Below are positions 1-64,000 of a DNA stretch of 64,000 nt, piece after piece. The first letter of the stretch is position 1, and every line of letters begins with the position of its first letter. The notes beneath the pieces were generated by a model. It searched no databases and was not told where the DNA came from. It worked only from the letters and a program-made list of their open reading frames with translations. Where the stretch lies: NCBI GenBank assembly GCA_016795155.1, contig JAEUIE010000050.1, positions 62,001-126,000 of the forward strand. The letters run 5' to 3'. Source of the DNA: Planctomycetia bacterium. Lineage in GTDB: Bacteria > Planctomycetota > Planctomycetia > Gemmatales > HRBIN36. Position numbers and translations under genes: made by a program.

Positions 1-433
1 GATAGCGAAGTCCAGTGGTAATGGCAACAATGCCATGTGCGGGATCGCGACCAGTAGCGAATGCATTCATCGCAGTATCATCAATCAGATAAACCTGCGG
101 CATCGGTACATTGGCCGCAATCGCCATTTCTTCCACGACATGATACAGTTCAGGGTCTTCGCCGGGCTGTAATGGCCTGGCGCCACTGACACCCAGAACA
201 AGCGAACTGCCGTTAAAGTACGCCAATGAACAAATGAAAAAGGCGATCACAGCAGCCACCAGCCCTGCAATAACTCCGGACTGTACCTCAGCCCAGGTAG
301 CGTTCTGTGTGGACATCGAGATGAAAGCGATTGCCAGTATGACGGCAATCGCAGCTACAAACAGAACAAAGCAGACAACAAGCACAACGCTCGCTCTCTT
401 ATTGGCTGCAATATCATCTCGGAAAGTGTGCAT
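1..433 (-). CDS. HtpX-like M48 membrane zinc peptidase, N-terminal part (cut by window edge)
   Basis: Only the first 144 codons lie in the window; the reading frame runs off base 1, so the HExxH catalytic motif is not visible. The protein starts MHTFRDDIAANKR and has two strongly hydrophobic segments at about residues 15-38 and 50-72. A cytoplasmic stretch follows that contains PGEDPELYHVVEEMA and QVYLIDDTAMNAFATG, which is typical of HtpX-type M48 peptidases just before the catalytic helix. The family degrades misfolded membrane proteins. The gene follows lemA by 57 bases on the same strand. LemA next to an M48 peptidase is a recurrent bacterial pairing, which supports the call and suggests one transcript. 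Confidence 0.85.
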   Translation of the reverse strand, partial: MHTFRDDIAANKRASVVLVVCFVLFVAAIAVILAIAFISMSTQNATWAEVQSGVIAGLVAAVIAFFICSLAYFNGSSLVLGVSGARPLQPGEDPELYHVVEEMAIAANVPMPQVYLIDDTAMNAFATGRDPAHGIVAITTGLRY

Positions 434-490
434 AGGATTTGCGCGAGAGAAAACCCGGCATGGCGAATCTATGCCGGAACTTTGCCTTCC

Positions 491-1120
491 TTAGAACTGT
501 ACTTTCGGTGCCTGATTGACAGCGGCCGCCTCTTCCGGGGCGACTTCATAAAAGCCAACCGGGCCAAAGCCGGTGAAGCCAGCTACAAGATTGTTGGGGA
601 AACGCATCAGGGATGCGTTGTATTTTCCCACGGAGTCGTTGTAATGCTGGCGGGCAAAGCCGATTCGGTTTTCCGTGCTCTTCAGTTCTTCCTGCAACGC
701 GAGGAAGTTCGTGTTGGCTTTCAGATCGGGATAGGCTTCTGACAAGGCAAAAAGCTGTCGCAATGCTCCGCTCAACTGGTTTTCCGCAGCAATCTGGTTG
801 TTGATGCCCTGTGCGCCTACTGCAGCGTTTCTCGCCTGGATAACTTTCTCCAGCGTGCCTGATTCGTGCTTGGCATAGCCTTTGACAGTTTCCACCAGGT
901 TGGGAATCAGATCGTGACGGCGTTTGAGTTGTACATCAATCTGAGCCCAGGCATTCTGGGTTTCCACGCGACCGTTCACGAGACCATTATATATCGAGAT
1001 GGCGATCAGCAGCAGGACGACACCGATTCCCACGAGAATCCAGGTCCAAGGCAATTCCTGAGCCTTAGCAGCATCAGCCTGCGCCAGTAGCCATTGAGAA
1101 GTTGACAATAATGCATACAT
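491..1120 (-). CDS. lemA: LemA family membrane protein
   Basis: 209 residues, close to the usual family size. One transmembrane helix lies near residues 27-46 (ILVGIGVVLLLIAISIYNGL). A long helical LemA domain follows, with the hallmark stretches NAWAQIDVQLKRRHDLIPNL, VKGYA and ENRIGFARQHYND, and the YN..L.FP motif. The molecular role of LemA is not well established; it is a small membrane-anchored helical protein often found beside HtpX-like peptidases, as here. The start is supported by a GGAG ribosome site about 8 bases upstream and a good sigma70-type promoter at 1156-1184. Likely co-transcribed with the downstream peptidase. Confidence 0.93.
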   Translation of the reverse strand: MYALLSTSQWLLAQADAAKAQELPWTWILVGIGVVLLLIAISIYNGLVNGRVETQNAWAQIDVQLKRRHDLIPNLVETVKGYAKHESGTLEKVIQARNAAVGAQGINNQIAAENQLSGALRQLFALSEAYPDLKANTNFLALQEELKSTENRIGFARQHYNDSVGKYNASLMRFPNNLVAGFTGFGPVGFYEVAPEEAAAVNQAPKVQF

Positions 1121-1155
1121 CTTGCATCTCCATGTTAATCCAGTTGATTCTTGGC

Positions 1156-1184
1156 ATTATGCATGCCACGTAAGGTGCTGTCTA
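1156..1184 (-). promoter_or_regulatory. Sigma70-type promoter of lemA
   Basis: On the minus strand TAGACA (complement of 1179-1184) and CATAAT (complement of 1156-1161) are separated by exactly 17 bases. Each box differs from the consensus by one base. The expected start point near 1149 gives a leader of about 30 bases before the lemA ATG at 1120. This is the best-matching promoter I found in the window. Confidence 0.65.
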
Positions 1185-1259
1185 GCAGTGAAATTCCTAT
1201 TACTGAAAGAATAATACTTCCGAACATGTTATTCGCAGCCACCGTTTGGGGATTTCAGT

Positions 1260-2420
1260 TTGAGCGTTCATTCACCCACAACGATCCATGAGACACAGGA
1301 AATCATCGCCCAATCCTTTCGGGACAAAAGCCCTGTTTATCCTCAGGGCGGAATGACGCAGCAGCACTGGCTCGCACCAGCTACTGAACCAGGCGTGCTA
1401 CTGGATATGAGATCCATTAACCAGGTTGTTGATTATCCGTTTCGAGACATGACCATCACCGTGCAGGCAGGCATGACAGTTCATCAGATGAAACAACTTC
1501 TGAAAGAACAGAAGCAATGTCTGCCTATCGACGTGCCTGATGAAGCTACTGCAACAGTCGGAGGCAGCATTGCCGCTAACTTAGCAGGGCCACGTGCCGC
1601 AGGCTGGGGTTCCTGGCGCGATTACCTTATCGGCTTAAGCTGGCTCAATGACCAGGGCAAAGCAATTAAGGCGGGTGGGCGCGTCGTCAAAAATGTAGCA
1701 GGGTATGATTTCTGCAAACTGTTTGTCGGCTCGCTGGGAACGCTGGGTGTCATCACTGAAGTAACCCTGAAAGTAAAGCCTCAGCCTGAAAAGTTGTCAC
1801 TATTGCTGATAGAAACAAATAGCTCCGGCTGTCATGTGTTAATGCAGGCACTGAAATTGCGGCAGGTCTACCCGGTTCTGGCAGTCTGGAATTCCACTAG
1901 CAAACAACTAACACTTGGTTTTGAAGACAATCAGAGCGCTGTCAACTGGCAGGTGCAACAGACTTTACAGGCTGCCGAAACGGCCAGGTTATCCGTGCAG
2001 ATTGTGGAACAGGAAAAAGCTGAGCAGCATATATCTCAGATCATCAACAGGAACAAACCTCGCGATGCAGTACATTTTGCAGCGAAGGTGCCTCGCGGTC
2101 AGGCCTTACCGCTCGCTGAGCAACTGGTAAGCTGCGATTCAGCATGTTCTGTACAACCGCTGACTGGATTGATTAATGGAGAATTGCCTGCAGAAGCTAC
2201 AGAAGAACAAGCGGTGGAACGTATCAATGCATTACGTCAGCAGCTTCACAAGTTGGGAGGCATACTTTTCATGTCAAGCTGCCCAGCTCAATGGCGTGTT
2301 CGTTTGTTGCCCTTTGGTACACCACGACCTGAATGGAAACTAATGCGGAAAATCAAGCAGACACTCGATCCTCACGATCTGTTTCAGCGAAACCGTCACG
2401 AAATATTTCTGGGTGAATAA
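1260..2420 (+). CDS. glcE: Glycolate oxidase FAD-binding subunit GlcE
   Basis: 386 residues, the usual length for GlcE. The N-terminal half is a PCMH-type FAD-binding domain. Visible features are VYPQGGMTQQHW, then TVQAGMTVHQMKQLL, PIDVPDEATATVGGSIAANL and GRVVKNVAGYDFCKLFVGSLGTLG. The C-terminal half corresponds to the FAD-linked oxidase region. GlcE works with GlcD and the Fe-S subunit GlcF to oxidise glycolate to glyoxylate at the membrane. The start used is TTG at 1260. No in-frame ATG exists upstream, and the first internal ATG (codon 33) would cut into the domain. glcF follows 11 bases later. No glcD is adjacent. Confidence 0.9.
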   Translation: MSVHSPTTIHETQEIIAQSFRDKSPVYPQGGMTQQHWLAPATEPGVLLDMRSINQVVDYPFRDMTITVQAGMTVHQMKQLLKEQKQCLPIDVPDEATATVGGSIAANLAGPRAAGWGSWRDYLIGLSWLNDQGKAIKAGGRVVKNVAGYDFCKLFVGSLGTLGVITEVTLKVKPQPEKLSLLLIETNSSGCHVLMQALKLRQVYPVLAVWNSTSKQLTLGFEDNQSAVNWQVQQTLQAAETARLSVQIVEQEKAEQHISQIINRNKPRDAVHFAAKVPRGQALPLAEQLVSCDSACSVQPLTGLINGELPAEATEEQAVERINALRQQLHKLGGILFMSSCPAQWRVRLLPFGTPRPEWKLMRKIKQTLDPHDLFQRNRHEIFLGE

Positions 2421-2431
2421 GGAATCAAGCT

Positions 2432-3739
2432 TTGTCATCAGCATCAACCCAGAATCAATCGACACCACCAACGGGAATCGGGCAGGGTATCAATTACGAA
2501 CTATTCCTCGATTGCGTTCATTGTGGTTTGTGCACTGCCTCCTGTCCTACCTATGTGGAACTCGGCACCGAGATGGATTCGCCTCGAGGCCGTATTTATC
2601 TGATGCGAGGCGTGGTCGATGGCCGGATTCCACTCGATCAGGATGTCAAGGATCATCTTGATCTCTGCCTCAATTGTAGAGCCTGTGAAACAGCATGTCC
2701 GAGTGGTGTGCAGTATGGCAAATTGATCGAGCCCTTCCGCAACGATCTGGTGGACCGCAAACAAAATGTTGAGCGGCTGCCTTGGTGGCAGCGATGGGTG
2801 TTGTTCCACATCTTCCCTTACGCGTCGCGAGTCCGCTGGGCCATAGCCCCGGCCCGCTGGCTGCAGTGGTTGAAGCTCGACCGAGCCATCATCAAGATTT
2901 TGCCAACACGACTAAGGCAGATGCAGGAGATGTTGCCTAGGTTGCGCTCACTCCCAGCCTTGCCAGAGTTTTTGCCTGCGCAAGGTAAAAAACGGGCCAG
3001 TGTGGCACTACTCACAGGATGTGTCAATGATGCCATGTTTCGACAGGTGAACTGGGCCACCGCCAAGGTGCTTCAGTTCAACGGCTGCGATGTCTGGATT
3101 CCACGTGCCCAAAGCTGTTGCGGAGCGCTGCATCTGCATGCTGGGCATGAGAAGCCGGCCCAGCAACTCGCCACATCTTTGGTTCATCAGATGCTCGCAA
3201 GAAGTGATGTTGATTATCTCATCACCAATGTCGCCGGTTGTGGTTCAACGATGAAGGAATATGCTCATCTTCTGGAACATACCGATTCGGCAACACAGGG
3301 AGTACTGTTTCAGAAGAAGGTACGCGACATCCATGAATTCCTGATGGAACTCGGGCCGGTCAAGCCTGAACATCCGCTCAACCTGCGGGCAACCTATCAC
3401 GATGCCTGTCATTTGTGCCACGCACAGAAAATCAGGCAGGCGCCCCGCGACTTGCTCGCCTTGATTCCTGGTTTGAAGGTTCAACCTTTAGCTGAGTCCG
3501 AAATCTGCTGCGGGGCAGCTGGCAGCTACAACATGACACAGCCAGAGATGGCTGAAAGGCTTGGCAAACGCAAAGTCAGTCACATCATCGAAACCAACCC
3601 TCAAATGGTTTTCACTGCCAACGCTGGGTGTATTCTGCAGATCGCCAGATATTTGAAACAAACACTTCCCAATGTCCCCGTGCTTCACCCAATCGAAGCA
3701 CTCTGGGCCAGTTATTCTGGCGAGCCGCTACTTCGCTAA
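2432..3739 (+). CDS. glcF: Glycolate oxidase iron-sulfur subunit GlcF
   Basis: 435 residues. Two [4Fe-4S] ferredoxin clusters are visible: Cys28, 31, 34 and 38 (CVHCGLCTASC) and Cys79, 82, 85 and 89 (CLNCRACETAC). Two cysteine-rich CCG domains follow, with SCCGALHLHAG and ICCGAAGSYN. The protein passes electrons from the flavin subunits to the quinone pool. The start is TTG at 2432 with an AAGGAA ribosome site that overlaps the glcE stop codon, so glcE and glcF are probably translationally coupled and both use the rare TTG start. The stop overlaps the end of the convergent M48 gene by four bases. Confidence 0.93.
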   Translation: MSSASTQNQSTPPTGIGQGINYELFLDCVHCGLCTASCPTYVELGTEMDSPRGRIYLMRGVVDGRIPLDQDVKDHLDLCLNCRACETACPSGVQYGKLIEPFRNDLVDRKQNVERLPWWQRWVLFHIFPYASRVRWAIAPARWLQWLKLDRAIIKILPTRLRQMQEMLPRLRSLPALPEFLPAQGKKRASVALLTGCVNDAMFRQVNWATAKVLQFNGCDVWIPRAQSCCGALHLHAGHEKPAQQLATSLVHQMLARSDVDYLITNVAGCGSTMKEYAHLLEHTDSATQGVLFQKKVRDIHEFLMELGPVKPEHPLNLRATYHDACHLCHAQKIRQAPRDLLALIPGLKVQPLAESEICCGAAGSYNMTQPEMAERLGKRKVSHIIETNPQMVFTANAGCILQIARYLKQTLPNVPVLHPIEALWASYSGEPLLR

Positions 3740-5109
3740 CCCTTCCACGGGGCATACCACGCATACGCAATCCAGACAGTAAGCGAAACCAGAGCAGCGA
3801 CCAGGCCTGTTTTCAGCCACAACATATGTCGTGAGAAATTGGCTTGTTCCACGGGCGATTCAATCATCAGCTTCATGTTCTCGGTACGCTCGGTGACGCT
3901 ACCATGCAGCCAGCCAACATGGTCGGGCGATTCGCCATTAAGCAACGCCACCCTGTGCAGAGCATTTGCATATACCGATAAGCCAAAATCATGAGACTGA
4001 TCATGCCAGGCCAGGCAAGCCATCAGGTCGGCTTCCCGTTCGAGTTTGCGCGATAGATCACACAGAGTGAACCGAACATAGAGTAGGACTACGCCAAGCA
4101 ATGCTGATTGAAACAGTACCTGATCCCAGATCGAAGATGTGGTGATCTGCGTGGAGACCAACCAACTGGCCAGCGTCCAGATCAACAGGCTTAACAGGAG
4201 ATAAACCAGCAGTATCCAAAGATGCCGATAGCGGATGTGCGCTAACTCATGGGTAAACACAGCACATAGTTCATCATCGCTGAGTTGATCCAGCAGCAAA
4301 TCACTGAATATGACAAACCGTGGTCGTGGCAAATAACCAGCCAGAAGAGCCATAGCTTGTTGCCCTTGCGTGTTCCAGACGAGGATGTTGGTCAATCGAA
4401 TGTTGAGTTTTGAGCAGATTTTCTCCAACATGTCTCGCCGAGGCCCTGCACACATCGGCTCCGTATCCCAGGCCTTCGTCCAGATCCAGGGCAGGAACCA
4501 TGCGATCGCAATCAGACTGAGCAAGCCGAACAGGACCAGCGTCGCCCAGTTCCATCCTGCATCATAGCCTTGCAGTGCCCCCTGGATGGCTGCAAACACA
4601 AACAATGGCTCCAGCAGCATGGCCAGGTGGTAGCGCGCCTTCGCCTTGATGAACTCACCTGCACTCTGCATGGGCAGCCATTGCGACCATTCACTCGTTT
4701 GATGCAGCGCCCGTTCTACGCGGTAAAAACTCGACCACGATACCAGAAGGCCTAGCACAAATGGAAGCAGGATGACCAGTTCATCCAGAAACAGCGTGTG
4801 CGATAGATGCCAGGTGTTTCTGACTACCGAGGGCCAGCCAAACAGGAACAGCGTGGTGAAGTACATGCCCACCGCAAAGACGATATGCAATCGCCTGAGT
4901 ATGCGCAGCAGTCTCGCCCATTCTTCCCGTTTGTCTGGTCGCGTGAGGATACGGTGCACCAGATAACTTGAGGGAATCTCTGCCGTCAGCCCCATTAGCA
5001 GCCAGACCAGGCTGGATTGAATTACAGCCCGTGTCGGGTCAACTGGCTTGCCCGTCCCCAGCGGTGCAAAGAAAACCACCGCCAGGACAAAGAAAAAGAC
5101 TAATCGCAT
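3736..5109 (-). CDS. Integral-membrane M48 family zinc peptidase
   Basis: 457 residues. Several membrane helices precede the catalytic part (residues 1-17, about 75-95, 107-128, 165-205). The zinc-binding motif HELAH is at 287-291, within VFTHELAHIRYRH. The third ligand is probably the Glu of LEREADLMACLAW further on. Two further hydrophobic segments follow HELAH, and one lies near the C terminus. This layout resembles CAAX prenyl protease/Ste24-like M48 peptidases rather than HtpX, but the substrate cannot be told. It follows the CocE-like gene by 54 bases and may be the last gene of the leftward purD block. Confidence 0.82.
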   Translation of the reverse strand: MRLVFFFVLAVVFFAPLGTGKPVDPTRAVIQSSLVWLLMGLTAEIPSSYLVHRILTRPDKREEWARLLRILRRLHIVFAVGMYFTTLFLFGWPSVVRNTWHLSHTLFLDELVILLPFVLGLLVSWSSFYRVERALHQTSEWSQWLPMQSAGEFIKAKARYHLAMLLEPLFVFAAIQGALQGYDAGWNWATLVLFGLLSLIAIAWFLPWIWTKAWDTEPMCAGPRRDMLEKICSKLNIRLTNILVWNTQGQQAMALLAGYLPRPRFVIFSDLLLDQLSDDELCAVFTHELAHIRYRHLWILLVYLLLSLLIWTLASWLVSTQITTSSIWDQVLFQSALLGVVLLYVRFTLCDLSRKLEREADLMACLAWHDQSHDFGLSVYANALHRVALLNGESPDHVGWLHGSVTERTENMKLMIESPVEQANFSRHMLWLKTGLVAALVSLTVWIAYAWYAPWKG

Positions 5110-5163
5110 AACCTAACATAGCACCTGTTTCATGGTGAATAAGCGAACTCATTGCCAAAGCCG

Positions 5164-6990
5164 CTATTTTGGCAATTGCTGAACGATAAGGTGGCTCGGT
5201 TGTGACGCTGATCGATGAATGGTATGTGTTGCCGATTGAAAATCTTTTTCTGTTGCTTCAAAAATGTTGGGGATGAATTTTTGGGGATTCCTATCAATCA
5301 GAGGAAACCAGGTGCTTTGTATCTGCACCATAATGCGATGCCCCTTGCGGAAGCAGTGATTCATCGAATGCAGGTTTATTTGATATTCATTTACTTTACC
5401 AGGCTCAATTGCCCGGGGGTTTTCAAAACTTTCACGGAATCGCCCACGGAAGACATCGTTGGCCACCATGAGCTGATATCCTGCCATTTTGCTTTCGGAA
5501 TAGTTGTCTGGATAGACATCGATGAGTTTCACGATCCAGTCGCAGTCACTGCCTGTGGTAGAAGCGAACAGCTTGGCAAACACATTGCCTGCCAGGACGG
5601 TATCCTCGTGCAATGGCTCTGTTTCGTAACTCAATACATCAGGTCGATTGTGGACAAAACGCTGATCCTGCACGAGCCACACGCTCCAGGTAGACCCAAT
5701 GCTGTAAGTTGGGCGGATAGGCCGTTCACGGTACGGCACCGGCTTGCGAGGATCCGATACATATGAATCGGAAGCTTCAGCAGTCTGCGGGGCATCAAAG
5801 CTCAGCTTGCCATCTTCATGAAAATAAAGTTGTCTGGTCCTGGCTTCTTTCGGTGGCCATTGGCTCGAATTGACCCAACGGTTACTGCCCGTCTGGAAAG
5901 TCATCACTTCCTCAAACGGCATGTCTCCCTTGTCCTTCAGATATTTATCAAAGAAAGTCTTCTGAACCGTTTCGCGGTAGTATTGTGCCGTCGGTGAGTT
6001 GAATTTGATCTTGTCCAGCGAACTGCCATCACCACCCGCCCAGCCGCCGTGATTCCAGGGACCGACGACCATGAAGTTCTTCTTTTCCGTGTCTTTCTTC
6101 TCAAACTGGGAGTACGTCGTCAGTGGACCATAAAAATCTTCCTGATCCCACCAGCCTGCCACGGTGAGCGTTGGCACTTTCACTTCGTTCATGTACTTCG
6201 ATGCAGCCTGCTTCTGCCAGAAAGCATCATAGTTGGGATGCTTGACGAAGTTGTTCCAGGTAGGCATCTTGCCTTTAAGGTACTTTTCGTTGACGTTGCT
6301 GAGTGGCCCGAGTTTCAAATACCATTCGTACGTATCCACTTTGTCAAACTTGAACTGGTTGGAGCGCTTGTCGGTCTCTATCATGGTGACATATTCCAGC
6401 CCATAGCTTAATCGGAATGCCCCATTGTGATGGAAATCATCTCCCAGGTACATGTCCGCTACCGGAGCCTGCGGTGAACCAGCTTTGAGTGCCGGGTGAG
6501 GATCAATCAAAGCCATGGTCGTCAGCCAGCCATCGTACGAGATGCCCAGCATGCCCACCCGGCCATTATTCTGAGGCACATTCTTGATCAGCCATTCAAT
6601 CGTATCGTAGGTATCGCTGCTTTCATCAATCGCCTGCGGATTGCTCTTGTCTCTGGGTGCGCGAATCATGTCAAACTCGCCATCCGATTGATAGCGGCCT
6701 CGGATATCCTGAAACACAAAGAGGTATCCGTCTTCTGCAAGGTTCTTCAGGTAGGAATTCAGTGGGTTGGGACGGTCAGCATTGTAAGGCGTGCGGATCA
6801 TGATAATGGGCAGACTTTCCGTCTGTTTCTTCGGCGTATGAATGACGGTGTACAACTTCACGCCATCCCGCATGGCAATTTTTTCACTGCGGCGATCGTA
6901 GGATATCTTGTCAGACTTTTCCTGGCCAGACAGTTGAAGTGCTGGTTGGAACAGGATCAACAGACAGATAGTTCCCTGAAGCCTTATCAT
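5164..6990 (-). CDS. Secreted CocE/NonD family hydrolase (X-Pro dipeptidyl-peptidase S15 type)
   Basis: 608 residues with an N-terminal signal peptide (about 1-22). The alpha/beta hydrolase core has the nucleophile motif GISYDGW, with Ser151 as the likely catalytic serine. It is preceded by FVFQDIRGRYQSDGEF, which is characteristic of CocE/S15 enzymes. WWDQEDFYGP and VVGPWNHGGW near residues 270-310 match the acidic and histidine parts of the triad. The C-terminal third is the galactose-binding-like (PepX_C) domain, with HRIMVQIQSTWFPLIDRNPQ. The family cleaves esters, amides or X-Pro peptides; the substrate here is unknown. It lies 24 bases downstream of the sufT-like gene. Confidence 0.9.
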   Translation of the reverse strand: MIRLQGTICLLILFQPALQLSGQEKSDKISYDRRSEKIAMRDGVKLYTVIHTPKKQTESLPIIMIRTPYNADRPNPLNSYLKNLAEDGYLFVFQDIRGRYQSDGEFDMIRAPRDKSNPQAIDESSDTYDTIEWLIKNVPQNNGRVGMLGISYDGWLTTMALIDPHPALKAGSPQAPVADMYLGDDFHHNGAFRLSYGLEYVTMIETDKRSNQFKFDKVDTYEWYLKLGPLSNVNEKYLKGKMPTWNNFVKHPNYDAFWQKQAASKYMNEVKVPTLTVAGWWDQEDFYGPLTTYSQFEKKDTEKKNFMVVGPWNHGGWAGGDGSSLDKIKFNSPTAQYYRETVQKTFFDKYLKDKGDMPFEEVMTFQTGSNRWVNSSQWPPKEARTRQLYFHEDGKLSFDAPQTAEASDSYVSDPRKPVPYRERPIRPTYSIGSTWSVWLVQDQRFVHNRPDVLSYETEPLHEDTVLAGNVFAKLFASTTGSDCDWIVKLIDVYPDNYSESKMAGYQLMVANDVFRGRFRESFENPRAIEPGKVNEYQINLHSMNHCFRKGHRIMVQIQSTWFPLIDRNPQKFIPNIFEATEKDFQSATHTIHRSASQPSHLIVQQLPK

Positions 6991-7014
6991 GTTCGTCTCA
7001 CTAGGAAAGGTATT

Positions 7015-7398
7015 TTAAAAGAAGCCAAGTTCCAGCCGTGCTGCTTCCGACATGCGTTCCTGCGACCACGGTGGCTCCCATACCAGTTCCACCCTGGCGG
7101 AGTGCACTCCAGGCAGGCTGGCAATTTTCTCTTCAACCTGTCGAGGCAGCGAACCAGCTACCGGACATGCCGGAGAAGTTAAAGTCATTTTCACCGCGAC
7201 ATCATTCGCGGCGTTGACTGCAATTTCGTAAATCAGTCCCAGTTCATAAATATTGACAGGAATTTCGGGGTCGAAAATCGTCTTGATGACGTTGGCAACA
7301 CGATCCTGCATCGGCAGCTCAGGATCATCCTGAAACTCAGGTTCCTTTCCAGTGCCAATTCCCAGCTTACTCATTCCGAGCGGAGTTCTCGACGACAT
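7015..7398 (-). CDS. MIP18/DUF59 family iron-sulfur assembly factor (SufT-like)
   Basis: 127 residues from ATG 7398. A GTG six bases upstream is also in frame, but it would leave no room for the GGAG site, which lies 5 bases before the ATG. The DUF59 signature is clear: TIFDPEIPVNIYELGLIYEI, then MTLTSPACPVAGSLP. The cysteine in SPACP is the conserved functional residue. Members help mature Fe-S proteins, and SufT is the bacterial example. The purD stop overlaps the alternative GTG start, so translation is probably coupled. Low-complexity residues at the N terminus precede the domain. Confidence 0.88.
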   Translation of the reverse strand: MSSRTPLGMSKLGIGTGKEPEFQDDPELPMQDRVANVIKTIFDPEIPVNIYELGLIYEIAVNAANDVAVKMTLTSPACPVAGSLPRQVEEKIASLPGVHSARVELVWEPPWSQERMSEAARLELGFF

Positions 7399-7400
7399 GC

Positions 7401-8750
7401 TCACTCCTTCGAAACTGCATCTGCTTCGGTCTCAGTGACTTCTTTCGATTTCTTCTTTTTCTTCGGTTTCGTAACGGTGAGCGCTTTCAAAGCAATGTCC
7501 GTGCGGAAGAACATGCCTTGATATTCAAGTTTGGGAATAACACTGTAAGCCTTCTCCCGTGCTTCTGCCAGCGTATTCCCCAACGCAGTAACGTTCAAAA
7601 TGCGTCCACCATCAGTCAGCACACGGTTGTCAACCATCCTGGTGCCGGCATGGAATACCTTGGTATCTTCAACACGGGAAGCACTTTCAAAACCCGTGAT
7701 GAGCTTGCCCTTGCTGCTTGATGTGGGATAACCCTGTGCAGCCAAGACTACAGTTACTGCCGGCCGGGGATCCCAGACGACTTTGTCGCTGTCCAGTGTA
7801 TCCAGAGTACCATCGACCACCGCTTCCAGCAGATCAAGCAGATCAGATTGCAGCCGCATCAGAATGACTTGCGTTTCCGGATCGCCAAATCTCACATTAT
7901 ATTCCAGCACTCGAGGCCCCTGGCTGCTCATCATCACACCGGTGAAGAGCACGCCACGGAATGATCGCCTCCCTCGTCGCATCGCGTGTACCGTTGGCAC
8001 AATGATCGACTTCTCAATATCAGCCAGTTGCTCTGGAGTTACCGTGGTTGCCGGGCTGTAAGCACCCATGCCACCTGTGTTCGGCCCCTGATCGTTGTCA
8101 AAAGCCGCTTTATGGTCCTGCGTTAAAGGCAGCGTCAAAATGCCCCGGCCGGAAACCAGGGCCAGCACGCTGACTTCGTACCCATCCAGCCTCTTTTCCA
8201 CTACCACCCGCCGGCCTGCTTTGCCAAACGCTTCTTTGACCATGATGAGATCAAGTGCCGCAAGTGCTTCAGCAGTATTGGAGCATACAATGGCTCCTTT
8301 GCCCGCACAGAGACCGTCAGCCTTTACCACGACGGGATAGTCCCGGCTTTCAATGTATCGCTTGGCAGGTTCGGGATGATCGAAACAGCGAAACTCTGCC
8401 GTGGGAATGTCGGCATGTCGCATCAGTTCCTTTGCAAAAACCTTGCTGGCTTCCAGTTCTGCAGCCAGCTTTGATGGTCCAAAGACACGGATGCCTGCCT
8501 TCTGCAGTGTATCAGTCAAACCCGTTGCCAGCGGCGCTTCCGGGCCGATGACTACCAGTCCGATCTCCTCTTTCTTGCAGAATCGAATGATCTTGTCAGT
8601 TTCTTCCGGCTCGATGGCGACATTGCTGGCATCAAGAGCCGTTCCGGCGTTCCCCGGTGCGCAGAACACCTGTTTCACACGTGGAGATTGAGTAAGTTTC
8701 CAGACCAGGGCGTGTTCACGCCCACCTTTGCCGATGACAAGAACCTTCAC
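7401..8750 (-). CDS. purD: Phosphoribosylamine-glycine ligase
   Basis: 449 residues. GARS catalyses the second step of purine synthesis, joining glycine to phosphoribosylamine with ATP. The N terminus MKVLVIGKGGREHALVWKL is the family signature. The ATP-grasp domain follows, with VVVKADGLCAGKGAIV, EVSVLALVSG, GPNTGGMGAYSPA and LEYNVRFGDPETQ. The gene starts with GTG, preceded by GAGGA at a good distance. The last roughly 20 residues form a lysine-rich tail (KPKKKKKSKE) that is not part of the enzyme core. The stop overlaps the start region of the downstream sufT-like gene. Confidence 0.97.
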   Translation of the reverse strand: MKVLVIGKGGREHALVWKLTQSPRVKQVFCAPGNAGTALDASNVAIEPEETDKIIRFCKKEEIGLVVIGPEAPLATGLTDTLQKAGIRVFGPSKLAAELEASKVFAKELMRHADIPTAEFRCFDHPEPAKRYIESRDYPVVVKADGLCAGKGAIVCSNTAEALAALDLIMVKEAFGKAGRRVVVEKRLDGYEVSVLALVSGRGILTLPLTQDHKAAFDNDQGPNTGGMGAYSPATTVTPEQLADIEKSIIVPTVHAMRRGRRSFRGVLFTGVMMSSQGPRVLEYNVRFGDPETQVILMRLQSDLLDLLEAVVDGTLDTLDSDKVVWDPRPAVTVVLAAQGYPTSSSKGKLITGFESASRVEDTKVFHAGTRMVDNRVLTDGGRILNVTALGNTLAEAREKAYSVIPKLEYQGMFFRTDIALKALTVTKPKKKKKSKEVTETEADAVSKE

Positions 8751-8848
8751 GTCGCTTCCTCAACGCATGATTGCATCTGCTTTCATGCTATCAAGGTAGC
8801 GAGGAGTTGCCACTGAATTGAATGATTCACTTTACTTCCGCGCAAGCA

Positions 8849-10339
8849 TCAAGTCGTGCGCGATTCGCGTGTGTGGGCCTTCAGATATTCCAATGCCTTT
8901 TCCAGCACCTTATCCTGATAAGGGCGAGTAGAGCGATTGAGTGCTGACATGGTATTTGCTGTTTCCGCCAGCCCTGCAATAGCGCCTGCTGCACCGCTCC
9001 AGCCGGGCATCATGCTTAATGGGCCAAACATCGTAGTGATCTTTTCCACCTGATCCATCCGGCTGCTTTCTTCATCACGAATGATATCACGATCACGACG
9101 GGCAATCAGCCAGTCCAGTTCTTCCAAGGGCGACAGTTTCACTTCAATATCAGGTCGCACGCCCCAATCGTCCTGTTCCTTGCTGTCGGGGAATTTGTGA
9201 ATGTTCTTTCCGCTGGGACGAAGATACTTGGCAGTGGTCAGCCGCAGTCGGCTGGTGCCCGCTTCCATGGGATAGAGTCGTTGCACGCTACCCTTGCCAA
9301 AGCTGCGGTCGCCAATCACCACAGCACGCTTGTGATCCTGCAGCGAGGATGCCACAATTTCACTGGCCGATGCTGACATCTCATTGACCAGCACCACGAT
9401 CGGTATGGCATTGGAGCCGGTAAAGAAAGTGCCTTCCTTCTTGGCTTGATAGATACGTGGTTCTTCGTTGCGGCCTTCTACGCGAACGATTTCTCCCGAA
9501 TCTATGAACAAATCTGCCATGGATACGGCTGTTTCCAGTGAGCCACCAGGGTTGTTGCGCAGATCAAGAATAAGTCCCTGGGCATGATCCTTCTGCAGTT
9601 CCTGCAGTGCCTTCGTCAATGTTTCCAGCGAATTGGAACCGAACGATGCGATGCGGATGTAGCCAAACTGTCGGCCAGCATCGACGAAGAAATCCCAGTT
9701 CTGGTCAGGTTTCCGTTTGTCGCCAAGAATGCCTTCAGTGGTTATCTCTTCACGGGTCAGGGTAATTTCCATGCGACGACCTGAACCCCGTCGACGAATC
9801 GTCAAAGTCACCGTAGTCCCCGGAGAGCCTGAGATGCGATCCACCACATCATCATTGCTGAGACCTTGCGCCTTTTCACCGTTGATGGCTTCAATCTCAT
9901 CGCCTGGCTTGATACCTGCCCGATAGGCTGGTGTGCCCATGATGGGTGTAATCACCATCACCCGCTTGGTATCGCGGTTGACGACCACCTGCACGCCAAT
10001 GCCTCCAAATTTCCCTTCACTCTGTTTCTTGAAATGCGTGTATTCTTTCGGGCTGATGTAGCTCGAATTGGGGTCGAGACTGGCCAAGCCGCCATCAATC
10101 GCCGCTTCAATGAACTTGCGCCGTTCTGCAGGTTTCAAGTCACGAACGTAATTCATGTCAATGTGCTGCATGACATCGATCATCAAAGCCAGATTTTCAT
10201 AATCCTTGCCTTGCGAGGTGAACCCTTTGACAAACTGCATCGGCCCACGCGGTGGAATCAGCCCACCCTGGGCAGCAGTCCATGCTGCGATACTGAGCAG
10301 CAGAATCCCAAGAATCCAAACAGCATTGCGACGAGGCAT
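8849..10339 (-). CDS. ctpA: C-terminal processing peptidase (S41, CtpA/Prc type)
   Basis: 496 residues. An N-terminal membrane anchor or signal (about residues 8-24) is followed by a PDZ domain (KFGGIGVQVVVNRDTKRVMV, then PAYRAGIKPGDEIEAING) and the S41 protease core. The catalytic serine lies in SASASEIVASSL and the lysine in FGKGSVQ. ILDLRNNPGGSL is the conserved substrate-channel segment. The family trims or degrades periplasmic proteins from the C terminus. The C-terminal region after about residue 400 is helical and not conserved. A TATAAT box at 10366-10371 precedes it, and a GGGAG ribosome site lies about 10 bases before the ATG. Confidence 0.93.
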   Translation of the reverse strand: MPRRNAVWILGILLLSIAAWTAAQGGLIPPRGPMQFVKGFTSQGKDYENLALMIDVMQHIDMNYVRDLKPAERRKFIEAAIDGGLASLDPNSSYISPKEYTHFKKQSEGKFGGIGVQVVVNRDTKRVMVITPIMGTPAYRAGIKPGDEIEAINGEKAQGLSNDDVVDRISGSPGTTVTLTIRRRGSGRRMEITLTREEITTEGILGDKRKPDQNWDFFVDAGRQFGYIRIASFGSNSLETLTKALQELQKDHAQGLILDLRNNPGGSLETAVSMADLFIDSGEIVRVEGRNEEPRIYQAKKEGTFFTGSNAIPIVVLVNEMSASASEIVASSLQDHKRAVVIGDRSFGKGSVQRLYPMEAGTSRLRLTTAKYLRPSGKNIHKFPDSKEQDDWGVRPDIEVKLSPLEELDWLIARRDRDIIRDEESSRMDQVEKITTMFGPLSMMPGWSGAAGAIAGLAETANTMSALNRSTRPYQDKVLEKALEYLKAHTRESRTT

Positions 10340-10365
10340 AAACTGGCTCCCACGGTCGATACGGA

Positions 10366-10393
10366 ATTATACCGGCCTTTGCATTTCGCACAA
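10366..10393 (-). promoter_or_regulatory. Promoter of ctpA
   Basis: Minus strand: a perfect TATAAT (complement of 10366-10371) with TTGTGC (complement of 10388-10393) 16 bases upstream. The expected transcript starts about 20 bases before the ctpA ATG at 10339. The box overlaps the opposite-facing candidate promoter for alaS. Confidence 0.5.
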
Positions 10394-10406
10394 CCTGAGG
10401 TATACA
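10378..10406 (+). promoter_or_regulatory. Candidate promoter of alaS
   Basis: TTTGCA (10378-10383) and TATACA (10401-10406) are 17 bases apart; each matches 4 of 6 consensus bases. It would give a leader of about 150 bases before the preferred alaS ATG at 10567. It overlaps the ctpA promoter face to face, so the two genes could compete for polymerase. This is a weak call based only on box similarity. Confidence 0.35.
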
Positions 10407-10566
10407 ACTCCTTCACATTGGAGAGCACATCTTTCTCGTACGGTAAGTGTCAAACTGCAATGCCTTTATTATTGAGTTGAAGCTGAATGAAGTTCCTGTT
10501 GACGAACCTGATCCCACCCGGAGAATGTCATCATTGACATTAATCCCATTATCTGGCTTAACCTTT

Positions 10567-13446
10567 ATGCCAACCTCTGCTGACATTCGCAAGCAATTCA
10601 TCCAGTTCTTCGTCGAGAAGTGTGGCCACACCTTCGTGCCCAGTTCGCCGGTGGTACCGCTCGACGATCCCACGCTCCTTTTTACCAACGCCGGCATGAA
10701 CCAGTTCAAGGATGTCTTCCTCGGCACCGGCAGCAGGCCCTACAAACGGGCTGTCAATTCGCAGAAGTGCATCCGAGCCAGCGGCAAACACAACGATCTC
10801 GAAGACGTCGGTCGCGATACCTACCACCACACCTTCTTCGAAATGCTCGGCAACTGGTCGTTCGGCGACTATTACAAAGCCGACGCCATCCGCTGGGCCT
10901 GGGAACTGCTCACGAAAGTCTGGGGCATCGACAAGACGCGATTGCATGCCACCGTCTTCGGCGGCTCGCCCGATGAAGGCGTGCCAGGCGACGATGAAGC
11001 TGCTGAACTCTGGGCCAAAGTCACCGACATCAACCCCAAGCATATCCATCGCTTCGGCAAGAAGGATAACTTCTGGGTGATGGGTGAAACCGGCCCCTGC
11101 GGTCCATGTACTGAAATCCATATCGACCGCACCCCCGATGGCAGTGGCGGCAAGCTCGTCAATGCTGGCGTTCCCGAAGTGATGGAGATCTGGAACCTCG
11201 TCTTCATCCAGTACAACCGTAATACCCCGGGCGGGAAGCTGGAACTCTTGCCAGCTAAGCACGTCGATACCGGCATGGGCTTCGAACGAGTCACCTCCGT
11301 ACTGCAAGGGGTGAACAGCAACTACGATACCGATGTGTTCACACCATTGCTGTCAGCTATCAGCGATCAATTATCAGCGAAATATACCGGCAAACTGGAT
11401 GATCCGAAGGACATCGCTTTCCGCGTCCTCGCTGATCACCTCCGCATGCTCACGTTCTCGCTAACTGACCATGCTGAGTTCAGCAACAAGGGCAGGGGGA
11501 GTGTCGTCCGCTCCGTCCTCCGCCGTGCCGTCCGCTTCGGCTACCAGACCTTCGGCCAGCGCGAACCGTTCCTCTACAAACTCGTCCCCGCTGTCGTCCA
11601 TCAAATGGGTGATGCCTTTCCCGAACTGAAAGCACACCCCGGCAAGGTGGCTGAGCAGATACGTGGGGAGGAGGTGGATTTCTTGAGAACGATTGACAGG
11701 GGGCTGTCACTGTTCGAGGAAATGACCATTAGTTGTTTTGCCAACCAGGTTGTTCGAGAAAGAAAGCTGGATGCTCGACCCATTATTGGTGGCTCAAGCA
11801 AGGGTCTCGAACCTTATTCTTCGACACCAGGAGAGATGAGCCATCAAGTTACCTTCATGAAGCGTTCAGGAGATACTGTCACAGAAGACTTTAAGGTAAT
11901 CGTGAGCAGCAAGACAGAAGACTTTAAAAGACAGGTGCAGAAGTTCTGCAAGCAGAGTCCTATCATTCCAGGCAACTTCATCTTTGATCTTTACACTACC
12001 TTTGGCTTTCCGCCTGACCTTACCAGGCAGATGGCACAGGAACGCTGGTTAGTCACCGATGAAGCGGGGTTTCAAACTGCCATGGAAGCTCACGAAGAAA
12101 AGTCCCGCGGCAAAGCCACCACCGGCCAAGTCGCTCTCAACGTCGCTACGCCACTCCCCGCCACCGATGACCGCCCCAAGTGGTCGGGTAGCACCGGCCA
12201 GGCCACACTCCTCGGCTGGATTGCTGACAACCAGTTCGTTACCACGGGTTCACGGACACAAGGGGAAGTCGCCCTCATCCTTGATCGCACCTGCTTCTAC
12301 GCCGAATCAGGCGGACAGGTCGGCGACACCGGCACCATCTCCACTGAGCACGGTAAGTTCGAAGTCAACAGCACTACCAAGCTCGGCAACGCCATCGCCC
12401 ATGTCGGCAAGCTCATCGAAGGCAAGCTGAACGCAGGCGATACGGTGAACCTCGCCGTCTCCAGCGAACGCGACTTCACCCGCAAGAACCACACTGCCAC
12501 CCACCTCGCTCATTGGGCTTTGCAGAAAGTGCTCGGCAGCCACGTCGAACAGCGTGGTTCCAAGGTCAAGCCCGACGAGTTCACCTTCGACTTCAGCCAC
12601 TCCGCTGCCCTCACCACCAGTGAGAAGACCGAAGTCGAACGACTCGTCAACGAGAAGGTCTATCTCGATCTGGAAGTTCGCTCGAAAGAACTCCCCATCG
12701 CTGAAGCCAAGAAACTGCCTGGCGTCAAAGCCTTCTTCGGCGACAAGTATGGCGATGCTGTCCGCGTCGTGCAGATTGGAGATGGCTTCAGCACCGAGTT
12801 TTGCGGCGGCACCCACCTCGACCGCACGGGGGCTATTGGCCTCTTCAAGATCGTCGGCGAAGAAGCTGTTGGCAAAGGCATCCGCCGCATTACCGCTGTC
12901 ACCGCGAAGCAGGCTGTGGAAGCCGTGCAGAACGCTGACCGTGTCCTCAGCGAATTGACCACGCTCTTCAAGTGCCAGCCGACCGATCTGCCCAAACGCA
13001 TCATCGGCCTCTTGGATGAACAGAAGAAGCTGAAGGATCAACTCAAGAAGGGCACCAGCCACGACCTGGGCATGGTCGCTGACAAGATGCTGGCTGACGC
13101 GATGGACATCAATGGCATCAAGATCATCACCGGTGCTTTGCCTGAAGGCGTGGCTGATGAAGCCGTCCGCACGCAACTGGACCGCATTCGGCAGAAGTCT
13201 GGCTCCTGCGTCATCATCGTCGGCTGGCCCGTCGCTGAAGATAAGGTAACGCTGATCGCTGCTGCTACCGAAGATGTGACCGCCAAAGGCATCCACGCCG
13301 GCAAACTTGTCGGCCTCGCCGCAAGCATCGTCGGCGGCAAAGGCGGCGGCAAACCAACTCTTGCCCAAGCGGGTGGCAAAGACCCCAGCAAACTGGAGGA
13401 AGCCATCGAAGCAGCCAGAAATGAGGCGGCGGGGAAGTTGAAGTAA
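10567..13446 (+). CDS. alaS: Alanyl-tRNA synthetase with an extra block after the aminoacylation domain
   Basis: 959 residues from ATG 10567. In-frame upstream starts (GTG 10447, ATG 10528) would add up to 40 residues unlike the family, whose N terminus reads like MPTSADIRKQFIQFF. Class II motifs are clear: LFTNAGMNQFKDVFLG, RASGKHNDLEDVGRDTYHHT and DTGMGFERVTSVLQG. The editing domain has NHTATHLAHWAL and CGGTH. The C-terminal C-Ala/DHHA1 region ends with GGKGGGKPTLAQAGGKDPSKL. Between LSLFEEM and FDLYTTFGFP there are about 80 residues where E. coli AlaRS has about 14. The DNA of this block (about 11,725-11,975) is visibly richer in A/T and uses AGA, ATT and GTT codons unlike the C-ending codons around it. 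Confidence 0.96.
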   Translation: MPTSADIRKQFIQFFVEKCGHTFVPSSPVVPLDDPTLLFTNAGMNQFKDVFLGTGSRPYKRAVNSQKCIRASGKHNDLEDVGRDTYHHTFFEMLGNWSFGDYYKADAIRWAWELLTKVWGIDKTRLHATVFGGSPDEGVPGDDEAAELWAKVTDINPKHIHRFGKKDNFWVMGETGPCGPCTEIHIDRTPDGSGGKLVNAGVPEVMEIWNLVFIQYNRNTPGGKLELLPAKHVDTGMGFERVTSVLQGVNSNYDTDVFTPLLSAISDQLSAKYTGKLDDPKDIAFRVLADHLRMLTFSLTDHAEFSNKGRGSVVRSVLRRAVRFGYQTFGQREPFLYKLVPAVVHQMGDAFPELKAHPGKVAEQIRGEEVDFLRTIDRGLSLFEEMTISCFANQVVRERKLDARPIIGGSSKGLEPYSSTPGEMSHQVTFMKRSGDTVTEDFKVIVSSKTEDFKRQVQKFCKQSPIIPGNFIFDLYTTFGFPPDLTRQMAQERWLVTDEAGFQTAMEAHEEKSRGKATTGQVALNVATPLPATDDRPKWSGSTGQATLLGWIADNQFVTTGSRTQGEVALILDRTCFYAESGGQVGDTGTISTEHGKFEVNSTTKLGNAIAHVGKLIEGKLNAGDTVNLAVSSERDFTRKNHTATHLAHWALQKVLGSHVEQRGSKVKPDEFTFDFSHSAALTTSEKTEVERLVNEKVYLDLEVRSKELPIAEAKKLPGVKAFFGDKYGDAVRVVQIGDGFSTEFCGGTHLDRTGAIGLFKIVGEEAVGKGIRRITAVTAKQAVEAVQNADRVLSELTTLFKCQPTDLPKRIIGLLDEQKKLKDQLKKGTSHDLGMVADKMLADAMDINGIKIITGALPEGVADEAVRTQLDRIRQKSGSCVIIVGWPVAEDKVTLIAAATEDVTAKGIHAGKLVGLAASIVGGKGGGKPTLAQAGGKDPSKLEEAIEAARNEAAGKLK

Positions 13447-13450
13447 GGAA

Positions 13451-13819
13451 TTAAGGAATAAAGCGGTACCTATCCATCCACTCGGATACGTCACTGACAT
13501 ATGCAGCCAGCACCAGGAACTCCAAAACATTATTCATCATGTCGTCTCGCCGAAGCAGGAACATCCCAGGATGGTGCAGTCCACTTTTTATCCGCGCCTG
13601 GAAAAAGGCTGGCATGGTGCCTTTGTCAAATGTAACCAGGATACGCTGGTTTTGGGCCGACCACTCCAAAATATCAGGGTCGAGGCTTCGGAGTGGAAGT
13701 TCCTCCAGATCACCCACACGAACTGCGCCAATCGGATGGATTCCGAGTGCGTTGTGACGTTCGATCAAGTGCCACAGTCGTCCACGAAGATTTTCGTCAA
13801 GTAGATATCGCAGGTTCAT
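13451..13819 (-). CDS. DUF5615 PIN-like protein, probable toxin
   Basis: 122 residues from ATG 13819; a GTG one codon upstream (13822) overlaps the stop of the DUF433 gene. Small PIN-fold signature: YLLDENLRGRL with an early Asp-Glu, LRSLDPDILEWSAQNQRILV and TFDKGTMPAF. The acidic residues match the metal-binding positions of PIN-like nucleases. DUF5615 proteins are repeatedly found beside DUF433 proteins and are regarded as toxin candidates of type II systems; RNase activity is inferred, not shown. It is the second gene of a two-gene unit and converges tightly with alaS, leaving four bases between the stops. Confidence 0.8.
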   Translation of the reverse strand: MNLRYLLDENLRGRLWHLIERHNALGIHPIGAVRVGDLEELPLRSLDPDILEWSAQNQRILVTFDKGTMPAFFQARIKSGLHHPGMFLLRRDDMMNNVLEFLVLAAYVSDVSEWMDRYRFIP

Positions 13820-13821
13820 CA

Positions 13822-14142
13822 CTAGGCGCCGCGGGCATATCGTTGCGAGAAGCGCTGGCGTAGTTCATCCAGGGTGGGGCCATGCTTGGGCGTGGTTTCT
13901 CTCAGCCGTTCGTTTTCCGCCAGGCTGGCGTCTACATAACTGTCAATCTCCATCTGGTGATCCAGGTAGTGGGCGATAATGCGGTGCATGGTGGAGAGCG
14001 AAACAGTGGGAAATTGCAGACGCAACATCTCGGGAGAATCGCCTCGTCTGTAAAAAAAGACGATGTCTTCCAAGCCAATACGATGCCCCGTCACATGTAT
14101 GTGGCCTGCACTATCAGCGGATAGGAATTCTGGAAGCTGCAT
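13822..14142 (-). CDS. DUF433 protein, probable antitoxin and DNA-binding partner
   Basis: 106 residues. DUF433 proteins carry a small helix-turn-helix. Here the core reads TGHRIGLEDIVFFYRRGDSPEMLRLQFPTVSLSTMHRIIAHYLDH, the usual family pattern including the spaced helix that ends in YL. The C-terminal half is charged and helical and probably binds the toxin. The stop codon TAG shares a base with the GTG codon that can start the DUF5615 gene, a coupling typical of toxin-antitoxin operons with the antitoxin first. An extended -10 box lies only six bases upstream of the ATG, and no ribosome site is visible, so the mRNA is likely leaderless. Confidence 0.82.
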   Translation of the reverse strand: MQLPEFLSADSAGHIHVTGHRIGLEDIVFFYRRGDSPEMLRLQFPTVSLSTMHRIIAHYLDHQMEIDSYVDASLAENERLRETTPKHGPTLDELRQRFSQRYARGA

Positions 14143-14148
14143 GTCATT

Positions 14149-14157
14149 ATTATATCA
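14149..14157 (-). promoter_or_regulatory. Extended -10 promoter of the DUF433/DUF5615 pair
   Basis: Minus strand reads TGATATAAT, a perfect TATAAT with the TGn extension. A weak TTTGGC lies 18 bases upstream. The -10 box ends six bases before the ATG at 14142, so transcription is expected to begin at or next to the A of the start codon. Confidence 0.5.
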
Positions 14158-14250
14158 CATGCCTGCTCCCAAGCCAAAGAGTCAAATGTAAACATCAATA
14201 AACCGTATCCGCTATCTACTGACTGTGGCACTGGCTATGCAGAGAAAAAC

Positions 14251-15348
14251 TTAACTCTTGCCTCCGGCAGCCAGCCGGTGATATCGCGTATCCTTCAGCC
14301 GGTTGTCATTCCGCAATCGTTCCCGGCAATCGCGTGCTTTCGCCTGGTCGCCTAGCTTGTCAAAGACTTCCATCAACTGGTATAGCGCTTTGGCCTGCTG
14401 ATGTCGATCTGCGAAATAGACCGTATCAACCCAGAGATAATCCCACATCGCTTCGCGGTCTTTCCTGGTCAGTCGATAGAAATCGCCACGGGTTAAATGT
14501 ATCGCAGCTCGGCTGGTAGGGTCGTCGGTAGTTGCCAGCAGAGCTTCCCACTGTTCAGGAGCTTTGCTTGGATCCTGCAGGACCTGGCAGAAAATAATCC
14601 GGGCAGCAAGTTCCGGATGAATACTGCGATCAGAAATAGTCTGAAGTTCCTGGAGCGATTTCGAAGCGGCGGTCAGTTGCGATTTGCTGCCTGCTGCACC
14701 AGCTTTGGCAAACAAGGCTGACAGTTGCTGCAGGATCAGATCACTGCGAATCAGATCGCACCGGTTGGCAACTTCCTTGTTGTCGGCGCCGAAACGTGAT
14801 CGTAGTTGAGCAAGGGAATCCAGCACTTCGGTAACCGGTTCTTCGCTGGCAATCAGCAGCCTTCCAAGTGTTTCCAGGCAACTGAGCGACTGTCTGGAAT
14901 CGGGATGATTTTTGATGAACACCCGCAGGGCATCAATAGCCTGGGCTGCCGGAGTTCCTTTTTCCGCCTGGATAGACCTTAGCTCCGCCATTTTGTATTC
15001 CAGATGGCGTCGCAACAGTTTCTTATCAGGTGTAGTTTTCTTCATGGCATCGCTACACGCGGCCAGGGCTGCATCGTAGCGATGATCACGTTCCGACTGC
15101 CTGACGGAATTCATCTCCGCCTGCGGTTCACCATCGTAAATCACGTCTACCACATCGGGAACAGGGATGTCACTACGCCGGCCATCGCCTGAGTTAAGCG
15201 TAATCTTGCCCGGGTCTTCCTGTGCGATGGAACCTGATCGTAGCAATGTTCCGCCCGTCTTCGAACTGCGATCCAGAAAGGTAACGCGATCCTGTGCCTG
15301 GACTACACCAGCCAGCGTCAGCAGAAGAAAGAGGCTAAGTTGCTTCAT
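14251..15348 (-). CDS. Secreted protein of unknown function with helical repeats
   Basis: 365 residues with a clear signal peptide (MKQLSLFLLLTLAGVVQAQD). The first roughly 55 mature residues look beta-rich (VTFLDRSSKTGGTLL, then KITLNSGDGRR). From about residue 75 on the protein is alpha-helical with TPR-like pairs, for example RYDAALAACSDAMKK and KALYQLMEVFDKLGDQAKAR. I do not recognise a named family. It starts six bases after the stop of the large 15355-18393 protein, which is also secreted and helical, so the two are almost certainly one transcript and probably act together in the periplasm. Confidence 0.8.
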   Translation of the reverse strand: MKQLSLFLLLTLAGVVQAQDRVTFLDRSSKTGGTLLRSGSIAQEDPGKITLNSGDGRRSDIPVPDVVDVIYDGEPQAEMNSVRQSERDHRYDAALAACSDAMKKTTPDKKLLRRHLEYKMAELRSIQAEKGTPAAQAIDALRVFIKNHPDSRQSLSCLETLGRLLIASEEPVTEVLDSLAQLRSRFGADNKEVANRCDLIRSDLILQQLSALFAKAGAAGSKSQLTAASKSLQELQTISDRSIHPELAARIIFCQVLQDPSKAPEQWEALLATTDDPTSRAAIHLTRGDFYRLTRKDREAMWDYLWVDTVYFADRHQQAKALYQLMEVFDKLGDQAKARDCRERLRNDNRLKDTRYHRLAAGGKS

Positions 15349-15354
15349 GATATC

Positions 15355-18300
15355 TCACTTCGAAGGAATAGTGTTGCCTCTCGCGGGTTTCTGTAATCGC
15401 TCGACGGCATCCTTCAGTTTTGCATGTTTCGGGTCATCCAGCAGCTTGCGATACTGTTCTGCCTGTTTCGGCGAAGTCAAACTCGATTGCAGTGCATCCA
15501 CAACGACTCCGGCTGAACGATCAATTGCCTGTTTCTGCATATCAGGATTCTTCAGCAACAGCGATTCCTGATACAGGCAATAGGCTAGGTGATAGGTCGC
15601 TTCGGTAAAGAGATCCTTCATCGCAGGGCTTTTGTCGATGTGAGGCCGGACTGCGGTTCGGAACTGATCCCAGCGGGCGATGGCTCCAGCTTTACCACTG
15701 TAGTTGCCTCGCAGTTGGAGCAACATGATTTCATCCCGCAACAGGGGTGGACTACGGCGTGCCCAGGGTTCCTTCATCAACTGCTGCATTTCCTTTTCCA
15801 CCTGGGCCAAGGCCTTGTCGCGGTCGTTGGCATCAGGTTCGCTGAGTGCTGCTTGCCGCAAGGCACCAATCCGCAGCGACGTAGCCTGCCGATATAGTTT
15901 CGTCTCATCGTCGGGGTTTTCCTGTTTTGAGGCAGGATTGGCGGCAGGTGGTTTGATATCTGAAAGAACTTTTACAGCCCGTGCATAGTCGCCAATCCCT
16001 GAGTAGCTTTGACCCAGCCAGATACGCTGCTGTAAAGGCAGTTGCGGGTGCGTTGCAATAATCTCCAGAAACTGTTTGAAGCCGTCGCGCGTGGAATCAT
16101 ACTGTGTCTTGGCCTTTTCTCCCTGTTTCTGGTATTCCTCCATCTGCGCTTGCAGCCTGGAAGCGGTAGCCTGCAGAAACCTTGTGCTGTCACGCCAGGC
16201 TGGATCTTTCTGTCGTTTGCTGATGATCGCCAGCAGGCGTGTTGCTCCCTGTTGTGTCTGGCGAAGCTGCAGGTAGGCATTCATGACGGTTTCCATGACC
16301 TGCAGTTCGGTGCCGGGGGTGATGCCATCCGGCATCGCTTTGTCTTCAATGCATTTCAGCAATGGCTGGCTACTAGTGATAACACTCTGGAAATCTCCAA
16401 AGGTATCCTGGATACCCAGGATCAGCAGCATGGCCTGCACTTCGGTTCGCTGTTCCAAAGCATCTTTGCTTTTTTGTTGAGCAAATGCAGCGACCGATTC
16501 CTGCAGTAATTTCAAGGCACGATCTGCTTCAGGTGATTTTTGCACGATTTTACCCTGAGTCACATCCCGATGTTTGGTCCACGCAGCCAAACCCGAGAGA
16601 TAACGTGCTGTGCCGGGGTTGACTTTGACACGTCCCAGCATGTCGATGGCTGCATCGTACTGCTTTTTGCTGATGAGATCACGGCCCAGAATCGAACGGG
16701 CTTCATCTGCCTGCGGTGAATCGGGAAAGCGTTGATCGAGCATGTGGGCCATTGCCAGCAATCGTTGGGTAGCAGTGGCATCGACCGTGTTGCCTTGCCG
16801 ACTCAGGAATTGATACAGCCGCATGGCTTCCACAGCAGCAGCCTGGGCCACATCAGGTTGTCGGGCCGTGTTAGCCAGATGTTCGCAGATCAAAGCGGCT
16901 CGCGGACCATCGTTAGTGCGACGCAGGCAGCTTTGCAGCATGTTCCACACGCGAACGCGGTTTTTCTCCGATAGGTTGGATTCCCTCATTAAATCCTGAG
17001 CACGCCGCAATGCTGTCAGTGTAACTGCCACCTGCTGGTTGAACTGTGCTTCCACATCCTTGCGTGCCGGTGCCTGTCCCACTTCCTTCAATTTGGCTTC
17101 CAGCACCTGCTGGTTGTGAAACTCCAGCGAGGCCCGCAGCAGTGCTTCATCAAAAGTCTTGAGTGATTCAACAGGCCCCTTGGCTCGACCACTGACCCGC
17201 AACATGCTGAACTTCATCCGCTCTAGGGCTTCCTGATGATCACTCCTGCCGTTGTCCATTTCATCAATCAGGTGCAAGGCACGGTCGAGCTTAGCTTGAG
17301 CCTCCGCAGTCTGTCGTCGATTTTCAGGCGTTTCCTCCAGTTCCTTAGCATAAATACGGATAAGCATATAGCGAACATGCTGGGCATCACGGCTGTTGCC
17401 TGCACTGGTACTGTAGAGTTGCAGCCAGCGTTCCGCCATGGTCCGGTAACGGTCCCGTTCCTGACTTCTTTCGGTGATGTCGCCTGATGCATCTGCCCGC
17501 GCCAGTGGGAAGTAACGCACCGCCCGCTGTGCAATGATCGCATTGGGTGAATTGGCTTGATCGATATTGCGGTAAATCTGGTTGGCACGATTATCATCAG
17601 CGCCTTCGAGAGTTCTTGCATAAAGGGCGAAGCCCTGCCAGCCTGCCGAGCTGATACCACGATAGGTGGCGAGTTTCTCAGCAAGTTGTCTTGCTTCATC
17701 ATTAGCTAAACCGGAATCACGAATACCCAGCCCTGCAATCCGGCTCTTGTCGTAACGGGCCAGTGCACGGTAGTAAAGCGTGCTTAGATATAACGGACTG
17801 CTTCGCGAGGTTGCGGCGGTCAGAGTTTTCGATGGAGCTTTTTCAGGAGCAGGCTTGATGCCCAGCAAATCTTCCTGCTGTTTCTGTAGTGTTGCAAAAA
17901 TGCGATCAGCTTCATCAAACCTGGCCAGTGCTGCCTTCTGCATTTCTACAGCAACCTTTGCTGGTGGACTTGCGTTGATACCTGCCCGATCTAAGCCCGC
18001 GGCCAAACTGCGGGCCTGTTCCGCCACGGCGTTGCCCAGCGCCTGTTGTGCCTCGCCTGCCAGTCCGGGAGGTGGATTGGTTTTCAGGAAGGCTTCCAGT
18101 TCAGCGCGCGAAGTATTCAGCAATTTGTCCCGTTCGCTGCCTGTGGACATCGTTGCAGCAATATCAGCGCGGCTGCGAGACAGTTCCAGAGGCAATGCTG
18201 CTTTCACTTCCGGGCTGAGAGTGGTCTGCTGTGATTGGAGTTTTTCCAGGTATGTCAGTGCGAGGTCATGGTAACCCCGGTGCCGCAAACCCTGAACCAG

Positions 18301-18393
18301 CTGCAATTGTGGCGGCAAATCCTGGGCGTTGACGGATGCCACACAACTAAACGATAAAACGAAGAAAGTCAGTAGTTGCCGAATCATGCACAT
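15355..18393 (-). CDS. Large secreted TPR/helical-repeat protein
   Basis: 1012 residues from ATG 18393 (ATG 18387 is equally possible). Both begin a signal peptide, IRQLLTFFVLSFSCVASVNA, while the 60 codons open upstream do not look coding. The whole mature part is alpha-helical and rich in Ala, Gln and Arg, with many degenerate TPR-like units such as HRGYHDLALTYLEKLQ, KKQYDAAIDMLGRVKVNPG and QSYSGIGDYARAVKVLSDI. Runs of Gln and Lys suggest coiled-coil arms. No catalytic motif is seen. A scaffold or envelope-assembly role is plausible but inferred. It is followed six bases later by another secreted helical protein. Confidence 0.8.
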   Translation of the reverse strand: MCMIRQLLTFFVLSFSCVASVNAQDLPPQLQLVQGLRHRGYHDLALTYLEKLQSQQTTLSPEVKAALPLELSRSRADIAATMSTGSERDKLLNTSRAELEAFLKTNPPPGLAGEAQQALGNAVAEQARSLAAGLDRAGINASPPAKVAVEMQKAALARFDEADRIFATLQKQQEDLLGIKPAPEKAPSKTLTAATSRSSPLYLSTLYYRALARYDKSRIAGLGIRDSGLANDEARQLAEKLATYRGISSAGWQGFALYARTLEGADDNRANQIYRNIDQANSPNAIIAQRAVRYFPLARADASGDITERSQERDRYRTMAERWLQLYSTSAGNSRDAQHVRYMLIRIYAKELEETPENRRQTAEAQAKLDRALHLIDEMDNGRSDHQEALERMKFSMLRVSGRAKGPVESLKTFDEALLRASLEFHNQQVLEAKLKEVGQAPARKDVEAQFNQQVAVTLTALRRAQDLMRESNLSEKNRVRVWNMLQSCLRRTNDGPRAALICEHLANTARQPDVAQAAAVEAMRLYQFLSRQGNTVDATATQRLLAMAHMLDQRFPDSPQADEARSILGRDLISKKQYDAAIDMLGRVKVNPGTARYLSGLAAWTKHRDVTQGKIVQKSPEADRALKLLQESVAAFAQQKSKDALEQRTEVQAMLLILGIQDTFGDFQSVITSSQPLLKCIEDKAMPDGITPGTELQVMETVMNAYLQLRQTQQGATRLLAIISKRQKDPAWRDSTRFLQATASRLQAQMEEYQKQGEKAKTQYDSTRDGFKQFLEIIATHPQLPLQQRIWLGQSYSGIGDYARAVKVLSDIKPPAANPASKQENPDDETKLYRQATSLRIGALRQAALSEPDANDRDKALAQVEKEMQQLMKEPWARRSPPLLRDEIMLLQLRGNYSGKAGAIARWDQFRTAVRPHIDKSPAMKDLFTEATYHLAYCLYQESLLLKNPDMQKQAIDRSAGVVVDALQSSLTSPKQAEQYRKLLDDPKHAKLKDAVERLQKPARGNTIPSK

Positions 18394-18479
18394 GAAAGTC
18401 TGAGAAAGTGGTATCTCTGCAGACTTTACCGCAGATGTGTTCCCTTGGCGAGTGCATTTTTCGAAGCGGTCAGGAATGC

Positions 18480-19685
18480 TTACGCCCCGTACTTCCCTAA
18501 TCGTAGCGCATGCGCCATCGCCAGCAGCATCAGGTGCTTGGCCTGGAACTGTCCCAACCCACCCGTAAGGCATTCCTTTTCACTGAAAGTAGTCACACCA
18601 TCCGTGCGGCAACTATCTGCCACCAGTAACGTAGGCACCGGATGCCACGAATGGCTCTTCAGCTTGCTGGGCGTGCTGTGGTCGCCGGTGATAATGAACA
18701 CATCAGGCTTCAGTGCACGCATGCGTCCGATTTCGACATCGAGTGCTTCAATGGCTTTCACCTTGGCATCGAAGTTGCCATCTTCACCTGTGCTGTCGGT
18801 GTACTTGTAGTGAAGGAAGAAGAAGTCATACTGGCTCCAGAGTTTTTCCAGCGTATTGACCTGCTCGGCTAACGTGTTGCCACATTCGGAAATGGTCATG
18901 CCCACCAGTCGGGCGAGGCCTTTATACATCGGGTAAACCGCCACCGCACATGATCGCAAGCCATAGATGTCTTCCATCGTGGCAATCTGTGGATAGCGAG
19001 CGAAACCACGCAGCGTCACCATGTTGGTGGGAGCATCCTGGTGCAGAACCCTGGCTGCGGCTGCAATGAACTGATTCACCAGGTCTGCTGTCTTCTTCGA
19101 AGCGCTGTCTTCGCCCTCTGCAATCAGAGGTTTGACGCCAACCGCCTGCGGGTCGGTGTCGTTCACCTTGTCACCCAGACCATCGGCACGCAGCACCAGT
19201 ACAAAACGGTGTTCTTTCACCGGCTCAACAAATAGCTCTACGCCGGGAATCTTGATCTGTCGCATCTTGGCACACATAGCCACGCAGCGTTCGGTGGTGG
19301 GTCTGCCTGCGCGACGGTCGGAGATTTTACCTTCTGCATCAACAGTGACAAAGTTACCTCGGATGGCGACATCCTTGCCACCTACGGGGAAATTGATGCC
19401 AAGCGCTTCGAGCACGCCACGACCAATCTGATGTTCGAGTGGGTCGTAACCGAACAGCCCCAGATGTCCGGGGCCGCTACCCGGCGTAATTCCCGGTAGA
19501 ACCGGCATACTCAAACCACATACCCCAGAACGCGCAGCCTCATCCATATGGGGTGTCAATGCGGTTTCCAGTTCGGTCAAACCGCCGGGATTGGCAGGCA
19601 AACCGCCCAGTCCATCCGCAACAACCAGCAGAATCTTGCTGTTATTCTTCTCCCGCAGGCTGCGTATCAGGTCGTGTTGATGCAT
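18480..19685 (-). CDS. apgM: 2,3-bisphosphoglycerate-independent phosphoglycerate mutase, archaeal type
   Basis: 401 residues from ATG 19685, which has a purine-rich GTAAGAGAA stretch just upstream; earlier in-frame codons add 15 unconserved residues. The alkaline-phosphatase-fold signature is visible: LLVVADGLGGLP with the metal-binding Asp, TPHMDEAARSGVCG, LPGITPGSGPGHLGLFGYDP with the catalytic Ser region, and FIITGDHSTPSKLKSHSWHP carrying the metal-binding Asp-His-Ser. The enzyme interconverts 2- and 3-phosphoglycerate. It is divergent from pgi, so two glycolytic genes share one control region. Confidence 0.93.
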   Translation of the reverse strand: MHQHDLIRSLREKNNSKILLVVADGLGGLPANPGGLTELETALTPHMDEAARSGVCGLSMPVLPGITPGSGPGHLGLFGYDPLEHQIGRGVLEALGINFPVGGKDVAIRGNFVTVDAEGKISDRRAGRPTTERCVAMCAKMRQIKIPGVELFVEPVKEHRFVLVLRADGLGDKVNDTDPQAVGVKPLIAEGEDSASKKTADLVNQFIAAAARVLHQDAPTNMVTLRGFARYPQIATMEDIYGLRSCAVAVYPMYKGLARLVGMTISECGNTLAEQVNTLEKLWSQYDFFFLHYKYTDSTGEDGNFDAKVKAIEALDVEIGRMRALKPDVFIITGDHSTPSKLKSHSWHPVPTLLVADSCRTDGVTTFSEKECLTGGLGQFQAKHLMLLAMAHALRLGKYGA

Positions 19686-19700
19686 GGATTCTCTTACCGC

Positions 19701-19730
19701 ATGATAAATAGATACTACACTGGTACACAA
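19701..19730 (-). promoter_or_regulatory. Candidate promoter of apgM
   Basis: Minus strand TATCAT (complement of 19701-19706) with TTGTGT (complement of 19725-19730) 18 bases upstream. It predicts a short leader to the ATG at 19685 and supports that start, because the more upstream start would precede the transcript. Confidence 0.42.
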
Positions 19731-19768
19731 TAGAGCTTAACGGACGCATGCCTAGCCCCAAGAGGGAT

Positions 19769-19797
19769 TTGCGGGTACCGCAGAGACATGCTAGACT
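19769..19797 (+). promoter_or_regulatory. Candidate promoter of pgi
   Basis: TTGCGG (19769-19774) and TAGACT (19792-19797) are 17 bases apart. Transcription would begin near 19804, after the alternative upstream pgi start at 19748. This favours the ATG at 19832 with its AAAGGA ribosome site. Confidence 0.42.
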
Positions 19798-19831
19798 TCA
19801 CTGTCTCGTCATCCAAAGGAAAACCGGTTTC

Positions 19832-21337
19832 ATGCAATTACCCGACGAGGCTATTTCGTTTAACTATCAGTCCCTGCTCAGCCAGCCACTGATCGATGAT
19901 GAATGGAAGCCTCTTGCCGAACTGCAGCATCAGCATTACCTCACTGCAGCACGGCTCAAGGCCATTGTACCGCAGATGATGCAAGTCAAAGGACAGGTGG
20001 CTACCGAACGCGAATTGCAGGACCCACCAGCCCATTTACGCCCACTTGACAGCGGCTTCATCGACCTTCCTGATAAACTTCTGAACGATCTCCGCCGAAA
20101 TCGTGAGAAAAGCGAACTGGGCCGCATTCAGGCGGTCGCATCGCTGCTCCGCGATCAATGCGATCGTATCCTGGTCCTTGGCATCGGCGGTTCCTATATG
20201 GGAGCGCGGGCACTCTTTGAATCGCTACGCAGCCTGTATCACAACGAGCTTCCATTCGAAGCGAGACTGGGCATACCAAGGTTTTACTTCGAAGGCAACA
20301 ATGTCGATAATGATGCCCTTCAGGAACTGCTCGAACTCTTCCAGAACACCTGCCTGTCGCCTGACGATCAGCAGGAACGCTGGGCAACGGTAGTCATCAG
20401 CAAGAGTGGCAAGACTCTGGAAACCGCTGCAGCCTTCCGCGTCTTCCGCAAGGAAGCCGTCGAACTGTATGGCCCACGCTCGGAACTCGCTCGCAAGTTG
20501 ATCATCCCCGTTACCGGCCCCGGTGATTCGCCTCTGCGCAGGCTCTTCAAAGCTGAGGGGTATGGCGACGATGAAATTTTTACTATTCCTGATCGAGTGG
20601 GCGGACGGTTTTCCATCTTTTCGCCTGTCGGTCTGCTGCCTGCTGGCCTGATGGGGCTTGATATCCGTGCCTTACTGCAGGGCGCCTCGAGTATAACCCG
20701 CAATTTCCTGGAGGAGCCTTTTGAACGCAACATCGTTCTCCAGTTTGCTGCAGTCTGCTACTTGATGACCGAAGAACTTGGCAAGTCGATGCGAGTCATG
20801 GCTGTCTGGTCGAAGAAGCTTGAAGCGCTCGGTTTGTGGTACGATCAACTCATGGCTGAAAGCCTGGGTAAACAGGGCCGGGGTGCTACGCCGATTACCT
20901 CGGTCATGACTCGCGACCTCCATTCGCGTGGACAACAGTTCCAGGAAGGCAAACGCGATAAGCTGATCGTCAACATCACGGTGAAGTCCAACAAATCTGG
21001 CCCCATTGCCATCGGTATGTCAGATCGCAATGAAGATGGCCTGAATGAATTCAGCCGCAGAAATTACCCTTCCATCATGCAGGCAGCTAATCGTGGCACC
21101 AACGATGCCTATTCCGATGCGGCACGCCCCACCTGCGAAATTGTGCTGCCTACTCTCTCTGAATACAACATGGGCCAGTTGATGCAGATGCTCATGCTGG
21201 CAACGGTCGTCGAAGGCAAATTGATGGGTATTAACCCCTATGGTCAACCAGGGGTGGAAGCGTACAAACGTAACATGATGAATCTGCTGCGTGCAGCCAG
21301 TACGCAGGATATCAACAAGAAGAATACTGCAGAGTAG
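19832..21337 (+). CDS. pgi: Glucose-6-phosphate isomerase
   Basis: 501 residues from ATG 19832. Sugar-isomerase (SIS) core: VLGIGGSYMGARALFESL (phosphate-binding loop), ISKSGKTLETAAAFRVFR, and VGGRFSIFSPVGLLPAGLMG, which matches the PGI signature. A glutamate (LWYDQLMAESLGKQGRG) and a C-terminal lysine (GQPGVEAYKRNM) complete the active site. It interconverts glucose-6- and fructose-6-phosphate. The sequence resembles the shorter bacterial type rather than E. coli Pgi of 549 residues. The BNR-repeat gene begins two bases after its stop, which indicates an operon. Confidence 0.95.
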   Translation: MQLPDEAISFNYQSLLSQPLIDDEWKPLAELQHQHYLTAARLKAIVPQMMQVKGQVATERELQDPPAHLRPLDSGFIDLPDKLLNDLRRNREKSELGRIQAVASLLRDQCDRILVLGIGGSYMGARALFESLRSLYHNELPFEARLGIPRFYFEGNNVDNDALQELLELFQNTCLSPDDQQERWATVVISKSGKTLETAAAFRVFRKEAVELYGPRSELARKLIIPVTGPGDSPLRRLFKAEGYGDDEIFTIPDRVGGRFSIFSPVGLLPAGLMGLDIRALLQGASSITRNFLEEPFERNIVLQFAAVCYLMTEELGKSMRVMAVWSKKLEALGLWYDQLMAESLGKQGRGATPITSVMTRDLHSRGQQFQEGKRDKLIVNITVKSNKSGPIAIGMSDRNEDGLNEFSRRNYPSIMQAANRGTNDAYSDAARPTCEIVLPTLSEYNMGQLMQMLMLATVVEGKLMGINPYGQPGVEAYKRNMMNLLRAASTQDINKKNTAE

Positions 21338-21339
21338 AC

Positions 21340-22713
21340 ATGTTAGCACCTTATGCCGGCCTACTATCCCTCGTCATCCTGGGCATAGCATCATTCCAGG
21401 ATGCAACCAGGACAGATAAAACACATCGAAAAACCATTGTCCACCAGGTGGTGCCTGTTTCCGGCAAAGAGGTGATTGGGCCTGCCGAAGTTTCAGTGGC
21501 CATTAATCCCATCAAACCTGATGAGGTAAGAGCCATCTCGTTTACTCACGGTGGCAGCACGCTGTATACCTCCGACGATGGCGGCCTCAAGTGGACATCA
21601 TCGCGTTTTCCCCAAACGGATAACACCCGAATGCAGGGTGATGATCTGCTCGTCTACGATGCTCAGGGTAACCTGCATCATGCCTGCATCCGCTTCACCG
21701 GCATTCGAACCAAGCGACCAAGCCGGGCGGGGAACGGCATTTTCACGCACCGCTACCTTGAAGGCAAATGGTCACCAGCTACCCCGGTCGTTGATCACGT
21801 CAACACGGTGGAACCCTTTGAAGACAAACCCTGGCTGGCGATTGATAACAGCGCTTCCAGCCATAAGGGAAATGTTTACGTCAGTTGGACTCGTTTTGAT
21901 GAATACGGGAATAAAGATCCTGACAAGAAAAGCCATCTGTATTTCAGCCGATCCACCAATGGCAGAGCAGGGTATCAGCCCGTGATACGCGTTTCCGACA
22001 CGCCCGGCGATTGTGTTGACAGCAGCCAGACCATTATGGGTGGCATGCCCGCTGTGGGGCCGAAAGGACAGGTGTATGTTGTCTGGTCCGGGCCCGTGGG
22101 CATCATGCTCGACCGGTCACTCGATGGCGGAGTGACGTTCGGCAAGGATGTTCAGGTGCAGAACAATCCCGGCGGATGGGATCAACCCGTCGCAGGCACC
22201 ATGCGTGCTAATGGCTTGCCTGTTATCGGCGTGGATCATTCAACAGGGCCTCGCCATGGAACCATCTACGTCACCTGGGCCGACACCCGGCACGGTGATC
22301 TCGATATCTTCTGTTGCAGTTCTTCAGATCAGGGTGCAACCTGGACCCAGCCTGTGCGGGTGAACAACGATCCGCAGAAGAATGGCAAACTGCAGTTCTT
22401 CCCCTGGATGTCCGTTGACCCAGCAGATGGCTCGGTCAATGTGCTCTTCTACGACCGTCGCGATGAAGAGGGCATGCAAACCACCATGACGATGGCTCGC
22501 AGCATTGATGGCGGCAAGACTTTTGTGAATTATGCCATCAATCAACCTGCCTTCACCTGCAGCGACAAGGTCTTCTTCGGCGATTACATTGGCATCGCCG
22601 CTCATCACGGTAAACTCGTTGCTGTCTATTCGTATTTCAAAGGCAAAACCGAACTGGCATTGTCTGCTGCTGTGTTCAAGTTCAAACCCGGCACGCAGGA
22701 AGTGGTTGAATAG
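21340..22713 (+). CDS. Secreted sialidase-like beta-propeller protein (BNR/Asp-box repeats)
   Basis: 457 residues with an N-terminal hydrophobic signal (LAPYAGLLSLVILGIASFQDA). Asp-box repeats of the form S.DGG..W or F are visible: TSDDGGLKWTSSRFP, DRSLDGGVTFGKDVQ, SSSDQGATWTQPVRV and ARSIDGGKTFVNYA. Several segments also match this fold, such as VYVVWSG, IYVTWADTRHGDLDIF and VNVLFYDRRDEEG. A six-bladed sialidase-type propeller is expected. The catalytic Arg triad of true sialidases cannot be confirmed by eye, so glycosidase activity is uncertain. It is tightly linked to pgi, with a two-base gap. Confidence 0.82.
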   Translation: MLAPYAGLLSLVILGIASFQDATRTDKTHRKTIVHQVVPVSGKEVIGPAEVSVAINPIKPDEVRAISFTHGGSTLYTSDDGGLKWTSSRFPQTDNTRMQGDDLLVYDAQGNLHHACIRFTGIRTKRPSRAGNGIFTHRYLEGKWSPATPVVDHVNTVEPFEDKPWLAIDNSASSHKGNVYVSWTRFDEYGNKDPDKKSHLYFSRSTNGRAGYQPVIRVSDTPGDCVDSSQTIMGGMPAVGPKGQVYVVWSGPVGIMLDRSLDGGVTFGKDVQVQNNPGGWDQPVAGTMRANGLPVIGVDHSTGPRHGTIYVTWADTRHGDLDIFCCSSSDQGATWTQPVRVNNDPQKNGKLQFFPWMSVDPADGSVNVLFYDRRDEEGMQTTMTMARSIDGGKTFVNYAINQPAFTCSDKVFFGDYIGIAAHHGKLVAVYSYFKGKTELALSAAVFKFKPGTQEVVE

Positions 22714-22742
22714 CTTCATGGTGTGCGATTTGAGATCAAGAC

Positions 22743-24647
22743 TTAAGGCTTGTTTATGAGCTTCTCAAGCCGTTGGTTCGTCTTAACAACATCCTCCTTC
22801 AGCGAAATCAACGCGGACTCAGATATAACACCTGCTGCAATCTGCTTCTGGCAGAAACTGATCCGGGCTTCCTGTTCGGTGAGAATCTTTTGGAGACACT
22901 CACTTGCTTCTACGCTGTTCTGACGGCTGAGTGCCAACTCCAAGCGAGCTTCCAGCCATTTGATATTCGACAAGAGAACGTTATCGTGTGCTATCAGACC
23001 GGCCTGATAACGTTTCTCGGCAACATCCTTCGCCTCAGCAGCAAGACGCACCAGTTCATTCAGTTTGGATGGTGGATTGGATTGTGGTGGAACTACCGAC
23101 GAGTTTAGTTCCTTTGTACCAGGAATGGTTATGGTGATCGAACTACTGCCGCCCCAGCCGACAGAAATCAATTGTCGATGGATCAGTTTACCATGCCGAC
23201 TTGCAAAGAGCCAATAGTTCCCTGGAAGCAATTTGATTTCGTGTTTCATTTTATAGGCAACGATTTCTACTGGTCCATTCAAATAGCTGGAAAAGGTTGT
23301 ATGTTTCGTTGGGTATTCATCCACGGTATCGACAGTTTCCATGAGATGAACTATGGTGTCCAGGTCTGGCAATTCCAGATTTAATTGATGCTGAAAAGGT
23401 CTGCTGACGAACGATGCAATATGCGTTAGACCTGTGAACTCCGTAAATGCCAATAGCGATGCAATCACAATGATGGCAGCGATTAACTGATCACGTAGGA
23501 ATTTCTTTCGAATCGGGCTAACAGCGGCTGGTCCCTGTACTTCCGACAAGGCGGCAATCAGATACTCTGCAACTTCGGCAGATGTTTGAAAGCGTTCATT
23601 CGGTTCCTTGGCCATCAGTTTGCTGACAATGCCATCGATCCAGCCGGGTAACTCCCGGTTAACGGTGGAAACCGGTTCAGGCTGGTGTTCGCTGACCTTT
23701 TTGAGTGTTGCCAGCGTGGTGTTGGCCTGGAATGGCGAACTTCCGGTACACATGGCATAAAGGGTGCTTCCCAAGCTGAAAATATCACTTCGGGCATCAA
23801 CGGGTTTGCCGTCAGCCTGCTCAGGAGACATGAATGCCGGTGTGCCGACGATCTGTCCTTGTTGCGAGACGCTGGCATCATCTACAGCTTGAGCGAGGCC
23901 AAAGTCACTGATCTTCACTCGTTCTATACCATTTTCCAGCAGAATATTGCTTGGCTTGATATCACGATGAATAAGTCCTTGCTTATGAGCGGCAGCAAGA
24001 CCCTGGGCAATCTGCATGCCGATTCGCAGTATCTCTTTCAGTCTCAATGCGCCATCGTGTTCGATCTTTTGCTGCAGCGTTTTCCCATGGATGTACTCCA
24101 TCACCAGATGCGGGATGGGATCTTCCTCTACTTCATGAATGCTGACAACATGCTCGTGCCGAACTGCAGCGACGGCTCGTGCCTCGCGGATGAATCGTTG
24201 CCGGGCAGACGCATGGTTCGCCAGTGTGGGCGACAAAACTTTCAGAGCCACCACGCGATGCAGTTTTTCATCGAATACGCGGTAAACGATGCCGAAACCA
24301 CCCTGACCCAACTCTTCGAGTACTTCATAATGGCGGAAGCGACCGAGTGAGCCAGGCTGCATGGAAACTGTCAACCAGGGTGCGAGCGGATTATCGTTTC
24401 TGCTGGATCGCTCACCCCTGACCGAAGTATCACTGAAATCACTGGTTTGCGTATTTCCGGAACTCGGGTTCAGCTTGCCCGGGTCGAGAAAGCTATCAGC
24501 TGGATGATGTGCCTTGAGTAGCGATTCAACGCGTTCTCGCAGAGCTGCGTCGCTGCCACAAGCGGTAACGATAAAATCAGCCCGTTCTGCTTCAGGCAGT
24601 TCAAGAGCCTGCAGGAATATCGATTTGGGATTGGTTTGGGTATTCAT
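22743..24647 (-). CDS. Membrane-anchored Hanks-type serine/threonine protein kinase
   Basis: 634 residues. The cytoplasmic N terminus (1-50) has the PEAERADFIVTACGSDAALR segment I associate with planctomycete kinases. The kinase domain spans about 107-370: glycine loop GQGGFG at 114-119, Lys136 in ALKV, catalytic HRDIKPSN from 227, DFG at 248-250, and GTPAFMSPEQADG as activation segment. One transmembrane helix follows (about 390-415). An extracytoplasmic part then has a beta segment ending in SITITI and a C-terminal coiled coil with many Gln and Glu. It follows the ECF sigma gene in the same direction, and its ribosome site lies in a hairpin (see 24655-24683). Substrate unknown. Confidence 0.93.
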   Translation of the reverse strand: MNTQTNPKSIFLQALELPEAERADFIVTACGSDAALRERVESLLKAHHPADSFLDPGKLNPSSGNTQTSDFSDTSVRGERSSRNDNPLAPWLTVSMQPGSLGRFRHYEVLEELGQGGFGIVYRVFDEKLHRVVALKVLSPTLANHASARQRFIREARAVAAVRHEHVVSIHEVEEDPIPHLVMEYIHGKTLQQKIEHDGALRLKEILRIGMQIAQGLAAAHKQGLIHRDIKPSNILLENGIERVKISDFGLAQAVDDASVSQQGQIVGTPAFMSPEQADGKPVDARSDIFSLGSTLYAMCTGSSPFQANTTLATLKKVSEHQPEPVSTVNRELPGWIDGIVSKLMAKEPNERFQTSAEVAEYLIAALSEVQGPAAVSPIRKKFLRDQLIAAIIVIASLLAFTEFTGLTHIASFVSRPFQHQLNLELPDLDTIVHLMETVDTVDEYPTKHTTFSSYLNGPVEIVAYKMKHEIKLLPGNYWLFASRHGKLIHRQLISVGWGGSSSITITIPGTKELNSSVVPPQSNPPSKLNELVRLAAEAKDVAEKRYQAGLIAHDNVLLSNIKWLEARLELALSRQNSVEASECLQKILTEQEARISFCQKQIAAGVISESALISLKEDVVKTNQRLEKLINKP

Positions 24648-24654
24648 GGATTAT

Positions 24655-24683
24655 CCTCGTTTCAGATACCTGCGTAAACGAGG
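24655..24683 (-). promoter_or_regulatory. Hairpin covering the kinase ribosome-binding site
   Basis: Between the sigma stop (24695) and the kinase ATG (24647) the minus strand contains CCTCGTTT, a 13-base loop, then AAACGAGG, a perfect 8-bp stem. The second arm contains GAGG, the only good Shine-Dalgarno sequence, placed 7 bases before the ATG. When folded, the stem would hide the site. There is no T-run after it, so it is not a simple terminator. Confidence 0.6.
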
Positions 24684-24694
24684 GCCAGATTGTC

Positions 24695-25273
24695 TCACAT
24701 CATAGAAGAAATAGTGACAGAATTCTCAGGACTGAGCTTATCACGCAGCCAGGCACGGGCATAAGTCCAGCTTCGATAGGCAGTGGTCCGGCTTATTTCG
24801 AGCAATTCCGCTGCTTCCTCCAATGAAAATCCGGCAAAAAAATGCATGTTGACTACTTCCGCAGAGACAGGGTCTTCCTGTTTCAGGAGTTCGAGAGCTT
24901 CATGAATGGCGAGCACCTCGGCAGGTGGTAACTTGGGGGTCCAGGAGGGTTCTTCCAGCGGAAATTGTTCCCGATTTCCACCCGCTTTCTGCGAATGCTT
25001 GTACCTGGCGTAATCGACAAGAATGCGTCGCATGGCCTGTGCCGCTGCACCGAAAAAATAGCGACGATTGGTAAAAGATGCCTCACTGCCTAGTAATCGC
25101 AGGTACGCTTCATTGATGAGAGCAGTGGGTTGCAGGGTATGCCCTGGCTTCTCCCGGGCCAGCATCGATTTGGCTAACGTCCGCAGTTCCTGATAAAGGG
25201 TTTGCCATATTTTCTCCTGTGATGCTACATCCCCCGATTCAAGCTGTTGCAAAAGCAATGAGATATCATTCAT
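24695..25273 (-). CDS. ECF-type RNA polymerase sigma factor (TIGR02999-like)
   Basis: 192 residues from ATG 25273; an in-frame GTG at 25318 would add 15 residues. Region 2 has SQEKIWQTLYQELRTLAKSM, PTALINEAYLRLLG and NRRYFFGAAAQAMRRILVDY. Region 4 is a helix-turn-helix reading VVNMHFFAGFSLEEAAELL then ISRTTAYRSWTYARAWL. This is the ECF variety common in Planctomycetes and Acidobacteria. The kinase gene follows directly, a sigma/kinase pairing known in planctomycetes where the kinase is thought to control the sigma factor. No anti-sigma factor is present nearby. Confidence 0.92.
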   Translation of the reverse strand: MNDISLLLQQLESGDVASQEKIWQTLYQELRTLAKSMLAREKPGHTLQPTALINEAYLRLLGSEASFTNRRYFFGAAAQAMRRILVDYARYKHSQKAGGNREQFPLEEPSWTPKLPPAEVLAIHEALELLKQEDPVSAEVVNMHFFAGFSLEEAAELLEISRTTAYRSWTYARAWLRDKLSPENSVTISSMM

Positions 25274-25338
25274 GGCAACAAATCGCTCACCTGAGTTGGT
25301 AGTCTCTAGTTGCTGCACTGCATGTTATCATATGCAGA

Positions 25339-26688
25339 TTATTTACTCGCGAATTTCCTCCGCATGGCATAGAGCAGAATTACCGTACCCACAACAACGC
25401 TTAACACCGATCCGGTAAACACGCCAATCTTGCCTGCTACTTCCTCGGCAGGGAAAACTGCCTTGGGAAACGACAGCGAATTGATAAAGAGTGCCATGGT
25501 AAAGCCAATGCCCGCCAGGCATCCTCCCCCAGCGAGAATCTGCCAGTTGACTCGGTCAGGCAAACGGGTGATCCCCAGTTTGACTGCACTGTAGCACGCT
25601 GCCATGATCCCCACCGGTTTGCCAATCAGCAGTCCGAGTGCCACGGCGATAGCAATGGGATCGATCAGATGGGTAACATCAAGCTTTACACCAGCGTTAG
25701 CCAGTGCAAACACCGGCATGATCACAAATGCCACCCACGGGTGCAGCCCCGATTCCAATCGGTGTAACGGTGAAATGGCTTCTCGGGCGACAAACTGCAT
25801 CTGGTTTAAGTAGCGTTTCGAAGGTGTGGCTACTTCTTGTCCATCCTGAAGATATTCCCAGGTATTCTTGATGGCGTCGGAAAATACCTGGCTGTCAATC
25901 CACGCACTGCTGGGTGTCATCAATCCGAGAAGAACACCAGCCACCGTGGGATGCACTCCTGCCCGAAGGAATGCAAACCAGATGAACACTCCCACAACGA
26001 AATAGACCGAAATGCGTCGCACTCCCATGCGATTCAACACGATGATCAGGGTAAATGCCAGTACACCTGAACCCAGCCAACCCCAATCGATCGATTGGCT
26101 GAAGACCGCAGCAATGATAATGACGGCAATAATGTCATCCACTATAGCGAGCGTCAGAAGAAAGATTTTCAATCCAAAGGGAACGCGGCTTCCAAGCAAA
26201 GCCAGCACGCCGACGACGAAGGCAATGTCTGTTGCCATGGGGATGGCCCAGCCTCGCTGCCCGGGCTGACCCCACTGCAGCAAGTAATAAATCAGCGCTG
26301 GCAAGACAACGCCACCGATAGCGCCAACTATCGGCAACATGGCCTTGCGGGGATCGCGCAATTCCCCCATGACAATTTCCCGTTTAACTTCCAGGCCTAC
26401 CACAAAAAAGAACAGCGTCATCAAGCCGTCATTGATGATGAGATGGCCTACATCGCCGATCAGCTTGAACGTGCCAATTTCCAGGTTGATAGGCGTCTTC
26501 CAGATACCGGCAAACCATTCGGCCCATTGAGAATTAGCCAGATACAGCGCTACCAAAGTGCAAATGAGAAGTACAATGCCGCTGGCTGCTTCGATCTCCA
26601 GAAATCGCTTCACTGGTCCCAGCAAGCGCGCAACGGGCGGCTTGGGCAGTTGAGGAAATGGTTGATCAGTCTTCGTCTGTTCCATCAT
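25339..26688 (-). CDS. nhaA: Na+/H+ antiporter NhaA
   Basis: 449 residues with about 11-12 membrane helices. The ion-binding site of NhaA is visible as FLLTLAIVDDIIAVIIIA, where the paired Asp residues correspond to Asp163/164 of E. coli. VVGLEVKREIVMGELRDPRKA and PMATDIAFVVGVLALLG are further family signatures. The antiporter exports sodium in exchange for protons and helps pH and salt homeostasis. It lies 10 bases after the RND transporter stop on the same strand, and the sigma/kinase pair follows 65 bases later. Confidence 0.96.
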   Translation of the reverse strand: MMEQTKTDQPFPQLPKPPVARLLGPVKRFLEIEAASGIVLLICTLVALYLANSQWAEWFAGIWKTPINLEIGTFKLIGDVGHLIINDGLMTLFFFVVGLEVKREIVMGELRDPRKAMLPIVGAIGGVVLPALIYYLLQWGQPGQRGWAIPMATDIAFVVGVLALLGSRVPFGLKIFLLTLAIVDDIIAVIIIAAVFSQSIDWGWLGSGVLAFTLIIVLNRMGVRRISVYFVVGVFIWFAFLRAGVHPTVAGVLLGLMTPSSAWIDSQVFSDAIKNTWEYLQDGQEVATPSKRYLNQMQFVAREAISPLHRLESGLHPWVAFVIMPVFALANAGVKLDVTHLIDPIAIAVALGLLIGKPVGIMAACYSAVKLGITRLPDRVNWQILAGGGCLAGIGFTMALFINSLSFPKAVFPAEEVAGKIGVFTGSVLSVVVGTVILLYAMRRKFASK

Positions 26689-26698
26689 GTCTCTCGTG

Positions 26699-29600
26699 TT
26701 ATTTCGCAGGCTGTATCATCTGGCCTAAGCGTGCTCGGAGTTGTTCTACCAGTACATAGAACACCGGCACCAGATAAAGAGTCACTAGCGTTGACAGTAA
26801 AATGCCACCAATGATGGCTTTGGCCATCGGCGCCCGTGTTTCGGCCCCTGGACCCAGTCCCAAAGCAGCTGGAACCGCACCGGCGATCGTGGCAATGCTC
26901 GTCATCAGAATCGGACGCAGCCGGATCGGGCAAGCTTTGATCACTGCTTCATCAGGAGGCATCACAAAGCGGGGATGCATCATATCCTCCAGTTGCTTTG
27001 CCTCATCTATGGTACGTGATCCCGGTTCGCTCAGTTCATCTGCCTTCCCTTCGCGTACCTGGTTCGTGTAGTCGACAAGAATAATCGAGTTCTTTTTCAC
27101 CAGGCCCATGAGCAGCACCAGGCCGATCATGCTCATCATGTTCAGCGTATCGTTGCCCCACCAGAGTGTCACGAGGGCGCCAGTTACCGCAAACGGCATG
27201 GCCAGCAAGACTGTCAGCGGATGAATGAACGAAGCAAATTGCACGCCCAGAATCATGTATGCGACAATGATGCCAAGGATCAGGGCAAACACCAGGCTCG
27301 AGATAGTTTCTCTCATAGCCAGTGAATTGCCCAGCTCAACCACGTTGCCTTCCGCTTCAGGCAGATGCTTTAGCATGATTTTTCGACAGACTTCTAGGGC
27401 ATCACCCTGCGATACGCCTGGAATCGGGTTAGCAGTGATCTCGATTTTACGCTGATAAGCATATCGATGAATGATGGGCAATGTGGCAATTGTTTGCCGA
27501 TCAATCAAATCAACGAGTGGAACCAGACGATTGCCTGCACCACGGATCAAAAGTGGATCCATCTGATCGGGCGTGGCTCGTTGCACTGATTGCAATCTTG
27601 CACGCACATCGTAACGTCGGCCTCGATCGGTAAACTTGGCAACTCGCTGCCCGCCTACCAAAAGGCTGATCGTATCTGCAACCTTTTGCGCCGGTATCTG
27701 CACCAGTGCCAGCTTGTCGCGATTGGGCACGACCTGCAGTTCTGTCATGCCTGGACGGAAATCACTATCGACATCCTGTACCAGTCCGGTTGCATTCATC
27801 TCTTCCATAATGGCTCGCACCTTGGTGGGCAGTGTCTTCCAGTCGCCTTGTAGTGCAAAATCTATTGGCTCGCCACTCTGTGCGGTAAATCCTTCGGTGG
27901 AAAGGTCACGCACGATAATGCGGACATCTCTTACCTGTTCCAGTTGCTGCCTTACTTGCGAAATGATTTCTTTCTGCTTGGCGGTTCGATCTCGATGGGG
28001 AGTAAGTTGTACGAAAATATCTGCTTCATTCATCAATTGCCCAGGCTCGGTAGCAACGGTGGTCAATAGGCCGAGAATATCTGGATGCTGAACTAGAACA
28101 GCTTCGCATTCCTGTAGTAACTGGTCAACCTGTTGGATGCTCGATCCCACTGGACAGATCACCCGCACCACAAACCGGCTCTGGTCTTCACTTGGCACCA
28201 ACTCAGTGCCAAGCACCTTGGCATAGATCATCCAGCCAGCCAGGACAATGAGAAAGAAACTGAACAGCAGTACCACTGGCCAGGCGGCCAACGCCCAGCG
28301 CAGCGTAACACGGTAGCCATGTGACAGCCCTTCCAGGAAGTAGTCAACCGGCCGCAGAATCAATCCAGTCAGGATATATCGGTCAAAGGCCCAATAGACC
28401 GTCGTTGCATAACGAAACAGGATGGCGAGCAGCAACAGATCGCAGACGATCTGCAAAGCCCATAAGCCACGCAGATGCCAGCCCATGGCCTGCTCAGGTT
28501 GAAACAGACCGGCATAGGGCAGATGCAGCCAGTTACATATCTGCTGTAAAGTCTGAATCATCCACCAACTGAAGGTGTATCCCCATGAATCAGAAGTGCT
28601 TCGCCAGCGAATGATCGCCATTGCGATAACCGCCAGAACACCAAGGATGATTGCCAGTTTCCACTTCCACGGCCTGGGCCTTTTGGAATACTTTTCCTTG
28701 ATATTCAGGAAAAAGGCACATAGCATGGGCGTCATGGTCAGTGAGCAGACCAGTGACAACAGCACAGCGACACTGACCGTAACACCAAACTGGAAAAAGA
28801 ACTTCCCGATGGTGCCTTGCATAAACGCCACCGGCAGAAAAATGGCAACAATGGAAAGCGTCGCTGCCAGTGCTGCAAAGGTAATCTCTCGCGCACCGTA
28901 GAGTGCCGCTTTTTTGCGTTTAATGCGATCTTCTTCTGGTGTGGCACCCTGCCGCTTCTCTCGATGCCGATGGATATTCTCCAGCACCAGAATGGCATCA
29001 TCCACCACGACGCCGACAGATAGTGATAATCCTAACAATGTCATCAGATTGATCGTGAACGGTTCCATGCCCAGCATCGGCACGCCGTACCGGATGAAGA
29101 AAAAGGTACCGAGCAATGAAGTGGGAATGGAAATGCAGATATTGAGCGTGGTGCCCAATGAACCCAGGAACAGAAAACAGACAAGCGCAGTCAGCAGAAT
29201 ACCCAGGATCAGCGTCAGCTGCAGTTCCGCCACATTCTCCCGAATGAACAGCGAGTAATCGACCGGGATATCAAGTTGCACGCCGGCAGGTAGCAACTTA
29301 CGCAGTTCTGGAACCGCGTTCTTCACATTTTCGCAGACGGAAACAAGATTGCCTCCCACGGCCTTGCGGACACCTACCGCAACACTGGGCATGCGGTTGA
29401 ACCGGGCCAGGCTGCGACGGTCTTCCATGCCGTCTTCCACCACGGCGACATCGTGCAGGCGGATCGGCTGGCCATCTTTCTGGGCAATCACCAGGTTTTC
29501 CAGTTCCTTGAGAGAATAAGCTTCTCCCATGGTTCGAACATTCAGTTCCACCAGCCTCGATTGCAGATATCCGGCTGGCAGTTCCGCATGTTGCCTTTTC

Positions 29601-30217
29601 AGCGAATCGAGCACTTCATCGACCGCCAGGTTATAGCTGGCCAGTTTTTCCGCATCGAGCCAGATGCGGATGTTGCGAGACTGCAGTCCGCCAAACTGAA
29701 TGCCACCCACACCCGGAATGGTCGCCAGACGTTCCTTGAATCCCTTTTCGGCAAAATCACTGATGGTATGCAAAGGCACCGGGCCTGAAAGTGCCAGCCA
29801 CATGACAGGCAAATCATTCGGATTTACTTTGGTGATGACTGGTGGATCAATATCCAGAGGCAGTTTACGCCGGGCTCCTGATATCGCATTGCTCACATCC
29901 TGCATCGCCACATCAATGTTACGATCCAGGCGAAAGAAAATTGTCACCAGACTGGTACCTTCCAGCGACCGCGACATGACATAGTCAACACCCTCGACGC
30001 CCGCGACCGCTTCTTCGACAAAGCTGGTGACATCGCCATCCATGATGTCCGGACTGGCTGCTTCCCGCGTAATCGTGATGCTGATGACTGGGAAATCAAC
30101 TTCGGGAAACTGGCTGACTCCCATCTGGCGATATCCCAGCCAGCCGAACACCATCATCGCAGCAGCCAGCATGACCGCGAACACCGGATTTCGAATGCTG
30201 AGATCTGATAAAGACAT
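26699..30217 (-). CDS. RND family efflux permease (AcrB/HAE1 type) with enlarged central loop
   Basis: 1172 residues against roughly 1030-1050 for AcrB. The N-terminal half shows LSDLSIRNPVFAVMLAAAMM, the porter segments, and TM4 with LGLSLSVGVVVDDAILVLEN, whose paired Asp are the proton-relay residues. The C-terminal half has GLVLLMGLVKKNSIILVDYTN and PILMTSIATIAGAVPAALGLG. Between LTMTPMLCAFFL and YRVTLRWAL there are about 140 residues instead of about 40. The block contains two extra hydrophobic stretches (LAIILGVLAVIAMAII and LQIVCDLLLLAILFRYA). No periplasmic adaptor or outer-membrane gene is adjacent, so its partners lie elsewhere. The substrate is unknown. Confidence 0.93.
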   Translation of the reverse strand: MSLSDLSIRNPVFAVMLAAAMMVFGWLGYRQMGVSQFPEVDFPVISITITREAASPDIMDGDVTSFVEEAVAGVEGVDYVMSRSLEGTSLVTIFFRLDRNIDVAMQDVSNAISGARRKLPLDIDPPVITKVNPNDLPVMWLALSGPVPLHTISDFAEKGFKERLATIPGVGGIQFGGLQSRNIRIWLDAEKLASYNLAVDEVLDSLKRQHAELPAGYLQSRLVELNVRTMGEAYSLKELENLVIAQKDGQPIRLHDVAVVEDGMEDRRSLARFNRMPSVAVGVRKAVGGNLVSVCENVKNAVPELRKLLPAGVQLDIPVDYSLFIRENVAELQLTLILGILLTALVCFLFLGSLGTTLNICISIPTSLLGTFFFIRYGVPMLGMEPFTINLMTLLGLSLSVGVVVDDAILVLENIHRHREKRQGATPEEDRIKRKKAALYGAREITFAALAATLSIVAIFLPVAFMQGTIGKFFFQFGVTVSVAVLLSLVCSLTMTPMLCAFFLNIKEKYSKRPRPWKWKLAIILGVLAVIAMAIIRWRSTSDSWGYTFSWWMIQTLQQICNWLHLPYAGLFQPEQAMGWHLRGLWALQIVCDLLLLAILFRYATTVYWAFDRYILTGLILRPVDYFLEGLSHGYRVTLRWALAAWPVVLLFSFFLIVLAGWMIYAKVLGTELVPSEDQSRFVVRVICPVGSSIQQVDQLLQECEAVLVQHPDILGLLTTVATEPGQLMNEADIFVQLTPHRDRTAKQKEIISQVRQQLEQVRDVRIIVRDLSTEGFTAQSGEPIDFALQGDWKTLPTKVRAIMEEMNATGLVQDVDSDFRPGMTELQVVPNRDKLALVQIPAQKVADTISLLVGGQRVAKFTDRGRRYDVRARLQSVQRATPDQMDPLLIRGAGNRLVPLVDLIDRQTIATLPIIHRYAYQRKIEITANPIPGVSQGDALEVCRKIMLKHLPEAEGNVVELGNSLAMRETISSLVFALILGIIVAYMILGVQFASFIHPLTVLLAMPFAVTGALVTLWWGNDTLNMMSMIGLVLLMGLVKKNSIILVDYTNQVREGKADELSEPGSRTIDEAKQLEDMMHPRFVMPPDEAVIKACPIRLRPILMTSIATIAGAVPAALGLGPGAETRAPMAKAIIGGILLSTLVTLYLVPVFYVLVEQLRARLGQMIQPAK

Positions 30218-30252
30218 GGAACCATCACATCATGAAGGAGTGACTTGCTGCG

Positions 30253-30645
30253 CTACGATTCTTCCCGGTAAATCTCCTCGGGAAGTGGCTGCAGTTTGCC
30301 CTGTCGATCAACGCAGGCAAGTGTGGAACTGCCTTCCGCACAGAGCTCATCTCCCCGGTATACTTCATAACGATGCTCGATACGAACCGGCGTCATGCGC
30401 TGCAGGATGGTACGCAGTCTGATCTGATCGTCATAATGTACCGGCGTTTTGAACTTGCATTCGATTTTGACGATGACCAGAAAAAAGCCTTTGTCCTCGA
30501 TTGCCTTGTAAGTCTGTCCATCCGCTCGCAACAGTTCGGTGCGGCCCTCTTCAAAATACACCAGGTACTGGGCATGATGCAGAAAGCCCATCCGGTCAGT
30601 TTCCGCATAACGGACACGAATCATCGTTTCATGTTCTTTGAGCAT
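30253..30645 (-). CDS. YbgC/4HBT-type acyl-CoA thioesterase
   Basis: 130 residues from ATG 30645. Upstream in-frame codons add 34 residues that do not fit the family. The hotdog-fold signature is RVRYAETDRMGFLHHAQYLVYFEEGRTELLR, where the Asp of ETD and the following His region match the active site of 4-hydroxybenzoyl-CoA thioesterase relatives. IECKFKTPVHYDDQIRLRT is the second conserved strand pair. The family hydrolyses acyl-CoA thioesters, and YbgC homologues associate with the Tol-Pal system, but no tol gene is near. It is divergent from the esterase at 30799. Confidence 0.88.
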   Translation of the reverse strand: MLKEHETMIRVRYAETDRMGFLHHAQYLVYFEEGRTELLRADGQTYKAIEDKGFFLVIVKIECKFKTPVHYDDQIRLRTILQRMTPVRIEHRYEVYRGDELCAEGSSTLACVDRQGKLQPLPEEIYREES

Positions 30646-30798
30646 AGCCACCTCTACACGTACTCTTTCAGGATAAGAGTTGGTGGCGATCTTGTCAGTA
30701 TGCTGGTAGTTACAACTCGATGAGAAAATGAAGGGTATTGCACGCACTGGACACGCTGCACTTCATGCGTTACCCTGTACTCACTCAGGAGTGACTCG

Positions 30799-31713
30799 AT
30801 GTTATCCGCTTTCTGTCTGTTGCTACTGTGTTTCCAGGATCAACCGGAAGTCGTTCGGCTCTGGCCAGGCAAAGCTCCCCTTTCTGCCAGTGAAGATCCC
30901 GCCAACATCCCCAGCTTGACCGTCTATCTGCCTGAAAAAAGCAAAGCCAGTGGGGCCGCCGTCGTGGTCTGTCCCGGTGGCGGTTACGGCTTTCTTGCTA
31001 CTGGTCATGAGGGTACCGATGTTGCCCGCTGGCTCAATGAACGTGGCATTGCAGCTTTTGTGCTGAAGTACCGAATTGCTGGCAAACATCAACCTGCTCC
31101 CCTGATGGAAGCGCCATTGCTGGATGCACAACGAGCCATTCGCACGGTGCGTGCCAACGCTTCCCAATGGAATATCGACGTGAAAAAAGTCGGCATTTGC
31201 GGCTTCTCCGCTGGTGGTCACCTGGCTTCTACTGCAGCGACTCACTTTGATGCAGGCAGCAAGGATGCGGATGATGCCATAGACAAGTTGTCCTGCAGGC
31301 CTGATTTTGCCATCCTCTGTTATCCTGTCATCAGCTTGAAGGCGCCCCATACGCATCAGGGGTCCCGCAACAATCTGCTCGGGAAAAATCCTGATGAAAA
31401 ACAGGTTGAGTTGTACTGTAACGATCTGCAGGTAACCAAGGAAACGCCTCCTACCTTCCTGTTTCATACCGATGAAGATAAGGCCGTGCCGCCCATGAAC
31501 AGTGTCCTGTTCTATGCAGCCATGAAAAAACATGGTGTGCCTGGCGAACTGCACATCTTTGAAAAAGGAGTGCATGGCGTCGGCTTAGCCCCCAAAACAC
31601 CACCACCTGGTGCTGCCAACTATGTTCCTCGCCTGCGACCTGTTGATAAAGGACTCTCAACCTGGCCCGATCGCCTCAACGACTGGTTGGGCAGACAGGG
31701 TTTGCTGAAATAA
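30799..31713 (+). CDS. Secreted alpha/beta hydrolase (BD-FAE/esterase-lipase type)
   Basis: 304 residues. A short signal (LSAFCLLLLCFQDQ) is followed by VRLWPGKAPLSASEDPANIP, a start common to planctomycete secreted esterases of this type. The oxyanion region is VVVCPGGGYGFLA and the nucleophile motif is GFSAGGHLAS. HTDEDKAVPPMNSVLFYAAM holds the acidic residue and FEKGVHGVGLAP the catalytic His. Substrates could be acetylated or feruloylated sugars; this is not determined. An AGGAG site lies a few bases before the ATG. The sugar isomerase gene follows in the same direction after 25 bases. Confidence 0.87.
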   Translation: MLSAFCLLLLCFQDQPEVVRLWPGKAPLSASEDPANIPSLTVYLPEKSKASGAAVVVCPGGGYGFLATGHEGTDVARWLNERGIAAFVLKYRIAGKHQPAPLMEAPLLDAQRAIRTVRANASQWNIDVKKVGICGFSAGGHLASTAATHFDAGSKDADDAIDKLSCRPDFAILCYPVISLKAPHTHQGSRNNLLGKNPDEKQVELYCNDLQVTKETPPTFLFHTDEDKAVPPMNSVLFYAAMKKHGVPGELHIFEKGVHGVGLAPKTPPPGAANYVPRLRPVDKGLSTWPDRLNDWLGRQGLLK

Positions 31714-31738
31714 CTCAATCTCTCTCGAAAGTGCTTCT

Positions 31739-32641
31739 ATGAATCGTCGTCATTGGCTGAAGCAGACACTCGCTTTGGGTACCCTTGCTGCTGTCTCGCC
31801 TCATATAGTTGCTATCGATCCCATTGTTCGCAAGGGGCCGGCACAACTGAAGTTGAGCATCGCTGCCTACAGCTACCGCGATTACCTGACTGGCAAGAAG
31901 CAGCCCGCCATGACTCTCGATGGCTTTGTTGACCTCTGCGCGGAACTGGGTCTGCCCGCCGTGGAACTCACCAGTTATTACTTCAAAGATACCAGCACGG
32001 CGGCATTGACCAGATTGAAAGGCCGCTGCACGCGCTTGGGGCTCGATGTCAGTGGCGGTGCGGTAGGCAACAAGTTTACCGAAGCAGACCCGGCCAAACT
32101 GAAGGATGAGATTCGCAAAACAAAAGAATGGACCGAACGCTACTCCGTGCTGGGAGCCAAGGCCATTCGCATCTTCGCGGGCAATGCCATCAAAGGCGAA
32201 GAAGAGTCCGTTACCCGTGCCCGCTGTATGGAAGCGATTCAGGAAGTTTGCGAACACGCGTCGCAGTATGGCATTTACATGGCACTCGAAAATCATGGAG
32301 GGATTGTTACCACTGCCGAACAGTTGCTGGCCATCGTGCAGGCGATAAAACACGAATGGTTCGGAGTCAACCTCGACAGTGGCAACTTCCGCACCGTTGA
32401 TCCTTACGGAGATATTGCCAAGCTGGCCCCCTATGCAGTCAACGTTCAGTTCAAGACGGAAATCCAGGTGGCAGGCAAGAAAAAGGAACCCGCTGACATG
32501 AATAAGCTGGTCAACATCCTCAAGGAAGCTCGTTACCGTGGCTACGTAGCACTGGAATATGAAGCTGCAGCCGATCCACTGAAAGCCATTCCCGAACATA
32601 TTCAGCAACTGAAATCACTCTTCGCCGGCTGCAGTGGCTAG
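31739..32641 (+). CDS. Sugar phosphate isomerase/epimerase-like TIM barrel with Tat signal
   Basis: 300 residues. The N terminus MNRRHWLKQTLALGTLAAVS is a twin-arginine export signal. The AP-endonuclease-2/xylose-isomerase-like TIM barrel shows LCAELGLPAVELTSYY, KAIRIFAGNA, MALENHGGIVTTAEQLL, FGVNLDSGNF and VALEYEAAADP, whose acidic and His residues form the metal site of this superfamily. Such Tat-exported isomerase-like proteins are numerous in planctomycetes, and their substrates are mostly unknown. It is probably co-transcribed with the esterase upstream. A TACT-loop palindrome (32652-32701) starts 11 bases after its stop. Confidence 0.9.
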   Translation: MNRRHWLKQTLALGTLAAVSPHIVAIDPIVRKGPAQLKLSIAAYSYRDYLTGKKQPAMTLDGFVDLCAELGLPAVELTSYYFKDTSTAALTRLKGRCTRLGLDVSGGAVGNKFTEADPAKLKDEIRKTKEWTERYSVLGAKAIRIFAGNAIKGEEESVTRARCMEAIQEVCEHASQYGIYMALENHGGIVTTAEQLLAIVQAIKHEWFGVNLDSGNFRTVDPYGDIAKLAPYAVNVQFKTEIQVAGKKKEPADMNKLVNILKEARYRGYVALEYEAAADPLKAIPEHIQQLKSLFAGCSG

Positions 32642-32651
32642 AGCTACTTCA

Positions 32652-32701
32652 AGCTGTGGCAGGGTTATTCAGTACTCCGAATGACCCTGCAGGATGTGCA
32701 A
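32652..32701 (+). repeat. TACT-loop palindromic repeat, copy A
   Basis: The core at 32659-32690 folds as a 14-bp stem starting GCAGGGTTATTC, with loop TACT (32673-32676), one A/C mismatch and one T-G wobble. The 50-base unit matches 58991-59040 on the opposite strand at 47 of 50 positions. It lies in sense orientation 11 bases after the isomerase stop and 24 bases before the UvrC-like gene. Confidence 0.88.
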
Positions 32702-32724
32702 CGACTTTTGGTTCATGAACAGGT

Positions 32725-33915
32725 ATGGATACCGCACTCTTCAATCACGACATGAGCGATCTGCTGGGGCCGAACCGGTACGATCTCGTTACCGACGACA
32801 CTCCAGCAGGCGGTTCCATCATTGGCGATGGCGCTTCAGTTTTAAGTAAGCGCGTTCGCGCCCAGGTGCCTCAATATCCAGGCATCTATGCCATGTTCGA
32901 TCAGCAGGGCAAAGTCATTTATGTGGGCAAAGCCAAACGGCTGCGAACCAGGCTGCTGAACTATTTCAGAAAAAAATCACAAGAAAAACGCAAGGCCCAG
33001 CGGCTGCTTAGGCGCACACAGACCATTGCCTGGGAATATGCTCCACATGAATTTGCAGCACTGCTGCGTGAACTCGATCTGATTCAGCAGCACAAACCCC
33101 GTTTTAATGTGATGGGCCAGCCATTACTCAAGCGTCGTACCTATCTCTGTCTGGGACGGTCGCCCGCACCATACCTGTATGCTGCCAGGCATCCACCTGC
33201 CGATGGAACATTCTTTGGCCCGATCCGGCATCGCCCTGAAATCCTGGATGTCTTGCGTTTGCTGAACGATCATTTTAAACTGCGTGATTGCCCGCGCAAG
33301 CAGGTCATGCAGTTTGCCGAGCAGCGCAGCATGATTCAGGAAGACAATGTCGCAGGCTGTATCCGTCATGAACTGGGCACCTGCCTGGGGCCGTGTGCCA
33401 GGCTCTGTACTTCACGGCAATATCAGGCACGAGTCAAGGAGGCGAAAAACTACTTCCATTCGCTCGATACTGCACTCTCGGAACTAATCCGAGAGAAAAT
33501 GCAGCAGGCGGCACGCGAGCTGGACTTTGAACTGGCAGGAAAACTGCGCGATCAATTGGCTTCGCTCGAATGGCTGATGGCCAGCCTTCAGCGCGTGCAG
33601 GAGACACGCAGGGAGTTGAGTTTCATCTATCCGGTCGAGGTCAATCATCGCCAGGGGCAGGTTCTCTGGTATCTGATTCATGAAGGGCAATGGCGATGCA
33701 CGTTGTTCATGCCACAGGATTATGCTACCCGCCAGCAGGCATGGAAAACCATTGACGGCGTGTTTGCAGGCAAAACGCCCTGGAACTTTGCTTCGCAGTC
33801 CATTGATCATCTCTGGCTGACCGCAGCCTGGTTCCGCAAGTTTCCCCAGGAGCGGGCCAGGTGCATATCTGTTGAGGATGCACGGCGCATCTGCAGCCAG
33901 AAATCGGCCAGTTGA
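32725..33915 (+). CDS. UvrC-like GIY-YIG protein lacking the C-terminal nuclease domains
   Basis: 396 residues; full UvrC has about 600. After a 45-residue extension the GIY-YIG domain shows GIYAMFDQQGKVIYVGKAK (GIY at 53-55, YVG at 66-68), RLRTRLLNYF and a Glu in LLRELDLIQQHKPRFN. A cysteine cluster follows (CIRHELGTCLGPCARLC), at the place where UvrC binds its iron-sulfur cluster. A UVR-like helix pair comes next (ARELDFELAGKLRDQLASLE), the UvrB-contact motif. The RNase-H-like and helix-hairpin-helix domains that make the 5' cut are absent. It therefore could make only the 3' incision, like the alternative nuclease Cho, but unlike Cho it keeps the UVR motif. A separate full uvrC is expected elsewhere. 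Confidence 0.85.
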   Translation: MDTALFNHDMSDLLGPNRYDLVTDDTPAGGSIIGDGASVLSKRVRAQVPQYPGIYAMFDQQGKVIYVGKAKRLRTRLLNYFRKKSQEKRKAQRLLRRTQTIAWEYAPHEFAALLRELDLIQQHKPRFNVMGQPLLKRRTYLCLGRSPAPYLYAARHPPADGTFFGPIRHRPEILDVLRLLNDHFKLRDCPRKQVMQFAEQRSMIQEDNVAGCIRHELGTCLGPCARLCTSRQYQARVKEAKNYFHSLDTALSELIREKMQQAARELDFELAGKLRDQLASLEWLMASLQRVQETRRELSFIYPVEVNHRQGQVLWYLIHEGQWRCTLFMPQDYATRQQAWKTIDGVFAGKTPWNFASQSIDHLWLTAAWFRKFPQERARCISVEDARRICSQKSAS

Positions 33916-33991
33916 TTTTTTGACCATCTAGCCGGAATCGCGCCAATTCTGTTTGATGAACGTATCAGATCTCCTCTCTCCAGGTGCGTTC

Positions 33992-34987
33992 ATGCAGCTT
34001 GTTGTCATCCCGGGTGATGGAATTGGGCCGGAAGTTACGGCAGCAACTCTGGAAATTATTGCTGCCACCGGTGTCGTCATCGACTGGGTGTACGCCGAAG
34101 CCGGGCCTGATGCAGCAGCCAAATATGGCGACCCGCTGCCTGATGTCACGTTAGACCTGATTCGCAAATATCGCGTGGCATTAAAAGGCCCGGTTACAAC
34201 ACCGGTGGGTAAAGGCTACCGTTCAGTCAATGTCAGGCTGCGGCAGGGGCTTGACCTTTATGCCAGCGTGCGGCCTGTTAAAAATCTTCCCGGTGTCAAA
34301 ACGCCTTTTGAGAATGTTGATCTCGTCGTCGTGCGCGAGAATACCGAAGGCTTGTATGCAGGCATGGAACATTTCGTGGTGCCTGGGGTGGTGGAAAGCC
34401 TGCGCATCATCACCCGCGAGGCATCGGAACGGATCGTCCGCTATGCCTTCGACTATGCCCGCCATGAAGGTCGAAGGAAAGTAACCGCCTGTCACAAGGC
34501 CGAAGTGCTCAAGATCAGCGATGGCTTGTTTCTGGAATCAGCCAAGAAAGTGGCCGATGAATATCCGTTCATCGAGTTCGAAGAACGACGGATTGATAAC
34601 TTGTGCATGGAACTGGCTTTGCATCCGGAGCGGTTTGATGTTCTCGTGATGGAAAACCTCTTTGGCGATGTCGTCAGCGATCTGTGTGCCGGCCTGGTGG
34701 GCGGCCTGGGAGTTGTCCCCGGTGCCAACATCGGCTCCCGTTGTGCAGTCTTCGAAGCAGTGCACGGTTCTGCACCCGATATTGCCGGCAAAGGGCTGGC
34801 GAATCCCATCGCGCTGCTGCGCTCTGCAGCCATGATGCTAGATCATGTCGGTCATCGCAATGCTGCAAAACGCATTGAAGCTGCGGTGAGCAAAACCTTG
34901 AAGCAAGGGCAGGGGCTGACCAAAGACCTCGGCGGTCAAGGAAACACCCGTACCATTACCGATCAAATCATTAAGAACTTGAGCTAA
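33992..34987 (+). CDS. NAD-dependent isocitrate/isopropylmalate dehydrogenase family enzyme, catalytic-type copy
   Basis: 331 residues from ATG 33992; earlier TTG 33953 and ATG 33956 would precede the usual first strand (QLVVIPGDGIGPE). Substrate residues are intact: Ser78 in YRSVNVRLRQ, Arg94 in ASVRP, Arg115 in VRENTEGLY, Lys174 in CHKAEVLK, and Asp202, Asp226 and Asp230 in ENLFGDVVSD. The NAD-side loop HGSAPDIAG (from 258) is also intact. The length and ENTEGLYAG motif fit the short NAD-dependent isocitrate dehydrogenase group; isopropylmalate or homoisocitrate dehydrogenase cannot be excluded. A one-base gap separates it from a diverged paralogue. Confidence 0.9.
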   Translation: MQLVVIPGDGIGPEVTAATLEIIAATGVVIDWVYAEAGPDAAAKYGDPLPDVTLDLIRKYRVALKGPVTTPVGKGYRSVNVRLRQGLDLYASVRPVKNLPGVKTPFENVDLVVVRENTEGLYAGMEHFVVPGVVESLRIITREASERIVRYAFDYARHEGRRKVTACHKAEVLKISDGLFLESAKKVADEYPFIEFEERRIDNLCMELALHPERFDVLVMENLFGDVVSDLCAGLVGGLGVVPGANIGSRCAVFEAVHGSAPDIAGKGLANPIALLRSAAMMLDHVGHRNAAKRIEAAVSKTLKQGQGLTKDLGGQGNTRTITDQIIKNLS

Positions 34988-34988
34988 C

Positions 34989-35987
34989 ATGAACCAGATT
35001 GTTTTCATTCAGGGTGGCGGTGTGGGTGTTGAGCAGGAGATGGCACTCCGCCGCCTGCTCGGCGCGGTCGGCGTATCCTGCAACTGGCAGATGCACTATG
35101 CCGGCCAGGCTGCTGTCGAGAAAGGGTATCCAGCACTTTCTGACAATTTGCTCAACTCGGTGCGCTCTGCAGGCATCGCTCTCAAGACCAAGATTGTCCG
35201 CCCCGGTGACGATCCTGAAACCAACTACAATGTGCTGCTCCGTCGCAAGCTTGGCTGTTTTGCTTCGGTGCGTCCGCTGCGGAACCTCAAAGGTCTGTCC
35301 GGCCGATTCGATAATGTCAATATTCTCCTGGTTCGCGAAATCACCGAAGACCTCTATGCCGCCATTGAACATGAGATTGTTCCCGGCGTGGTGCAATCGA
35401 TTAAAGTGGTGACCGAAGCCGCTTGTCTGCGATTCTTCCAATTCACCTTTGAACTGGCCCGGCAGCAGGGACGCAAAACCGTCCATTGCATTCACAAGGC
35501 GAATATTCTTAAGCAGGCGGATGGCCTGGTACTCGAATGTTTCCGCAAAGTGGCTGGGCAGTTTCCCGAAATCACTCCAAAGGAAATGATTGTCGATAAC
35601 TGCTGCATGCAACTGGTGAGCAAGCCTCAGCAGTTCGATGTCGTTGCGACCGGCAACCTGTATGGTGATCTGCTCAGCGATCTGGGTGCCGGTTTGATTG
35701 GCGGCATTACCCTTGCCGAAGGAATCAATTACGGCAACGGAGTGAAAGTGTATGAATGCGTGCACGGCGGCGATGATACTTCGATTCCTCGTGGCCAGAT
35801 CAACCCGTTGCCTCTGCTCTTCACCGCGCTGCATCTGCTGCGCGATACCGATCAAAACGAGCCTGCCCAGCGATTGCATCAGGCCATCGAAAAGGTGCTC
35901 ACCACCACCGACATTAAAACACCCGATCTGGGTGGCAACTCAACAACCGAAGCCATGGTCGAAGCTATTTTGAAGTCGATTGCATGA
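34989..35987 (+). CDS. Diverged isocitrate dehydrogenase-family paralogue, possible regulatory subunit
   Basis: 332 residues, clearly homologous along its length to the gene just upstream. The core (LVREITEDLYAAIEHEIVPG, HKANILKQADG, NLYGDLLSDLGAGLIGG) is kept. Key positions differ: GDGIGPE is GGGVGVE; the substrate serine segment RSVNV is TNYNV, so Ser is Asn; ENTEG is EITED; and the NAD loop HGSAPDIAG is replaced by HGGDDTSIPRG. Loss of substrate and cofactor contacts with preserved fold resembles non-catalytic subunits of heteromeric NAD-IDH of eukaryotes. A different substrate is the alternative. The gene ends about 145 bases before a strong terminator. Confidence 0.85.
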   Translation: MNQIVFIQGGGVGVEQEMALRRLLGAVGVSCNWQMHYAGQAAVEKGYPALSDNLLNSVRSAGIALKTKIVRPGDDPETNYNVLLRRKLGCFASVRPLRNLKGLSGRFDNVNILLVREITEDLYAAIEHEIVPGVVQSIKVVTEAACLRFFQFTFELARQQGRKTVHCIHKANILKQADGLVLECFRKVAGQFPEITPKEMIVDNCCMQLVSKPQQFDVVATGNLYGDLLSDLGAGLIGGITLAEGINYGNGVKVYECVHGGDDTSIPRGQINPLPLLFTALHLLRDTDQNEPAQRLHQAIEKVLTTTDIKTPDLGGNSTTEAMVEAILKSIA

Positions 35988-36132
35988 TTGGAGTTGCAGT
36001 TTGGAACAAGTCTGTACAGCAGATTTGAACTAGCAGTTGTTGCCGATAAGGCCGATTCAACGCAGAAACATGCGATTTTCCATCAGTTCCAATTTTAATC
36101 ATCATTGGCATCGGAACTGCAATTACATTAGT

Positions 36133-36160
36133 CGCCTGGAAGCGAGTCCCAGGCGTCTTT
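36133..36160 (+). terminator. Rho-independent terminator after the dehydrogenase pair
   Basis: CGCCTGG (36133-36139) pairs perfectly with CCAGGCG (36149-36155) across a 9-base loop and is followed directly by TCTTTTTT. It points rightward and would end the transcript of the 33992-35987 genes. Confidence 0.8.
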
Positions 36161-36177
36161 TTTCCCTTCCTTACGAG

Positions 36178-36207
36178 CACCTGGAGCCAGGCAACTGGTT
36201 CCAGGTG
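36178..36207. repeat. Inverted repeat between convergent genes
   Basis: CACCTGGA (36178-36185) and TCCAGGTG (36200-36207) form a perfect 8-bp stem with a 14-base loop, 8 bases beyond the stop of the leftward ABC permease. No T-run follows on the minus strand, so a terminator role is uncertain. Confidence 0.5.
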
Positions 36208-36215
36208 CCATCTCG

Positions 36216-37640
36216 TTATCCCTTCAACACCCACTTCACCATTTCACCAAAGCTGGCGCCTTTGCCCTGCATCAGCAGGCCCACACGGAAGATGCGGCTA
36301 GCAATCCACACACACAAAAGTGTGGTTGCAATGACAATAGCTACACCCAGCCAGGGCTGCCACCACGGTGTGCTGGGTGGTATTGCAATCCGCGCTGTCA
36401 TCAGCGTGGGAGTCGCAAACGGGAAGAACGATAATGCCGTCGCAACCGCCCCATCCGGTTCCGTGATCAGGTTTTGCAGGAAGAATAACGGGAACGTTGT
36501 CAGCAACATTACTGGAGTCAGCAAGGCTTGCGTTTCCTTGAGATCGGTGCAGGCCGCCCCGACTGCAATGAACAGTGAGCCGAACATCAGCACTGCAAGA
36601 ATCAGGTACACAAGGAACCACGCCATGACCGCCGGCGTGATGTATTCCAGGAAGTTGTATTGCCAGGCAGCCAGGTAAACTCCCGACAGATAGACCACGC
36701 CCATCAGAAGTGATACCCCCACGCCGCCCAGCAGTTTGCCGAGCATGAGTTCAAACGGCTTGGCCGAAGAAAGCAGCACTTCCGAAATACGCTGCATTTT
36801 CTCTTCCACGACTCCTTGCATCAGCGGCGTAGCACCCACCATGATGACCATGAACATGATGATGACAATGCCGAACGGCACCATGAAGGAAATCAGCATG
36901 TTGACGTCTTTGCCGTCTTCCATTTCTCCGGTGATCTTGTTGATGCGGGGCAGGGTTTTGCTGGTGACAGGCAGCCGGGTCATGATGCTCATTAGAGTCA
37001 TCTGATTGATTTTCTCTTTTTCCGCCCGTAGAGCTGGAATCACACGGTTAAATACTTCGCGACACAGTATCCAGAATTCGTTGTAACTGTGATTGTTGGA
37101 ATAATACTTCACGATGAGATCATCAGGGAGCTGATTAGCTTTGACCTTGTCAGCTTCGCGGCCCAGTTCCACCATGTTCGCTGCCTCGGCAGCTGCGTAG
37201 GCAACCAGGGTTTCCTGATCGAGCACAGGTGCTTTGAGGACATTTTCACCAATGTCCATGAAACCATAGATTTCCTTCGTTCTGACTTTCTCCGCCAGTT
37301 CAACTCGCTGTTTCAGTCGTGCTTCAGGGGTATTGTCAGAAGGCGTTATCTTTTCGAGAACAAATTTCGCATCTTTCTGTTTGCCCGAATTTTTGTCGAA
37401 TATCAGTTCCTTGTTGCGGGCCTCAACCGTCTTCTCCAGGGTCGTGAAGAGGAATTGTCCCGGCGTCCGGTCGATGATGTAAAAGGTTTTGTCCTTGGTT
37501 GACTTAACATCCTTGAAAAGATACTGCACCAGGAAACTGCCGCCCATCAGCAAAGGCATCATGATGATGCCGATGAGGAAGGCTTTGGTCATCACCGCGG
37601 CTTTGAATTCCCGCGAGGCTACGATCAATACTTTGCTCAT
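36216..37640 (-). CDS. ABC-2 type transporter permease (NatB-like)
   Basis: 474 residues. The first helix is preceded by SKVLIVASREFKAAVMTKAF, typical for ABC-2 permeases of the NatB/YhaP group. A large extracytoplasmic domain occupies about residues 45-240. Five or more membrane helices then follow, with MVPFGIVIIMFMVIMVGATPLMQGVVEEKMQRISEVLLSS as the conserved core (EEK..R..E.LL.S). It pairs with the ATPase gene 21 bases upstream. NatAB systems export sodium or other small compounds; the substrate here is not determined. The strong similarity of the core supports export, not import. Confidence 0.9.
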   Translation of the reverse strand: MSKVLIVASREFKAAVMTKAFLIGIIMMPLLMGGSFLVQYLFKDVKSTKDKTFYIIDRTPGQFLFTTLEKTVEARNKELIFDKNSGKQKDAKFVLEKITPSDNTPEARLKQRVELAEKVRTKEIYGFMDIGENVLKAPVLDQETLVAYAAAEAANMVELGREADKVKANQLPDDLIVKYYSNNHSYNEFWILCREVFNRVIPALRAEKEKINQMTLMSIMTRLPVTSKTLPRINKITGEMEDGKDVNMLISFMVPFGIVIIMFMVIMVGATPLMQGVVEEKMQRISEVLLSSAKPFELMLGKLLGGVGVSLLMGVVYLSGVYLAAWQYNFLEYITPAVMAWFLVYLILAVLMFGSLFIAVGAACTDLKETQALLTPVMLLTTFPLFFLQNLITEPDGAVATALSFFPFATPTLMTARIAIPPSTPWWQPWLGVAIVIATTLLCVWIASRIFRVGLLMQGKGASFGEMVKWVLKG

Positions 37641-37661
37641 GTGTCCACTCAGTAGGATCGG

Positions 37662-38582
37662 TTAAGCGCCAACCTGTTCAGTTTCCAGGATATCCTTACC
37701 CACGATGCGCATGAAGATGTCCTGAAGCGAAGGTCGGGCAATTTCAAAATGCTGCAACTGGCCATGCTGGCTGATCTGCTGGATGATGCGGTTGGTTTCA
37801 GCGTCGGGTGTCAGCCGCAATTCCTGGTAATTGCCATGATTATCGACATGGGTCACGCCGGGCAATTGATGCAGTTGCAACTGCTGCCCGCGCACCCGAA
37901 TCGTATCAGCACCGTATTGATCCTGAATGGAACTCAGGGTGCCATCAAGCACTTTCTTGCCCTTATAGATCATGAAGATGGCGTCGCACATCTTTTCCGC
38001 CACGCTCATATCGTGCGTGGAAAAGATGACCGTGGTGCCATTCTTGCGGAGATCAAGCACGGCATCACGTAGCACCACGGCATTGACTGGATCGAGGCCA
38101 CTGAAAGGCTCATCGAGCAGCACCAGTTGTGGCTCGCTGATGATGGTGCCAATGAATTGCACCTTCTGCGCCATGCCTTTGGAGAGCGTTTGTACTTTCT
38201 TGTTGCCCCACTCAGAAAGGCCCATGCGATCCAGCCAGGTTTGAATCTTCTGATTATCAGCTGGCTTGTTCTTCATCGCTGCAAAGAAGCGTAGGAGATC
38301 ATTCACCTTCATTTGCCGATACAAGCCACGCTCTTCGGGTAGATAGCTCACATTATCGTGGGCAGCCTGCAGATTTTCTTCACCGAGCACCCGGAGGTGT
38401 CCCTCATCCGGTGCGATGATGCGCATGATCATGCGCATCGTGGTGGTTTTGCCTGAACCATTTGGCCCGATAAAACCGTAAATACTGCCTTGGGGAACCG
38501 TCAGTGTTAACCGATCAACAGCGATATGCGTGCCAAAACTCTTGGTTACATTCTCTATTTCCACGGCAGATGTTGATGTCAT
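37662..38582 (-). CDS. ABC transporter ATP-binding subunit (NatA-like)
   Basis: 306 residues. Walker A GPNGSGKTT, Q-loop region SYLPEERGLYRQ, signature LSKGMAQKVQF (a degenerate LSGGQ with Lys) and Walker B LVLLDEPFSGLD are visible, with the H-loop in FSTHDMSVAEK. LPEERGLY and the LSKGM signature are typical of NatA-type exporters. A C-terminal domain of about 80 residues has little conservation. It is the first gene of a two-gene operon with the permease at 36216-37640. Confidence 0.93.
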   Translation of the reverse strand: MTSTSAVEIENVTKSFGTHIAVDRLTLTVPQGSIYGFIGPNGSGKTTTMRMIMRIIAPDEGHLRVLGEENLQAAHDNVSYLPEERGLYRQMKVNDLLRFFAAMKNKPADNQKIQTWLDRMGLSEWGNKKVQTLSKGMAQKVQFIGTIISEPQLVLLDEPFSGLDPVNAVVLRDAVLDLRKNGTTVIFSTHDMSVAEKMCDAIFMIYKGKKVLDGTLSSIQDQYGADTIRVRGQQLQLHQLPGVTHVDNHGNYQELRLTPDAETNRIIQQISQHGQLQHFEIARPSLQDIFMRIVGKDILETEQVGA

Positions 38583-38620
38583 ACCCGTTCCCGTTGTGTT
38601 GCGATATGTGTTATTCGTCG

Positions 38621-39406
38621 CTACAGCTTCACTATTGTATGGCTTTGAATTTCTAATGGTGTGCCTAATCCTGCCTGCAGAAACTCTGCTGCGTTACCAT
38701 TGACGACGGCGATCTCCAGAAAACCTGAACTGGAAACCAGTGCAATCGCTTCGCCGGGTGCTGCTTCGCCATAGGTTTTCTTCAAACTAGAGATGCTGTA
38801 GCTGCCCAAGCGTACTTCCATCGGTGACGATGGCAAATCAGAAATGGCAATGTTCGAAATCAGGTTGCCAAAAGCATCGATGAAAACAATCTCACCTTCT
38901 AAACCAGAACCCGTTTTGCGCACTTGCCTGATCGGCAATGTCTGCCAGTTAGTAATAACAGGTCCCAGTGATTGAACAGGCAAACCACTTGCCAGAGCCG
39001 CTGCACAGGGTGCGAAAATATCTCTACCATGAAACGTTGAACTGACCTGGGGCAGCCAATGCTCACGATTCGAAAGTTCTCTGACTTCTTTCGGTTGAGG
39101 TAAGAGTGTCGCCAATCCATTATCGGGGCAAAGCAGATAGTGCTGATTGATTTGAAAGCAAAGCGCTTTGCGGCTGGTGCCCACACCAGGATCAATCACC
39201 ACGATATGTATGGTCTCAGGCGGAAACCAGGGTAGGGCATCACGCAAAAAGTATGCGCCATGCTGCACATTCTGAGATGGTATGTCGTGGCTCAGATCAA
39301 CCATCTGAACATCAGAACAGCGGGATAAAATCACCCCCTTCATTGCGGCCACATAGGGTGATGCCGTTCCGAAATCGGTAGTCAGCGTAATAATGCGATT
39401 CGCCAT
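38621..39406 (-). CDS. SAM hydroxide adenosyltransferase family protein (DUF62)
   Basis: 261 residues from ATG 39406; upstream in-frame codons add 21 residues without similarity. The start MANRIITLTTDFGTASPYVA, with the TTDFG motif, is the family hallmark. VQMVDLSHDIPSQNVQHGAYFL, VVIDPGVGTSRKAL, CPDNGLATLL and FHGRDIFAPCAAALA also match. The family hydrolyses S-adenosylmethionine to adenosine and methionine, and is related to fluorinases and chlorinases. The C-terminal beta barrel is present, so the protein is complete. It is 38 bases upstream of the ABC ATPase on the same strand. Confidence 0.92.
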   Translation of the reverse strand: MANRIITLTTDFGTASPYVAAMKGVILSRCSDVQMVDLSHDIPSQNVQHGAYFLRDALPWFPPETIHIVVIDPGVGTSRKALCFQINQHYLLCPDNGLATLLPQPKEVRELSNREHWLPQVSSTFHGRDIFAPCAAALASGLPVQSLGPVITNWQTLPIRQVRKTGSGLEGEIVFIDAFGNLISNIAISDLPSSPMEVRLGSYSISSLKKTYGEAAPGEAIALVSSSGFLEIAVVNGNAAEFLQAGLGTPLEIQSHTIVKL

Positions 39407-39711
39407 ACGTTTATTGTAAGTAACGCAGGAATTAGTAACTATGCGATACTTTTCTCCTCCCCTTACCAAGGGGAGGCTGGGTGGGGTTATTCCTATCGCC
39501 AGGATTTACCCCCTCTAACTCCCCCTTGGAAAGGGGGAGAACTAGATCGCTTAGCCTTTCATGTATTTTGCGAAAGTGTTGCATTCACGGTCTGCCTAGT
39601 CGTTACAGTTGTAACCTGAAAACGTCACTCAACATCAACAGCCAAAATCATCATTGAAACCAGGATGACTCTGACGGTACGATAAAGCAGCAATCCTTGA
39701 GACCATGTTGC
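39407..39711. other. Intergenic region with a C/G-run inverted repeat
   Basis: 305 bases between divergent genes. Apart from the C/G-run element at 39456-39539 I see no gene, RNA or clear promoter. The segment 39590-39711 leads into the deacylase and has no convincing ribosome site. Confidence 0.6.
39456..39539. repeat. Paired C/G-run hairpins forming an inverted repeat
   Basis: Two perfect 9-bp hairpins with 3-base loops: CCTCCCCTT-ACC-AAGGGGAGG (39456-39476) and CTCCCCCTT-GGA-AAGGGGGAG (39519-39539). The flanks GGGTGGGG and CCCCCTC also pair, so the whole element is roughly symmetric around 39498. I recall similar units in many bacterial genomes; no function is established. Confidence 0.8.
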
Positions 39712-41268
39712 ATGTACTTTCTTCTTTTCATGTTGCTGTCCGCTGTCAGTTCCGCAGAAACGCCCGATATTATCCTTCGTGGCGGATTGGTTTTTGATGG
39801 CAGCGGCCTGCCTGGTGTCAATCGCGATATCGCCATCAAGGGTGATCGCATACTCCGCATTGGCGGAGCCATACAGGCCGGTCCTAAAACCCGCATCATC
39901 GATGTTTCCAACAAAATAATCTGTCCGGGCTTTATTGATCTCCACTCGCACAGCGATGACAATATTCTCGCAGCACCCACGCGAAGTAATCTGAATTATC
40001 TCACTCAAGGCGTTACCACCATCGTCACCGGCAACTGCGGCTTCGGGCCCGTGCAGGTAAAGGATTACTATGCAGCCATCGACCGCAACCAGGCTGGCAC
40101 CAATGTCTGTCACCTGGTGCCGCACAATACCCTTCGCCGAACGGTGATGGGCAATGTTAATCGTGCCCCAAGCGCTACAGAGTTGGCGCGAATGACTGCA
40201 CTCGTGGAAGCAGCCATGAAAGACGGCGCCTGGGGAATCTCGACAGGATTGATCTACACGCCCGGCACCTATGCAGCTCTCGATGAACTGCAGACGCTGT
40301 CTAAAGTTGTAAGCCGATATGAGGGCATCTATGCCACCCATATGAGAAATGAAGGCGATGAAGTGCTGGCTGCCATCGATGAAGCACTGACTATCGGAAC
40401 GAGTGCCCGTTTGCCGGTGCATATCTCGCATTTGAAAGTTTCAGGCCGATCTTCCTGGGGCAAAGCCAGCCTGGTGTTATCACGAATGGAACAGGCAAGG
40501 CGATCAGGACAGTTGGTGACAGCAGATCAATACCCTTATGCCGCTTCCAGCACTTCACTTCAGGCAACCGTCATACCGGCACGGTATCGCGAAGGCACCA
40601 CGGAAGAGAACAAAGCCCGATGGAACGATGGCACCCAAGGCCCGGCATTGCGTAAAGCTGTCGAGGAAAATATTGCAAAGTCTGATCAGGGACGTGCCAT
40701 CCGCATCGCCCGCTACGTGCCCAATCAAGCCTGGCAGGGATTATCGCTCGCCGTCATTGCGGAGAAAGAAAAGAAATCGATGGTGAACCTTGTCCAAGAA
40801 ATCGAAAGTAAAGGCGGAGCACAGATTGTCCATTTCAGCATGAATGAAGAAGATGTCAGGCTGATTGCCAAACAGGATTATGTCGCGACGGCCAGCGATG
40901 GTTCTGCTCTGGTACCCGACAGCACAGTGCCCCACCCGCGCTGTTACGGAACGTTTTCGCGAAAAATCGGCCGATACGCCATTGAAGAAAAGCTGATGCC
41001 TCTGGAACAAGCCGTTCGTTCCGCCACCGGTCTGGCTGCTGATATTCTGCGATTGCCTCAGCGGGGATATCTCAAGCCAGGGTTCTATGCGGATATCGCA
41101 GTGATTGATCCAGACACTTTTCGTGACCAGGCAACATATGAAAAGCCTCATCAGTACTCAACTGGAATTGATTATCTGCTCATCAACGGCAAGATAGTCA
41201 TCGAACAGGGCAAGTACCAGGGAACCTTGGCTGGCAAGGCCTTGCGACATGCCAATGTTCAGCCATAA
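39712..41268 (+). CDS. Secreted N-acyl-D-amino-acid deacylase (D-aminoacylase type amidohydrolase)
   Basis: 518 residues from ATG 39712; an in-frame TTG at 39697 is possible but gives no better signal peptide. MYFLLFMLLSAVSSAET is a signal sequence. The amidohydrolase core shows IILRGGLVFDGSG, FIDLHSHSDDNIL (metal-binding HxH), GNCGFGP with the Cys characteristic of D-aminoacylases, STGLIYTPGTYAALDEL, ATHMRNEGDEVLAAIDEAL and VHISHLKVSG. These enzymes remove acyl groups from D-amino acids, perhaps from peptidoglycan-derived or environmental peptides. The small secreted gene 41341 follows on the same strand after 72 bases. Confidence 0.92.
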   Translation: MYFLLFMLLSAVSSAETPDIILRGGLVFDGSGLPGVNRDIAIKGDRILRIGGAIQAGPKTRIIDVSNKIICPGFIDLHSHSDDNILAAPTRSNLNYLTQGVTTIVTGNCGFGPVQVKDYYAAIDRNQAGTNVCHLVPHNTLRRTVMGNVNRAPSATELARMTALVEAAMKDGAWGISTGLIYTPGTYAALDELQTLSKVVSRYEGIYATHMRNEGDEVLAAIDEALTIGTSARLPVHISHLKVSGRSSWGKASLVLSRMEQARRSGQLVTADQYPYAASSTSLQATVIPARYREGTTEENKARWNDGTQGPALRKAVEENIAKSDQGRAIRIARYVPNQAWQGLSLAVIAEKEKKSMVNLVQEIESKGGAQIVHFSMNEEDVRLIAKQDYVATASDGSALVPDSTVPHPRCYGTFSRKIGRYAIEEKLMPLEQAVRSATGLAADILRLPQRGYLKPGFYADIAVIDPDTFRDQATYEKPHQYSTGIDYLLINGKIVIEQGKYQGTLAGKALRHANVQP

Positions 41269-41340
41269 TAATATTCACTTGTTATTCCATTGCTTCTGCC
41301 TCCCGCAGAAGTTACTCTTCATCATCCCAAGGAGTCCGGT

Positions 41341-41874
41341 ATGTTCAGACGTTGCCTGTTGCTGATGCTTGTAGTTTTCATGTTGCCAGTCATGCTGGGT
41401 GCCCAGGATGAGAGCAATCTGAAATTCCAGAAGCATCAGTCCAAGGAAGGGAAGTACAAAGTTGAATTTCCCGGCAAGCCGATGACGCAGAATCAGAAGG
41501 CGAACACGGAACTCGGAGAAATCACCATCGTGCTCGATGTCGTTGCTATCGGCCAGAACATGGCGTTCATTGTCAGTTACAACGATTACCCCGAAGCCAT
41601 CACGAACGCTGACCCCATCACGGTTCTCAATGGCGTACGTGATGGCAATAAAGGCAAAGACGGCGAAATCATTGAAGATCGAGCCGATGTCTTCGGGCCG
41701 GACAAGATTCCCTGTAAACGCGTTTACATCAAAAAGCCCAACGATCTGTACATGAAGAATCTGATGATCATGAAAGGCACTCGATTATATCAGGTAATGG
41801 TGGTTGCCAAAAAGCCGGCAATCGAGTCAGATGCCATCAACAAGTATTACAAGTCATTTGAACTGACGAAATAG
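41341..41874 (+). CDS. Small secreted protein of unknown function
   Basis: 177 residues. The start at 41341 has an AAGGAG site just upstream and begins a signal peptide (MFRRCLLLMLVVFMLPVMLG). The mature protein begins with charged residues and then has a beta-rich segment: EGKYKVEFPGKP, GEITIVLDVVAIGQNMAFIV, and a pattern ending in FELTK. This resembles short lipoprotein-like or periplasmic proteins common in planctomycetes, but I do not know a function. The lactate permease gene starts 28 bases after its stop, so the two are probably transcribed together. Confidence 0.78.
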   Translation: MFRRCLLLMLVVFMLPVMLGAQDESNLKFQKHQSKEGKYKVEFPGKPMTQNQKANTELGEITIVLDVVAIGQNMAFIVSYNDYPEAITNADPITVLNGVRDGNKGKDGEIIEDRADVFGPDKIPCKRVYIKKPNDLYMKNLMIMKGTRLYQVMVVAKKPAIESDAINKYYKSFELTK

Positions 41875-41901
41875 CCACAGCATTCTGCGGGGAGTTGAAC
41901 A

Positions 41902-43677
41902 TTGCACGTTTCACTGTGGGCTGCCGAGGTCTTCAGGCAACAGCTTGATCCTTTAGGCAGCCCATGGCTTTCAACTCTGGTTGCAGCCATCCCGGTAGTT
42001 GCCCTCTTTGTTTTTCTGGTGCCGATGCGCTGGCTGGCCCCCAAAGCCGGTCTGGGCGGCGCTATTCTCGCTATCCTGGTTGCTGTCTTTGCATTCGGCA
42101 TGCCCTGGGATAAGGCGCTCTCCGCCATGGGTTTCGGCATGGCTTTTGGCCTGATGCCGGTTGGCTGGAACATCTTCTTCGCCATGTTTCTTTACAACAT
42201 CACGGTCGAAACCGGGCAATTCACCATCATCCGCCGCTCGGTTGCCAGTGTTTCACCCGATGTCCGCATCCAGGCGATTCTCATCGGTTTCTGTTTTGGT
42301 GCATTCCTCGAAGGCGCTGCTGGCGGTGGCACACCGGTTGCCATCTGCGGTGCCATACTTGTGGGTCTGGGTTTTTCTCCCTTCCAGGCTGCGGTGCTTT
42401 GCCTCATTGCCAACACCAGTCCGGTAGCCTATGGCGGACTCGGTTCGCCTCTCATCGTGCTCGGTGGTGTGACCGGAATTCCCACCGATACCTTGTCCGT
42501 CATGGCAGGTTACCAGCTTCCGATTTTCTCCTGCATCATCCCGCTCTGGATGGTCAAATGTATGTGCACCTGGAAGCAGACCTGGGAAGTGCTTCCTGCG
42601 CTGCTGGTGGCTGGCTTCAGCTTTGCGGTATTCCAGTTTACCTTTGCCACCATCCATGTCTGGATGCCCAGCGTGGTTCTCTACAACATGACCGACATTG
42701 GCGGCGGCATCTTCTCGCTGCTGGTAACAGCATGGTTCCTCAAGTACTGGAAACCTTCCAGCATCATGACCTATGAACCTGCTTCCACGGTAGCAACATC
42801 CGCAGCACATTCCTGGGCAGAAACAGGTCCATTAACCACTGCCAATGTGATCAAAGCCTGGTCGCCCTATGCCCTCATGTCAGTCGCTTTGTTTGCACTA
42901 GGCCTCGTCAGGCAGGCTGAAATCAGAAACGATCCCAGGCAGATTCAGATCGTGGGCCCTGTTTACACCAACTATCTTTTTCCTGTGACACCGCTGCAAG
43001 ATTCGGTCTACCGCGATAGTGCCTTATTGTTGAAAGATACGAGGGAAAAGCCTGAGCCTGCCGTGTTCGAATTCACCTGGGCCACTGCTGCAGGTACTGC
43101 GGTACTGCTAGCTGCCATCGTTTCCATGTTGGTCTTGAGAATGAACCTGAAGCAACTCTGGAACGTGTGCAAGCGAACCGTCTGGCAGATGCGTATTCCC
43201 ATCCCCACCATTGCGCTCATGCTGGGCTTGAGTTACGTTACGCGCTATTCAGGCATGGACGCGTGTCTGGGATATGCCTTCGCCAGCACTGGCATGCTCT
43301 ATCCCTTTTTTGCATCACTCCTGGGCTGGCTCGGCGTGTTCCTCACCGGAACCGACGCGGGCAGCAACGCGCTATTCGGAAGCCTGCAGAAAATTGCTGC
43401 TACCAGTGTGTATCAGCAGAATCCGGAGGCCTTCGGTTCCCTGAACATGCAACAGGTACAGACGCTCATCTGTACCACCAATAGCACCGGTGGCGTCATG
43501 GGAAAAATGATAGATGCTCAAAGTATCTGCGTTGCTACTGCAGCGACCAATCAGACGGGGAAAGAGGCTGATATCTTCAAAGCCGTGGTCTGGCACAGCA
43601 TCGTACTGGCATGTCTGATGGGACTACTGGCTTTGCTGCAGGCCTACGTGTGGCCCTTCCAGGCCATGGTGCCGTGA
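41902..43677 (+). CDS. L-lactate/glycolate permease family protein
   Basis: 591 residues with about 12-14 hydrophobic helices. LctP/GlcA family signatures are NIFFAMFLYNITVETGQFTIIRRSVASVS, FGAFLEGAAGGGTPVAICGAIL, NTSPVAYGGLGSPL and, near the C terminus, FLTGTDAGSNALFGSLQKIAA and TNSTGGVMGKMI. The family carries lactate, and some members glycolate, with protons. The gene begins with TTG at 41902, placed 7 bases after GGGGAG. With glcEF in this window glycolate is a plausible substrate, but this is inference. A short CTCCC/GGGAG stem (43687-43701) separates it from the convergent gene. Confidence 0.92.
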   Translation: MHVSLWAAEVFRQQLDPLGSPWLSTLVAAIPVVALFVFLVPMRWLAPKAGLGGAILAILVAVFAFGMPWDKALSAMGFGMAFGLMPVGWNIFFAMFLYNITVETGQFTIIRRSVASVSPDVRIQAILIGFCFGAFLEGAAGGGTPVAICGAILVGLGFSPFQAAVLCLIANTSPVAYGGLGSPLIVLGGVTGIPTDTLSVMAGYQLPIFSCIIPLWMVKCMCTWKQTWEVLPALLVAGFSFAVFQFTFATIHVWMPSVVLYNMTDIGGGIFSLLVTAWFLKYWKPSSIMTYEPASTVATSAAHSWAETGPLTTANVIKAWSPYALMSVALFALGLVRQAEIRNDPRQIQIVGPVYTNYLFPVTPLQDSVYRDSALLLKDTREKPEPAVFEFTWATAAGTAVLLAAIVSMLVLRMNLKQLWNVCKRTVWQMRIPIPTIALMLGLSYVTRYSGMDACLGYAFASTGMLYPFFASLLGWLGVFLTGTDAGSNALFGSLQKIAATSVYQQNPEAFGSLNMQQVQTLICTTNSTGGVMGKMIDAQSICVATAATNQTGKEADIFKAVVWHSIVLACLMGLLALLQAYVWPFQAMVP

Positions 43678-43713
43678 CATCATCAACTCCCCTGCTGGGA
43701 GACGGTTATTTGC

Positions 43714-44595
43714 TTACTGCTTTTCCTTCAGCGTTGCTGCCAACGCTGTCTCAAAAGCTTCCATGGTCGCAATTTTTCCATCAGCCAGTTTTGTCTGCAG
43801 TTTTTTCAGTTCAACAATCAGCTTGCTGAATGATTCGATGTACTGTTTCTGCTGCTGATGTGCTTCCTGGCGATCACTGATCTTCCAGAAGCCTGCTTCT
43901 TCTGCGCCACGCAGCGTTGACATCTTGACCTGGATGGTTTTGGGATCATCAATCGATGACATGCTGGTCAACTTGACCGTGAGTACCGCTTCTCCCGATT
44001 TAGGTCTTTTGGTATCGGTGCATTCAAATTGATATCGTTCATTGAATAACAGCCGGTAGAGTCTGTCATTATCATCTTCCGTCAGTTGGTCAGGCAGGTT
44101 GCCAGGTGAAAATTTGCGTTGCACGAGGTTGGTAATCTCAGCATAAACCTGTCCCAATTCCCGATTGACCTGCTGTAGTCGTTCGAGTTGCTTCTTTTCG
44201 GTATCGGGTAGAATGGCCAGGTATTGCTCAAAGTTGCGTTGCTGCAGGCTCTGCTCTAGAATCATCATGGCTGCCAGCGGAGAATCGGCAAGCAATCGGC
44301 TGCCACGAGGTGTTTCCGTGGCAGTGACAATCTGACCCAACTGAAGTTGCTGTTTGAGTTTGGAAAAGTTCGGTGCATTCGCAATGTCTGATTGCAGCTT
44401 AGCCAGTTCCGAACGGACGCTGCTGATCTGGTTGAGCAGAAGCTGATTATCATACATGGCTCTGGGCTGATGATCGCCGTAACGATCCATCACTTTAGAT
44501 AACTGCAGCACAATGGCAGTGATGCTGAGCAGCAAGGCAACAGCCAGCACTGCCCACAAATTCAAGTTTCGGGATGATTGCATCGATTCCGACAT
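43714..44595 (-). CDS. Single-pass membrane protein with coiled coil, unknown function
   Basis: 293 residues from ATG 44595; an upstream extension of 36 codons is probably not translated. A membrane helix lies at about residues 11-30 (LWAVLAVALLLSITAIVLQL). A coiled coil follows (NQLLLNQISSVRSELAKLQSD and onward), then a region rich in Gln, Leu and Glu. The C-terminal third has a beta-like part (KSGEAVLTVKLTSM) and another helix pair. I do not recognise a family. It begins 19 bases after the stop of the HerA-like gene, so the two are probably co-transcribed and could act together. Confidence 0.7.
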   Translation of the reverse strand: MSESMQSSRNLNLWAVLAVALLLSITAIVLQLSKVMDRYGDHQPRAMYDNQLLLNQISSVRSELAKLQSDIANAPNFSKLKQQLQLGQIVTATETPRGSRLLADSPLAAMMILEQSLQQRNFEQYLAILPDTEKKQLERLQQVNRELGQVYAEITNLVQRKFSPGNLPDQLTEDDNDRLYRLLFNERYQFECTDTKRPKSGEAVLTVKLTSMSSIDDPKTIQVKMSTLRGAEEAGFWKISDRQEAHQQQKQYIESFSKLIVELKKLQTKLADGKIATMEAFETALAATLKEKQ

Positions 44596-44614
44596 GAGTC
44601 TTCTCACGTTTCCG

Positions 44615-47176
44615 TCAGGGTTTGGCAAAACCTGCCACCAGCCGACCACCTGCATTCCAGTAAGGCACCCACGCAATGCCGAACTGCGATATCTTGATGT
44701 CACTGCGCTTGGCAGTCAACTTGATTTCCTTCAGTTCTGCAAACGCCTTGCGCTTCCATTTATCAGCAATGACGCTCATCTGTTCGGTCAGTTCCTGTAC
44801 CTGTTTCTGGGCTGCATCAAATTCACTTTTTGCTTCATAATACCGGCGGCCTGCATCGGCTTTCTGCATTTCCTGCTGCTGGCTTCGGTTCCAGTTGAAC
44901 AGCTGACCCAGAATCGAAGTGCCTTGCTGTGCAAGTCGGTTGTATTCCTGTTGAGCTGTCGTCATGGTGCTGGCAGATTTTTGGGATTTCATTTCCTGAT
45001 CTGCTTTGCGTTGCAGCAGTTCAGCCGCTTCCTTTTCTGCTTCCTGCTGAGCAAAATTCTTGCATCGCTCCAGAAATGCCTCATGGGTTTCGTTATCTTC
45101 ACTCGTCAGGCTCAGCCCCTTGTTATGAAACACCGTGAAATCGACATTGTTGTAAAGATAATCGCTGAATTCCTTCTGCAGATCTTTCAGTCGCTTCACA
45201 TCATTCAGTCCCTTCGGAATATCCTGCCATGATGCTTCCACCGATTCGGGAGTTGAGTTCAGAGCATCTCCCACACTCTGAGCTTCGCCCCATTTTGCCC
45301 CTTGACCCGACTCGGGAGCATCGCAGATAAGACGATAAGTCCGGTCTACCACGATGCCAGCTCTACTATTGGTCAAGCTGACCTGTCCCACACCCAGCAG
45401 GCATGGTTGATAAACCAGCTTGGCTGATGCTGTCTGGCCCGGTCGCGATGCCAGTGGCACCGGCTTCAGATAATACTGGGTAACTCCCACACTTAAAATC
45501 GGCGCGACATGCGAGGCATGGTTGGTATCCGCCTGACTGACCTGCGTCTGCATTTCTTTCTTGAAAGCAACTTCAGCAGGAGCAGTCTTGGGAACCAGTT
45601 TTCCTCCACATTCGGAACAGAACTTGGTCGTGGCAGGAAGGCTGGCAGCCGGACATGATGCCTTGTTGCAACCGCCTTCTTTTGTCAGGGTGATGTTGCC
45701 TGATCCAGATGCAGTAGTGCCAGTCTTGCCTGGATCATCCTTCAGCACGCTGCTCGGCAGCTTCTTGAGTTGTTCCCGCGTCATCGGGCCAGCCAGATAT
45801 GACAGCGCCCAGCGGGTATGCATCACACGAGGCTTGCCTTCATGCACGCAGTTCATCAGGAAAACACGGTTGCCCAGGGCCGAGATGGTTTTGTCCAGTT
45901 CCGACTTATCGGCCAGGGTGCCCGCTGCATTGGCAACGCCCTGCAGGCCTTCAAGTAGTCGAGCCTTATCCCGCTCGGTCTGCAGCTTGCCGACAAACCA
46001 GGTACCCGCATTGGTCAACGCTTTGTAATCGAGATCCACCGGATTCTGTGTCGCCAGCAGAACGCCAACACCAAATGCACGAGCTTGTTTGAGCAAGGTT
46101 AGGAAAGGCTGCTTGCTCGGCGGGTTGCCCGGATGTGGCGGCAGATAGCCGAATACTTCATCCACGTAGAGCAAGGCACGCAGGCTGTTGGTGCCAGGCT
46201 GGCTTCGCGTCCAACTCAGAAACTCGGAAAGCAGCAGCGTCAGGAAGAACATCCGCTGCGATTCTTCCAGATGGGCCAGATAAAAGATGCTCTGTCTGGG
46301 CTTTCCTTCGGGTGACCGCAGTATCTTGTCGAAATCGAGTCCTTCGCCAAGAATCCAGGTCGCAAAGCTCGGTGATGCCAGGATGTTGTTCAAGGCAACA
46401 GCGAGTTTCAATCGTTCAGCCTGTGGATAAAAAGTATCCACTTCAAAAGCGCCAATGCGTGAAATGGGTGGGTCCTGAATCTGGCTGATGATGCGGGCGA
46501 GGTCCATGTCCTGCCCCTTGGTCCACGCATTGAGCAGCAGGTTGGCAACCAGGATGTGTTCACGCGATTGCAGTGGATCGCCGCTGATCTTCGTCAGTCC
46601 CAGGAGAGCAGTTGTCGTGGAATCCACCCGTTCGTTCAGTTCTTCGCGTGTCAGGTCGCCCTGTGGTGCTGCAAAGCTCTGCAGAATGGAAACCGGTCGG
46701 CCTACTTCACTGCCGGGTGTGTATATCCGCCATTCAGCTGCATCCTTCAATCGCTGAACACGATCCGGTTGCTGCCCCCAATCCCCGAGCCCCTTCTTCC
46801 AGAGCTCAGCAGTCTGCTCCGACAGTTGATCAATCGTCACTTTCTTTCGCTTGGCGATCTCTTCATCGAGCCAGGGTTTGAAGTCATCAGGCTTCAGTTC
46901 GGGAAAGGTCAGCAGCAGGTTGCACAAGTCACCCTTGAGATCAACGATAATGCACGGGATGCCATCGAGCGCTGCTTCTTCGAGCAGGGAAACGCACAAG
47001 CCAGTTTTGCCTGAACCCGTCATGCCGACCACCACGCCATGCGTAGTCAGCCAGTGGGCATCGTACATGACGTTCTTGCCCATCTCTTTGGATTTCAGAT
47101 TGTATTCCCTGCCCAGATAAAAGCAGGCGGGTGGATCAATATCCACAATTGGTTTGGCGGCGGTGGTTTCTGGCAT
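44615..47176 (-). CDS. HerA/DUF87-like ATPase with zinc ribbon and C-terminal coiled coil
   Basis: 853 residues from ATG 47176. P-loop at residues 51-58 (GMTGSGKT), then PCIIVDLKGDLCNLL, and Walker B at 335-340 (LLYVDE) followed by VFGYLPPHPGNPPSKQP. FGVGVLLATQNPVDLDYKAL and GTWFVGKLQTERDKARLL match the HerA/FtsK-type hexameric ATPase fold. A four-cysteine zinc ribbon lies at 503, 508, 520 and 523 (CNKASC, CSEC). The last 200 residues form a long coiled coil rich in Gln, Glu and Lys. This is not the short HerA of NurA-HerA repair: the zinc ribbon and coiled coil are extra and no NurA is adjacent. The role is unknown; DNA translocation is inferred. Confidence 0.83.
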   Translation of the reverse strand: MPETTAAKPIVDIDPPACFYLGREYNLKSKEMGKNVMYDAHWLTTHGVVVGMTGSGKTGLCVSLLEEAALDGIPCIIVDLKGDLCNLLLTFPELKPDDFKPWLDEEIAKRKKVTIDQLSEQTAELWKKGLGDWGQQPDRVQRLKDAAEWRIYTPGSEVGRPVSILQSFAAPQGDLTREELNERVDSTTTALLGLTKISGDPLQSREHILVANLLLNAWTKGQDMDLARIISQIQDPPISRIGAFEVDTFYPQAERLKLAVALNNILASPSFATWILGEGLDFDKILRSPEGKPRQSIFYLAHLEESQRMFFLTLLLSEFLSWTRSQPGTNSLRALLYVDEVFGYLPPHPGNPPSKQPFLTLLKQARAFGVGVLLATQNPVDLDYKALTNAGTWFVGKLQTERDKARLLEGLQGVANAAGTLADKSELDKTISALGNRVFLMNCVHEGKPRVMHTRWALSYLAGPMTREQLKKLPSSVLKDDPGKTGTTASGSGNITLTKEGGCNKASCPAASLPATTKFCSECGGKLVPKTAPAEVAFKKEMQTQVSQADTNHASHVAPILSVGVTQYYLKPVPLASRPGQTASAKLVYQPCLLGVGQVSLTNSRAGIVVDRTYRLICDAPESGQGAKWGEAQSVGDALNSTPESVEASWQDIPKGLNDVKRLKDLQKEFSDYLYNNVDFTVFHNKGLSLTSEDNETHEAFLERCKNFAQQEAEKEAAELLQRKADQEMKSQKSASTMTTAQQEYNRLAQQGTSILGQLFNWNRSQQQEMQKADAGRRYYEAKSEFDAAQKQVQELTEQMSVIADKWKRKAFAELKEIKLTAKRSDIKISQFGIAWVPYWNAGGRLVAGFAKP

Positions 47177-47319
47177 AGCCTGATTCAGACAAAAAAGAAC
47201 CAACAGGTCAATGATAGCATAGCGTGGATCAACGGCGAATTCCAATACCAAGAATGCTACGCTTTCATCAGGGTTTAAGCAGATAAGATGGTGTGAGAAT
47301 GCTGTCATTTCTAACAGGG

Positions 47320-47325
47320 TATAAT
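47320..47325 (+). promoter_or_regulatory. TATAAT box upstream of rnc
   Basis: A perfect TATAAT within GGGTATAATTACG lies 50 bases before the rnc ATG. No good -35 box is visible at 16-18 bases, so it is a weak call. Confidence 0.35.
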
Positions 47326-47375
47326 TACGACAAGGCCGTTGACCTCGCGATTAACCTGCGTTAACCTTCACGATC

Positions 47376-48092
47376 ATGGCTAACGCAGTTTCACCTTCAG
47401 TAGATATTCTCGATCGCTGTCAGGCGGTGCTGGGCTACCGTTTCCAGAAGCCGGACCTGTTGCGTTCTGCCTTGACCCATTCCTCCGGTGCCAATTCACG
47501 CCTTTCTTCCAACGAACGCATGGAGTTCCTGGGCGATGCCGTGCTAGGTCTGATTGTGTGTGAACAACTTTACACGCAATACAGCACATTTCCCGAAGGT
47601 GAGATGACCCGGATCAAGTCGGTAGTAGTTTCACGCCGTACCTGTGCTGCCATCAGCCAGGCGCTGGGCTTGCACCAGTTTCTGATGATCGGGAAGGGGA
47701 TGCAGACCGATATGCCAGCCAATGTGCTGGCTGATTTTTTTGAAGCCATCATTGCTGCGATCTATCTCGATGGCGGCTACGAAAAAGCCAGGGCATTTGT
47801 GTTGAAGCATCTGTCGCGAGAGATTGACCAGGTAGCTCTCAATACCACTGCAGAGAATCACAAATCACAGCTGCAGCAGTGGAGTCAGCGTGAAACCGGC
47901 GTTTCTCCGACCTATATCCTGCTCGATGAAAAAGGCCCCGAGCACAACAAATGCTTCAAAGTAGCAGCCAGTATAGGCAAACAACACTTCCCACCTGCCT
48001 GGGGCAAAACGAAGAAGGATGCCGAACAGAAAGCAGCCCTGAATGCACTCTCCGAACTGAACGGCGACCCACTCCCCTATGCTGGTGACTGA
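47376..48092 (+). CDS. rnc: Ribonuclease III
   Basis: 238 residues. The endonuclease domain has the signature NERMEFLGDAVLGLIV (residues about 49-64) with the catalytic Glu and Asp, and the second acidic pair in ADFFEAIIAAIYLDGG. A double-stranded RNA-binding domain follows at about 160-228 (NHKSQLQQWSQRETGVSPTY, then GKTKKDAEQKAALNAL). RNase III cuts double-stranded RNA in rRNA and mRNA processing. No downstream era gene is present. A TACT-loop palindrome (48128-48157) lies 35 bases after the stop, and other hairpins in this window could be substrates, but that is only speculation. Confidence 0.96.
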   Translation: MANAVSPSVDILDRCQAVLGYRFQKPDLLRSALTHSSGANSRLSSNERMEFLGDAVLGLIVCEQLYTQYSTFPEGEMTRIKSVVVSRRTCAAISQALGLHQFLMIGKGMQTDMPANVLADFFEAIIAAIYLDGGYEKARAFVLKHLSREIDQVALNTTAENHKSQLQQWSQRETGVSPTYILLDEKGPEHNKCFKVAASIGKQHFPPAWGKTKKDAEQKAALNALSELNGDPLPYAGD

Positions 48093-48127
48093 GTGACAAC
48101 AGATGTGATATCACGCGGGTCGGGTGC

Positions 48128-48157
48128 CACGGTTTGCGTGTACTCACGCTAACCGTG
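48128..48157 (+). repeat. TACT-loop palindromic repeat, copy C (diverged)
   Basis: CCACGGTTTGCGTG and CACGCTAACCGTGC arms close a TACT loop at 48141-48144, giving about 13 pairs with one T/T mismatch inside. It shares the loop and the GGTT and AACC frames with copies A, B and D but has a different stem tip. It lies downstream of rnc in sense orientation. Confidence 0.72.
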
Positions 48158-48197
48158 CCAAATCACTGCATAGCTATTTAAAGGATTTTCTGACACG

Positions 48198-48506
48198 ATG
48201 AACTATCCCGTCCGCTGTTATGGCAAAGAGTGCACCCACCTGGCCCAATACAAAATTGCTGCCCGCTGGAGTCATGGCACCAGCAGCGAACTCAAGACCT
48301 ATGGGCTGTCTTGTGAATCCTGTCTCCCACTCCTTTTTCGTGACAGCCTTGAAAGGCAATTGAAATCCAGCACCTTGCCTGGCGAACTGGGCGAATCGCC
48401 TGGAATCTACCGTGCCATGACAGGCTGGGGCGATTCATCCCTGGTCAGAGAAACACAACTGGAGGAAGAAATTCTGAAGGCAATGGCTGTTAACTCGGCA
48501 AAATAG
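48198..48506 (+). CDS. Small Cys-containing protein of unknown function
   Basis: 102 residues. MNYPVRCYGKECTHLAQYKIAARWSHG has a CxxxxC pair, and YGLSCESCLPLLFRDSL a second CxxC pair, giving a zinc-binding arrangement of four cysteines. The remainder is helical and acidic at the C terminus (LEEEILKAMAV). I do not recognise the family; it may be a planctomycete-specific zinc ribbon protein. It lies between rnc and the HEAT-like gene, with a terminator-like hairpin (48609-48633) after it. Confidence 0.75.
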   Translation: MNYPVRCYGKECTHLAQYKIAARWSHGTSSELKTYGLSCESCLPLLFRDSLERQLKSSTLPGELGESPGIYRAMTGWGDSSLVRETQLEEEILKAMAVNSAK

Positions 48507-48608
48507 CTAACCTCTAAAATTATCAATTTTTGTGATCAATGAACCGGTAAAATGATGTACGATACGGTGAGCCATCCACAGCCGATGTGATGGATCAAAT
48601 GAAATTCG

Positions 48609-48633
48609 AAAGGCGTGGTTACAAACGCCTTTT
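48609..48633 (+). terminator. Terminator-like hairpin before the HEAT-like gene
   Basis: AAAGGCGT (48609-48616) and ACGCCTTT (48625-48632) form a perfect 8-bp stem with an 8-base loop, and a T-run of four is built into its end. It would end transcription of the small Cys protein gene. Confidence 0.5.
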
Positions 48634-48653
48634 GCGATAGACCAGGTTAACTG

Positions 48654-50201
48654 ATGTTATTTGTCTGGATATCCCTCATCCTGTTATTCGGCATCCTTCT
48701 GGGATACCTGTATCGCCGTTGGTATTTAAGCCAAAGTGAACAGGAACCGATGTCGCTGGTCAGTCAGCAGCATCTCGATTTGTTCAACGGCGGAGGGCTC
48801 GATGAACATGAACTGGAACTGACTCGCAACCGGTATCAGCAATGGCTGCAGGAAGAACAGTTCCAGCGCATCGAAGCTACCCTGGTTCCAGGTTTGTCGT
48901 ATGTCGTCCGTGTCCGTGCCCTGGCAGAGCTGGGCACCGAAGAAGCCTGTGCCATTCTGGAAAGGCAACTGAGCCGCATCATTATTGATGACCCACTGGA
49001 ACAGGCCTGGTACTGGATTGATATCGCACATTCGTTGCGTATGCTTGCCCACGATGAAAGCCTGCCACTGCTTCTTGATCGGGTAAACCACTCGGATGAT
49101 TTTCCGCTCGTGCACTTCTATGCATCGGAACTGATTGCCTTTTCAACCTTCCCAAGCTACCTGACGGATTTTCACGATGCACATGGCAAAGCTGCCATCC
49201 GCGTACTGCATCGCGCCCTGGAAGGGCTGCGCTGTGGCATCTCTGCCCATGTTCTGGCAGAAGCCCGCATGGGAGAAATGATTGAAACAGTCTGGGATAA
49301 GCATCAGCAGGAAATGCATCCTCTTCTCGTCAGGCTGTTCTGCGAAGTCCAGAGACTGCTGCGCCGGTTTCACCAGTATGCTGAAGAACTCGAAGGCGAT
49401 GTCTTTGAGAAGGAAGCATACGAATGGCAGATGTCGCGTCTGGCCTTGCTGGAAGATCAGTTGATCGACTATGCCAGTCGTGCTCGCGAGCAATTGCCTG
49501 GCATGCTGCATGAGTTCGCCGAGAACGAAAGAGCCGACTGGATCTACGCCATTCATGAACTGCGTGCCGATGCTGGCGCCAGCCTGGTGCATTTGATCAA
49601 AAGCCAGCCTGCACTCGCTGTTTCGGAGCAGGCTGTACTCGCTCTCGGCTGGTCCAGGACTGAAGAAGCAACCACTTATCTGCAAGGCATGGTCAGCCAG
49701 GCGTTGGCAGTGCCTCGTCATCCCAGAATCAGGAAGCATCTCGAATCACCCAGTCTGGTGGCAGCGGCACTGATTGCCTTGCGATACCATCCCGGAATGA
49801 AAACCGAGCAACTGCTCATGCTCGGCGTTCGATCAGGCGACTCGCTCATTCGCTCATCTGCCCTCAGCAGTATGGGCTGGTGGATGCCCATGACGGGCGA
49901 TTCCGTCCTCATGTATCTGCAGGATGCCCGCTACGATCATCATGGCGAAGTGCGCCATGCAGCAAGAGCTGCACTTGCCAGACTCGGCGAACGACAAGCA
50001 CTACAGTGGTTCCGCCAGGGCCTGGCGAGCGAAAACAGGCAAGTAGTAGTGGAATCCATCCAGGCCATCGCCGACGAAGGCATCACACTTCTCTGGCCCG
50101 AACTCGACATGCTGGTGGATGAAGAAGAACCTGAACTGGCTTCCTGTGCCCGCGAAGCGCTCGAACAGATGCAGGAGGAGTTGGAGCGTGATGCTCAGTA
50201 A
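48654..50201 (+). CDS. Membrane-anchored HEAT-like repeat protein, unknown function
   Basis: 515 residues. An N-terminal transmembrane helix (FVWISLILLFGILLGYLYRR) is followed by a soluble region built from helical repeats. Typical HEAT-like units include VRALAELGTEEACAILERQL, YHPGMKTEQLLMLGVRSGDS and VRHAARAALARLGERQALQ, with the last 150 residues most regular. Such repeats serve as protein-binding scaffolds. No catalytic motif is visible, and the family is not recognised. The downstream gene starts 11 bases before its stop, so translation is coupled. Confidence 0.8.
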   Translation: MLFVWISLILLFGILLGYLYRRWYLSQSEQEPMSLVSQQHLDLFNGGGLDEHELELTRNRYQQWLQEEQFQRIEATLVPGLSYVVRVRALAELGTEEACAILERQLSRIIIDDPLEQAWYWIDIAHSLRMLAHDESLPLLLDRVNHSDDFPLVHFYASELIAFSTFPSYLTDFHDAHGKAAIRVLHRALEGLRCGISAHVLAEARMGEMIETVWDKHQQEMHPLLVRLFCEVQRLLRRFHQYAEELEGDVFEKEAYEWQMSRLALLEDQLIDYASRAREQLPGMLHEFAENERADWIYAIHELRADAGASLVHLIKSQPALAVSEQAVLALGWSRTEEATTYLQGMVSQALAVPRHPRIRKHLESPSLVAAALIALRYHPGMKTEQLLMLGVRSGDSLIRSSALSSMGWWMPMTGDSVLMYLQDARYDHHGEVRHAARAALARLGERQALQWFRQGLASENRQVVVESIQAIADEGITLLWPELDMLVDEEEPELASCAREALEQMQEELERDAQ

Positions 50202-51138
50202 GCCACGCTTTTCTATGCTGTTGGCTGGCTTACTCGCTTGCCTGATGCCAGTTTCGTTACTTGCTGGCCCTCATCCGTTCTTTGATGACCTCGGTTTCAT
50301 TCGCTGGCGATCAACCTGGCCGCAGGCTCAGCAGGAAGCTCTTCAGTCCGGTAAGCCTCTCTTCATTCACATGACACGTACCGACTGCAAGGATACTCCC
50401 TTCTATTGCCAGGAAGCTCTGCGCGACCCCGATATTGTCCGCATGCTCGACCGTTACTTCGTCTGCTACGCTGCTGACTACACCAGGCTGCCACCTGATC
50501 TGGACCAGTTGGTCAAAGCAAAAGGGTATACTCAGGATAAGACACCTATGCAAGTGATCCTGACGCCCAGGCGTGAAGTCATCGATTGGCGCGTGCACAG
50601 GCAGCCCAAAGCGGAAATGCTGGCCTGGCTGAAGAAATGTCTCGAAGATAAACGACTTGCCATGACGCCTGCATCCATCAAGGAAGCAGAACGCCTGGGG
50701 CAGATACTGCAGGCAGCACTCACCAGTAAAGATGCAAAACGTATTGCCTCGACATGGACAGCCTTACTCAAGCTGCAAGGATATGGTGCGCAGAAACGCC
50801 ATGCGATCGACATGATGGATAATGCTGAATCGCCTGCTCGTGAAAAAATGCGCGATGCAGCCCGCCTGGTCCGTGAAAACCTCTATCCACAGGCGCTGCT
50901 GGCTCTAGAAGAAGCCAGACAACTGGCCGAGGGGCTGCCCGTGGCAGATGACGTTCATCAATCGCTGCACTGCCTGAAGTTAATTGAATCAGCACTCGAA
51001 TGGGAACGTCAACCCCCGTCATCCAAACAGCAGCAGACCCTCAAAATACAATGGCAACAAGTGATGACCCGCTTTCCCGATAATTTCCTGACCACCGTAG
51101 CTTTTCAGAAGTGGAAAGCCATCAAGCCTGCTCGATAG
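50191..51138 (+). CDS. Secreted thioredoxin-fold protein (DUF255-like) with C-terminal helical part
   Basis: 315 residues from ATG 50191, preceded by GGAGGAG; starts further upstream would overlap the previous gene more. A signal peptide (about 1-25) is followed by a thioredoxin-like fold: WPQAQQEALQSGKPLFIHMTR, then TDCKDTPFYC and DRYFVCYAADYTRLPPDLDQLV. The usual CxxC is replaced by Cys-6x-Cys, so classical disulfide exchange is doubtful. TPMQVILTPRREVIDWR is the cis-Pro region. The C-terminal half is helical. Overlap with the HEAT-like gene suggests the two proteins act together. Confidence 0.75.
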   Translation: MLSKPRFSMLLAGLLACLMPVSLLAGPHPFFDDLGFIRWRSTWPQAQQEALQSGKPLFIHMTRTDCKDTPFYCQEALRDPDIVRMLDRYFVCYAADYTRLPPDLDQLVKAKGYTQDKTPMQVILTPRREVIDWRVHRQPKAEMLAWLKKCLEDKRLAMTPASIKEAERLGQILQAALTSKDAKRIASTWTALLKLQGYGAQKRHAIDMMDNAESPAREKMRDAARLVRENLYPQALLALEEARQLAEGLPVADDVHQSLHCLKLIESALEWERQPPSSKQQQTLKIQWQQVMTRFPDNFLTTVAFQKWKAIKPAR

Positions 51139-51542
51139 CAATAATGTTCTTCGCTGTCTCCTCTCTTTTGGGGAGAGAAATAGCAACGGTTTCTGCATTA
51201 ATCGGGGTAATGGCTGGCAGCCAGCGGATTGATACCTTCAGTCCCGCAAGGGACGACCGGGTGGTAGCTTGCAGCGCGAGCTGCAAGTAAGTGTGTTAAT
51301 CTGTTCAAGAGCCCCACCAGGGGCGATTGGACTGGGTCACGCTCTCCCAATCGCCCTTATCAGGGCTCTGGTAACGAAGAGCTCCTTTCCAGGCAGCTTG
51401 CGCAGCCAGCTACCATCTTGTCGCCCTCTTCGAGGGCTGCGTTGAACATTGCTAACTTATTGACGTGCTGAATCAGTGTGATCATTCATCGATCTAATGT
51501 CAAATACCATCCATATCGCTTCCAACTCGTTGTACGGTATAT
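51139..51542. other. Gene-free region packed with palindromic elements
   Basis: 404 bases between convergent genes. No reading frame looks coding. The middle, 51213-51437, is filled with hairpins listed separately; 51139-51200 has a weak TCTCC/GGAGA stem; and 51440-51542 holds nothing I recognise. Confidence 0.8.
51213..51437. repeat. Nested inverted repeat made of two hairpin-containing modules
   Basis: In order: GCTGG-CAG-CCAGC (51213-51225), GTCCC-GCAA-GGGAC (51241-51254), CTTGCAGC-GCGA-GCTGCAAG (51268-51287), a 22-base unit at 51309-51330 and its inverted partner at 51347-51368 (GAGCCC, 6 variable bases, GGGCGATTGG), then 51391-51438. The last part on the minus strand repeats the TGGTAGCT centre and hairpins of 51241-51287. 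Two loops are GNRA type (GCAA, GCGA). The whole is a rough palindrome around 51339. Confidence 0.78.
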
Positions 51543-51848
51543 TTAGTGCTTCACTACGGCGGCTTGCAGTCGATGTTCCAGTTTAACCAGATCTATACCG
51601 CGTATCAACACTTTCTTGTTCTGACTTGTTTGTCCACTCAAAAGAGACAGACAATTTGCCTTCACTTGAAGACACTTACTCAACAGTTCCAACAGTTCCT
51701 CATTCGCTTTACCCTTCTCCGGTGGTGCATGCAGTGAGACTTTGAGTTGTGTCCCATGCACGCCTTGAATGCCTGCATGCCTGGCGCCAGGTTTGGCCCG
51801 AATTGATAACACCACACCATCAGCATGTTGGGTTAGAAACGCATTCAC
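51543..51848 (-). CDS. YggU/DUF167 family protein
   Basis: 101 residues. The family signature is visible: VVLSIRAKPGARHAGIQGVHG, then LKVSLHAPPEKGKANEELLELLSK and LLSGQTSQNKKVLIRG, which corresponds to the conserved GKAN and SG..S..K patterns. The function is not known; members are small single-domain alpha/beta proteins. The stop lies inside a repeat-rich gap. Its start overlaps the stop of the YggS gene by four bases (ATGA), so the two are one operon. The YggS-YggU pairing is common in bacteria. Confidence 0.88.
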   Translation of the reverse strand: MNAFLTQHADGVVLSIRAKPGARHAGIQGVHGTQLKVSLHAPPEKGKANEELLELLSKCLQVKANCLSLLSGQTSQNKKVLIRGIDLVKLEHRLQAAVVKH

Positions 51849-52552
51849 CTTTCAGGCATCCCTTCGAAGTAGGCTGAACCGATCCGTACCAGCGTTGCCC
51901 CTTCCTGAATCGCTTCTTCAAAATCCTGCGTCATGCCCATCGAGAGGTGCTTCAATTCATGTGGCGAAGGCAACTGCATCGTTTCCGCCTGATGGCGCAA
52001 CTTGGCGAAAACTTTACGTGCATGAGCATCATCAGACTGCAACGCCGACATGCCCATAAGCCCGGTGACTTTGACATGGTGCAACTCAGCCAGCCAGTCT
52101 GGAATGCTCGGCCACTCTTTCTCAGCTATGCCCGTCTTCGTTTCTTCATCGGTCATGTGCAGTTCCAGCAGCACTTCCTGCACACGGTTGATCTTCCTGG
52201 CTTCTTCTTCAATCGCCAGCAGCAAACGCTGGCTGTCTACGGAATGAATCAGCGTAACCAGCGGAAGCGTGCGCTCCACTTTGTTCCGCTGCATATGCCC
52301 GATGAGGTGCCAGGATGCTTTCGGAACAGCAGCAGCCTTCTCCCACAACGATTGCGGCCTGCTTTCGCCAAACGCATGGAACCCCAGTTGCTGCATTTTG
52401 CGAATAACTGCGGTATCCACATATTTCGTCACCGGAATCACGGTTACTGCATGCCTTGGCCGCCTGGCTCGCAGACAAGCCTGCTGGATACGTTCCTCAA
52501 TAACTGCTGCATTCTCCTGCAATCGTTGCAAGACGTTGTCCGACTCGCTCAT
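51845..52552 (-). CDS. YggS family PLP-binding homeostasis protein
   Basis: 235 residues from ATG 52552, with an AGGAAGG site a few bases upstream; a start at 52591 would add 13 residues. AVTVIPVTKYVDTAVIRKMQQ carries the PLP lysine in TKY, and FGESRPQSLWEKAAAV, WHLIGHMQRNKVERTL, SVDSQRLLLAIEEEARK and SMGMTQDFEEAIQEGATLVRIGSAYFEG are family motifs. These proteins bind pyridoxal phosphate and control its level. The gene overlaps yggU and is divergent from the DUF1015 gene, with only 31 bases between. Confidence 0.93.
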   Translation of the reverse strand: MSESDNVLQRLQENAAVIEERIQQACLRARRPRHAVTVIPVTKYVDTAVIRKMQQLGFHAFGESRPQSLWEKAAAVPKASWHLIGHMQRNKVERTLPLVTLIHSVDSQRLLLAIEEEARKINRVQEVLLELHMTDEETKTGIAEKEWPSIPDWLAELHHVKVTGLMGMSALQSDDAHARKVFAKLRHQAETMQLPSPHELKHLSMGMTQDFEEAIQEGATLVRIGSAYFEGMPER

Positions 52553-52583
52553 AAGATGACCTTCCTGATGGAGGAATGTCTGC

Positions 52584-53879
52584 ATGGCCATGATAGAACC
52601 TTTTCGCGGGATTCGCTATAACCTGGGACACGTCGGCACACTCAGTAACGTGGTGGCACCGCCGTATGATGTGATTGATTCATCACTGCAGAATACACTG
52701 TACGACAAGCATCAGCATAACATCATCCGCATCGAACTGAACCGCACCGAACAGAGCGATACTGAAAACGACAAATATCTGCGGGCAGGCAAGCTCTGGA
52801 AACACTGGCAGCTCGAAAACGTGCTCCTTACCGAAGGCCAGCCTGCCATCTATGCTTTGCATCAGCATTACACGGTCGAAGGTGTGCCTTACGTTCGCAA
52901 AGGGTTTTTCGCACGCGTACAGTTGGAGCGATTCGGCGAAGGGAAAATCTATCCACACGAACAGACACTCTCCGGTCCCAAGGAAGACCGTTACCGCCTG
53001 ATGCAGGCAACTCATGCCAACCTCAGTCCGGTGTTTGGATTGTACCCCGATCCTGATCAAAATGTGCAGAACCGAATTGACCGCGTGGTGGAACGAACCC
53101 TGCCGATGGAGGCGACAGATCACCTTGGCGTCACCAGCCAACTCTGGCCTGTGCAGGATGCTCTGGCTATTCGCGACATCGCCGGCTGGATGCACGATAA
53201 GCCGATCTTCATTGCCGATGGCCACCATCGCTATGAAACTGCTATTCGTTATCGTGATGAGCTGATCAAAAAGCAGGGACCGTTGCCTGCGGAACATCCT
53301 GCGAATTTCATCCTGATGGCACTGGTGGGTATGAGTGATCCGGGATTGCTCATACTGCCAACGCATCGCCTGGTGCAGGGCATTCAGGGCCTGCGATCTC
53401 AACAGTTGAAAACGCTTTTGGAACCAGAATTCACAGTCGACATCATCGGCCAGGGTGAATCGGCCGCTCTGGAAACCTGGGAACGGATGCAGATGGATGG
53501 TTCACAAGATGTGCTCGGTTTTGGCACCCAGGCAGATAACACCTGGCTCCTGGCCCATTTCCAGTCAGATGAGTTGATGGCTCAGCTCACACCAAGACAA
53601 AGCGATGCCTGGCGTAGCCTCGCTGTCAGCCGGTTGCATGAAGTGGTGCTCAATCATCTGCTGCAGGATCAAGGCAAACCCGTATGCCAGTATGTGCATC
53701 TTCTGAGCGAAGTGCAGCAGGCTCAGCGTGCCGGTTCGCTCGATCTGGCCTGCCTGGTGCCACCAGCTACCATGCAGCATGTAACCGATATCGCTGGCCA
53801 ACTCGAGAAGATGCCTCCCAAATCCACCTATTTCTATCCTAAACTACTTACAGGTCTGGTGTTTCATTCACTGAAGTAG
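52584..53879 (+). CDS. DUF1015 family protein
   Basis: 431 residues. MIEPFRGIRYNLGHVGTLSNVVAPPYDVID is the family start. HQHYTVEGVPYVRKGFFARV, GKIYPHEQTLSGPKEDRYRLMQ, PIFIADGHHRYETAIRYRDEL and ANFILMALVGMSDPGLLILPTHR are further strong signatures. The function is unknown; the HEQTLSGPKEDR and DGHHRYETA blocks look like an active site. A GGAGG ribosome site is well placed before the ATG. The UDPGP gene follows after nine bases on the same strand. Confidence 0.93.
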   Translation: MAMIEPFRGIRYNLGHVGTLSNVVAPPYDVIDSSLQNTLYDKHQHNIIRIELNRTEQSDTENDKYLRAGKLWKHWQLENVLLTEGQPAIYALHQHYTVEGVPYVRKGFFARVQLERFGEGKIYPHEQTLSGPKEDRYRLMQATHANLSPVFGLYPDPDQNVQNRIDRVVERTLPMEATDHLGVTSQLWPVQDALAIRDIAGWMHDKPIFIADGHHRYETAIRYRDELIKKQGPLPAEHPANFILMALVGMSDPGLLILPTHRLVQGIQGLRSQQLKTLLEPEFTVDIIGQGESAALETWERMQMDGSQDVLGFGTQADNTWLLAHFQSDELMAQLTPRQSDAWRSLAVSRLHEVVLNHLLQDQGKPVCQYVHLLSEVQQAQRAGSLDLACLVPPATMQHVTDIAGQLEKMPPKSTYFYPKLLTGLVFHSLK

Positions 53880-53888
53880 GACGCACAG

Positions 53889-55289
53889 ATGCCTCTCTCC
53901 GATGAACTCAAGCAAAGGCTACAGCAGTCTGGCCAGGGACACATCGTCCACAGGCTCGCGCGTTTGTCGGCGAAGAAACAGCAAAAGCTGATCCATCAAT
54001 TGCAGCAGTTGGATTTGGCCAACATTGCCGAACTGTTTCAACTTTCCAAACGGCAAGCCGATCATCACGATTTTCATCGTTGCCGTGTGCCAGACATCGT
54101 ACGTATGCCGGAAACCGATGAAGAAATCCGAGCATGGAGCAAGGCAGGTGAAGTAGGCGCCCGCGCCATTCGTCAGGGACAACTCGCTGTCATCATGGTC
54201 GCAGGCGGGCAGGGCACTCGCCTGGGGCACGATGGCCCCAAGGGCACGTATCCCATTGGCCCGGTCACCCAGCGCAGCCTGTTTCAGATTCATGCTGAGA
54301 AAGTTCTTGCCCTTGGCCGCAGACACCAGGTCGATATCCCCTTCCTCATCATGACGAGCGAAGAAAACGACCAGACCACCAGGGAGTTCTTTGCACAACA
54401 TCATCACTTTGGTTTGAAGTCGGAGCAAGTGACCTTCTTCGTGCAGGGCATGTTGCCTGCTCTCGATGCATCGACCGGTGAAATGCTCTTGAGTGCCAAA
54501 GATGAGTTAGCCCTCAGTCCCAACGGGCACGGCGGAGTCATCGAAGCGCTCGATGCCGCAGGCTTACTGAACCAGTTGCAGTCGCAAGGCATTAGGCATT
54601 GTTATTACTTTCAGGTCGATAACCCGCTGGTGCAGATTGGCGAAGAACAATTCCTGGGCATGCATCTGAACGCACAGGCCGACATGTCTCTGAAAGTGGT
54701 CGCCAAGCTCAACGCCCAGGAACGCATGGGCAACCTTGTTGAACTCGATGGCAAATACCGCATCGTTGAGTACACCGAACTGCCTGCGGAACTCGCTGAG
54801 CAAACGGATGAGTCAGGCCAACTCCGTTTCTGGGCAGGCAGCCCGGCTATTCACCTGTTTGACCTGTCATTTCTCCAGCGATTGGCCCACGGTGACATCA
54901 CGTTGCCTTACCACCTGGCACGCAAGAGTGTTCCTTATGTGGATGAGCAAGGCACACCGCAAAAGCCATCATCGCCCAATGCCGTGAAATACGAACGCTT
55001 CATTTTCGATGCACTCCCCCTCGCCAACCGCGTGCTGGCGGTGGAAACAACGAGAGCGTTTGAATTTGAGCCACTCAAAAATGCCGAAGGCGACAACTCG
55101 CCCTTCACTGTAAAGCAAGCACTGTCTGATAGATATCAATCCTGGCTGTGCGCATGCGGCATCGAATTGAAAATCGATCATTGGCACGAACTGTCGCCAC
55201 TGGTGATTCTGGATATGAACGACCTGGAACGCTACACGCCGGAAACCATCATTAAATGGCGAAGCGCCCCGCGCCTCAAAAACATTTAG
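53889..55289 (+). CDS. UDPGP-family nucleotidyltransferase (UTP-sugar-1-phosphate uridylyltransferase)
   Basis: 466 residues. The nucleotide-binding loop is VMVAGGQGTRLGHDGPKGTYPIG (residues about 100-122), the same pattern as UDP-N-acetylglucosamine pyrophosphorylase of eukaryotes. Other motifs are FLIMTSEENDQTTREFFAQH, LSPNGHGGVIEAL, YYFQVDNPLVQ with the metal-binding Asp, and YTELPAE. It joins UTP and a sugar-1-phosphate, probably N-acetylglucosamine-1-phosphate, to give the UDP-sugar. It is unlike the bacterial GlmU. The stop codon is the first base of a strong hairpin (55289-55313). Confidence 0.88.
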   Translation: MPLSDELKQRLQQSGQGHIVHRLARLSAKKQQKLIHQLQQLDLANIAELFQLSKRQADHHDFHRCRVPDIVRMPETDEEIRAWSKAGEVGARAIRQGQLAVIMVAGGQGTRLGHDGPKGTYPIGPVTQRSLFQIHAEKVLALGRRHQVDIPFLIMTSEENDQTTREFFAQHHHFGLKSEQVTFFVQGMLPALDASTGEMLLSAKDELALSPNGHGGVIEALDAAGLLNQLQSQGIRHCYYFQVDNPLVQIGEEQFLGMHLNAQADMSLKVVAKLNAQERMGNLVELDGKYRIVEYTELPAELAEQTDESGQLRFWAGSPAIHLFDLSFLQRLAHGDITLPYHLARKSVPYVDEQGTPQKPSSPNAVKYERFIFDALPLANRVLAVETTRAFEFEPLKNAEGDNSPFTVKQALSDRYQSWLCACGIELKIDHWHELSPLVILDMNDLERYTPETIIKWRSAPRLKNI

Positions 55290-55313
55290 CCCCCGGCTCT
55301 TTAAGCCGGGGGC
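55289..55313. repeat. Perfect C/G-rich hairpin touching the stop codon
   Basis: GCCCCCGGCT (55289-55298) pairs over 10 bases with AGCCGGGGGC (55304-55313) around a 5-base loop. The stop codon ends at 55289. No T-run follows, so it is not a standard terminator; it may be a repeat element or an mRNA stabiliser. Confidence 0.7.
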
Positions 55314-55416
55314 CGGTTCGTGCGAAATGTAGAAACCTCATCAACGAATTACCGGCGAAAGTACTTTTTGAACGCGCTCGGCGCTGTCACGATATAATCG
55401 TGACCCACGGCAATCC

Positions 55417-57321
55417 CTACTCATTCGTATTCAACTCCACCGCCTCTTCCCAATGGGCATAGAGCGCGGGAAGGCGACCTTTCGCCTCCTCCAGATCAGC
55501 CATCAACTCTTTCACCTTCATGCCATCCTTGTAGACCTCGGGCTGCACCAGTTGGGCTTCCATGTCCTGTATCTCTGCCTCCAGGCTGGCAATGTCAGCT
55601 TCCAGGTCTGTCGTCTTACGATAAGGAAATTGCCGTTTGCGTTTCACTTTGCCGATGGAGGAACCAGCCGTCGTCACCACTTCCACCGGTTTCTCTTTGC
55701 CTTTGGCTTTGACAGGAACCTGCTGGGCGGCTAACGCCCGGTAGGTATCGTAGTTGCCATAAACTACATGCACTTTGCCATCTTCGAAAACAATCAGCAT
55801 CTGGGCCACGCGATTCAAAAACGTTCGATCATGGCTCACCACAATCACCGTGCCTTCGTACTCCGCCAATGCTTCTTCCAGCGATTCACACGCCCAGATA
55901 TCCAGATGGTTGGTCGGTTCATCGAGCACCAGCACATTGACGTTGAGTGCTGCAATGCGGGCCAGCACCACCCGGCTGCGCTCGCCACCACTCAGGCTGC
56001 CTACCTTGTGGTAAACCATTTCACCAGTCAGTCCGAACCTGGCACAGAAGTCCCGCATCTGCTGCTCGGTGATGGTGGCGTCGCCCGGTGGCCAGACGGC
56101 ACGGATCACCGTCATCTCATCCATCACCGATTCGAGATGCTGGTCGTAGTACCCAACATCCACCTGGTGGCCGAGCTTGATCTCACCGGCATCAGGCTTC
56201 AATTCGCCCAGCATCAGTTTCAGCAGTGTCGATTTGCCACAGCCATTAGGCCCCATGATGCCGAGTCGCTGGCCACGCTGCAGTTGAAAGCTGACATCGT
56301 TCAGCAGCTTTTTATCGCCCAGCGTTTTGCTGATGTGCTCTGCTTCCACGATGATATCGCCAGGCCGCCGCGATGTATTGAACTTCAGGTGTGGGCCGCT
56401 GAACTGCACCGGCTTTTCGACCCGCTCTATCTTGTCGAGCATCTTCATGCGTGACTGGGCCTGCTTGGCCAGTTGCCCGTAACTGGCCCGCCTGATGTAA
56501 TCCTCCTGCTTTTCGATGTTTTCCTTCTGCGCTTCGTAAGTCTTGAGTGCCAGTTCGTACCGTTCCTGCCGCTGGCGAACGTAAGCGCTGTAGTTGCCAG
56601 GGTAACTGGTGATGCCCCGCGGCGACAGTTCGAAAATCGAATTGACGACGTTGTTCAAAAACGTTCGGTCGTGGCTGACAACCAGCATCGCTTCCCGCTG
56701 ACGGCTCAGATAACTTTCCAGCCACTCGGTCGCCTTAATGTCGAGATGATTGCTCGGCTCATCAAGCAGCATAACATCGGGAGCCGAGAGCAACAGCTTG
56801 GCGAGCATCACCCGGCTCTGCTGTCCTCCGCTGAAACTGGTCAGCACGCGGTTGAAATCGGCATCGACAAAGCCCAGGCCGTGGAGCACTTCTTCAACTT
56901 GATGATCTATGGTGTAACCACTGTGCAGCGACAGCCATTCGTTGAGCCGGTCGTACTGTGCGGTCAGCCGTTTGTGTTCCGCTTCACCAGCGCTGGCCAG
57001 TTGCTCACCGATACGGACGAGTTGTTCCTGGGCATCGAGCAGTGACTGCATGGCAGTGCGGGCTTCTTCGATCAGCGTTCGACCTTCGATAATATGATGC
57101 TGCTGAGCCAGGAGAGCCGACCGCGCCCCCGCATGCAGTGTGCATTCGCCCGAATCCGATTCATCCACCCCGGCAAGAATGTGAAGCAGTGTCGATTTAC
57201 CCACGCCATTAGGCCCGACCAGGCCAATGCGGTTTCCCTGGTACAGTTCGAAACTGATCTCGGAAAACAGAGTCCGGCCACCGTAAGCCTTCGACAGATT
57301 ATTGCAACTGAAAACAAGCAT
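55417..57321 (-). CDS. ABC-F family ATPase
   Basis: 634 residues with two ATP-binding cassettes. First: GPNGVGKSTLLHIL, LTSFSGGQQSRVMLAKLLL and VMLLDEPSNHLD. Second: GPNGCGKSTLLKLM, GSLSGGERSRVVLARIA and VLVLDEPTNHLD. There is a linker of about 80 residues rich in Lys, Glu and Gln (the P-site tRNA interaction region), and a C-terminal coiled-coil extension with many Glu and Gln. ABC-F proteins have no membrane domain; they act on ribosomes as translation factors or give antibiotic protection. The subtype cannot be told by eye. A palindrome cluster lies upstream. Confidence 0.93.
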   Translation of the reverse strand: MLVFSCNNLSKAYGGRTLFSEISFELYQGNRIGLVGPNGVGKSTLLHILAGVDESDSGECTLHAGARSALLAQQHHIIEGRTLIEEARTAMQSLLDAQEQLVRIGEQLASAGEAEHKRLTAQYDRLNEWLSLHSGYTIDHQVEEVLHGLGFVDADFNRVLTSFSGGQQSRVMLAKLLLSAPDVMLLDEPSNHLDIKATEWLESYLSRQREAMLVVSHDRTFLNNVVNSIFELSPRGITSYPGNYSAYVRQRQERYELALKTYEAQKENIEKQEDYIRRASYGQLAKQAQSRMKMLDKIERVEKPVQFSGPHLKFNTSRRPGDIIVEAEHISKTLGDKKLLNDVSFQLQRGQRLGIMGPNGCGKSTLLKLMLGELKPDAGEIKLGHQVDVGYYDQHLESVMDEMTVIRAVWPPGDATITEQQMRDFCARFGLTGEMVYHKVGSLSGGERSRVVLARIAALNVNVLVLDEPTNHLDIWACESLEEALAEYEGTVIVVSHDRTFLNRVAQMLIVFEDGKVHVVYGNYDTYRALAAQQVPVKAKGKEKPVEVVTTAGSSIGKVKRKRQFPYRKTTDLEADIASLEAEIQDMEAQLVQPEVYKDGMKVKELMADLEEAKGRLPALYAHWEEAVELNTNE

Positions 57322-57339
57322 CGTGATATGTTATGAAAG

Positions 57340-57501
57340 TAGACGCGGCTTCCAGCCGCGTCAGCGAGAGATGAGCGCCCAAACCCAGTTCCAGCAATGA
57401 ATAATATTCCAGCGATCAGGAAAGCTAAGATCAACGTTGATTGACGCACACCTCAGCAGACGCGGCTGGAAGCCGCGTCTACTATCGCGGCTTTCAGCCG
57501 C
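57340..57501. repeat. Cluster of three GCGGCT palindromes, two in inverted orientation
   Basis: Hairpin 1: GACGCGGCT-TCC-AGCCGCGTC (57342-57362). Hairpin 2: AGACGCGGCT-GGA-AGCCGCGTCT (57458-57480). Hairpin 3: GCGGCT-TTC-AGCCGC (57487-57501). The 23 bases 57340-57362 and 57459-57481 are perfect reverse complements of each other, 96 bases apart. Confidence 0.85.
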
Positions 57502-57506
57502 TTCTA

Positions 57507-58415
57507 CTAGGTTGAGTAAATGAATTTACCAAGAAACAGGGCAGGAATGAGGAATAGCAATACCAGAAGCCCCGGGTAGCCGAGTGGATACGTTGCATGA
57601 ATTGCATTGATAACAACCAAGCCGAGGATGGAATACTTGATACCCAGCCCAATATTTGATGGAATAGGTTTATCCACAGCTCGTATCCAGATTAACGCAG
57701 GCATCAGCAGCAGGAGAATAACCAGATAGTTTGTCACTGGTATATGCGGAGGTATTTCAACAGAATCGAAATAACGGTGATAGAATCCAGCAAGAATGAT
57801 TGTGGAAAAGTAGATCATGAGTAACCCCAATAGCATTCTTTTCCGATGCAACATCTTTGTTTCTTCAAAAGCTATGTAAGTCACGCCAATGATGTAGAGT
57901 GTGTTGACACATGCCGCCGCGTAACACGGGCCGTTTAGATCCGCTACCATAATCGTACCCAGTAGCAGATTGAAACCGCGACACAGGCCCATCACGATAT
58001 GCCCCAACCAGGTGTTCTTAAACAAAAAGTTATAGGCTAAAATCAGCATTGGCAAACCCACCACCGGTGACAGTTGTTGCCACGTGTAGCCAGCAGGCAA
58101 CTGCCAAAAACCGATGACCAAACCAACTGCCATCAGCAACGTGCCTGCAGTGATTGCAGTCGTCTTGCTGATGCGTCCCGAAGGCAATGGCCGGAACGGA
58201 CGTTCCCTGCGGTCTTCTTCGCCATCAGCAACATCGTTCAGGATCATCCCTGCCATGTAATAACAGACAGAGATCAGACACAGCCAGACAATGTTATCAG
58301 GCAAGCCATTCTGCTTGTGTGGCTGAAACAAACTGAGCGCAGCGCCAGCGATGACATCCGCCGGCGCGGTGAAGACATTAGGCAAACGAACCAGTTGGGC
58401 CCAGGCTTTGAGCAT
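57507..58415 (-). CDS. UbiA-superfamily prenyltransferase-like membrane protein (EboC-like)
   Basis: 302 residues with about 8-9 membrane helices. The start LVRLPNVFTAPADVIAGAAL and the diphosphate-binding motif ILNDVADGEEDRRERPFRPLPSGRIS match the UbiA family; the PADVIAG stretch is similar to EboC. The reaction would be transfer of a prenyl group to an acceptor, but neither substrate is known. No other ebo genes lie in this window. The gene follows the RidA-like gene by three bases in the same direction, indicating joint transcription. Confidence 0.85.
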   Translation of the reverse strand: MLKAWAQLVRLPNVFTAPADVIAGAALSLFQPHKQNGLPDNIVWLCLISVCYYMAGMILNDVADGEEDRRERPFRPLPSGRISKTTAITAGTLLMAVGLVIGFWQLPAGYTWQQLSPVVGLPMLILAYNFLFKNTWLGHIVMGLCRGFNLLLGTIMVADLNGPCYAAACVNTLYIIGVTYIAFEETKMLHRKRMLLGLLMIYFSTIILAGFYHRYFDSVEIPPHIPVTNYLVILLLLMPALIWIRAVDKPIPSNIGLGIKYSILGLVVINAIHATYPLGYPGLLVLLFLIPALFLGKFIYST

Positions 58416-58418
58416 CCA

Positions 58419-58880
58419 CTACACCAGCTCAAAAATGGCTTCAATTTCCACTGCAACATTGCTGGGCAAGCTCACCATGCCCACTGCGCTGCGTGCACCC
58501 ACACCTGCATCATCACCGAAGACTTCTTTCATCAATTCACTGTAGCCGTTAATAACCTTCGGGATGTCGTAAAACGTGGATGTAGAGTTGACCATTCCGA
58601 ATGACTTAACCAGCCGCTTGATTTTGTTGAGCGAACCCAGACTGTTCTTGAGTGTAGCCAGGATTGTCAGACCCACTTGCCGGGCTGCCTGCTGTCCCTG
58701 TTCCAGAGTCAGTTCAGCGCCGACTTTGCCTTTGATCAGGCTGCCATCGGCTTGTACAGGCACATGCCCCGAGACGTACAGAATATTTCCAACCTGTACC
58801 GTTGGCTTATACACCGCCATCGGCTTGCCGGTGGGCGGTAATGTCAGATGCAGTTCCTGCAGGCGTTTATCGGCGTCCAT
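58419..58880 (-). CDS. RidA/YjgF family protein (long type)
   Basis: 153 residues from ATG 58880 with GGGAG in front; an in-frame TTG at 58892 is less likely. The single YjgF domain shows ILYVSGHVPVQADGSLIKGKVG, ARQVGLTILATLKNSLGSLNKIKRLVK and ARSAVGMVSLPSNVAVEIEAIFEL. The Arg in ARSAVG may correspond to the catalytic Arg of RidA. RidA proteins hydrolyse reactive enamines/imines formed by PLP enzymes. This longer form with an extra N-terminal segment is a separate subgroup whose activity is less certain. It precedes the UbiA-like gene. Confidence 0.9.
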   Translation of the reverse strand: MDADKRLQELHLTLPPTGKPMAVYKPTVQVGNILYVSGHVPVQADGSLIKGKVGAELTLEQGQQAARQVGLTILATLKNSLGSLNKIKRLVKSFGMVNSTSTFYDIPKVINGYSELMKEVFGDDAGVGARSAVGMVSLPSNVAVEIEAIFELV

Positions 58881-58941
58881 GATGGCTCCCAAAAAAGGAA
58901 TCAGATTATTTCAAAAACACTCGAAATACTCGGCAGTTGTG

Positions 58942-58975
58942 GCACGGTTATGCATGTACTCATGCATGACCCTGC
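58942..58975 (+). repeat. TACT-loop palindromic repeat, copy D
   Basis: GCACGGTTATGCATG and CATGCATGACCCTGC pair over 15 positions with one C/C mismatch and one T-G wobble around the loop TACT (58957-58960). It points toward copy B, which begins 16 bases later on the opposite strand, so the two form a convergent doublet between ridA and purL. Confidence 0.82.
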
Positions 58976-58990
58976 GAAACTACTGAGTCA

Positions 58991-59040
58991 TTGCATATCC
59001 AGCAGGGTCATTCGGAGTACCGAATAACCCTGCCACAGCT
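58991..59040 (-). repeat. TACT-loop palindromic repeat, copy B
   Basis: Reverse-complement copy of 32652-32701 with 47 of 50 identical bases. On the minus strand the core is a 14-bp stem around TACT with one T-G wobble. It starts one base after the purL stop, in sense with purL. The two copies share the long flank AGCTGTGGCAGGGTTATTC. Confidence 0.88.
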
Positions 59041-59041
59041 T

Positions 59042-61936
59042 TCAGCAGGCGCGCAGGGTATTTTGCCAAGCTGCTTTCAGCTCATCAATGCCCACGTTCA
59101 CCAGCAGCGTATCCGAAGGCGAACCAAAAATGGTCAGCCTCCGTTGATCGGAAACCTGGCCGATGCAGGCACAGGGCAAGTCTCCCATCAGGATACTCAG
59201 GCTCCGTTCCCATTCAAATGGAACTTCCAGCAGAAACCGTGTCGGGCTTTCGCCAAAGAGCAGTGCTTCCAGCGAAGGCGTGTCGCTGCCTTCCACCGGA
59301 ATGGCATTCGTATGTACAATCGCGCCGAATCCGCCAGCCATGCACATTTCAGCGAGGGCCACAGCCAGACCACCTTCGGAAAGATCATGGCAGGCTGCAA
59401 CCATCCGGTGACGGATAGCATCGTGTACCTTCAGCATCATCAGTGGTGCCTGTTCCAGATTGACCTTGGGCACGCTGTTCGATGCCATGCGATGTATCTG
59501 ATGATAATGCGAACCGCCCAGTTCTTCGCGGGTAGTTCCCACCAGATAGAGCTTGTGGCCAGGCTTCTTCAAATCCATGGTTACGCAGCGGGTGACATCC
59601 TGCACTTTACCCAGCGCGGTGATGAGCAGCGTGGGCGGAATGACAATGCGGGTGCCATCAGCACCCTGATATTCGTTCTTGAGGCTATCTTTGCCGCTGA
59701 TAAACGGAACGCCGTAAGCCAGTGCTGCATCGCGGCAACCTTCCGCAGCACGAACCAGTGCACCCAGCACTTCAGGGCGATCAGTGTTGCCCCAGCAGAA
59801 GTTATCGAGCACCGCAGTCTGCTTGGGATCAGCCCCCACGCAAACGACATTGCGAACCGCTTCATCCACCGCAGCCAGTGCCATGTAGTAGGGATCGAGA
59901 TCGCCAAACTGCGGACAAAGTCCACAACCCACCGCCAGGCCAGCAACTGATCCATGCACCGGAGCAATCACCGATGCATCGCCCGGGCCATCGTGATGCA
60001 TACCCACCAGCGGCTTGATGACACTGCCACCCTGAACTTCATGATCGTATTGCCGAATGATCGCTTCTTTGCTCGCAATAGTCGGATGGCTGAGCAGCGT
60101 GAGCAGGTCGCTCGTGAAATCCAGCACGGTACGCTGGGCCGTGAGTTCCCTGATGGCCGGTGGCGACCAGGTGGCCTGCTTGATGATCGGTGGCCTGCCA
60201 TCGTGCAGGAAGTGCATGTCGAGCATGCCAACCTGTTGTCCGTGATAGAAGAGTTCCAGCTTGCCGGTGTTCTTGAATTCGCCGAGCACCACCGCTTCGA
60301 CATTCTCACTGTGGCAGAGCTTTTCCATTTCGCTCCAGTTTTCGGGTGGCACCGCCAGCACCATCCGTTCCTGGGCTTCGCTGATCCAGATTTCGGTGTA
60401 GCTCAGCCCAGAATATTTGAGCGGTGCCCGCTCCAGGTGCACCACCGCACCCAGGTCAGCGCCCATTTCGCCCACGGCGCTCGAAAAGCCTCCAGCGCCG
60501 CAATCGGTCACTGCTCGATACAGATTGCGATCACGAGCCACCAGCAGCACATCGAGCAGCATTTTTTCGGTGATGGCATTGCCAATCTGCACCGCGCCGC
60601 CGGAAACTTTGTCCGATTGATCGGTCAGTTCCGCTGAAGAAAAAGTAGCACCGTGAATACCATCGCGACCAGTACGCCCACCTATCGCCACAATCAGGTC
60701 GCCCGGCTTGGCCGCTTTGCTCTCCATACCAACCGGTATCAGCCCAATGGTGCCGCAGAAAACAAGCGGGTTGCCCAGGTACCGTTCATCGAAATGCACT
60801 GCACCATTGACGGTGGCAATGCCCATGCGGTTGCCATAATCGCGCACGCCGCTCACCACCCCCTGCATGACCTGCCGCGGAGGCAACACACCCGGCGGCA
60901 ACTTCTCATCAGGATAATCAGGTGGGGCGAAGCAGAACACATCAGTGTTCGCTACCGGCTTGCCACCCAGGCCCGTGCCAAGCACATCGCGAATCACGCC
61001 ACCAATGCCTGTGCTCGCGCCGCCGTACGGCTCAATGGCCGACGGGCGGTTGTGCGTTTCCACCTTGATGCAGGCATGAAACTGTTCATGGAACTTCACG
61101 ATACCGGCATTATCGACAAAGACGCTGACGCACCAATCGTTCCCCCCCAACTTGTGCCTTATTTCCTGCGTCGCGGCGAAGATGGTTTGCTTGAGCAGAT
61201 TTTCATAACGCCGCGTGCTGCCATCGACTGCAGTAAAGACAATCCGCCCTTTCAACGTCTTGTGCGAACAATGCTCCGACCAGGTTTGGGCAATCGTTTC
61301 CAGTTCGATATCCGTCGGGTCGCGGTCCAACGACTGAAAATGCTGTTGAACCGTCTGCATTTCTTCCAGCGTCAACGCCAGCTGGCCTTTGCGACTGACC
61401 TCGATGAGCTGGGCATCCGTCATCGTTCGCATGTGAATGCTGGTACGATGGAACGTGTATGATGAACCAGCAGCTTTCCACTGGCTTTCCGGCAATGGAC
61501 CATAAATGCCTTGTTCGATAGCATCGTTGGCAACCCATGATTGTGCCTTCTTAGCCAGTGCCTGTTGTTCCGGTGAAAAGCGGAAACGCATACCCGAGCG
61601 CACCTGAACACGAGGCAGCCCCAACTGAGTAACCGCAAACTCCACGCTGGCAGCAGCAGGGTCCATCACGCCAGGCTTGGGCAACACGGTCAGCGTGCTG
61701 ACGGCATGGCTTTTTGCAGGCGGGCTGATGATGGCGGATTCCACGGTCGTATCGGTCAACAGCCTGTCTGTTACTTTGCGAATGCCATCCTGATCGAGAC
61801 CGCTTACCAGGAAGATGCGGCTGGAATAAATTTCACCCGGGTCTGTTCCGGTTTTCTCACGCAGCAGGCTGGCCAGTTGTCGTGCTGCTGAGTCATCCTC
61901 GCGAAGCCTGGAGGAAACTTCAACTTCCCAGAGCAT
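59042..61936 (-). CDS. purL: Phosphoribosylformylglycinamidine synthase, PurS-PurL fusion type
   Basis: 964 residues from ATG 61936; ATG 61957 would add 7 residues. The first 80 residues (LWEVEVSSRLREDDSAARQ, LVSGLDQDG) look like the small PurS subunit fused in front. The synthetase core has SEHCSHKTLKGRI, KVETHNRPSAIEPYGGASTGIGGVIRD, TDCGAGGFSSAVGEMGADLG, FISGKDSLKNEY and CHDLSEGGLAVALAEM. It converts FGAR to FGAM using ammonia from a separate glutaminase (PurQ), which is not in the window. Its start overlaps the end of tyrA, and a palindrome (copy B) follows its stop. Confidence 0.95.
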   Translation of the reverse strand: MLWEVEVSSRLREDDSAARQLASLLREKTGTDPGEIYSSRIFLVSGLDQDGIRKVTDRLLTDTTVESAIISPPAKSHAVSTLTVLPKPGVMDPAAASVEFAVTQLGLPRVQVRSGMRFRFSPEQQALAKKAQSWVANDAIEQGIYGPLPESQWKAAGSSYTFHRTSIHMRTMTDAQLIEVSRKGQLALTLEEMQTVQQHFQSLDRDPTDIELETIAQTWSEHCSHKTLKGRIVFTAVDGSTRRYENLLKQTIFAATQEIRHKLGGNDWCVSVFVDNAGIVKFHEQFHACIKVETHNRPSAIEPYGGASTGIGGVIRDVLGTGLGGKPVANTDVFCFAPPDYPDEKLPPGVLPPRQVMQGVVSGVRDYGNRMGIATVNGAVHFDERYLGNPLVFCGTIGLIPVGMESKAAKPGDLIVAIGGRTGRDGIHGATFSSAELTDQSDKVSGGAVQIGNAITEKMLLDVLLVARDRNLYRAVTDCGAGGFSSAVGEMGADLGAVVHLERAPLKYSGLSYTEIWISEAQERMVLAVPPENWSEMEKLCHSENVEAVVLGEFKNTGKLELFYHGQQVGMLDMHFLHDGRPPIIKQATWSPPAIRELTAQRTVLDFTSDLLTLLSHPTIASKEAIIRQYDHEVQGGSVIKPLVGMHHDGPGDASVIAPVHGSVAGLAVGCGLCPQFGDLDPYYMALAAVDEAVRNVVCVGADPKQTAVLDNFCWGNTDRPEVLGALVRAAEGCRDAALAYGVPFISGKDSLKNEYQGADGTRIVIPPTLLITALGKVQDVTRCVTMDLKKPGHKLYLVGTTREELGGSHYHQIHRMASNSVPKVNLEQAPLMMLKVHDAIRHRMVAACHDLSEGGLAVALAEMCMAGGFGAIVHTNAIPVEGSDTPSLEALLFGESPTRFLLEVPFEWERSLSILMGDLPCACIGQVSDQRRLTIFGSPSDTLLVNVGIDELKAAWQNTLRAC

Positions 61937-62753
61937 GGTGAACCTTTCTTCCTTCATGGAACAATTGATTCAGTTCGCAGGCGTTTCCGTTTTCGAGCGC
62001 CTGTTGAAAGCGTGCCAGCCATTGCTGCAACTGGTTCACGCCCGTTTGCAGATGTTGCCTGTTGCTCATGACAATGGCAGTCCACATAGTCGGGTCGCCA
62101 CCAGCCAACCGGGTCATGGAACGCAGGCCGGTGCCACTGTAGGGCATGTGTTCTTCAGTGATGATGCCCGCCAGGGCAAAGGAGGCAATGTGAGGCAGGT
62201 GGCTGGTCATAGCCATGATGGCATCGTGTTCGACAGCGTTGATCTCGACCACCTTGCTGCCCAGGTTTTGCCACAAATCAGTCAGGAGTTTGAGAGTCGA
62301 GCTGCTGGAAAAATCGGTTGGTGTCAGAAACATCAGCCTGTTTTGAAATAGTGATGATGATGCATGTTCCGGTCCGCTTTTTTCTGATCCCGCCAAAGGA
62401 TGTCCACCAACAAATCGCTTGGCATACGTCCAGGAACGATCAATCGCAGCAACAATGTCTGCCTTGGTGCTACCAACATCACTTACTACCAGTTTGGGAA
62501 ACCGCTCAAGCAATGTGATGGCAAGAGGAACTACCGAATCGACCGGCGTGCACACAATAGCCAGCGTGGCTTGTTCAAGAGTTTGAGGGAACTCCAGGTA
62601 GCCTTCATCAATCATGCCTCGCTGCTGGGCTATAGTCAGCGATTCACAACTTCGTGAGATGCCGATAATCCTGTGTGCCAGTTTGCGTTCTTTCACCGCA
62701 AGAGCGAGCGAACCGCCCAGTAGACCCACCCCCACAATTGCCAGCGTATCCAT
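61920..62753 (-). CDS. tyrA: Prephenate dehydrogenase family protein
   Basis: 277 residues from ATG 62753; a second ATG is three bases upstream. The N-terminal NAD-binding fold is TLAIVGVGLLGGSLALAVKERKL. Catalytic-domain motifs are VVSDVGSTKADIVAAIDRSW, FVGGHPLAGSEKSGPEHAS and AIMAMTSHLPHIASFALAG. TyrA-type enzymes oxidise prephenate or arogenate toward tyrosine; which substrate is preferred is not visible. The last 17 bases overlap the start of purL. Divergent from the MuiA-like gene. Confidence 0.93.
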   Translation of the reverse strand: MDTLAIVGVGLLGGSLALAVKERKLAHRIIGISRSCESLTIAQQRGMIDEGYLEFPQTLEQATLAIVCTPVDSVVPLAITLLERFPKLVVSDVGSTKADIVAAIDRSWTYAKRFVGGHPLAGSEKSGPEHASSSLFQNRLMFLTPTDFSSSSTLKLLTDLWQNLGSKVVEINAVEHDAIMAMTSHLPHIASFALAGIITEEHMPYSGTGLRSMTRLAGGDPTMWTAIVMSNRQHLQTGVNQLQQWLARFQQALENGNACELNQLFHEGRKVHHALGS

Positions 62754-62855
62754 CATCTTGTTGATGTATGACCTCACCCGCCTGCTGGCGAATGGTTGTT
62801 CAACTCGCGCGCGCCACATGCCTTCAGCAGGCACTGCTCATGAAGGAAAGTCATT

Positions 62856-62864
62856 TGGTACAAT
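62856..62864 (+). promoter_or_regulatory. Extended -10 box of the MuiA-like gene
   Basis: TGGTACAAT is an extended -10 box with one mismatch, 52 bases before the ATG at 62917. No good -35 box accompanies it, so the call is weak. The AAGGAG ribosome site at 62905-62910 supports the start codon. Confidence 0.4.
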
Positions 62865-62916
62865 CGAACACGCAGCATGATTCGTCATAGTTGATGAACC
62901 ATACAAGGAGCTTGAT

Positions 62917-64000
62917 ATGAAACGTCTGTTCTGTCTTGCCGCGGTCCTGGTCTGTTTACGCTGGTGTACGCTGCAGGCTGGTGAAGCCAACACGCCTGTC
63001 AAGGAAGTCAAAAGTCGGGTCGCGCATGTTACGGTGTATACCGCCAGCGCCCTGATCAGCCGCGATGTTGATGTTCCCGAAGGCACCGGCCTGATGGAAC
63101 TGGTCGTCAATCCGCTGCCTCCCCAGGTGGTCGATGGCACACTCTATTCCGAAGGTAACGATGGCGTTCGCATTCTCACTACACGCTACCGCACCCGTGC
63201 CATCGAGCAGGATGTACGTGAAGAAGTCAAAAAACTGAACGAAGAGCGCAAGAAGCTGGCGATAAGCAAGCAGGAAATGGAAGCCAAGCAGAAGGTGTTG
63301 ACGGATAACCTCGCACTGCTGGTCAAGCTGGAAGGCTTCACCGGCGCGACCATGCAGCATCTCACTGAAAAAGGTTTGCTGAGCGCCGATCAGACCATAT
63401 CCCTTTCCAAGTACATCATGGAAACCCGTGCCACCAAGTCGGATGAACTTGCCAAGCTCAGGCAAATGATCCAGGTCAACCAGGAAGCAGATCAATTCCT
63501 TGCCCGCAAACTGAGCGAAGTAGCTGGAGGCACCAACCGCACCGAACGCGATGCGGTCATCACCATCAACAAGGCCAACCAGGCACCTGCCAGAATCCGT
63601 CTCAACTATTTAGTCAGCCAGGCAAGCTGGTCTCCGCAATACAAATTCCGGGCAGGCAAGGAAAAGGAAGCAGTGCAGGTGGAATATCTGGCAGCTATCC
63701 GTCAGCAATCGGGTGAAGAATGGTCTAATGTCACGATCACCCTTTCCACCGCGCAGCCTATGCTCAATGCTGCCCCGCCAGAACTTCGTGCATTGGCCAT
63801 GAATGTTGTCCCCATGCCAGGGCAGGGTGGTGGCAAGGGCAATGTTACCATCGCTGGCAATCAACTTTCTTTCGGTCAGCAAGGCCAGGCACAGGCGCCA
63901 GAACCTCAATCAGCCAACAACACTCCCCAGGAAAAACTCAGCAGTGCTCGCGACAACCGTTACCGTGCACAGCTTGAAGTCAACAAAAAGAATTTCCAGG
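62917..64000 (+). CDS. MuiA/DUF4139 family secreted protein, N-terminal part (cut by window edge)
   Basis: 361 complete codons are in the window, and the frame is open at base 64000. A signal peptide comes first (MKRLFCLAAVLVCLRWCTLQA), then a beta-rich stretch (VKSRVAHVTVYTASALISRD with VPEGTGLMELVVNPLP), then a coiled coil (REEVKKLNEERKKLAISKQE). ASWSPQYKFRA leads into the DUF4139 beta domain (WSNVTITLSTAQP). This order matches the mucoidy inhibitor A/DUF4139 family, whose function is not established. An AAGGAG site lies 6 bases before the ATG. Confidence 0.85.
   Translation, partial: MKRLFCLAAVLVCLRWCTLQAGEANTPVKEVKSRVAHVTVYTASALISRDVDVPEGTGLMELVVNPLPPQVVDGTLYSEGNDGVRILTTRYRTRAIEQDVREEVKKLNEERKKLAISKQEMEAKQKVLTDNLALLVKLEGFTGATMQHLTEKGLLSADQTISLSKYIMETRATKSDELAKLRQMIQVNQEADQFLARKLSEVAGGTNRTERDAVITINKANQAPARIRLNYLVSQASWSPQYKFRAGKEKEAVQVEYLAAIRQQSGEEWSNVTITLSTAQPMLNAAPPELRALAMNVVPMPGQGGGKGNVTIAGNQLSFGQQGQAQAPEPQSANNTPQEKLSSARDNRYRAQLEVNKKNFQ

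Follow-up and report, generated by a model that had tools for sequence, protein, structure and literature searches.

Hairpins at the locus

The window, that is, the whole 64-kb stretch of DNA that was analysed, carries two nearly identical hairpins downstream of unrelated genes. One lies 14 nt past the stop codon of a TIM-barrel (AP_endonuc_2) gene at 31739-32641 and the other 5 nt past the stop codon of purL, both in sense orientation. When positions 32652-32701 were compared with the minus strand of 58991-59040, 47 of 50 positions were identical, versus 8-14 of 50 at shifted offsets, and both 50-base stretches form a stem of about 14 bp closed by G-TACT-C. An earlier note on this DNA had described near-identical copies with 14-bp stems and TACT loops, placed in sense right after a stop codon; all of this was borne out, with a similarity far above chance. 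The features of the locus are listed below.

32656..32690 (C50:94656-94690), plus strand: copy A, a Y-arm singlet REP (half of a REPIN) with a GTGG foot, a stem of about 13-14 bp and a TACT loop
48123..48157, plus strand: copy D, a hairpin of another family with a GGTGCC foot and a TACT loop
58419-58892, minus strand: gene beyond purL and the REPIN
58939..59036, minus strand: complete 98-bp REPIN, made up of copies B and C, between purL and the next minus-strand gene
58939..58975, plus strand: copy C, the Z-arm REP of this REPIN, inverted relative to copy B
59002..59036, minus strand: copy B, the Y-arm REP of this REPIN
59042-61957, minus strand: purL, with the REPIN adjoining its stop side

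Folded as single-stranded DNA, the window elements were far better than shuffled sequences (z about -5 and -6.6; -6.55 for the REPIN at 58939..59036). Copies C and D had previously been taken for stem-changed copies of the same family. The TACT loop is indeed kept in both, but they are not separate copies of one family: copy C is the second arm of copy B's own doublet of about 98 bp, and copy D is a member of a different family. The earlier reading caught only half an element and missed the two-hairpin REPIN unit.

The family of copy D, GGTGCCACGGTTTGCGTG-TACT-CACGCTAACCGTG, has 39 copies in the genome, and around each of them conservation extends over roughly 130 bp. The upper stem and loop of copy D, TTGCGTG-TACT-CACGCTA, recur in a repeat beside a RAYT-like gene at C44:144253, and its family is therefore regarded as separate from copies A-C with the loop in common. 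Four palindromes at 57338-57501 of the window, mostly GTAG-footed (GTAGACGCGGCTTCCAGCCGCG type), represent a further separate REP-like family, of which seven copies were found in the 684 kb of genome examined.

Anatomy and placement of the genome-wide family

The genome (5.28 Mb in 68 contigs, assembly 97% complete) was searched with the 24-nt core GGTTATTCNGTACTCNGAATRACC, allowing up to 3 mismatches, and with the reversed pattern as a control. The earlier note had proposed looking for further copies, and these exist: 27 Y arms were found versus none in the control, and 16 of the 27 matched the 24-nt query exactly. A loose grammar, GTGGCA-N7..12-TACT-N7..12-TGC, gave 60 matches versus 5 in the control. 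The Z arm was found independently 21 times, with none in the controls. Arm Y reads GTGGCAGGGTTATTCGG-TACT-CCGAATGACCCTGC, and arm Z, inverted relative to it, reads GTGGCAGGGTTATGCATG-TACT-CATGCATGACCCTGC. In an alignment of the 27 copies the Y arm was paired with an inverted Z arm in 23, in the order GTGG foot, hairpin Y, linker of about 30 nt, inverted hairpin Z and CCAC. The length from foot to foot was mostly 97-99 bp, and 86 bp in two copies that had lost the Z loop. All 26 Y arms examined had the GTGG foot, and sequence conservation fell off sharply about 4 nt beyond it. With about 30 units the family is small for REPs. In some copies (L006, L024) a GAGYCTGTTGA-like sequence was present about 17 nt beyond the foot on both sides.

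The outermost 13 bp or so of the doublet are inverted repeats. This would also be expected of a MITE of a DDE-type insertion sequence, in which GTGGCAGGGTTAT...ATAACCCTGCCAC would be terminal inverted repeats and cleavage would be of double-stranded DNA, and the outer GAGYCTGTTGA-like sequence on both sides of the two copies named above agrees with it. Each arm, however, forms a hairpin of its own whose loop is constant, and inspection of the flanks by eye revealed no consistent target duplication. Moreover, only 2 of 5 genome matches of GAGYCTGTTGAA were at these elements, so the outer pattern is mostly unrelated to them, and the genome has a RAYT with sister elements (see below). A search for a MITE with outer GAGYCTGTTGA ends gave no support for one, and a MITE is considered very improbable.

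The earlier note had stated that the stems change while pairing survives, and compensatory changes were found in 31 distinct REPs. In these, 93% of the stem positions were paired, a value biased upward because the REPs had been retained for at least 78% stem pairing, as compared with 56% (at most 62% in 2000 shuffles) when the arms were shuffled. For this test the base triplet was left out and the 3' arms were shuffled within each position; REPs not retained for lack of pairing were chance matches of the pattern. As the pattern fixes foot, loop and base, the covariation speaks to the middle of the stem only. At individual stem positions as many as four or more kinds of canonical pair occurred, and this variety is stronger evidence than the paired percentage. 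The note had offered selection on structure or spread as hairpins as explanations, and the evidence fits both.

Gene context was obtained from loci of 3 kb with a gene finder based on hexamers, which had been trained on the genome itself. Although only 12.7% of the genome is intergenic, 26 of the 27 copies did not overlap a predicted gene and none was inside one (p ~1e-22). Eighteen copies were in tandem intergenic sites, where the Y arm ran in the sense of the upstream gene 14 times and antisense to it 4 times (p = 0.03); the remaining ones of the 26 with assigned context lay between convergent (7) or divergent (1) genes. Of 26 copies, 21 had a stop codon on the Y side, and the copies were mostly within some tens of nucleotides past it. 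Orientation relative to stop codons, which the earlier note had suggested recording, is thus non-random, and the strand bias of the Y arm is modest. Replication strand was considered as the driver of orientation and was rejected, as the strand with the Y arm was the locally more G-rich one in 12 of 27 copies. The placement fits tolerance of insertion past gene ends.

Position shortly past stop codons, a Y arm usually in sense and a single copy out of 26 between divergent genes are also what RNA elements would produce, i.e., intrinsic terminators or hairpins stabilising mRNA 3' ends that are selected at gene ends and not mobile; E. coli REPs have a reported role in gene expression (PMC8266576). 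A U-tract terminator signature was looked for after the stems and none was found, and the window hairpins had no match above the gathering score among the Rfam covariance models. The clustering past stop codons also follows from avoidance of genes and promoters. In addition, the near-identical arms at unrelated genes argue for copying rather than convergence, and the family was restricted to this genome among 61 searched. We consider RNA elements of this kind highly unlikely.

RAYT genes and the TACT loop

No RAYT is encoded within the 64-kb window, as the earlier note had said. In the genome there are seven Y1_Tnp matches, and the RAYT/Y1 transposase that it proposed to seek is present on another contig, C32, between two REPINs of like design. 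The relevant genes are:

C32:35473-36018 (L086): RAYT; NF047646 REP_Tyr_transpos (NCBIfam) with 91.1 bits, cut-off 80
C44:144253: RAYT-like gene related to the C32 RAYT (41% identity), beside hairpins
C22:103269-103766 (L087): RAYT-like gene (44% identity) with one in-frame stop, beside hairpins
C10:57117: RAYT remnant beside hairpins

The C32 RAYT is intact and carries HuH, WQ and YIHNNP motifs; it matched PF01797 with 23.6 bits (cut-off 23), and its best PDB match was 4er8, TnpA-REP. Both of its sides are occupied by REPINs of the form GTGGCACTG...[TACT]...CAGTGC with inverted partners. These have the foot, the loop, the basal GCA/TGC pairs and the paired plan in common with the window family, but the stem differs (GCACTG). 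GCACTG doublets are also dispersed elsewhere in the genome.

Several further repeats were observed near such genes. Palindromes of the type GGTGCCATGCCCACC flank the interrupted gene on C22 and also occur near the C32 RAYT. A RAYT-like gene with 30% identity (L089, C5:109985-110314) has long ACGATACAATCGTGACCCAC hairpins alongside and is a candidate for a further system. A Y1_Tnp gene (L033, C23:57911-58132) has a GTAG-type repeat of its own, AGTCATCACTCGGAGAGTGATGACTACTAT, on its flanks, which indicates that the genome holds several REP systems.

The window family was also looked for in 60 related genomes, none of the same genus, and only background counts of the grammar were obtained, with the exception of G053. 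The latter contains at least six REPs of its own type, GTGGCACGCCCTGAGG-TACT, one of which adjoins a RAYT with 47% identity. Relatives of the RAYT were found with an alignment as the query, while a single RAYT protein as the query found none; the 80 named loci are nearly all planctomycete, and it is by these nearest named relatives of its RAYT that the genome is called planctomycete-like. TACT-loop hairpins were present within 450 bp of 8 of these RAYTs. Of the 235 hairpins with four-base loops within this distance, 20 had TACT, whereas farther from RAYTs TACT was not among the 15 commonest loops of 159 hairpins; this count is independent of the filter for at least 78% pairing. An origin of the TACT loops in one clade was considered and rejected, as they were scattered on the RAYT tree, with 9 changes for 12 rows. 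The clustering was weak (5 of 500 shuffles were as low). Given the scatter, the loop either was ancestral, with frequent losses, or has re-evolved.

Divergent planctomycete RAYTs may make repeated use of one recognition code, a TACT tetraloop together with a GTG[GC]C foot, with the stem nearly free; we regard this as a rather unlikely generalisation. If true, a single RAYT could mobilise several REPIN families in trans, that of the window among them, and the usual rule of one RAYT for one REP would be broken.

Interpretation and comparison with known systems

The hairpins are best explained, with a probability of about 0.88, as REPs of a REPIN of about 98 bp that is spread as single-stranded DNA by a RAYT, likely the enzyme encoded on C32. 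The REPIN, a presumably mobile and non-autonomous element, would be formed by REP Y followed by REP Z in inverted orientation. The RAYT (TnpA-REP, a HuH tyrosine transposase) would recognise the GTGG foot and the stem-loop, cut and join next to them and so allow the folded single strand to spread. The C32 RAYT, placed between two REPINs of like design, is the likely present-day enzyme; alternatively, the role may have been played by a close relative of it that this genome has lost or whose gene is unassembled. No RAYT in this genome is flanked by the exact window stem (GGGTTAT...), so that we can only infer which enzyme moves the window family. The weak likeness of the flanks out to about -16 (GAGYCTGTTGA-like) was counted against this explanation, as was the small number of units.

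The missing link between a RAYT and window-type stems would be accounted for if the REPINs were an orphan population, i.e., relics whose cognate RAYT is either gone from the genome or missing from the assembly. As to the family this is a sub-case of the RAYT-spread REPIN explanation, and it departs from it as to the enzyme. The interrupted RAYT at C22:103269, the remnant at C10:57117 and an assembly that is 97% complete in 68 contigs are in line with it. On the other hand, the identity of 16 of 27 Y arms to the 24-nt query suggests fairly recent copying, and the C32 RAYT is intact, with REPs that have the foot, the basal GCA/TGC pairs and the loop in common with the window family. An orphan population is therefore possible but somewhat doubtful.

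REPs described in the literature carry a GT[AG]G foot and are arranged as inverted doublets, with REPs on either side of the tnpA-REP genes (PMC6006769, PMC8266576, PMC3116915). A REP usually matches its own RAYT (PMC6006769), and in the S. maltophilia system cleavage depends on a loop base and the foot (PMC8266576). The REPINs or BIMEs with RAYT of Pseudomonas and Escherichia resemble the window family in the GT[AG]G foot, the hairpin REP, the extragenic scatter, the REP-flanked RAYT gene and the inverted doublets of two REP types, comparable to Y and Z. The window family differs from them in its planctomycete-like host, the almost invariant G-TACT-C loop, the low copy number, the nearly perfect stems of about 13-15 bp and a stem that is not found beside a RAYT. 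The main text on the GTAG-tagged REP superfamily (Di Nocera et al. 2013, PMC3733652) describes GTAG-type REPs in the PVC superphylum and a variant GTGG foot in Opitutus terrae (GTAG-20), as in the present hosts and foot; TACT is absent from that main text. REPs adjacent to other planctomycete RAYTs (L171, L179, L181, L194, L201, L217, L220, G053, G046) likewise have a TACT loop and mostly a GTGG or GTGC foot, but their stem sequences are unrelated to the window family.

It is well supported that the element represents a new REP/REPIN lineage in a planctomycete-like genome, while the kind of element is well known. A REP/RAYT system with clear anatomy is thereby extended to such a genome. To our knowledge, only a few proteobacterial systems have been used in experiments on the REP part that a RAYT reads. 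The point of wider interest is the combination of a fixed foot and loop with free stems: in these natural sets foot and loop are constant and the stems vary, and the question of which REP part a RAYT reads becomes testable.
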